Source of the DNA: Deltaproteobacteria bacterium
GTDB taxonomy: Bacteria; Desulfobacterota; Syntrophia; Syntrophales; UBA5619
Direction: 5' to 3'
Length of the DNA stretch: 33,534 bases
Assembly (NCBI GenBank): GCA_016935075.1
Contig: JAFGRP010000142.1
Location: forward strand, 1 to 33,534
How positions within the stretch are numbered: position 1 is the stretch's first letter; each line of letters starts with the position of its first letter. The notes beneath the pieces are model-generated. The model made no database searches, was not told the DNA's origin, and saw nothing but the letters and a program-made list of their open reading frames with translations. Below, piece after piece: positions 1 to 33,534 of the stretch. Both the position numbers and the translations under genes were made by a program.

Positions 1-920
1 TCCACCGGATCCTCCACCGTCCAGATCTTCACATTGGGACGGTTGAGCAGGTGCAGGGCGGCATGGGCCGTGGTGGTCTTTCCCGATCCGGTGGGCCCCA
101 CGAGCAGGATCAGGCCGTAGGGCTTCTTCAAGATCGCCTTGAATTTCTCCAGCGTCTCAGGGGCCATCTGGAGCTCATCGAGAAGGAGGATCTTGCCCCG
201 AGTGAGGATCCGCAGCACCACGTCCTCCACATAGCCCTGGGTGGGGATGGTGGCCACCCGCAGTTCGATATCCCCGGAGTCCGGAACCCTGTGCTTGATC
301 TTTCCGTCCTGGGGAAGCCGCCGTTCAGTGATGTCCAGATTGGACATGATCTTGATCCGCGAGACGATGGCGGAACGGTATTCGTAGGGAAAGTTCTTGT
401 AGAGGATGCACTCCCCGTCGATCCGGAAACGGACGTTCATGATGCGGTCCCGGGTATCGGGTTCAAAGTGGATATCCGACGCCCGGCGCTTGTATGCCTC
501 GTTGATGACGTCGTCAACCAGCTTGACGATATTGTGGTCCGATTCGGAGATAGAGGCATCCTCCCCATTCCCTTGATATCGGATCGGGGACTCCGCCTTG
601 AAGAAATGATCGATGAACAGCAGAATGTCTCTCTTCGAAGCAATGCAGTACTCCACCTCTTTGGTCTTGAGCAGGCTTTCGATGGCGTCCCGTTTCAAAA
701 TGTTCTGGGGGTTATCGATGAGCACACAGATGCGGCCCTCCCTTTTTTCCAAAGGGACCCAGAGCTCCTGGCGGAGATATTCGTATTTCAGCAGGGACAA
801 CAGCGTGTCCGGCGCCGGGATGGTTTCGTCATAACGGATTTCACGGTAGGCGACACTTCCCTCCGCCCTCTCATGCTTTTCCTGGTGGGGAAATTGCTCC
901 TTGCCTGTTTTGGATTGCAT
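1..920 (-). CDS. pilB: Type IV pilus assembly / type II secretion ATPase PilB/GspE family, C-terminus outside window
   Basis: Own reverse-strand translation from ATG at 920: MQSKTGKEQFPHQEKHERAEGSVAYREIRYDE...ASDIHFEPDTRDRIMNVRFRIDGE...LILLVGPTGSGKTTTAHAALHLLNRPNVKIWTVEDPV; Walker A GPTGSGKTT and the DIHFEP motif. Absent from the ORF track because it runs off the edge. Confidence 0.9.
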   Translation of the reverse strand, partial: MQSKTGKEQFPHQEKHERAEGSVAYREIRYDETIPAPDTLLSLLKYEYLRQELWVPLEKREGRICVLIDNPQNILKRDAIESLLKTKEVEYCIASKRDILLFIDHFFKAESPIRYQGNGEDASISESDHNIVKLVDDVINEAYKRRASDIHFEPDTRDRIMNVRFRIDGECILYKNFPYEYRSAIVSRIKIMSNLDITERRLPQDGKIKHRVPDSGDIELRVATIPTQGYVEDVVLRILTRGKILLLDELQMAPETLEKFKAILKKPYGLILLVGPTGSGKTTTAHAALHLLNRPNVKIWTVEDPV

Positions 921-932
921 GGTCTTCTCCCT

Positions 933-3752
933 TCATGCTCCGATTGCGAGGATCTTCCGGAGGAATTGACCGGTGTAGGAGTTCTCCGTGCGGGCGACCG
1001 CCTCCGGCGTCCCGGTGGCAATGATCCGGCCGCCGCCGGGTCCGCCCTCCGGCCCCAGGTCGATGATATGGTCGGCGGATTTGATCACGTCGAGGTTGTG
1101 CTCGATCACGACGATCGTGTTCCCCATATCGACCAGGCGCATGAGGACATCGAGGAGCTTCTGGATGTCGGCAAAATGGAGGCCGATCGTCGGCTCGTCG
1201 AGGATGTAAAGGGTGTGGCTGTTCATCCGCTTTCCCAGCTCCCGGGAGAGCTTGATCCGCTGTGCCTCGCCGCCCGACAGGGTGGTCGCGGACTGGCCGA
1301 GGCGGATGTAGCCCAGACCCACGTCGTAGAGAAGCCGGAGCTTCGAGCGGATCGCCGGAATGTTCTCGAAGAAGACGAGCGCCTGCTGGACGGTCATATC
1401 CAGAACCTCGGCGATGTTCTTGTCCTTGTAACGGATCTCAAGAGTGTCCAGGTTAAAACGCTTCCCGTGGCAGACATCGCAGGTCACGTAAACGTCCGGC
1501 AGGAAGTGCATCTCGATCTTGATCAGGCCGTTCCCCTCACAGGCCTCGCAGCGCCCTCCCTTCACGTTGAAGCTGAACCGGCCGGGTTTGTACCCCCTGA
1601 GCCTGGATTCGGGAAGACCGGCGAAGAGGTCCCGGATGGGGGAGAAGATGCCGGTGTAGGTGACCGGGTTGGAGCGGGGGGTGCGTCCGATCGGCTGCTG
1701 ATTCATGAGGATGATCCGCTCGATGCCGCCCAGATCGGCGATATGCCGGACCTTCCCGCCGCCCGTGCGCTCCTGGTTCAACCGCCGGGCCAGCGCCTTG
1801 TAGAGCGTCTCGATGACCATCGTGCTCTTGCCCGAGCCGGAGACCCCGGTGACCGCAGTGAAGACCCCGACGGGGATCCGGATGTCCACATCCCGGAGGT
1901 TGTGCTCGTTCGCCCCCTCGAGAACGATGAACCGCCCGGTCAGAGAGCGCCGCTTTTCGGGGATGGCGATGGATTCCCGCCCGGAGAGGTAGGCCCCCGT
2001 CAGGGAGACCCCGCTCCGGCAGATCTCCTCCGGCGTCCCCTGGAAGACGACCTCTCCCCCGTCCACACCCGCCCCCGGGCCGATGTCGATGATCTGGTCG
2101 GAGGCCATCATCATGTCCTGGTCGTGCTCCACGACGAGGACCGTGTTCCCCATGTCGCGGAGGTGTTTGAGGGTGGCGATGAGACGGACGTTGTCCCGCT
2201 GGTGGAGGCCGACGGTCGGCTCGTCGAGGACATAGAGGACGCCGACCAGCCCCGATCCGATCTGGGTGGCCAGCCGGATCCGCTGGCCTTCCCCGCCGGA
2301 GAGGCTCCCCGAAGCCCGATCCAGGCTCAGGTAGTCCATCCCGACATCGAGGAGAAAACGGAGCCGGAGCCGGATCTCCTTCATCACCCGCTCCGTCACG
2401 TGGATCTCCTGCGGGGAGAGCGGGATCGCCGTGAGAAAGTCCAGGCACTCCCGGATCGGCATCCGGCAGACCTCGCAGATGTTCTTCCCGCCCACGGTCA
2501 CGGAGAGACTCTCCTTTTTCAGGCGGGCGCCCAGGCAGGTCGGGCATTCACGGAGGTTGATGTAACGCGACAGGTCCATGCGCACATGAAGAGAGGCCGT
2601 CTCCTTGTAGCGCCGGTCGAGCTGGTTGAGCACCCCCTCGAAGGGACGGGTGTAGAAGTAACGCCTTCCGCCCCGGTCGGCATAGAAGCGGATCTTCTCC
2701 TCCCCGGAGCCGCGCAGGAGAACGTCCCGGATCTTCGCCGGAAGTTCCTGGAACGGGGTGTTGATGTCGAATCCGTAATGGCCGGCGAGAGTGTCGATCG
2801 TCTGGAAATAGTGAAGGGAATGGCGTCCCGACCAGGGGACGATCGCCCCTTCGCGTATAGACATCTCCGGATCGGGGACGACGAGCCCCTCGTCGAAATA
2901 CATCCGGGTGCCCAAGCCCCCGCAGTCCGGGCAGGCCCCGTAGGGGCTGTTGAAGGAAAACATTCGCGGGGCGAGCTCCGTGATGCTGACGCCGCAGTCC
3001 GGGCAGGCATAGCGCTCGCTGAAGAGGACCTCCTCCCCGCCTGCCACGCTGATGCGGACGAGGCCTTCGGAAAGCCCGGAGGCGATCTCCAGGGAGTCGC
3101 GCAAGCGCTTTCGGATCCCCTCTTTAATGACGAGGCGGTCGATGACCACGTCGATATCGTGGCGCTTGTTCCTGTCGAGTGTGATCTCCTCGGCGAGCTC
3201 CCGGACTGCGCCGTCCACACGGACGCGGACGTAGCCCTCCTTCAGAAGCTTCCTGAGTTCCTTTTGGAATTCCCCCTTCTTCCCCCGGGCGACCGGAGCG
3301 AGAATCGTCACGCGGGCGTTCGGCGGATATGCGAGGATCGTCTCCAGCATCATGTCGATCGTCTGGGATTTGATCTCCTTCCCGCACCTGAAACAGTGGG
3401 GGACGCCGATCCGGGCAAAGAGTAGCCGGAGATGGTCGTAGATTTCCGTCACCGTCCCCACGGTGGAACGGGGGTTGTGGGCAGCCGTCCGCTGCTCGAT
3501 GGCGATGGCCGGAGAAAGCCCCTCAATGGACTCCACGTCGGGCTTGTCCATTTGGCCGATGAACTGGCGGGCGTAGGTGGAAAGGGACTCCACATAGCGC
3601 CGCTGGCCCTCGGCGTAAATGGTATCAAACGCGAGAGACGATTTCCCGGAACCGCTGACGCCGGTAATGACGACGAGGCGGTCCCGCGGGATTTCCACAT
3701 TGATATGCCTGAGGTTGTGCTGTGCGGCGCCCTTGATTTTAATGCAATTCAT
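933..3752 (-). CDS. uvrA: UvrABC system protein A (excinuclease ATPase)
   Basis: MNCIKIKGAAQHNLRHINVEIPRDRLVVITGVSGSGKSSLAFDTIYAEGQRRYVESLSTYARQF; second Walker A GVSGSGKS; CxxC zinc motifs; LSGGEAQRIKLSREL. Track ORF start at 3872 runs into an inverted-repeat element; ATG at 3752 is the natural N-terminus. Confidence 0.97.
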   Translation of the reverse strand: MNCIKIKGAAQHNLRHINVEIPRDRLVVITGVSGSGKSSLAFDTIYAEGQRRYVESLSTYARQFIGQMDKPDVESIEGLSPAIAIEQRTAAHNPRSTVGTVTEIYDHLRLLFARIGVPHCFRCGKEIKSQTIDMMLETILAYPPNARVTILAPVARGKKGEFQKELRKLLKEGYVRVRVDGAVRELAEEITLDRNKRHDIDVVIDRLVIKEGIRKRLRDSLEIASGLSEGLVRISVAGGEEVLFSERYACPDCGVSITELAPRMFSFNSPYGACPDCGGLGTRMYFDEGLVVPDPEMSIREGAIVPWSGRHSLHYFQTIDTLAGHYGFDINTPFQELPAKIRDVLLRGSGEEKIRFYADRGGRRYFYTRPFEGVLNQLDRRYKETASLHVRMDLSRYINLRECPTCLGARLKKESLSVTVGGKNICEVCRMPIRECLDFLTAIPLSPQEIHVTERVMKEIRLRLRFLLDVGMDYLSLDRASGSLSGGEGQRIRLATQIGSGLVGVLYVLDEPTVGLHQRDNVRLIATLKHLRDMGNTVLVVEHDQDMMMASDQIIDIGPGAGVDGGEVVFQGTPEEICRSGVSLTGAYLSGRESIAIPEKRRSLTGRFIVLEGANEHNLRDVDIRIPVGVFTAVTGVSGSGKSTMVIETLYKALARRLNQERTGGGKVRHIADLGGIERIILMNQQPIGRTPRSNPVTYTGIFSPIRDLFAGLPESRLRGYKPGRFSFNVKGGRCEACEGNGLIKIEMHFLPDVYVTCDVCHGKRFNLDTLEIRYKDKNIAEVLDMTVQQALVFFENIPAIRSKLRLLYDVGLGYIRLGQSATTLSGGEAQRIKLSRELGKRMNSHTLYILDEPTIGLHFADIQKLLDVLMRLVDMGNTIVVIEHNLDVIKSADHIIDLGPEGGPGGGRIIATGTPEAVARTENSYTGQFLRKILAIGA

Positions 3753-3798
3753 TATAATGGATGATCCTGTAAAAAATCTTATACGCCATGAAAATGGG

Positions 3799-3921
3799 AC
3801 GGCTTCGTAAAAAGGCCGCAGGCAAGACGCGCGAATTCCGAGGAATGAGGCGTACTGTTGCGTACGCCGCAATGACGAGGAATGAAGCGCAACGCAGCAT
3901 CCGGCCTTTTTACGTAGCCGT
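3799..3921. repeat. ~123-bp imperfect palindromic element (MITE/REP-like)
   Basis: Termini acggcttcgtaaaaaggccg (3799-3818) and cggcctttttacgtagccgt (3902-3921) are inverted repeats, 19/20 matching; inner ggcgtac...gtacgcc also palindromic. Confidence 0.7.
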
Positions 3922-4886
3922 TATAGTTTGATCTCGATATGCGACCGTTTCCGAAGCTCCTCCAGCCACTCCCCGTACTTCTTTTCCATCTTCTCCCGGT
4001 CGATCTTCTCCCGGATCTCTTCCCGGACGCCCTCGATCGCCTTGAGTCCCGCCCCCCGGCGGTCGATGACCTGGATGATGTGAAAGCCGACGGACGATTC
4101 GATGACACTGCTGATCTGATTCAGCGGCAGGCTGAAGGCAACATCCTCCACCTCGGAGTGGATGATCCCCCTCTCGATGAAACCGACGTCGCCGCCGGCG
4201 GCGGCCTCCGGTCCCTGGGAATATTTTGCGCAGATCCGATCGAAAGACTCGCCGTCCACCAGTCTCTTGTGGATCGCCTCGGCTTCCGCCCGGAGTTTCT
4301 CCTTCACGGCCGGGTCCTTTTCCTTCGGCAGCACGAGAAGGATCTGCTTGATCCGAACGACCTCCTTTCCCTCATAATCCTCCCGGTGTTTGCTGTAATA
4401 TTCCCCGATCTCTTCATCGGTCACCGCCACCCGGGATTTGATGTCCCTCCGGATCAGTTTCATCCGCATGAGCTGATCCCGGATATCCTTCCTGTAGACC
4501 TCGGGGGTTATCCCCTCACGCTCCAGGGCCTTCTGGAACTCATGCGGAGAGATTTTCCGCCGTTTCTGCATATCCCTGATCGCATCCGTCACCTCTTCGT
4601 CCCGGACGTCAATCCCGGTCTTCCGGGACTCCTGTTCCATGAGAAGATTGTCGATCATCCGGTTCAGAATAACCCGCCTGGTTTCGGCCCTTGCCTCTTC
4701 CCGATCCGGCCCCTTGTATGAGGTCTCGAATCTCACCCGATAGGGTTCAAAGGCGATGTTCAATTCGGACAGGGTGATGATCTCATTGTTGACAACGGCC
4801 ACGATCCGGTCCGCCACCGCGGCCTGTACCGCCGCGCCCAGAAACACCGCCGCCATCCCCGCCAGAACCGCTTTGCCGATTTTCAT
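3921..4886 (-). CDS. SurA-like periplasmic peptidyl-prolyl cis-trans isomerase
   Basis: MKIGKAVLAGMAAVFLGAAVQAAVADRIVAVVNNEIITLSEL signal peptide + SurA_N; parvulin core KQILLVLPKEKDP...AAGGDVGFIERGII...SSVGFHIIQVIDRR. Confidence 0.88.
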   Translation of the reverse strand: MKIGKAVLAGMAAVFLGAAVQAAVADRIVAVVNNEIITLSELNIAFEPYRVRFETSYKGPDREEARAETRRVILNRMIDNLLMEQESRKTGIDVRDEEVTDAIRDMQKRRKISPHEFQKALEREGITPEVYRKDIRDQLMRMKLIRRDIKSRVAVTDEEIGEYYSKHREDYEGKEVVRIKQILLVLPKEKDPAVKEKLRAEAEAIHKRLVDGESFDRICAKYSQGPEAAAGGDVGFIERGIIHSEVEDVAFSLPLNQISSVIESSVGFHIIQVIDRRGAGLKAIEGVREEIREKIDREKMEKKYGEWLEELRKRSHIEIKL

Positions 4887-5014
4887 CGCTATTTCCTCAA
4901 ATGGGTTGTCGTTTTTTCCATCCGCACCCGATCTCCCCGTCAATGTCCCCTTGAAACCGCCGGCGGAGGACCCTTCTCCTTCATTCCGCCGATGCAGGGC
5001 CTCGACGCAGGGCC

Positions 5015-5956
5015 TCAAGGAAGGGGCCGTTCAATCCGGATCGCGGCCCCGGTTCGGAGTCTTTCGATCCATGCCTGGTAGGCCTCTGCCTCTCTGCGCT
5101 TCCTCAGATCGGCGATCACCTTTTCCTTCACATCTGCAAATCTCCGGCCGCCGGCCTCTTCCTGCCCCAGAACCTTGAAGATATGAAAGCCGTATGGGCT
5201 CCGGGCCACGCGACTCACCTTTCCGACCGGCAGCGAAAAAACCATCCGGTCGATGGTCTCGGGCATAACTCCCCGTTCGAAAAAGCCGAGATCACCGCCC
5301 CTCGCCGCCTCCGGGCCGATGGAAACCTGCCGCGCCACCATACCAAAATCCTCCCCCGCCTTCAATCTTTTCAGGATCCCCTCCGCCCGTTCGCGGTCGG
5401 GAACAACAATTTGAGCGACGCGCACCCGCCGGTCCGTGGCGTAGACCTTGCGGTTGGCGTTGAAATATCGCTCCGCCTCCTCGTCCGTCGCCTGAATCTT
5501 TGCATTCACATCCCGGGCGATGAGCTTCTCGAGAAGCATCCGCTTCCGCAGCGCCTCCTTCCAGGCGGGAAGATCAATCCCGCCGTCGTCAAACAGTTTG
5601 CTGAACTGGCCATTGTAATCCTTCCGGATCTCCTCGATACGGGCAGTGAGTTCCGCCTCATCGACGAAAAGCGAAAGGTCCCGGGCGCGCTGGAGCATGA
5701 GCCTGTCCCGGATCAGGTTGTCGAGTACCGCCTCCTTCAGGTTTTCCGTCTGCTCCGCTTTCAGCGGCGCTTCGCCCTTGGCAAGAGCCATCTCCTCCAT
5801 CAGGAACTTCTCAAACTCCGCACGAGAAATCGTTTCGCCGTTCACCGTCGCGACTGCGGGCACCGGGGGCGAGGACGGTTTCTCGCTCCCGCAGGCTGCA
5901 ATCAATGAAAGCATAACGATCAACGGGAGTATCCCCCCTTTTCGCGGACTTTTCAT
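5015..5956 (-). CDS. Parvulin-type PPIase lipoprotein
   Basis: MKSPRKGGILPLIVMLSLIAACGSEK (lipobox LIAAC); VATVNGETISRAEFEKFL; rotamase core AARGGDLGFFERGVMPE...SPYGFHIFKVLGQ. Alternative start at 5971. Confidence 0.86.
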   Translation of the reverse strand: MKSPRKGGILPLIVMLSLIAACGSEKPSSPPVPAVATVNGETISRAEFEKFLMEEMALAKGEAPLKAEQTENLKEAVLDNLIRDRLMLQRARDLSLFVDEAELTARIEEIRKDYNGQFSKLFDDGGIDLPAWKEALRKRMLLEKLIARDVNAKIQATDEEAERYFNANRKVYATDRRVRVAQIVVPDRERAEGILKRLKAGEDFGMVARQVSIGPEAARGGDLGFFERGVMPETIDRMVFSLPVGKVSRVARSPYGFHIFKVLGQEEAGGRRFADVKEKVIADLRKRREAEAYQAWIERLRTGAAIRIERPLP

Positions 5957-5975
5957 ACAGTCGTGAGTCATGGCA

Positions 5976-8900
5976 TCACCTATCTGCGGCCCTCAGATCC
6001 CGGAGCAGCTCCCGTGCCCGGGCCAGGATCTCCAATCCTTCCAGCCCCGGCATGGGGACGGTCAGCTTGAAATCGGGGGTCAGTTGTACCCCCCGGATTT
6101 TCCGGCGGTACATCTCGATGATCCGGACGGGATCGACCGGACTCTTCTCCTGCAGGAATACCGACATCGCCCTGCCGTCGTAGCCCATTTTCCTCCCCTT
6201 GAGACCCTGGAGGAGGTTGCGGATCGCGATCACTGCCAAGAGGTTCCCCACCTCGGGGGGGACCGGGCCGTAGCAATCCAGCAACTCTTCCCGGATTCCG
6301 TCCAGATCCTCGTCGGTCGCGGCCAGCGAGATTCTTTTGTAGGTCACCAGTCTCCTGTGTTCGTCGGCCATGTACGCCTCGGGGATGAACGCCGGAACCC
6401 CGAGATGGATCTCCGGCCGGATCTCTTCTTCCGGCGCCGGCTCTCCCTTGATCTCCCGGATCGCTTTCTCCATCAGCTCCGTGTAGAGCTCATAGCCCAC
6501 GGCGGAGACGTGTCCGGACTGGGAGATCCCGAGGAGGCTCCCCGCCCCTCGAATCTCCAGGTCGTTGGAGGCGATCCGGAAGCCGGAGCCCGGTTCGGTG
6601 AAATCCATGATCACCTGAAGTCGCTTCTGGGCGTCGCGGGAAAGCATCGCCCCTTTCGGGACGAGCAGATAGGCGGAGGCTTCTTCCTTCGACCGTCCCA
6701 CACGTCCCCGGATCTGGTAGAGCTGGGCAAGACCGAAGCGGTCGGCCCGGTGGATGAGGATGGTGTTGGCCGTCGGGATATCGAGGCCGGCGCCGATGAT
6801 CGTCGTGCAGACCAGGACGTTATCCTCCCGCCGGACGAACCGCGCCATCGCCCCTTCGATCTCTTTCGGCGTCATCTGGCCGTGGACCACCCCCACCTGC
6901 GCCTCCGGGACAAGCTTCCGGACGAGGCGTGCCATCGTGAAGATCGACCGGACGCGGTCGTGCAGGAAGAAAACCTGGCCATTTCGCGCGAGTTCCCGGC
7001 GGATCGCCTCGGCGATCACCTCCTCGTTGAATTCGAGGACATGGGTCTTCACCGGCAGGCGGTCTTCCGGCGGGGTGTTGATGATGGAAAGGTCCCGGAT
7101 TCCGACGAGCGACAGGTGAAGCGTCCGGGGAATAGGGGTTGCCGTCAGCGTGAGGACGTCCACCAGGGTCCGGAGCTTTTTGAGTTTCTCCTTGTGGGAT
7201 ACCCCGAAACGCTGCTCCTCGTCGATGATGACCAGTCCCAGGTTCCGAAAGCCGACGTCTTTCTGGAGGAGGCGGTGGGTGCCGATCACGATGTCCACCG
7301 TACCGCGGCGCAGGCCGTCGAGGATCTCCTTCTGCTCGGCCTTCGTCCGGAAGCGGTTGAGAACCTCGACGCGGATCGGATACGGTTTCAGTCTGCAGGA
7401 AAAGGTCTGGTGGTGCTGCTCGGCGAGGATCGTCGTGGGAACGAGCATCGCCACCTGTTTCCCGTCGAGGGCGGCCCGGAGCGACGCCCGCATCGCCACC
7501 TCTGTCTTTCCAAACCCGGCGTCGCCGCAGATCAGCCGGTCCATCGGCTTGCCGCCGTCCATATCGAGATGGATGTCCTCGATCGCCTTCATCTGGTCCG
7601 GTGTCTCATCGAATTCGAAGGCGGCGCAAAACTCGTCGTAGATCCGGTCGGGGACAGCGAAAGCCTCCCGGTCCATCACCTCCCGGGCGGCATAGATGGC
7701 GACCAGTTCTTCGGCCACCTCGCGAACCGATTTTTTAACCCGTTCCTTGATGGCCTCCCAGGAGGCGCCGCCCAATTTGTCCACCTTCGGGATGAATCCA
7801 TCCGGACCGACGTAACGCTGGATCTGATCGATCCGGTCTACGGGCAGGTAGAGCCGGTCGTTCTCCTGATATTCGATCAGGAGGAAGTCGTTCACGATCC
7901 CGCCGGCGGTCAGCTTCTGGAGGCCCCGGTAGCGGCCGATGCCCTGTTCCGTGTGAACGACGAAGTCCCCCTCGGCCAGCTCCCCGAAGGACTTGAGGAA
8001 ATACCCCTCCCGGGCCGGGCGGATCCGCCGCCGGAGGACCTTCTTTCCGAAGATCTCCTCCTCGGAGAGGATGACGAGGTTCATGCCGGGAAGGTGGAAA
8101 CCCCCGCCGACCCGGCCCTCCCGGAGGAGAAGGGCGCCGGGGGCGCCATCTTTTTCGATTCCGTCAAGGAAGGGATCCGTTTCTTTCCGGACGGGGAGGT
8201 TGTACCGCGCCAGGAGCTGGTTCATCCGCTGCATGCACTCCTGTCCGCCGCAGACGAAGACAACGCGGTTCCCTTCCCCGAGCCAGCCCCGGATCTTCTC
8301 TGCGAGCGGTCGAAGGATGCCGGTCTCCTCCGCTTCCGTCCCGGCCTCCCCGCCGACGGCGATGTCCCGCTCCAGACGGAACCGGGTGGATGGGAGGGCG
8401 TCGTCCCCCGTCCCCAGTGCAAGGCCTTCGAGGCAAAGTTGCCGCATTCCCTGCCGGCGCCCCGAGACCTCCGCTGCGGTCAGATAGGCCGATTTCTTTT
8501 CCAGATGGAACCGTTGCCGGTCATGGGCCTTGAGGAGGAACCGGTCAAGGTCGTTTTCGATCTTCTCCTCGCTCTGTCTGACGGCAAGAGGATCATCGAG
8601 AATAAGGAGGCCGGTTTCCGGAAGGTAGTCGAAGAGCGTACCGAGACCGTAATCCCCCGAACCATTGCCCCCCGCGGCATCATAGAAGAGGGAATGGAAC
8701 AGGGGATTCACCGCAAAGCCGATGCCGGTCGCGATCATCTCGGCGAGTTTGTCCTTGACCGCCCGGGGGAGTTCCAACTCATTCGAACGGCGACGGATAT
8801 TCCGAATGGCTCTTTCTCGCCGTTCGGGCGTAAGGATCACCTCCCGGGCGGGGAAAAGCATGAATTCGGCGAGTTCCTGAATGGAACGCTGGGTGGCCTC

Positions 8901-9746
8901 GTCAAACGCGCGGATCGATTCCAGCTCGTCGCCGAAGAACTCCAGGCGGAACGGATGCGGGGCGGATGGAGGGTAGATATCGATCAGGTTCCCCCGGACG
9001 CTGAACTCACCCTTCTCTTCCACGAGCGTAACGCGGCCGTAACCCCCTTCGGTGAGCTTCCGGACCAGTCCGTCCCGCTCCCGGATATCGCCCACCGAGA
9101 TCCACTCTACATAGCTCCCAAGGACCTCCCGCGTAATCGTCTTTTGCATCAGGGCGCGGGCGGGAACCACCACAACAAAAGGCCCGTCGTAAGCAAGGCG
9201 GTGAAGCACCTCCAGGCGGGCGAGTTCCGTCTCCCGCTGAAATGCAAACATGTCCGTCGTCAGAAGATCCCAGGAAGGCAGCAGAACTGCCTGATCCTCT
9301 CCGAGGAAGAGGGAAAGATCCCGAACAGAGGTCTCGGCCTCCTTCTCCGTCGGGGAAATCAGAATAAGGGGACGGCGCAGCTGCCGGAAGAGGAGGGCCG
9401 TCAGGAAGGCACGGGCCGACCCTGCCAGGCCGCCGACGGCGATCCGCTGCTCCCCGCCGTCCAGCCGTTCCAACAGTTCCCGCAGGGCGGGATCACGCGG
9501 ATTCTTTTGGTTTTCGACGATCTTTCTCACAGAAAGCCCCGCAGAAAAGATCCCCTTCGATCGGGCGATTTGAAGCTCCCCGCCCACAGGGCGAGGCTTC
9601 CCGGCAAGAAAACCGTCTGTTTTTTTATTGCGCCCCTTGTCCCCGCCTGCAAGGCGGGGCTTGCGGATTGCGCTCCCGGTCGGGGGGAATTCTTTTCTGT
9701 CCAAAAAACTTGTTCCCTTTGCCCTCGAAGGATTCGCTGCAGGCAT
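5976..9746 (-). CDS. mfd: Transcription-repair coupling factor Mfd (start uncertain; may be GTG ~9530)
   Basis: RID (VVHTEQGIGRYRGL), helicase motifs GDAGFGKTEVAMRAS, DEEQRFGVSHKEKLKKL, LTATPIPRTLHLSL, GRVGRSKEEASAYLL. First ~70 residues look low-quality and overlap hairpins. Confidence 0.96.
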   Translation of the reverse strand: MPAANPSRAKGTSFLDRKEFPPTGSAIRKPRLAGGDKGRNKKTDGFLAGKPRPVGGELQIARSKGIFSAGLSVRKIVENQKNPRDPALRELLERLDGGEQRIAVGGLAGSARAFLTALLFRQLRRPLILISPTEKEAETSVRDLSLFLGEDQAVLLPSWDLLTTDMFAFQRETELARLEVLHRLAYDGPFVVVVPARALMQKTITREVLGSYVEWISVGDIRERDGLVRKLTEGGYGRVTLVEEKGEFSVRGNLIDIYPPSAPHPFRLEFFGDELESIRAFDEATQRSIQELAEFMLFPAREVILTPERRERAIRNIRRRSNELELPRAVKDKLAEMIATGIGFAVNPLFHSLFYDAAGGNGSGDYGLGTLFDYLPETGLLILDDPLAVRQSEEKIENDLDRFLLKAHDRQRFHLEKKSAYLTAAEVSGRRQGMRQLCLEGLALGTGDDALPSTRFRLERDIAVGGEAGTEAEETGILRPLAEKIRGWLGEGNRVVFVCGGQECMQRMNQLLARYNLPVRKETDPFLDGIEKDGAPGALLLREGRVGGGFHLPGMNLVILSEEEIFGKKVLRRRIRPAREGYFLKSFGELAEGDFVVHTEQGIGRYRGLQKLTAGGIVNDFLLIEYQENDRLYLPVDRIDQIQRYVGPDGFIPKVDKLGGASWEAIKERVKKSVREVAEELVAIYAAREVMDREAFAVPDRIYDEFCAAFEFDETPDQMKAIEDIHLDMDGGKPMDRLICGDAGFGKTEVAMRASLRAALDGKQVAMLVPTTILAEQHHQTFSCRLKPYPIRVEVLNRFRTKAEQKEILDGLRRGTVDIVIGTHRLLQKDVGFRNLGLVIIDEEQRFGVSHKEKLKKLRTLVDVLTLTATPIPRTLHLSLVGIRDLSIINTPPEDRLPVKTHVLEFNEEVIAEAIRRELARNGQVFFLHDRVRSIFTMARLVRKLVPEAQVGVVHGQMTPKEIEGAMARFVRREDNVLVCTTIIGAGLDIPTANTILIHRADRFGLAQLYQIRGRVGRSKEEASAYLLVPKGAMLSRDAQKRLQVIMDFTEPGSGFRIASNDLEIRGAGSLLGISQSGHVSAVGYELYTELMEKAIREIKGEPAPEEEIRPEIHLGVPAFIPEAYMADEHRRLVTYKRISLAATDEDLDGIREELLDCYGPVPPEVGNLLAVIAIRNLLQGLKGRKMGYDGRAMSVFLQEKSPVDPVRIIEMYRRKIRGVQLTPDFKLTVPMPGLEGLEILARARELLRDLRAADR

Positions 9747-10657
9747 CAGGAGAGGGCGAGCATCCGGTCGAGGGCCCGCTTCGCGGGATTCCGGATCTCC
9801 TCGGGCACTCGTATAACATGCTTCATCTCCCGAAGGGAGTCGCGGATATCCTCGAGGGTGGTCAGCTTCATCGTGCGGCAGACGAGGTTGCCGGAGGCGG
9901 GAATGAAGGTCTTATCCGGGGACTCTTTCTTCAGCCTCACCATCACCTCCTCATCCGTCCCGAATATGATCTCCCGTGCGGGTGATTTCGCCGCGAAGCG
10001 GACGATCCCTGCCGTGCTTCCCACGAAATCCGCCATCGCAAGAACCTCGGTCCGGCATTCCGGATGGGCGGCAAAAGGGGCGCCGGGGTGAAGGGCTTTT
10101 GTCCGCGCGACCTCTTCCGGCGTCAGAAAATGGTGCACCGGGCAGTAGCCGCTCCAGGGGATGATTTTCTTGTCGGTAAACCCCGCCGTGTACCGGGCGA
10201 GATTGCCGTCCGGGATCATCAGGACTTCCTGGATCTCCGTCAGGGAATTCACAACCTTGACCGCATTGGACGAGGTGCAGCAGATGTCGCTCTGGGCCTT
10301 GATGGCCGCGGTTGAGTTGACATAGGCCACGACGGCGGCGCCCGGATGTTCTTTTTTGGCCTCCGCAAGCTGCTCCGGTGTGATCATGTCGGCCAGGGGG
10401 CAGCCGGCCTCCGGCCGGGGCAAAAGGACGGTCTTTCCCGGCGAAACGATCGCGGCGCTTTCCGCCATGAAATGGACTCCGGCGAAGACGATCACGTCGG
10501 CTTCCGTCCGGGCAGCCTCGATGCTCAGGGCGAGCGAATCGCCAAGGATGTCGGCTATCTCCTGGATCTCCTCCCGCTCATAATAATGGACGATCAGGAT
10601 GGCGTTCTTCTCCCTGAGGAGCTTTCGGATCTCGTTCTGTAATGTCGCGACTTCCAT
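9746..10657 (-). CDS. nadA: Quinolinate synthase A
   Basis: LREKNAILIVHYYEREEIQEIADILGDSLALS, VFAGVHFMAESAAIVSPGKTVLLP, CPLADM, YVNSTAAIKAQSDICCTSSNA, HPECR; TGATG overlap with the mfd ORF. Confidence 0.97.
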   Translation of the reverse strand: MEVATLQNEIRKLLREKNAILIVHYYEREEIQEIADILGDSLALSIEAARTEADVIVFAGVHFMAESAAIVSPGKTVLLPRPEAGCPLADMITPEQLAEAKKEHPGAAVVAYVNSTAAIKAQSDICCTSSNAVKVVNSLTEIQEVLMIPDGNLARYTAGFTDKKIIPWSGYCPVHHFLTPEEVARTKALHPGAPFAAHPECRTEVLAMADFVGSTAGIVRFAAKSPAREIIFGTDEEVMVRLKKESPDKTFIPASGNLVCRTMKLTTLEDIRDSLREMKHVIRVPEEIRNPAKRALDRMLALS

Positions 10658-10856
10658 GTCTTTCCACCTCGAATGTCGTATGCATTGCCTGGAAACGGTT
10701 GCAGGCTGAATTGTATTTACTATAATATCATCCGCATTTATTCAAGCAGTAATCTGTTCCCAATGTTGCGACAATACACCCGTCTCGGCCTTACCTTCTC
10801 TATTGACATGAAAAACCGTTTCGGATAGCGTCAGCCGAAACTCGAGGAAACAACAG

Positions 10857-12104
10857 ATGAATACCATGATTCGTGTCGATGAGGCCCTGAAGAATATACT
10901 GGATGCGGTTTCACCGCTGGGGCTGGAGAAGGTGAATATCCTTGACGCCCTGGGACGGGTAATCGGAGAGGATGTCCATGCCGGAAGAGCGATCCCGCCG
11001 AAGGACAACTCAGCGATGGACGGCTATGCCCTTCGCACAGAAGACACCCGCGGCGCATCGGAGGAAACCCCGGCAATCCTGGATGTCGTGGAGGACATCC
11101 CCGCCGGATCCATCCCTGAAAAACGGATCGGACCGGGGCAGGCTGCACGGATCATGACCGGCGCTCCGCTTCCGGAAGGCGCTGATGCGGTGGTCCCGAT
11201 GGAAAACAGCCGGAAGGGAGACGGCCGTGTCGCGATTCTTGTCGAGGCCGAGGTCGGACAGGACATCCGCCGTGCGGGTGAGGACGTGCAGCGGGGGGAA
11301 AAGGTGATCTCTCGGGGTGAAACCGTCAGGCCCGCCGAGGTCGGCATGCTGGCCGCCCTGGGGCGCTCCTTTGTCTTCGTCCATCAACGACCGCTCATCG
11401 CCATCGTCGCAACAGGGGACGAGCTCGTGGACCTCGATGAGACATTGTCACCGTGGAAAATCGTGAGCAGCAACAGCTATTCGCTTGCCGCCCTTGTTCT
11501 CGACTGCGGCGCTGTCCCTATGCAGATTGGCATCGCGAAGGACCAGCGGGAGGATCTCATTGCAAAATTCCAGGCCGCCATGCGGGCCGATTTGATCGTC
11601 TCCTCCGGAGGCGTTTCCGTCGGAGACTACGACCTCGTTAAGGATGTGATGAAGAAGGAGGGAAATCGCATGCAGTTCTGGCGGGTCGCCATGAAACCGG
11701 GGCGACCGCTGGCCTTCGGCGCCATGGGGGAGATCCCCATCGTCGGTCTCCCGGGGAATCCCGTCTCCTCGATGGTCTCCTTCGAACAGTTCATCCGTCC
11801 CGCAATCCTCAAGATGATGGGGCACACGAATCTATTCAGGCGGACCGTCCGGGCCCGCCTCAGCGAAGATATCGACAAGAAATCCAAAATACGCCACTTT
11901 ATCCGGGCCAGGATCTGCCGGGAGGAAGGCGGCTACAACGTCGTCTCGACGGGTGACCAGGGTTCCGGGATTCTGAAGTCGATGGTCCGGGCGAACGGCC
12001 TGATCATCCTGTCGGAAGAAGTCACAAGGGTACGGGCGGGAGAAACGGTCACCGTTCAGCTTCTCGACGATTCCCTCGATCGGATGACGGAACCGGGATT
12101 TTAA
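10857..12104 (+). CDS. moeA: Molybdopterin molybdenumtransferase MoeA
   Basis: VDEALKNILDAV...RAIPPKDNSAMDGYALR; GAPLPEGADAVVPMEN; VATGDEL; SSGGVSVGDYDLVKDV; GLPGNPVSSMVSFEQFI. Confidence 0.96.
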   Translation: MNTMIRVDEALKNILDAVSPLGLEKVNILDALGRVIGEDVHAGRAIPPKDNSAMDGYALRTEDTRGASEETPAILDVVEDIPAGSIPEKRIGPGQAARIMTGAPLPEGADAVVPMENSRKGDGRVAILVEAEVGQDIRRAGEDVQRGEKVISRGETVRPAEVGMLAALGRSFVFVHQRPLIAIVATGDELVDLDETLSPWKIVSSNSYSLAALVLDCGAVPMQIGIAKDQREDLIAKFQAAMRADLIVSSGGVSVGDYDLVKDVMKKEGNRMQFWRVAMKPGRPLAFGAMGEIPIVGLPGNPVSSMVSFEQFIRPAILKMMGHTNLFRRTVRARLSEDIDKKSKIRHFIRARICREEGGYNVVSTGDQGSGILKSMVRANGLIILSEEVTRVRAGETVTVQLLDDSLDRMTEPGF

Positions 12105-12227
12105 AACGCAACTCCCCTTCTCCTCCGATCCCGTCCGGATGGTTAGAGGTCATGATTCGTACGGTCTGTCTGCCGAACTGAGATCGCGCCTTTCATTCTA
12201 AAACCGGATGTGTTATAGACACGCGCC

Positions 12228-12322
12228 GGAAGTGCAAAGGTCACTGGTGGGCCTCCCGGACTTCAAATCCGGAGTGGGGGGCTAGACCCCTCCCAGGTGG
12301 GTTCGATTCCCATGCACTTCCG
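12228..12322 (+). tRNA. selC: tRNA-Sec (anticodon TCA), 3' CCA encoded at 12323-12325
   Basis: GGAAGTGC...GCACTTCC 8-bp acceptor stem, anticodon arm CCGGACTTCAAATCCGG, long variable arm GGGGGGCTAGACCCCTCC, TTCGATT T-loop, G discriminator + CCA; 95 nt, as in bacterial tRNA-Sec. Confidence 0.97.
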
Positions 12323-12710
12323 CCATTTTATTAGCAAATTTAACTATTCATCGATAAAATTTCTTTAACCTGCCTTTAACCTTCTTTAACCTCGTTGTGA
12401 TGACCCCGCTTGGATTCGGGTTTCAGGATCCGGGACCGGGCCATCATCTCTCCCCGCCGCCGTGACATCAAGAAGTAGGTATGCTGCCCGCGGCGCTCTG
12501 CAGGACACGTCGGCGAGTCGCGGTTTGACCAGGGATGACACAAAGCGAACAAAAAGTTGTGGCAAAAAAGTGGCTTTTTGAGGCCGCGAAAAAAATTATT
12601 CGGGAGTCGTTTTCGTGCGTTTCTCGTGCAATGGATGCACTGATCACGCGGTGCAAATAGAAAATGGGACTGGATTGAATTAAGGGAAGAACGGAAAGAT
12701 AGGGAGTCTC

Positions 12711-12968
12711 TTATTTTCTTTTATAGATTTCTTTGCGGCGACCGACGCGAAGCACGACAATATCGTTTTTCTCAATATCGAAGATCACGCGATAATCACC
12801 GATTCGGAAACGGAAGCTTCCGAGTTCCGGGTCGGTCAGACTTTCGGCGTATTGGAGGGGATTGTCTTTGAAGCGAAGGAGGGTCGCGCCGATGCGCTTT
12901 TTGACGCCGGCATCGAGTCTGTTAATATCTCTGACGGCTCTCTGGGTATATACCAGCCGGTAACTCAA
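12711..12968 (-). CDS. RelE/ParE-superfamily mRNA interferase toxin
   Basis: MSYRLVYTQRAVRDINRLDAGVKKRIGATLLRF...LGSFRFRIGDYRVIFDIEKNDIVVLRVGRRKEIYK; TTG start overlapping the antitoxin stop. Confidence 0.88.
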   Translation of the reverse strand: MSYRLVYTQRAVRDINRLDAGVKKRIGATLLRFKDNPLQYAESLTDPELGSFRFRIGDYRVIFDIEKNDIVVLRVGRRKEIYKRK

Positions 12969-13165
12969 CGCCCGAATACCTCATCATGGGTTTTAACACG
13001 ACCAGCTTTATAGTCTGCCCGGGCATCCTTGATGCTTTCCAGGTACTCGGGGGAGGTTGTTGCGAGCAGTTCCTCCAGGAAGTCATCCCGGTCTCTTTTG
13101 TTCATGGACTTTACAGCGCCAATGATTTCTTGCCGGGATAAATTGACTTTGATGGCGTTCAACAT
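12965..13165 (-). CDS. Cognate antitoxin of the RelE-type toxin
   Basis: MLNAIKVNLSRQEIIGAVKSMNKRDRDDFLEELLATTSPEYLESIKDARADYKAGRVKTHDEVFGR; GGAAAGGAG RBS before ATG 13165; 4-nt overlap with the toxin. Confidence 0.75.
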   Translation of the reverse strand: MLNAIKVNLSRQEIIGAVKSMNKRDRDDFLEELLATTSPEYLESIKDARADYKAGRVKTHDEVFGR

Positions 13166-13329
13166 AGAAAACTCCTTTCCACTTTTCTTCTTCTTAGGTG
13201 AAACCAATTTGAAATGACTTTATCATTTTTGGACATTACCTGCAAGCACGCTCCCGCGGTACGAGGAGAGGCCGGTTGCGCTTATCTGACATAAATGCTA
13301 AAAGTGAGGTTATATTGGGGGAAGAAGAG

Positions 13330-13605
13330 ATGAGCGACTTGAAAAGATATATCGCCGCCCGGAAAAGGACGGACAAGGCATTCGCAGAGGGGTTCGAGGA
13401 AGGTTACGAGCAGTTCAAGATCGGGGTTGTCCTCCGGCAGGCAAGGGAAGCCGCGGGTCTGACCCAGGAGGAGCTGGCCGTGCGCCTCAAGACCCAGAAG
13501 ACGGCGATCTCCCGGATCGAAAACCATGCCGAAGACATCAAGCTTGCCACACTGGACCGGGTGGCCAAGGCATTGGGAAAACGCCTGGAGGTGAATATCG
13601 CGTAG
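13330..13605 (+). CDS. XRE-family HTH regulator, HigA-like antitoxin (apparently orphan)
   Basis: MSDLKRYIAARKRTDKAFAEGFEEGYEQFKIGVVLRQAREAAGLTQEELAVRLKTQKTAISRIENHAEDIKLATLDRVAKALGKRLEV. Confidence 0.82.
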   Translation: MSDLKRYIAARKRTDKAFAEGFEEGYEQFKIGVVLRQAREAAGLTQEELAVRLKTQKTAISRIENHAEDIKLATLDRVAKALGKRLEVNIA

Positions 13606-13865
13606 TTCATTATTATCCTCACCCCAGACACAGCACCAACGTCACATCGAGGATCCAATCGGGCCAATCGAAGAAAAACCGATCCAGATCCAGAAACAGC
13701 AGAAGCGCAACCACCAGCAGATTCCCCTTGCTGAAAACCAAAACCTCCTTCCGGTCGATGTTCAGCATGTACCCCCTCTTGTGCCGGGTGGCGATCAGCG
13801 ATTCCAGCTCACCCTCCCGGATCTCCATCCTGCCGGCGTTCGATGCTCTCGTCCGTCCCCGGAAA

Positions 13866-13954
13866 TCGGTCGATTAGACTGCTTCGTCGGTCGATTATCG
13901 GTCGATTCTTCATCGATCGGTTTTCTCGCTACATCGGTCAGTTATCGGTCGATT
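13866..13954. repeat. Iteron-like TCGGTCGATT array
   Basis: Exact TCGGTCGATT at 13866, 13887, 13898 and 13945; one-mismatch TCGGTCAGTT at 13934; variant TCGATCGGTT at 13913. Confidence 0.75.
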
Positions 13955-14204
13955 TCGCTGGAATCGGGAGCACATAACTGACGGCCAGACCTTTGCCTTC
14001 TGTATCCAACAAACCCATTTCAGTCAATCCCTTGAGGTCTCGACCCGCCGTATCATTTGCGATCTTGAATTGCGCCACACACCCGCGCCTTGTCACCGAA
14101 CCGGCGACCAGAACTTGCTGAATAATGCGTTTTTGCCGTTCGTTCAGTTTTACCTCCACCGCCGGGGTGACCAGGAGCCGCCTCTCCGGTGCAGAAGGGA
14201 TCAT
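13938..14204 (-). CDS. Winged-helix/HTH domain protein, probable C-terminal fragment of a larger regulator
   Basis: VEVKLNERQKRIIQQVLVAGSVTRRGCVAQFKIANDTAGRDLKGLTEMGLLDTEGKGLAVSYVLPI (wHTH pattern with TAxRDLxxLxxxGLL). Confidence 0.55.
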   Translation of the reverse strand: MIPSAPERRLLVTPAVEVKLNERQKRIIQQVLVAGSVTRRGCVAQFKIANDTAGRDLKGLTEMGLLDTEGKGLAVSYVLPIPAKSTDN

Positions 14205-14255
14205 TCAAGGTGTCGTACGGCATCGGGAGCTAAGGAGAAGGCGCTCTTGAGGCAA

Positions 14256-14303
14256 ATGGATTGCTCAGGCAAAGCAACACATTTTGTTACATTAGTAGAG
14301 TGA
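14256..14303. repeat. 48-bp near-repeat copy A
   Basis: atggattgctcaggcaaagcaacacattttgttacattagtagagtga, 39/48 identical with no gaps to 15978-16025. Confidence 0.75.
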
Positions 14304-14371
14304 CAACGGCCGCTCGCTTGGACGTTGTGGTACGCAACACGCAAAAGGTAGATGGGTTTTGCAGGCGAATG

Positions 14372-15184
14372 TCAAGTGGAGGTCTTTCCCTGCCAGGGAT
14401 CGCCGGGGATCAGGGTCGCCAACCGCTTGAATACCAATTCGGTCCCCTGGGGGAGGTCAAAGCCGCTGCGGGCAGCCACAAGCGGTGCGATATCGGCGAT
14501 GAATCTCGGATCATCGAGTTTCGCCAGGAGATTTCGCTCGAATTCGGCGCGTGAGACCCTGTGCCCTTCCTTCTCCAGGTAGTGCAAGAAACAACCGACC
14601 ACTTGCACCGGCTGCGGCTTGCCGGTGGCAAAGGCCGTCCACAAGTCGAACAGATCCCGGCCCTTTCTCCGCTGGTACAGTGCCCGCACCTTGGTGCCCA
14701 ACAACTCGTCAAGCTGGTAGGTCAGGATGGAGGCACGGCCGGAGAACCAGCGCGACGCGATCTCCATCTCACGTTTTTCGAATCCCAAAACCGTGAAATG
14801 TTCACGGGAATTGATCTCCAGCTTGAGCCTCATGGGGGCGCCTTCTTCGGAGGTCATCCGGTGGGTCAGGGTCACCCGGCCCTCGCCCTGCTTGCGTTTC
14901 GGAATCCCGAGCCAAGGATTAAGCTTTTCTTGGAGGGCGCTCATCACCGGGCCGATGGGGCCGGGGTGCACTTGCACCAGGTCGATGTCCTCGGAATAGC
15001 GAAGCGGCGGCAGATAGAGTTTGAAGAGCGCCGTCCCGCCCCGAAAGGCAAGGTGGTCCTGCAGATCAGGATGGTTGAAGATCTCCACCAAGGCCCGGCA
15101 GATGATCAGGTCCTGCTCCACTTGGTCGTTCTGGGTCCAGGGAGCCGCTTTCTTCCATTCGGAGATGAAATCCCGAGGGATCAT
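14372..15184 (-). CDS. Nucleotidyltransferase AbiEii/AbiGii toxin family
   Basis: MIPRDFISEWKKAAPW...LAFRGGTALFKLYLPPLRYSEDIDLVQV (GG[ST]...DxDL nucleotidyltransferase motif); ATGA overlap with upstream abiEi. Confidence 0.9.
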   Translation of the reverse strand: MIPRDFISEWKKAAPWTQNDQVEQDLIICRALVEIFNHPDLQDHLAFRGGTALFKLYLPPLRYSEDIDLVQVHPGPIGPVMSALQEKLNPWLGIPKRKQGEGRVTLTHRMTSEEGAPMRLKLEINSREHFTVLGFEKREMEIASRWFSGRASILTYQLDELLGTKVRALYQRRKGRDLFDLWTAFATGKPQPVQVVGCFLHYLEKEGHRVSRAEFERNLLAKLDDPRFIADIAPLVAARSGFDLPQGTELVFKRLATLIPGDPWQGKTST

Positions 15185-15963
15185 AGGTCGGGCTCGACTT
15201 GGGTGTTGACAAGGAGGTTCCAAGGTTTCAGCCGATTGATTCCTTCAAAAGGGAGCGATGGCGCAAGCGGGGTCGGCGGCGGGTTCTTTATAGTGATGTA
15301 TTTACCCAGTTCTCTGGTCTTCTCCTTTGCTCCCACCAACTCAAGGAGATACCCCAGCCTCTGCGCCCAGGTGATGGGTGAAAGCCCCGCCAACCGGGCC
15401 AATTCCTTTCCCTTCAGCTTCTCAGCCAGTTCCGCCAGTACGGTGGCCACGTTGTCCAGTCCCGCCCCATGGTCTGGATAGCCGACCAGGTCATAAGTCG
15501 TCGCCTCCGGGGTGGATATCTTCAAGTACCCCCGCGGGGTCTTGAAATCTGTAATGGGGATCCGGTCCATGTTCTTTCTGGCCACAAAGATCACCCTAAT
15601 CTGTCCGCAGGTCATCGCCGGTTTGTTCTTGGCGACCACGACCTGAAAGACCTGGGGCCGCTGATGGGCCGCGCCGTGATACTCGGCAGCGCTGAGCAAT
15701 CCCGCGTAGTACTTCTCGCCGAGGTGCTCCATCAAGGCCGGCAGGAAATGGCCCGCAGGCAAGCAGCCTGCCTTCCGGTATTCGGGAGGGATAATAACAT
15801 AAAAGCCCTTGTAGGGCATGGCGATCTCGCCCTTCTGACGCAGGCGGCGGAGCGCCGCCCGGGTGGCCACCGCACTAGTCCCCAAAGCCTGTGCCGCTTC
15901 GCCGGAACTGAAGCTGTATCGTCCTTTCGCAACAAGGTCGGTGATGAATTGCATTGCCGCCAC
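15181..15963 (-). CDS. AbiEi-type antitoxin/transcriptional regulator (GTG start; ATG 15954 also possible)
   Basis: N-terminal wHTH YSFSSGEAAQALGTSAVATRAALRRLRQKGEIAMPYKGFYVIIPPEYR...ALMEHLGEKYYAGLLSAAEYHGAAHQRPQVFQVVV...ATTYDLVGYPDHGAGLDNVATVLAELAE. Confidence 0.88.
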   Translation of the reverse strand: MAAMQFITDLVAKGRYSFSSGEAAQALGTSAVATRAALRRLRQKGEIAMPYKGFYVIIPPEYRKAGCLPAGHFLPALMEHLGEKYYAGLLSAAEYHGAAHQRPQVFQVVVAKNKPAMTCGQIRVIFVARKNMDRIPITDFKTPRGYLKISTPEATTYDLVGYPDHGAGLDNVATVLAELAEKLKGKELARLAGLSPITWAQRLGYLLELVGAKEKTRELGKYITIKNPPPTPLAPSLPFEGINRLKPWNLLVNTQVEPDL

Positions 15964-15977
15964 GGTCTTTCTCCCAT

Positions 15978-16025
15978 ATGGATTGCTTTAGAAAAGTAAC
16001 ACAATTCGTTACTTTAGTCGAGTGA
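15978..16025 (-). promoter_or_regulatory. 48-bp near-repeat copy B in the abiEi promoter; perfect 8-bp-arm palindrome AAAGTAAC-N7-GTTACTTT
   Basis: 15993-16000 AAAGTAAC and 16008-16015 GTTACTTT immediately upstream of abiEi. Confidence 0.6.
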
Positions 16026-16215
16026 AAAAGTGCTTTTCCTCCTCGTTCCATTTTATTGTTACAAATTCTTTCAGGCGGGTGTCAAGACGCTGTGCGGCCT
16101 GTTTCAGATTTTCCTCCTTGGTGATGTTGTACCGCTGTAAAATGCTTCGGGTCTTGTGACCGCTGATCTTCATGGCGACCGTTTCCGAGATGCCGGAGCG
16201 GTCCAGATTCCTCCA
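16009..16215 (-). pseudogene. Truncated tyrosine recombinase/integrase, C-terminal end only
   Basis: Reverse translation WRNLDRSGISETVAMKISGHKTRSILQRYNITKEENLKQAAQRLDTRLKEFVTIKWNEEEKHFFTRLK*: GHKT box and RYNI catalytic Tyr context; no in-frame N-terminal part. Confidence 0.8.
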
Positions 16216-16217
16216 AT

Positions 16218-16415
16218 TTGTTTTTGGCCGATTTGGATAAAGAGATTGCCATGGAGGCCGCCAAGCCGCGGGCCGTCAACAAACTGAAAATACCTGATGC
16301 AATGCAGTTGGCAACCGGGTTGATCAACGGCGCTGATACATTCATAACCAATGACGACTCTTTCAAGACGGTACGGGGCCGGATAGAGGTGATCGTTCTT
16401 CATGAGTTGACATAG
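16218..16415 (+). pseudogene. PIN-domain (VapC-like) toxin, C-terminal fragment
   Basis: FLADLDKEIAMEAAKPRAVNKLKIPDAMQLATGLINGADTFITNDDSFKTVRGRIEVIVLHEL (PDAxxLAT...ADxFITND); N-terminal part missing. Confidence 0.75.
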
Positions 16416-16663
16416 AGGAATTCTTCTGCCCCTCGGTAAAAAGCTATCCATAAATTGGTCGTCATGGAAAAACTCTCCGGAAAGGGGGTGACGCTTCGGT
16501 GCAATCCGACCTAATTCCTGATCTAATTCTGTACAAGACCGTCCCGAAGGCCGCCTTAAAAGACAAGATGCTCTATGAATTGCCGGCGCTCGTTGACGCC
16601 ATCCGCGACGGGAGAGCCCGCGAAAGAGAAATTGCCATCGAGGAACTCAAGGTGCGATTGGGA

Positions 16664-17050
16664 TCAGGGTGTAATGACGCCGGCGGAGTTTATGGTGTAG
16701 CTGACTGCCGCCGCACCCGCATTCGTGTTCGACGCCGTTATAGCGAGCGTACTTTGCGTACCCGCAGTAATCGTGAGCGCCACTCCCTGTGTGGCACGAT
16801 AGCCACTGGCCGTCAGAGCGGCCGCGTCGAATGTAGCGCTCGGATTGTCGGTAAAAAAGGCCTGCGCCGCCGTGTAGGCGTTTTTCAGGTCCGATTTGGA
16901 CACGGCGTTGTAACCTTTGGCCTTGTACACTGTGAACTGCGGAATGGCGATTGCCGCCAAGATCCCGATGATCGCGATGACGATCATGAGTTCAATCAGC
17001 GTGAACCCCTTCCGGTTCCTCTTGTAAAATGCTTGAATCATGACTTGCAT
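16664..17050 (-). CDS. pilA: Type IV major pilin-like prepilin
   Basis: [66 protein letters not shown]; class III signal peptide G/FTLIE. Confidence 0.93.
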
Positions 17051-17175
17051 CCCTCATTTTCTTGCGGGTTCCCATGTTTTAAAATGTTTCCTGTCCAGTT
17101 CACCGTTGGCTTCCCTATCACCCCGATATATGGCATCCCATCTTTCCCATCGTTGATTTACTATCATGCAGTTCC

Positions 17176-17190
17176 GCAATACCCATGCCA
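17176..17190 (-). promoter_or_regulatory. Candidate sigma-54 (-24/-12) promoter of pilA
   Basis: Reverse strand TGGCATGGGTATTGC: GG-N10-GC spacing, ~125 nt upstream of pilA ATG. Confidence 0.65.
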
Positions 17191-17405
17191 CATTCCGTAA
17201 AAATGACCCATAAAGGATATTCCAGATTATTCCTAATGATTAAAGGAGATTAAGCCTGACCGTTTCCCTCGGCCTCCTTACCCGACAGCCTCAGACTATC
17301 TCTTCAGGCGTTATATTCACGGCTTTAACCTTGATTATTCCATATCCGTCTGCTTTTCCTTGACCGATTTCCGGATTTTGTGGCCCGGTTAAAACATTCG
17401 TCGAC

Positions 17406-17942
17406 TTATATTGCTTCTGTGATCTCCGATGCCCTGTCGACATCAACCTTTTTCAGAGACCGGCCATAGATTCTCCGACCAAATATGATTGCCAATTCCT
17501 GAATGGTTTCAATTTCTTTTATTGAAAATTTCGACTTATTGTCTGTTATTTCAGCAGTCACTGAAAAACCGCCGGCGGCATTATAACCATGCATTCTTTC
17601 AGAAGCAGGGAATTTACTTTCAGGTGTGCCTTCATACTCCAGTGAGGTGGTATCGACAAGTTCATCAATAGATGAAGTCAAAATCGTGTGCCCTCCTTTT
17701 CTTAATCCGGCCATCAACTCACTGAGAAGATGGGAGACTTTACTGTAGGGGCAAATTTTTTCAAAAGTAAACCAAAGCGTAACCCTTTTATTTTTTATCA
17801 TGGGTGACATATCCGGATCAGAAAAAATTTCTCCGATGATACCCAGATGTTTTACCTTGTTATCCATATCCCCATAAAATCGCATTCCAAATGCGTCGGC
17901 TTTATCGCCACTCATCCCGAACTTTATTTTCAATACTTTCAT
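17406..17942 (-). CDS. Hypothetical protein, 178 aa
   Basis: MKVLKIKFGMSGDKADAFGMRFYGDMDNKVKHLGIIGEIFSDPDMSPM...; long ORF, no family recognised. Confidence 0.65.
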   Translation of the reverse strand: MKVLKIKFGMSGDKADAFGMRFYGDMDNKVKHLGIIGEIFSDPDMSPMIKNKRVTLWFTFEKICPYSKVSHLLSELMAGLRKGGHTILTSSIDELVDTTSLEYEGTPESKFPASERMHGYNAAGGFSVTAEITDNKSKFSIKEIETIQELAIIFGRRIYGRSLKKVDVDRASEITEAI

Positions 17943-17984
17943 AATTTCTCCGCTCCCACAGTATATAATTTTAGAATATTTGAT

Positions 17985-18239
17985 TTATTTTCTTGCCGCC
18001 TGCTCACGCCTGCAACACACAAGATGTGCAATTGCATCTGCATTGCCGGGTTGGAGCGAAACGGCCCTTCCGAAACAGAAGACGGCCTCGTCATATCTGC
18101 CCTTCGATGTGAGGAGTGCACGATTGTTATTATATATCATAAAATCACCCTGATCAATCGCCGGCGCTTTTTTGAAGCCGGTTTCCGATCGGTCAAGATA
18201 CCCAAGATTCATGAAAAAGGCGCCCATCGTGCTTTGCAA
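17985..18239 (-). CDS. Short TPR-like protein, possibly a fragment
   Basis: MNLGYLDRSETGFKKAPAIDQGDFMIYNNNRALLTSKGRYDEAVFCFGRAVSLQPGNADAIAHL resembles a TPR unit. Confidence 0.5.
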   Translation of the reverse strand: MQSTMGAFFMNLGYLDRSETGFKKAPAIDQGDFMIYNNNRALLTSKGRYDEAVFCFGRAVSLQPGNADAIAHLVCCRREQAARK

Positions 18240-18372
18240 AAATATATTATTCTGATTGATCTCTGCAGCCCTGTCAAAAATTTTTATGCCATTTCCGATA
18301 TCGATCTATTTTTATAATATGACCTGCCCCTGTAATCTTTACCATATTTAAAGTTAGAGTTCCGCTTTTTTA

Positions 18373-18401
18373 TTGACAAGCAAGGCTTCGACCCCTAATA
18401 T
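18373..18401 (+). promoter_or_regulatory. Sigma-70-type promoter for usp
   Basis: TTGACA-N17-TAATAT. Confidence 0.65.
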
Positions 18402-18513
18402 TTACATACAGAAGCGGGAACCGTCATGAAAGCGTTAAACAACCGGTTGAAAAAGACGACAGGCTGACAAGACTGGGAAACAGCGTTTGTACTGATTCAT
18501 GAGAAAGGAGGGA

Positions 18514-18963
18514 ATGGACATGTATCAAAAGGTTCTCGTACCGCTGGATGGTTCGGAGCTGGCCGAGTGTGCCTTGGCGGAGGTCAAGAAACTGTCGGCA
18601 GGCGGCTTGGTCCGTGAAGTCGTCCTTTTATCGGTGGTCGTGGTCCCGACGCTGAACGTGGGGGAAGCCATCGACTACTCCATGCTCCGGAAATCTCACT
18701 TCGAAAAAATGCAAAAGTATCTCGAAAGTATCCCCTCACGGGTTGCTTCGGAAGGAATCGAGGTTACCACCACAATCCTGGAGGGAAACGCCGCAGAAAT
18801 GATAATCGACTATGTCAAAAAAAACGCCGTGGACCTGATCGTCATTGCCACCCACGGGTACAGCGGAATGAAGAGGCTGATGTTCGGCAGCGTGGCTCTC
18901 CAGGTGCTGCATGATTCATACGTACCCGTTCTGCTGATTCGTCCGAAATCCTTCAAGGAATAG
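18514..18963 (+). CDS. Universal stress protein (UspA family)
   Basis: MDMYQKVLVPLDGSELAECALAEVKKL...DLIVIATHGYSGMKRLMFGSVALQVLHDSYVPVLLIRP; RBS aaaggagg. Confidence 0.93.
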   Translation: MDMYQKVLVPLDGSELAECALAEVKKLSAGGLVREVVLLSVVVVPTLNVGEAIDYSMLRKSHFEKMQKYLESIPSRVASEGIEVTTTILEGNAAEMIIDYVKKNAVDLIVIATHGYSGMKRLMFGSVALQVLHDSYVPVLLIRPKSFKE

Positions 18964-19274
18964 AACGGGCCTGCCGGGCAGGGGAGAGGGTTCCCGACAC
19001 GCTCCTCTGCCTTAACATTTTTCTCCCGTCCCTGCACCGGAACCTCTTACAGGGAAACCCGGCATTGACGGCCTGAATTGCGTTGATGCGGGAATGCCTT
19101 TTCCCATCTGTCGGCGCGGTCCCGGCAAACCGGATTTGCGTGGCGGCAGTCCTGGCGGCGATGATCGGTGGCAATGGAAGGAAGCGGTTAACATTCCCGC
19201 AGAAAAATTATCTTGACTTTCCATACCTATCAGGCGAGATTACCGCTCATTATTTTAATCAAAGGAGGAATGTC

Positions 19275-19973
19275 ATGAAAAAATTAACGAAAGAATGCAG
19301 ATGGATAAAATTGCTCGGGACGGTCGTCTTTTCGCTTGCGGTTTTCACAATGTCAGCCGGCCCTGCGCAGGCCCAGGGCGTCGGCCAGAAGGGCCTTTCC
19401 GGATTTTACGTCGGCGCCCTCATCGGTTATGCTACGGGGGAATACAGTTCGGACATGTCGGAACAGGTCGACCACGAACCGACCGGCGGACTCCTGGGGG
19501 TTCAAATGGGTTGGAGCCTGTCCTCCGGACCCATGATTTTCGGAATTGACGCCGATATTGCCCGCACAAACATTGAGGGAGAAGACTCGATCACAATGAT
19601 GGGCTACAAAAGCGATGTGAGCCACGACATAAACTACCTGGGCACCGTACGCGGCCGTGTGGGATTCATGGCAGGCCCGGTGCTGATCTACGGGACAGCC
19701 GGATTGGCAATGGCGGATCTCGACAACAAGATAGTCGTATCGTATAATGGTCAGTTGATCGGCAGCGATGAACAGGATAGCTGGCACACCGGCTGGACGG
19801 TGGGAGCGGGGATAGAGTATCCGATTACACCAAACTTCTCGGTAGGGGCCGAATACCTCTATATCGACATGGGCCGGGAAGAGGTCACGATGAATATCGG
19901 CGGCTATCCGGCGACCGATAAGGGTGATCTGAATTTGAATGTCGCCCGGCTTGGCTTTAAATTCCGCTTTTAA
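19275..19973 (+). CDS. Outer-membrane beta-barrel protein (Omp25/OmpA-barrel-like)
   Basis: MKKLTKECRWIKLLGTVVFSLAVFTMSAGPAQAQ signal peptide; GLSGFYVGALIGYATGEY...GTVRGRVGFMAGPVLIYGTAGLAMAD...VGAGIEYPITPNFSVGAEYLYIDMG...NVARLGFKFRF (terminal F). Confidence 0.88.
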   Translation: MKKLTKECRWIKLLGTVVFSLAVFTMSAGPAQAQGVGQKGLSGFYVGALIGYATGEYSSDMSEQVDHEPTGGLLGVQMGWSLSSGPMIFGIDADIARTNIEGEDSITMMGYKSDVSHDINYLGTVRGRVGFMAGPVLIYGTAGLAMADLDNKIVVSYNGQLIGSDEQDSWHTGWTVGAGIEYPITPNFSVGAEYLYIDMGREEVTMNIGGYPATDKGDLNLNVARLGFKFRF

Positions 19974-19990
19974 GCACTCACGGTTCTTTG

Positions 19991-20023
19991 ACGCCCCGCT
20001 TCATTGAAGCGGGGCGTTTTTTC
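19991..20023 (+). terminator. Rho-independent terminator after the OMP gene
   Basis: CGCCCCGCTTC-ATT-GAAGCGGGGCG followed by TTTTTTCG. Confidence 0.92.
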
Positions 20024-20027
20024 GTTT

Positions 20028-21398
20028 TTACTTCCTGATGATATATTCCGCGGCGGCCTCCACTCTCCGATTTTTCTGACGGCCGTCCCTCGTGGCATTG
20101 GAGGCAACAGGCCGGGTCAGGCCGAAGCCTTTGGTCGTCAGCCGGGAGGCATCGATGCCGAACTTTTCCACCAGGTATTTCTTAACCGCGCCGGCCCGGC
20201 GCTCGGAAAGCTTCCGGTTGTATTGCTCCCCACCGATATTGCACGTATGACCTTCAAGCAGGATTTTGAGGTCGGGATACTTCTTCATGACCACCGCCAG
20301 GTTGCCGATCTCCTGATGGAACTCCTTCCGGATATTGGACTTGTCGAAGTCGAATTTGACATTCAGGGTTACCCTTCCCTTCTCCACGATTGCCTTCTCC
20401 GTGGCGCTCGGCGCCGCCTGGGGCGCCGCCTGGGGAGCCGCCTGCTGGACCGCCACCGGGTAAGGACAACCGTCCCGGTCCACCTTCACGCCGGCGGGTG
20501 TCCCCGGGCACTTGTCAAGATAGTCGTAAACGCCGTCACCATCGGTATCGAGTGGACAACCGTCCCGGTCCACCTTCACGCCGGCGGGCGTCCCCGGGCA
20601 CTTGTCAAGGTTGTCGACAACGCCATCGCCGTCGGAATCCAGGATGACCGCCTCCGGTCGCCGTTCCGCGACAGCGGTCTTCAGGAAAATCTTTTCAACA
20701 AAGTCGGCCATGTCTTTGGGTGCGGAGATGCTGTCCCCCGTCACCATGAAACCGCACTGACCGGCATCGGCGACCTTTTTCAAAAGTTTCTTGCCCTCTT
20801 CATTTTCACCGAGTTGAATCGTGTAGATGCAAACGCGATCCCCGTAAGTGTTTTTCATCCTCTGCGCCGCCTCGACGGGTGTGTATTTTTCCATATCCTC
20901 GCCGTCGCTGAAGGCGATAACGGCCAACGGGCCTGTCTGGGATTTCAGATCAGCCGCAGCGCCATCGAGAGCGGCGTCCAGCGGGCTGAATCCCAGACCG
21001 GATGAAAAAGGTTCCATGGCCTGTGGAAGGGATGACCTGATGTAATCCTTCGGCCCAAAAAGGGATTTCGAGGTCGCGTCACCAAAAGGGCTGAATTGGC
21101 CGAAAGCCCTTGCGGCCGCAGCCAGCTTCAAATTGGGAATCGTATCGTTGAAAAGTTTAACCAGGGATTTTTCCTGATTGAACTTGGTGCCTTTTTTATA
21201 CATTTCATTCATCGATGCCGTCGCATCGAAGATGACTTCAAAGGCATTGATCTTCTGTGCAAGCTGTCCCGATAAAATCTTTGGGTTAAGGTCTACCGCC
21301 TTGATGACGGGAGTGACGGCTTTCTGCGTGGCGCACCCCATGAGCAGGGCGAGTACCATGAACGGAAAGATAACCTTGATCATTTTTTTGCTTTTCAT
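20028..21398 (-). CDS. OmpA-family lipoprotein with VWA-like region, thrombospondin type 3 repeats and C-terminal OmpA domain
   Basis: Lipobox LLMGC; DGDGVVDNLDKCPGTPAGVKVDRDGCP x2; FDFDKSNIRKEFHQEI...LLEGHTCNIGGEQYNRKLSERRAGAVKKYLVEKFGI...NRRVE. Confidence 0.92.
   Translation of the reverse strand: MKSKKMIKVIFPFMVLALLMGCATQKAVTPVIKAVDLNPKILSGQLAQKINAFEVIFDATASMNEMYKKGTKFNQEKSLVKLFNDTIPNLKLAAAARAFGQFSPFGDATSKSLFGPKDYIRSSLPQAMEPFSSGLGFSPLDAALDGAAADLKSQTGPLAVIAFSDGEDMEKYTPVEAAQRMKNTYGDRVCIYTIQLGENEEGKKLLKKVADAGQCGFMVTGDSISAPKDMADFVEKIFLKTAVAERRPEAVILDSDGDGVVDNLDKCPGTPAGVKVDRDGCPLDTDGDGVYDYLDKCPGTPAGVKVDRDGCPYPVAVQQAAPQAAPQAAPSATEKAIVEKGRVTLNVKFDFDKSNIRKEFHQEIGNLAVVMKKYPDLKILLEGHTCNIGGEQYNRKLSERRAGAVKKYLVEKFGIDASRLTTKGFGLTRPVASNATRDGRQKNRRVEAAAEYIIRK
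20464..20643. repeat. 90-bp tandem duplication encoding TSP3 units
   Basis: ggacaaccgtcccggtccaccttcacgccggcggg[t/c]gtccccgggcacttgtcaag repeated at 20464 and 20554. Confidence 0.9.
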
Positions 21399-21407
21399 AT
21401 TTCCTCC

Positions 21408-21893
21408 TTACCCGGATTTCTCATGGCCCGACCTTTCCATACAGGGGATCATAAAAACAGGGATCGGACTGTGTCTGATGATTTTTTCGGCCACACTTCC
21501 AATAAAGAAATGTTCTATCCCCGTTCTTCCGTGCGTACCGATCACGATAATATCAATATTTTTCTGCTTGGCGAACTTAAGAATTGCCTTATCTTCACGG
21601 CCGGATTTGGTGACGATTTGGACTGTAGTCTCATCCTTGATATGTCTTATATATTTATCGTGATACATCTTTTCCCGATCCGTCTGGAGGGTTGCCTTTA
21701 CCCTGTCCAACTCCTCCCTGGTCAAGCAACGTTCTAAATTATAATGGTCGCGATTCGTCGGGATAACATGCAGGATATAGAGAATACCCTCGTCTCTCTT
21801 AGCAATACCGAAGGCATAATCAAAGGCATAATCTGAACTTTCAGAAAAATCGGTACAGAAGAGCACTTTTTTATATTTTGGATATTCAATCAT
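21408..21893 (-). CDS. Universal stress protein (UspA family)
   Basis: MIEYPKYKKVLFCTDFSESSDYAFDYAFGIAKRDEGILYILHVIP...NIDIIVIGTHGRTGIEHFFIGSVAEKIIRHSPIPVFMI. Confidence 0.93.
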   Translation of the reverse strand: MIEYPKYKKVLFCTDFSESSDYAFDYAFGIAKRDEGILYILHVIPTNRDHYNLERCLTREELDRVKATLQTDREKMYHDKYIRHIKDETTVQIVTKSGREDKAILKFAKQKNIDIIVIGTHGRTGIEHFFIGSVAEKIIRHSPIPVFMIPCMERSGHEKSG

Positions 21894-22194
21894 TTTTTGT
21901 TCCTCCCTGTATGGGTTCGCAGTGTATGATTACCCGGGCAGCATTATATGTCAAAACCGCCATTCCCGCGAAAGTGGAAATCCGGAATTTGACTGGATGC
22001 CGGATCGGGCCTGCCCATACCTGATACGGAATCCGGCATGACATTTGATATGTTGCATCGCCGGAGTAATACTTCGATAATAAAATACTTTATGACGCGT
22101 AAAGAATAAGATGAACGACCTCGTATGTCAATGAAAAATTTTCTTTGAAAATATTTCTTGACTTTCCATCCGTCCTGTCTTATGGCATCGAGCA

Positions 22195-22246
22195 AGCGGG
22201 AATTTATGGTTAATTGCTCCGCTATACAAATGTGCTAAAGTGCCGG
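22195..22246 (+). ncRNA. SAM-II-like riboswitch aptamer upstream of metK
   Basis: P1 AGCGG(22195-22199)/CCGCT(22219-22223); loop GAATTTATGGTTAATTGCT ending in UUGC-N before P1; then AUACAAAUGU-GCUAAA-GUGCC. Matches the recalled SAM-II core (GAUUUAA..UUGCA, AAAUGUAGCUAAA); GG/CC can form the pseudoknot. From memory, not searched. Confidence 0.72.
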
Positions 22247-22259
22247 AGAAGGACTCATG

Positions 22260-22283
22260 ACCCGCGCTTTGGTGCGGGTTTTC
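22260..22283 (+). terminator. Terminator-like hairpin in the metK leader (candidate expression platform)
   Basis: ACCCGCGC-TTTG-GTGCGGGT followed by TTTC, ending ~25 nt before metK ATG. Confidence 0.5.
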
Positions 22284-22308
22284 GCTATTTATCAAAAGGA
22301 GAGAATAC

Positions 22309-23490
22309 ATGCAGATTTCATCGGAAAGCATCAAGGTCGGGCATCCCGACATCGTCGCGGACATGATCGCAGCCAACATCATCGCCACCATCCTCGACCG
22401 GGAGCACAAAAAGGGAATGACCATCGACACCATGCCCCACTGCGGCATCGAGGTCTTTCTCGGCAAGGGACTCTGTGTCGTCGGTGGCGAGATCAGCACG
22501 CGGGCCTGGATCGATCTGGACAAGTGCGTCCGGGAGACGGTCCTCAGTCTCGGCTACAACGACTCGGCGGTCGGACTCAACGGCAACTCACTCGGCGTGC
22601 TGAACGCCATCATCCCCCAATCGCCCGACATCAACATGGGTACCCGGGCCGATACGGGCAAACACAAGGAGATCGGCGCCGGAGACCAGGGGATCATGTA
22701 CGGCTTCGCCTGCGACGAAACTCCGGAACTCCTCCCCCTTACCTACGTTCTCGTCAGCCGGATGATGCGGGGCTTCGAGAACTGCGGCGACCCGATCTTC
22801 GCCCCGGACGGCAAAGGGCAGGTTTCGGTGGATTACGATGAAAAAACGGGGAAACCGGTCCGTTTGGCCAAGGTCCTGATGTCAAACGCCATCGACTACC
22901 GATTTACAAAGGGGAAGAACGGCTGCGCGATCGAACGGAAGGCCCGGAAAATCGCCTTTGACTGTCTGAAGGACTGCGTTGACCAAAAGACGGAGTTCCT
23001 TTTCAACCCGACCGGGGAGTGGCAGGCCGTCAATTCGTGCAGCGCGGCCGATTCCGGAGTGACAGGCCGGAAACTGGTCGTCCAGTTTTACGGCGGCTAC
23101 CCCGGCGCCCAGCTCGGGGGCGGCGCGGTCGTAAACAAGTCGCCGGAGAAGGTGGACTGCTCCGCCGCCTTCGGATCGCGCTACGTCGCGAAGAACATCG
23201 TCGCTGCGGGTCTCGCCGCAAAGTGCTCCGTGCAGCTCGCCTATGCAATCGGGATTGCCTGTCCCTTCTCGATCTATGTGAACACCTTCGGCACCGGGAA
23301 GATCACCGACAAGAAGCTGGAGAAAATCATCGAAAAACTCTTCGATCTGACGCCGGCCGGCATGATTCGGCGTTTTGACCTCCTGAACGGCGACCTCTAC
23401 CGCCGGATCCCGCGGACCCTTTTCCTGGACGACTATCCCTGGGAAAAAACGGACATGGTGAAGCAGCTCAGGAAGGAAGCGGGGCGGTAA
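22309..23490 (+). CDS. metK: S-adenosylmethionine synthetase (divergent)
   Basis: SSESIKVGHPDIVADMIA; GAGDQGIMYGFACDETPELLP; GGYPGAQLGGGAVVNKSPEKVDCSAAFGSRYVAKNIVAAGLA...AIGIACPFSIYVNTFGTGKI; RBS aaaaggaga. Confidence 0.92.
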   Translation: MQISSESIKVGHPDIVADMIAANIIATILDREHKKGMTIDTMPHCGIEVFLGKGLCVVGGEISTRAWIDLDKCVRETVLSLGYNDSAVGLNGNSLGVLNAIIPQSPDINMGTRADTGKHKEIGAGDQGIMYGFACDETPELLPLTYVLVSRMMRGFENCGDPIFAPDGKGQVSVDYDEKTGKPVRLAKVLMSNAIDYRFTKGKNGCAIERKARKIAFDCLKDCVDQKTEFLFNPTGEWQAVNSCSAADSGVTGRKLVVQFYGGYPGAQLGGGAVVNKSPEKVDCSAAFGSRYVAKNIVAAGLAAKCSVQLAYAIGIACPFSIYVNTFGTGKITDKKLEKIIEKLFDLTPAGMIRRFDLLNGDLYRRIPRTLFLDDYPWEKTDMVKQLRKEAGR

Positions 23491-23520
23491 GAAGGCGCCC
23501 GTCTTTTCCGGAAGAACTTG

Positions 23521-23553
23521 AACGTCCTGCAGGCGCTCCGCCTGCAGGACGTT
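23521..23553. terminator. Perfect 15-bp-stem hairpin between convergent genes, possible bidirectional terminator
   Basis: AACGTCCTGCAGGCG-CTC-CGCCTGCAGGACGTT between metK and the convergent aminotransferase gene. Confidence 0.6.
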
Positions 23554-23615
23554 TCCATATCCGGCAAACCGGACAGCGTCGGAGGGGGGAAATGATCGCG
23601 CGCTCGGGAGTTCAT

Positions 23616-24557
23616 CTATGAGTCACCCCCGAACATTTTGCGGTCTATACCAAAGAGCCAATGATGAAACTGCGCTTCGCGTCCGGAGGTGATCGCAGCC
23701 ATCCGCTCGGCGAGCCTCCGTGTGACCGGTCCGGGGCACTCCTTCAGAATCCGGTCTCCCACCTGCCGGACCGGGAGAAGTGTGTTGGTCGTCGCCGCGA
23801 AGAAGATCTCATCCGCCTCTTGCAGAGCCCCCGGGTCCAACCGGCCGGCAAAGGTTCCGATCCCCATCGTCTCTGCCACTTCGAGAAGGGTCTTGCGCGT
23901 GATGCCTTTCAGAATCGTCCCCAGAGACGGGGTAACCAGCCGGCCCTCCCGGACCAGGAAAAGGGATTCGGTCCCTCCCTCGGCGAGACAGCCTTGCGCA
24001 TCGAGCAGGATGGCATAATCGAATCCGAGATTCCGCGCCTCTGCCCTGGCCACGATACCGTTCATATAATTGGCCGCCACTTTGGCCTCGATGGGGATGG
24101 TCTGCGGATCGAGCCGCCGCCACTTTGAAACGCAGGCGGTTACGCTTCCTTCACCCGCCTGTGCCTGTTCCCCGAAATCCCCTTCCGGATCGAAAACGAA
24201 AACGGCCACCCGAAACCGCTTCAGGGGAGGAAGGATCTTGAAGGCGATCTCGGGATAGAGGCCCATCATCTTGATCACCCCCCGCCGGAGTCCGTTGCGC
24301 CGGATCGTTTCCAGAACGGCTTCCTGCAGGTCGGCAGCGGAGAGCGGCGGCTCCATCTCCAGCAGGGCGGCCGAGTTTCGGAAACGGGCGACATATTCGT
24401 CGAGGCGGAAGACGGCGGGCCCCGTTGCCGTCTCGTGAAATCCGATCACCTCGAAGATGGCCGAGCCCCGCCCGACGCTGTGGCTCATCATATGGATCTT
24501 CGCCTCATCCCAGGGGGCATAAGTCCCATCCAGATACACGATGCGTTCCTTCAACAT
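23616..24557 (-). CDS. Class IV (fold-type IV) PLP aminotransferase, branched-chain aminotransferase-like
   Basis: VYLDGTYAPWDEAKIHMMSHSVGRGSAIFEVIGF...KVAANYMNGIVARAEARNLGFDYAILLDAQGCLAEGGTESLFLVREGRLVTPSLGTILKGITRKTLLEVAE. Confidence 0.9.
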   Translation of the reverse strand: MLKERIVYLDGTYAPWDEAKIHMMSHSVGRGSAIFEVIGFHETATGPAVFRLDEYVARFRNSAALLEMEPPLSAADLQEAVLETIRRNGLRRGVIKMMGLYPEIAFKILPPLKRFRVAVFVFDPEGDFGEQAQAGEGSVTACVSKWRRLDPQTIPIEAKVAANYMNGIVARAEARNLGFDYAILLDAQGCLAEGGTESLFLVREGRLVTPSLGTILKGITRKTLLEVAETMGIGTFAGRLDPGALQEADEIFFAATTNTLLPVRQVGDRILKECPGPVTRRLAERMAAITSGREAQFHHWLFGIDRKMFGGDS

Positions 24558-24752
24558 CCTTTTTCCTCCTCAAGTCTCCGCCCGGGTAACAGGCGGCAGC
24601 CGTTTATGATATTTTCCCGAACAGGCCCGGAAAGTTGCTGTGGAAAAGGGTGGAAATTTTTTTGATTTCTGCTATCCATAACCGGCGTCCCGTCGGGACC
24701 GGATGGTCCGACGGGGCGGACATTATCAGAAGCCCGGGAGGATTACAACCCC

Positions 24753-26300
24753 TTGGACCCTTGTTTTCACCGAAAAAGCAAACCCCTCATCACGCTGGAG
24801 CGTGTCACGCTGCGCAGGGGAGACCGGATGCTCCTCCCCGGGACATCCTGGAAGATCCGGAACGGCGAAAACTGGGCGATCCTGGGACCCAACGGTTCGG
24901 GCAAATCGGCGCTCGCCGGGGCCGTCAGGGGCGACGTCCCCCCTGTCCGGGGAAAACTGACCCGTCATGGCCCGGAAGTCGAAGGCAGGCGAATCGGCTC
25001 TGTCTCCTTCGAACTCCAGGAGGAGCTCCTGGTGCGCGAGGAGCGCCGCGAGGAGGCGCGTTATTTCAGCGGAAGAGGGCATGATCTCACGGCAGGGGAG
25101 CTGCTCCGGGAGAACGACGGCAATCCGGCCGCCCTGAACCGCGTTGCGGACACCCTGGACCTTCATCCTCTCCTTGACCGGAGTTTCCGGGCCCTCTCCA
25201 ACGGCGAGGTCCGGAAACTCCTGATCGCCCGGGCGCTGCTCCCCTCTCCAAAGCTCCTGATCCTGGACGATCCCTTCGCCGGCCTGGACGCCGGCAGCCG
25301 GCGCTCTCTGGCCGCGACCGTTACAAGGCTCATGGAAGAAGGAACGCAGATCCTTCTCGTTGCCCAGCGTCCGGAAGAGGTGATGCCGGGGATTTCGCAC
25401 GTTCTGTTGATCCGGAACGGTCGCGTCGCCCTCGCCGGGAGGCGGGAGGCGGTTCTGACGCCGGCACGGATGAGACTCTTTGAGGCAAAAGGAAAATCGC
25501 TGCCGGAACTCCGCCTGCCCCTCCCGGATGCCGTAAAGCCGCGCCTCCCCGGCGATCCTGTCGTGGAGATGAGAAACGTTCGCGTGGCCTACGGGGAGGC
25601 CGTCATCCTCGACGGCTTGAACTGGAACGTCCGGCATGGGGAGAACTGGGCAGTCGTTGGCCCGAACGGCTCGGGTAAATCGACCCTTCTGAGTCTCATT
25701 ACGGGGGACAACCTGCAGGTCTATGCCAATCAGGTTTCCCTTTTCGGAAAGAAGCGGGGCGAGGGGGAATGCATCTGGACCATCCGGCAGAAAATCGGGG
25801 TGGTCTCTCCCGAACTTCAGCTCCGGTACCGGAAACCGGGCTCCGTCCGGGAGGTCGTCTTCTCCGGCTTCTTCGACTCGATCGGCCTCTACCGCAGGCC
25901 TGACACGGAGCAGGAGAAGCTCGCGGAAAGATGGCTGAACATCCTCGGCATGAGAGATAAGGCGGACCGGCCCTTTTCCCGCCTCTCCTACGGAGAAAAG
26001 CGGCTGGCGCTGATCGTCCGGGCGATGGTCAAATCCCCGGAGCTCCTTATCCTGGACGAACCCTGCCAGGGGCTGGACGGCGCCAATCGGGAACGGGTGC
26101 TTGCGCTGATGGAAGGGATCGGGAAAGGGACGGAAACGGACTTGATCTACGTGACGCATCGCGAGGAGGAACTGATCCCCTGCATCCATCATGTCCTGAG
26201 GCTGGAGAAGACGCAGCGCACGGTCACAAAAGGCAATCCGGTTTTGGAGAGTCCCGGGTCTGACGATTTCAGGGAAGATTCTCGTCAAGAAGACGGCTGA
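24753..26300 (+). CDS. Tandem-ATPase ABC protein, ModF/PhrA-like
   Basis: Two NBDs: NWAILGPNGSGKSALAGAV / LSNGEVRKLLIARALL / LLILDDPFAGLD and NWAVVGPNGSGKSTLLSLITGD / LSYGEKRLALIVRAMV / LLILDEPCQGLD. Confidence 0.85.
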   Translation: MDPCFHRKSKPLITLERVTLRRGDRMLLPGTSWKIRNGENWAILGPNGSGKSALAGAVRGDVPPVRGKLTRHGPEVEGRRIGSVSFELQEELLVREERREEARYFSGRGHDLTAGELLRENDGNPAALNRVADTLDLHPLLDRSFRALSNGEVRKLLIARALLPSPKLLILDDPFAGLDAGSRRSLAATVTRLMEEGTQILLVAQRPEEVMPGISHVLLIRNGRVALAGRREAVLTPARMRLFEAKGKSLPELRLPLPDAVKPRLPGDPVVEMRNVRVAYGEAVILDGLNWNVRHGENWAVVGPNGSGKSTLLSLITGDNLQVYANQVSLFGKKRGEGECIWTIRQKIGVVSPELQLRYRKPGSVREVVFSGFFDSIGLYRRPDTEQEKLAERWLNILGMRDKADRPFSRLSYGEKRLALIVRAMVKSPELLILDEPCQGLDGANRERVLALMEGIGKGTETDLIYVTHREEELIPCIHHVLRLEKTQRTVTKGNPVLESPGSDDFREDSRQEDG

Positions 26301-26832
26301 TGTCGTCCGGTTCGAAGGGAAGACCCGTGAACAGCCGCGCCTCCAGCGCCTCCGTCTTCTCCCAGAGGAGGAGGATTGCCCTTTTCCGATCCGGCTCCCG
26401 GCCGTACTTCTCCAGAATATACCCCATCCGCTCGCTCAGAGGCACAATCCGGTCATGAAGGACCCGCTTGTCCGCGTAGTTGACGATCTCCTCCTCCGTC
26501 GGGCTCTCGGAGGTGAAATAGCGATCCAGGCGGACGTGCTGGCCGACGATGCGGCCCACCTCCGGGTAACCGATTTCGGTAAGCAGTTGCGCCCCCGTCT
26601 CGGCATGGTCCTCAAGGGTCTTGAAACTCCGGGTCTTCGTGATATCATGGAGGAGCGCCGCCGCCCGGATCAGCTCCCGGTTCAAACCGTCCGGCTGCAG
26701 GTGATCGACAATCAGGAGGGAAACCCGGCAGACCTGCCGGGAATGGGCCACGATATTTTCCAGCATCCCCATCCCGGCGGCCAGCCGCCGGCATTCCGCC
26801 TCGGTGGGGATTTGGATTCGCGCTGCATTCAT
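26269..26832 (-). CDS. HD-domain phosphohydrolase family protein
   Basis: MGMLENIVAHSRQVCRVSLLIVDHL...AALLHDITKTRSFKTLEDHAETGAQLLTEIGYPEVGRIVGQHV. Confidence 0.88.
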   Translation of the reverse strand: MNAARIQIPTEAECRRLAAGMGMLENIVAHSRQVCRVSLLIVDHLQPDGLNRELIRAAALLHDITKTRSFKTLEDHAETGAQLLTEIGYPEVGRIVGQHVRLDRYFTSESPTEEEIVNYADKRVLHDRIVPLSERMGYILEKYGREPDRKRAILLLWEKTEALEARLFTGLPFEPDDISRLLDENLP

Positions 26833-26875
26833 ACGATGGTTTATAGCAGATGGGCCACGGAACGGCCAGAAAATT

Positions 26876-28336
26876 TCATCCGATCGTCCAGGTCGTGGCG
26901 TCCGGCGTATCCCGGAGGATCACCCCCCGCGCGGCCAGACCATCCCGGATCTCATCGGCCTTCTGCCACATCTTTGCCGCCCGCGCAGCCCGACGCTCCG
27001 CGATCAGGCGCTCGATCTCCGCAACGGGCACCCCCCGCTTTCCCGCCTCCCGCTCCCGGTCCCGAAGCAGATAGTCATCCGATTCCTGCCGGAAAAACCC
27101 CAGCACGGAACCGATCTCCAGAAGGGTCTCCCCCGCCTGGAAAAAGACGCCGCGCGAAACACCCGGCTTCTTGTCCGCAAGCGCCGCGTTGACCAGGCGG
27201 ACGGCGTCAAAAAGATGGCCGATCGCGCGCGCCGTATTGAAATCGTCGTCCATCGCCTCGCAGAAGCGCACCCGGAGGTTCCGGAGCTGCGCCTTCATCT
27301 CCCCGTCCTTCTCCGCGGTTCCCGGGGCCGTCTCCGCCCCTCCGGCCGCGGTGTCCCGGAGAAGCTTCAGCGTCGAATAGAACCGGTTCATCCCCTGGCG
27401 CGCCTCATTCAGGGCGGCGTCGGAAAAATCGACGGGGCTCCGGTAATGGCTCTGAAGCAGGAAAAGGCGCAGGACCTCGGGATGATACTGTTGCAGGATA
27501 TCCCGGATGGTGAAGAAGTTGCCGAGGGATTTTGACATTTTCTCGCTGTTTACCCGAACGAAGCCGTTGTGGATCCAATAGCGGGCCAGGGTCTTGCCGG
27601 TCGCCCCTTCCGACTGGGCGATCTCGTTCTCATGGTGGGGAAAGACCAGGTCCTCACCGCCCCCGTGGATGTCGAAGGTCTCGCCGAGGTAGCGCTGGCT
27701 CATCACGGAGCACTCAAGATGCCACCCCGGCCGGCCGCGGCCCCAGGGGCTTTCCCACCCGGGCTCCCCTTCCCGGTTCGCTTTCCAGAGGGCGAAATCG
27801 AGGGAATTGTGTTTCCTGTCGTTGACGTCGATCCGGGCGCCGGCCAGCATGTCCTCCAGGTTCCGGCCCGAGAGTTTCCCGTACCCCGGAAATCGTTCTA
27901 CCGAATAATATACGTCCCCATCCATGGGGTAGGCCAATCCCTTTTCAATCAGGATGGTCACGAGGCGGATCATCCCGTCGATATTCTCCGTCGCCCGGGG
28001 TGTAAAGGTGGGACGGGCGACGCCGAGTGCATCCATGTCTTCGTCGTGCTCCCGGATGTACCGCTCGGCGATCGCGTTAATTCCGGCGTTCTCCCGGCGG
28101 GCCTTGTCGATGATCTTGTCATCGACATCGGTGAAGTTCTTCACATAGATCACTTCCCATCCGCGGTAGCGGAGATAACGGGTGATCACATCGAAAACGA
28201 CCGCCGAGCGGGCGTGTCCCACATGGCAGACGTCATACGCCGTGATCCCGCATACGTAAATCCCGACTTTCCCCTCCTGCAGGGGATGGAATTCCTCTTT
28301 TTTCCTCGACTGGGTGCTGAAGATTTTGAGTGTCAT
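26876..28336 (-). CDS. cysS: Cysteinyl-tRNA synthetase
   Basis: [28 protein letters not shown]...[11 protein letters not shown]...[41 protein letters not shown]...[16 protein letters not shown]. Confidence 0.98.
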
Positions 28337-28354
28337 TGTTCCTCCGGCATATGA

Positions 28355-29392
28355 TCAGGGGTACAGGGCGACCAGGGGCAGACCGGTTTCCTCCGGAAAA
28401 CCGGACATCAGGTTCATGTTCTGGATCGCCTGGCCGGAGGCCCCTTTGATCAGGTTGTCGATCACGGAGACGATGATGAGCCGCCCCGTCCGCTTGTCCA
28501 CGGTCACTCCAATATCGCAGAAATTCGAACCGACAACGGAGGAGAGGTCGGGGAACCGACCGGCCGGGCAGACCCGGACGAAAGGCTCTTCCCGGTAGAA
28601 TTCCCGATAAAGGACCACTGCCTCCTCGGCGCTCACATCTTTTTCCATTTTCGCGTAGATCGTGCTCAGGATCCCCCGTTTCACAGGCAGCAGGTGCGGC
28701 GTGAAGGAGATCTTCATCTCCCGGCCCGCCAGGAGCCCCAATTCCTGCTCGATCTCCGGGGTGTGCCGGTGATTGCCGACCTTGTAGGCCTTGAATCCCC
28801 CATCCACCTCGCAGTAGAGCGAGGCGATCTGAGGCTCCCGGCCCGCCCCGCTGGCACCCGATTTCGAGTCGGCGATCACGGAAGCGGGGTCAACCCACCG
28901 GGACCGCAGAACGGGAGCCAGCCCGAGGATGATGCTTGTGGGATAACAGCCCGGATTAGCCGTCAGACGGGCCTGGCGGATCTCGTCCCGATAAAGCTCG
29001 GGCAGGCCGTAAACCGCCTCTCCGAGCATTTCGGCAGCCGTATGCCGCCCGTACCAAGCCTCATAAGCGGCCGCATCCCGAATGCGGAAGTCCGCGCTGA
29101 GGTCGACGACCTTCCGGCCCGCCCGGATAAAAATGGGCGCCATTCCCATGGAAACGCCGTGGGGAAGGGCCAGAAAAATGAAATCGGCAAAACCGGCCAC
29201 GGTTTCGGGGGAATCGTCCGTGTAGACGAGATCGGTCCGTCCGGAGAAGGCCGGATAAACCTCGGAGACGGGCACCCCCGCAAACCGCCGGGAGGTCGCC
29301 GCCACGACCCTGGCCTCCGGATGGCCAAGCAGCAGCCTCAGCAACTCCTGCCCGGTATAGCCGCTACCCCCGTAGATACCGACCTTGATCAC
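28355..29392 (-). CDS. argC: N-acetyl-gamma-glutamyl-phosphate reductase
   Basis: [29 protein letters not shown]...LALPHGVSM...DLSADFRI...[18 protein letters not shown]...[10 protein letters not shown]...[11 protein letters not shown]. Confidence 0.97.
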
Positions 29393-29416
29393 CTTGCACC
29401 TCCTGACAGGATAGTG

Positions 29417-29443
29417 AAAAAAAAGGGAGGCCTTCAGCCTCCC
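29417..29443 (-). terminator. Rho-independent terminator between rpsI and argC
   Basis: Reverse strand GGGAGGC-TGAAG-GCCTCCC followed by TTTTTTTT. Confidence 0.9.
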
Positions 29444-29452
29444 TGTGGAATT

Positions 29453-29845
29453 TTATCTCTTGGAGAACTGGAAACGCTTCCGGGCCCCCGGCTGACCATA
29501 TTTCTTTCTTTCCTTGATACGGGAGTCCCTGGTGAGGAAACCGGCCTTTTTCAGGGCCGTCCTCAACCCCGAATCATATTCCACAAGCGCCTTGGAGATG
29601 CCGTGCTTGATGGCGCCCGCCTGACCGGCGATGCCGCCCCCATCCACATTAATGTAAAAATCGAGGAGACCCTTCTTCCCCGTCATCTCGAGGGGTTGCT
29701 GGATGATCATCTTCAGGCTTTCCCGCGTAAAGTAGTCGTCAAAGTTCCGCTTGTTCACCTGCAGGACGCCGGTGCCCTCCTTCATATAAATCCGGGCAAT
29801 GGCGCTCTTCCTCTTCCCTGTCGCATAAAACCGGTTTTCCGTCAT
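29453..29845 (-). CDS. rpsI: 30S ribosomal protein S9
   Basis: [21 protein letters not shown]...[22 protein letters not shown]...[24 protein letters not shown]. Confidence 0.99.
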
Positions 29846-29896
29846 ATCCCTCTCCAGATCTTGTTTACGAATCCGATATTTCTTTTGTCACAACGA

Positions 29897-30328
29897 TTAC
29901 AACGACAGAATGCGGGGGCACTGCGCCTCGTGCGGATGGTCACCGCCGGCGTAGATCTTGAGCTTTTTCAGCATGGCCCGCCCCAGCGTATTCTTGGGGA
30001 GCATCCCCTTCACCGCCGCCCGCAGCAACTCCTCCGGTTTTTCCTGGAGCATTTTCCCCGCCGCAGTCGCCTTGAGTCCCCCCGGATAGCCGGAGTAACG
30101 GTAATAGATTTTGTCCGTTAATTTCTTGCCGGTCAGACTGATCTTCCCGGCGTTGACCACAATCACGAAATCTCCCGTATCCGTATGGGGGGTGTAGACG
30201 GGTTTGTGCTTTCCACGCAGGCGGCAGGCGATTTCGCTTGCCAGCCTTCCGAGGATCTTGTCCCCGGCGTCCACGAGATACCAGTCGCGATTGACCTCCC
30301 CCTGCTTTGCCTGATATGTCTTCATCAT
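29897..30328 (-). CDS. rplM: 50S ribosomal protein L13
   Basis: [69 protein letters not shown]...[32 protein letters not shown]. Confidence 0.99.
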
Positions 30329-30357
30329 TTCACCAGCGCCTATGATTTTGAATTTGG

Positions 30358-30387
30358 ATTAGTACGCAAATTCGCACCCTTTGTCAA
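30358..30387 (-). promoter_or_regulatory. Sigma-70-type promoter of rplM-rpsI
   Basis: Reverse strand TTGACA-N18-ACTAAT ~30 nt upstream of rplM ATG. Confidence 0.6.
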
Positions 30388-30446
30388 GTAAAAATCTATA
30401 TAAAACGGCAAAAAGAAATCACCTGTCCGATGCGTTAACCCGCCTT

Positions 30447-32639
30447 TCATCTTCCCATCCCGTAGAGAGACAAAACAACCGAGACGGTCCGGTCATCCTC
30501 GCGGTCGGAGATATTGAACTCCACATTCCAGCACTGTTTCCGGTATTGCAGGCCATAGGTGGATTCGACGGTCTTGCGGTCAAGCCGGTTTAGTCTCAGG
30601 GTATAGGTCGCACCGAGGGAGGCCGTCAGGGTCGCCTTCAGGTAGAGGTTGATCTCCTCCAGCGTGTCCCTGGTGTAACGATACCCGGCGGATGCCGAAT
30701 CCCCACGATGATCGAACAGGGTCACGTCGTAGTTGTTTTGTCTCCACTTTCCTGAATTCACGTCGAATTTGTTGCGGGCCGACAGGGAAAGATATGGAAA
30801 AGGCGCCAGATCCAGCTCCAGATCCACATCACCGAACGGGCGGTTGTCTTTCTCCGCCCCTGTCACGTCCCTTCTGGCCTCCCGGATGTCGTAGGTCTGT
30901 CCCAGCCTGAAGCGCATCATCTCGCGGTAACCGATCTTTCCATCCTTTTCCCGCATCCGGGTGAGGAGCGTGTTGGTGATTCCATAGGTCAGGGTGTTCT
31001 GCGCGGGGATCCGGACCAGAAAATCGGGAACGTGATCCTGTGACGCCTCGGGGATGAATGTATAGGTGATCTCCGGTCGGATCCCGTGCCGGATCTTCTC
31101 CATCTCCGCACCCTTGACGTCAAAAACCCGGTATATCTCTGTGGAGAGGGTCGTCCCCAGGGTGAAGACCTCCCGGTCACCATATTTGTCTCCGGCATCC
31201 GCCGCGGAATCCGACCGATCCCAGACATTCCCCCGGAACCCGGCCTGCGACACCATCTGAACATACGGTCCCAGCTTCTGCGGCAGATAGAGGGTCGTGC
31301 CGATGTCCCAGAGATGACCCTTCTGTCCCTCCTGACGGTAGAAATGATCATAGCCGGCGGTGAAGCCGAACTGGAGCGGACTGCCGAAGAGGGGCCGCCG
31401 AAATCCCGTCAGGGTCGCCTCCGGATATTTCTGCAGCGTCGCATGGTTGTCGGGGGAGGAAAAATCATCGGTGTAGCGCGCCAGGGCGGTCAGGTTGTAC
31501 AGGGACCAGTCCTTCGTCAGACGGACTGTGGAATCGAGCGACCCGAGGGATTCGTCCCCGAAAAAGGAGACGCGCCGGAACCGCTCCTCCCCGCCCGGGG
31601 AATAATGATCCCGATAATAGTTGAAGGAGGAAAAGTCCCGGAAATACCAGTGGTCCGACACCCGCCGGATGTCACTCCGGAGACGGATGCCGTCCGCGAA
31701 GGTCGTTTCGTGGTTGAGGTAATAAGACCAGCGGTTCCGATCATCCTGCCAGTCGCGGCTCATGGTCCCGACGCTCTCCGTGACCCGCTTGCGGTCGTTG
31801 ATGAAATCCCCATAGAAAACGCCGAATGTCTCCGGACCGGTAAAGTAACGGATTTCCACACCCTCCTTGAATCCGCGTTTCTCCAGATAGCGCTGGAAAA
31901 ATGTGGCGTCGGCGCTGTCGGAGACGGCCCAGTAGAAGGGAATTTCCACGTCCAGGCCGTTTTTGTCGCGGGAGTGGGCGAAGCGGGGGAAAAGGAAACC
32001 GGTCTGGCGCGTCGTCTTGACGGGAAAGATGAGATAGGGCACGTAGAGCAGGGGGAAATCCCGGGCCAGGAACCGGCCGTGCTTCAGGACGCCGTAGCCG
32101 TCGACGGTCAAGTCGAGTTCACTGCCGGCAATGCGCCAGTCGGGCGCATCTCCGTCGCAGGTGGTCACCGTGGCGTTTTCAAGCCGGTAGGTCGCCTCCG
32201 ACTTCTTTTCGATCCTTTCTCCCTGGATGTACAAATGGTTCCGGGCGACAAACATCTTCCCGACCTCCACCGTCCCCGTCCGCGAGACGATGTTGAACGA
32301 GACCTGTTCGCCCTCGAGGATATCCTGATCGCTTCGGACCAGCACATGGCCGACGGCCAGAGCCTGGTTCGTGGTGCGGTTCAGGGTTGCGGTGTCGGCC
32401 TTCAGGAATCCCCCGGTAAAGGTGATCAGGACCTTCCCCGTCGCGCGAAAGACGTCTTCATTCCCCTCGTAAGCGATACTGTCCGCCTCGATGGTGATCG
32501 GTACGGGGACACCTTGCCGCAAGGTGCCCCCGCTATCCGTCCCGAAAGCCCGGGGAGGCGAAGCCGTTATCCAGCAGACGAACAGGATTGCCGGAAAAAA
32601 GAAGATCTTTTTCAGTCTGTCCACCTCAGCACTCTCCAC
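30447..32639 (-). CDS. lptD: LPS-assembly protein LptD
   Basis: Signal peptide; OstA region VPITIEADSIAYEGNEDVFRATGKVLITFTGGFLKADTATLNRTTNQALAVGHV; PYLIFPVKTTRQTGFLFPRFAHSRDKNGLDVEIPFYWAVSDSADATFFQRYLEKRGFKEGVEIRYF. Confidence 0.95.
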   Translation of the reverse strand: MESAEVDRLKKIFFFPAILFVCWITASPPRAFGTDSGGTLRQGVPVPITIEADSIAYEGNEDVFRATGKVLITFTGGFLKADTATLNRTTNQALAVGHVLVRSDQDILEGEQVSFNIVSRTGTVEVGKMFVARNHLYIQGERIEKKSEATYRLENATVTTCDGDAPDWRIAGSELDLTVDGYGVLKHGRFLARDFPLLYVPYLIFPVKTTRQTGFLFPRFAHSRDKNGLDVEIPFYWAVSDSADATFFQRYLEKRGFKEGVEIRYFTGPETFGVFYGDFINDRKRVTESVGTMSRDWQDDRNRWSYYLNHETTFADGIRLRSDIRRVSDHWYFRDFSSFNYYRDHYSPGGEERFRRVSFFGDESLGSLDSTVRLTKDWSLYNLTALARYTDDFSSPDNHATLQKYPEATLTGFRRPLFGSPLQFGFTAGYDHFYRQEGQKGHLWDIGTTLYLPQKLGPYVQMVSQAGFRGNVWDRSDSAADAGDKYGDREVFTLGTTLSTEIYRVFDVKGAEMEKIRHGIRPEITYTFIPEASQDHVPDFLVRIPAQNTLTYGITNTLLTRMREKDGKIGYREMMRFRLGQTYDIREARRDVTGAEKDNRPFGDVDLELDLAPFPYLSLSARNKFDVNSGKWRQNNYDVTLFDHRGDSASAGYRYTRDTLEEINLYLKATLTASLGATYTLRLNRLDRKTVESTYGLQYRKQCWNVEFNISDREDDRTVSVVLSLYGMGR

Positions 32640-32659
32640 GGCGATCCGGCGGCCCGTCT

Positions 32660-33534
32660 TTAAGGAACGACATACGTCCCGCCGCCTTTCCCGATCCCCT
32701 GGAGCTTCTTGACTTCTCCCACCAGATAGAGGGAGCCGGCCGCACAGACCAGATCCTTCTCCCCGGCAAGCGAAAGGGCATGGCGCAGAGCATCTCCGGG
32801 ATTTTCGACCACTTCGATATCCCCGTGAAACCTTCCGACCGCCGGCCGCAGCTCCTCCGGCGACAGGGCCCGCCCACTGTCGGGGCGGGTGAGGATCACC
32901 CGGTCGGCCAGGGGGAAGAGACTCTTCGCCATCGTCCGATAGTCCTTATCCCCCAAGACGCCGAAGATCAGGATCAATCGCCGGTGGGGAAAATCATTCC
33001 GGAGCGCCCGGCAGAGCGCGGCCGCCCCCGCCGGGTTGTGGGCGCCGTCCACGAGCAGCATCGGTGAGTGCTGGAGGATCTCCAGCCGCCCCTCCCAGTG
33101 CGACTGCTTCAGGCCTCCGGAAACGGCCGTATCCTCCACCCGGAAACCGGCATCCTCGATCAGCTCCAGGGCGCCCAGCGCCAGGGCGGCATTGGAAATC
33201 TGGTGTTTCCCCGCGAGGGGGCAAACCAGCCGTTCATGGCTTCGCCCAACGCCCCGGTATGAAAACGTCCCGTCCCGATGGATCGTCGTCCGAATCTCTT
33301 TCCCCACCCGGAAGAGTCTTGCTCCTCTTTCCCGGCAAATCGCCTCCAGGGTCCCGATGACCGGCTTCTGCCGGGCCGCGGTAAGACAGACTCCCCCCGT
33401 TCGGATGATTCCCCCCTTTTCGCGCGCGATTTTCTCCAGGGTGCTGCCGAGGTACTCCCGGTGTTCGAGAGAGATGTTGGTGATCACAGAGACGAGCGGG
33501 ATCACCACGTTGGTGGCATCCAGCCTGCCCCCCA
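32660..33534 (-). CDS. folC: Folylpolyglutamate/dihydrofolate synthase, N-terminus outside window
   Basis: GGRLDATNVVIPLVSVITNISLEHREYLGSTLEKIAREKGGIIRTG; LVDGAHNPAGAAAL; LIFGVLGDKDY. The frame continues past 33508 to the window edge. Confidence 0.93.
   Translation of the reverse strand, partial: GGRLDATNVVIPLVSVITNISLEHREYLGSTLEKIAREKGGIIRTGGVCLTAARQKPVIGTLEAICRERGARLFRVGKEIRTTIHRDGTFSYRGVGRSHERLVCPLAGKHQISNAALALGALELIEDAGFRVEDTAVSGGLKQSHWEGRLEILQHSPMLLVDGAHNPAGAAALCRALRNDFPHRRLILIFGVLGDKDYRTMAKSLFPLADRVILTRPDSGRALSPEELRPAVGRFHGDIEVVENPGDALRHALSLAGEKDLVCAAGSLYLVGEVKKLQGIGKGGGTYVVP

Follow-up and report, generated by a model that had tools for sequence, protein, structure and literature searches.

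Comparative analysis indicates that positions 22195–22244 of the window (the whole 33,534-nt stretch of DNA analysed here) very probably form a SAM aptamer of the SAM-II lineage, in a form specific to Syntrophales, and we predict that this aptamer acts as an OFF switch for metK. The host clade is Syntrophales (Desulfobacterota), as its nearest named relatives are MAGs of Syntrophaceae/Syntrophales. The comparative data support the proposal of the earlier note that a SAM-II-like element provides feedback control of metK, with SAM as its inferred ligand. We class the element as a lineage-specific variant of SAM-II and not a new fold; what is new lies mainly in the host order, in metK as the target, in the arrangement of copies in arrays and in the tandem copies that precede an orphan protein family. 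The gene predicted to be regulated, metK (22309–23490, with its ATG at 22309), encodes a SAM synthetase of 393 aa, which matched TIGR01034 with 311.4 bits (cut-off 309.4) together with three S-AdoMet_synt domains and was the single metK match in the 2.87-Mb source genome (~91% completeness). Its Shine-Dalgarno sequence, AAGGAG, was read from the sequence at 22296–22301. The gene and all features of its leader described below lie on the + strand.

Architecture of the metK leader element

Re-reading of the sequence placed P1, the UUGC loop, the GCUAAA strand and an 8-bp hairpin ahead of metK exactly where they had been claimed. The 5' strand of P1, AGCGG (22195–22199), pairs with CCGCU (22219–22223), a 3' strand assigned from the sequence and from the P1 pairing statistics, with 98.3% of cells paired in 36 sequences. 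The helix encloses the 19-nt GAAUUUAUGGUUAAUUGCU, which holds the loop 1 UUU (22203–22205), the predicted third strand of a SAM-binding triplex, followed by GGU (22208–22210), the 5' strand of pseudoknot helix P2a, and by AAUUGC (22212–22217), the 5' strand of the core pseudoknot helix, in which UUGC is invariant. Between the 3' strand of P1 and GCUAAA lies the linker AUACAAAUGU (22224–22233). GCUAAA itself (22234–22239), the 3' strand of the putative SAM-binding core, is invariant in our alignment A1 and is directly followed by GUGCC (22240–22244), of which GCC (22242–22244) serves as the 3' strand of P2a and partner of GGU, an assignment that draws on P2a pairing in metK leaders.

In SAM-V, SAM is contacted by U8–U10, A18, U19, U20, G21 and U47–A50, and those of SAM-II are described as very similar (PMC6061858). 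By alignment to these contacts, the equivalent positions in the window (U22203–U22205, A22213, U22214–G22216 and U22236–A22239) all carry the expected base. The UUU at 22203–22205 would correspond to U8–U10 of SAM-V, U22236 to U47 and A22239 to A50. The second and third U of the loop 1 UUU are invariant in A1, and the first is variable in some relatives (GAGUUA type). Facing the amino acid end of SAM is an A, in some copies replaced by C, the base of the RF00521 consensus.

Conservation and base pairing across Syntrophales

With the window included, an alignment of 36 sequences (A1) and, alongside it, a covariance model (R1) were built. R1 scored the window element at 70.8 bits (E 1e-16), the sole strong match in its own genome, where the next reached 15 bits; the element is far beyond chance. 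More than 100 relatives were found by R1 in 85 of 155 Syntrophales genomes, mostly with E-values of 1e-9 to 1e-19, and some Syntrophales metK genes were without the element. Across 395 sampled Desulfobacterota genomes, strong matches were restricted to Syntrophales. Weak matches in other Desulfobacterota (E 0.002–0.01) were judged to be due to chance, except for one locus accepted by RF00521 (L161, see below). An attC-type recombination site, suggested by repeats, was ruled out by the fixed promoter, terminator and metK context.

In leaders of metK relatives the consensus reads A-GCGG[G/U]-RAUUUA-n-GGU[C/A/U]AAUUGC-U-CCGCU-AUAYAAAUGU-GCUAAA-GYRCC, with a hairpin and a U-run after it. Among 70 non-redundant leaders, a 26-nt core was ~94% identical, as compared with ~31–34% in the flanks (60 nt upstream and the stretch 11–25 nt downstream). 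A protein-binding leader or plain attenuator that contains no small-molecule aptamer would also show some conserved sequence, for which a terminator and a promoter alone would suffice. However, conservation peaks at bases that in SAM-II are unpaired or tertiary (UUU, UUGC and GCUAAA), which would be superfluous in an attenuator, and no leader peptide was seen, leaving this explanation scarcely credible.

Base pairing in the proposed SAM-II fold was assessed helix by helix. P1 showed compensatory changes on both sides in two of its five pairs, and the pair counts of the whole structure exceeded those of shuffled and slid controls (36 sequences in both cases). For P2a, 95.5% of cells were paired in 22 metK leaders, again exceeding controls, the outer pair occurring as G-C, A-U, U-A and G-U and the inner pair as U-G or U-A. 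A register-free permutation of the pseudoknot partners gave no signal (7.51 versus 7.53), probably because GG/CC is nearly constant. The covariation of P1 and an H-type pseudoknot by which SAM-II is recognized was found, with modest support for P2a; pseudoknot covariation is present but modest, and conservation in the SAM-II register is the stronger argument. In pseudoknot-free folding the window was not significantly stable (z -0.86), and it is therefore comparison, not folding energy, that carries the case. The expectation that orthologous metK leaders would show conservation and covariation was borne out by A1, R1, the pairing of P1 and P2a, and a second model, R2, described in the next section.

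Relationship to SAM-II and SAM-V

The Rfam check for SAM-II that had been proposed came out negative: RF00521 scored the window at 11.8 bits (E 2.6, 22186–22258), short of its cut-off of 36, which places the window outside RF00521 under the present model. An Rfam scan of the window at gathering thresholds reported only a selenocysteine tRNA (tRNA-Sec) and nothing in the metK leader. Apart from the 11.8-bit SAM_alpha match, a permissive scan returned weak matches attributed to chance, with none in the window to SAM/SAH (RF01727) or SAM-Chlorobi (RF01724), two families that are likewise lineage-restricted and located before metK (PMC2864571). Among the copies of the order, RF00521 accepts just L105b (43.6 bits) and L106 (41.6 bits); the standard model finds almost none of them, scoring above its cut-off in 2 of 149 Syntrophales genomes versus the 85 of 155 in which R1 found matches. 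At loose E-values, RF00521 gave mostly noise across the order and matched control genomes too, and for this reason only above-cut-off scores or matches confirmed by eye were kept. In the opposite direction, R2, which was trained on 22 metK leaders only, none of them Rfam-accepted where scanned, detected the Rfam-accepted L106 with 36.1 bits (E 9.6e-8). Through this match, the sequence evidence indicates that the element and the accepted SAM-II members are of common descent.

Like SAM-II (SAM_alpha in Rfam, RF00521; described as the metA element by Corbino et al. 2005, PMC1273637), the element consists of one P1 and a pseudoknot. The two have in common the GAUUU loop strand, CUUGC/AUUGC, GCUAAA and the 3' strand GCC(GG), as well as the layout of a promoter a few nt before P1, a terminator after the pseudoknot and SAM genes downstream. 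In contrast to RF00521, which has UUGCAg, the 3' strand of P1 starts one nt after UUGC (UUGC-U-CCGC), the Syntrophales linker is AUAYAAAUGU and not UUAAACAAGUC, P1 has 5 bp and P2a is short, with 3 bp; the position of P1 relative to UUGC, the other linker and the short P2a plausibly account for the low RF00521 score. The GG/CC pair, which in the earlier note looked like covariation, is nothing out of the ordinary for SAM-II, since the 3' strand of the RF00521 consensus likewise contains GGCC. The hosts also differ, Syntrophales here versus mainly Rhizobiales and Rhodobacterales for SAM-II, which in a few cases is also mentioned from other Proteobacteria and from Bacteroides (Corbino et al. 2005, PMC1273637), and metK does not appear in the list of SAM_alpha targets given by Leyn et al. 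2014 (PMC4239095). In the open-licence literature searched, we found no published report that links SAM-II with Syntrophus or Desulfobacterota. With this element, SAM-II-type control would come to include metK in a Desulfobacterota order of syntrophic bacteria. SAM-II long loops (RF01726) also has GAUUUG, UUGCAACC and UGCUAAA in common with the element, and its model gave weak matches to B-type or canonical copies only (26.9 and 25.1 bits, cut-off 44).

The ligand core of SAM-V (RF01826) is nearly identical, too. SAM-II and SAM-V have a common binding core (PMC6061858), and metK would be under SAM control either way, which makes it reasonable to consider a SAM-V-like translational switch whose aptamer directly occludes the metK ribosome-binding site. 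However, RF01826 had no match in the window up to E 10. SAM-V is translational and its P2a includes the Shine-Dalgarno sequence, whereas here the 3' strand of P2a (22242–22244) lies ~50 nt from the Shine-Dalgarno sequence (22296–22301), with a terminator between the two, as also follows nearly all relatives. The SAM-V assignment offered as an alternative in the earlier note is therefore no better fit, and a translational switch of this kind is highly improbable.

Promoter, terminator and predicted antiterminator

A promoter is predicted from TTGACT (22158–22163), a 17-nt spacer and TATGGC (22181–22186), which would start transcription a few nt before P1; the -10 box of the window is weak, with 3/6 matches. 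Of 72 non-redundant leaders, 55 carry TTGA[C/T] at a distance of 34–42 nt upstream of GCGG, 40 of these at 37 or 38 nt, compared with 3.2 expected from shuffles; such fixed spacing would have transcription start immediately ahead of P1, in agreement with what is described for SAM-II. Downstream of the aptamer, the hairpin ACCCGCGC-UUUG-GUGCGGGU with a short UUUU tract (22260–22282, -14.3 kcal/mol) is the predicted terminator, its arms at 22260–22267 and 22272–22279 forming 8 bp with one G-U. Of the hairpin and U-run claimed for this leader, the hairpin was found as described, but the U-run was merely UUUU followed by CGC, where relatives mostly have 5–9 U; with a tract this short, termination may be incomplete. 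A strict scan of the + strand for terminators (at least five T in eight) and promoters reported nothing, and comparing leaders was more successful. A hairpin with a T-run follows 94 of 97 elements, and two of the other three are the first aptamer of a back-to-back pair. A promoter before P1, a terminator after P2 and a SAM or methionine gene downstream were all found, which is the arrangement around the aptamer described for SAM-II (PMC1273637).

The candidate antiterminator has as its left arm UAAAGUGC (22236–22243), which overlaps the SAM-binding strand and can pair with GCGCUUUG (22264–22271), at -8.8 kcal/mol in the window's sequences. Across leaders, the GCUAAA strand with the next five bases paired with the 5' arm and loop of the terminator at a mean of -8.0 kcal/mol, compared with -6.0 kcal/mol for non-cognate partners (0/500 permutations as strong) and -4.6 for shuffled partners; such permutation tests ignore relatedness, and the antiterminator figure is optimistic, reflecting in part a few subfamilies that change together. 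The partners co-change, as in AAAGCAC/GUGCUUU, AAAGUGC/GCGCUUU and AAAGGC/GCCUUU, with compensatory changes between subfamilies at three pair positions of the antiterminator, and in the B-type copy L110 the terminator loop was read to contain CUGUUUAGC, the exact complement of GCUAAACAG. Because the antiterminator is incompatible with both the pseudoknot and the terminator, it predicts that SAM turns metK off; from these pairings we infer the antiterminator and the OFF direction. When SAM is low, the left arm would be free to pair with its partner, consuming half of the terminator 5' arm, and polymerase would read on into metK. When SAM is plentiful, strand 22236–22243 would be held in the pseudoknot triplex, the hairpin at 22260–22279 would form and transcription would stop ~27 nt before the metK start codon. 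The element lends itself to testing whether the ligand-binding strand doubles as the antiterminator.

With the same aptamer, the main antiterminator could instead be formed by the P1 5' strand, GCGGG (22196–22200), with CCCGC (22261–22265) in the terminator 5' arm, so that SAM would act by locking P1. ViennaRNA does include this pairing when transcripts that stop at 22267 and at 22271 are folded to minimum free energy. However, most Smithella-type and GGC-type leaders combine AGCGGU or AGCGGC with CCCGU arms, making the five GCGGG/CCCGC pairs impossible, whereas pairing of the GCUAAA strand is present across subfamilies. We consider a P1-based antiterminator unlikely, and take the GCUAAA strand as the predicted left arm.

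Gene contexts and tandem arrays

A total of 109 unique elements were collected, including a few false matches; many came from a metK protein search, so the following proportions are biased. About 50 of the 109 precede metK of the window's type (MQISS), 19 precede a metK ~38% identical to the window's, one precedes a third metK type and two an mtnA-metK pair, the distant MetK subfamilies behind elements showing 37–40% identity to the window's. One aptamer lineage is found before distantly related SAM synthetases, and in a sister lineage SAM-I has taken its place. A Syntrophaceae MAG has, in its metK leader (L063, 2838–2933), a SAM-I riboswitch (56 bits) with a terminator at the site where relatives carry the SAM-II-like element, which is an orthologous replacement. 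A single leader from another Desulfobacterota family (L161, 1490–1727, - strand) carries SAM-I (54.2 bits) and then SAM_alpha (38.6 bits), ahead of an unidentified protein.

Variants of other SAM riboswitches have changed ligand. A related pseudoknot that responds to another ligand, such as SAH or a different sulphur metabolite, would be in keeping with elements that precede genes without a known SAM link and with a position outside the Rfam model. However, all contact positions are kept, several distant metK types and mtnA lie downstream, SAM-I occupies the same place in L063, and SAM-I and an RF00521 element stand together in the L161 leader, which makes a changed ligand very unlikely and SAM the expected one.

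The window carries a single aptamer copy. Elsewhere, an A copy followed by a B copy, each with a terminator, was found before metK in G015 and before small proteins in several genomes, and in G082 two aptamers directly adjoin each other. At L180 (G147:C165:60019–60179), an mtnA-metK pair, which brings methionine salvage together with SAM synthesis, is preceded by two complete copies that each have their own terminator. The metK at L181 (G126:C3:87398–87652) has three aptamers ahead of it, a back-to-back pair and a single one, with two terminators among them. At L165 and L166 (G043 and G081), tandem A/B copies stand before small uncharacterised proteins that have no known SAM link, one zinc-ribbon-like with 111 aa and another of 100 aa. 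Among 154 genomes, 8 encode an orphan family (MAIKVTF.../MAITVKF..., 110–180 aa), and in seven of these it follows one or two elements (L208–L214, in G132, G153, G105, G102, G126, G134 and G147). Pfam and NCBIfam searches with the small proteins behind tandem copies gave no convincing match, and these tandem copies point to genes with a possible response to SAM.

Leaders with two SAM aptamers are already known as tandem SAM-II and SAM-II/SAM-V (PMC9481103, PMC2704228), with 44 cases of tandem SAM-II reported (PMC9481103). The Syntrophales arrays differ from these in having subtype A followed by subtype B, a triple array (G126:C3) and arrays before the orphan family. It is conceivable, though we regard it as doubtful, that the elements constitute a separate SAM class of Syntrophales origin, kin to SAM-II as SAM-V is, that controls metK with the SAM-binding strand as direct antiterminator; if so, tandem and triple arrays would give steeper responses, and genes outside known SAM metabolism would have been recruited.

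Two further features were observed in the window. The selenocysteine tRNA lies at 12228–12321 (+) and matched RF01852 with 79.2 bits, from which the host probably makes selenoproteins. An AbiEii/AbiEi type IV toxin-antitoxin pair is encoded at 14372–15223 and 15181–15963, both on the - strand (PF08843 and PF09407).
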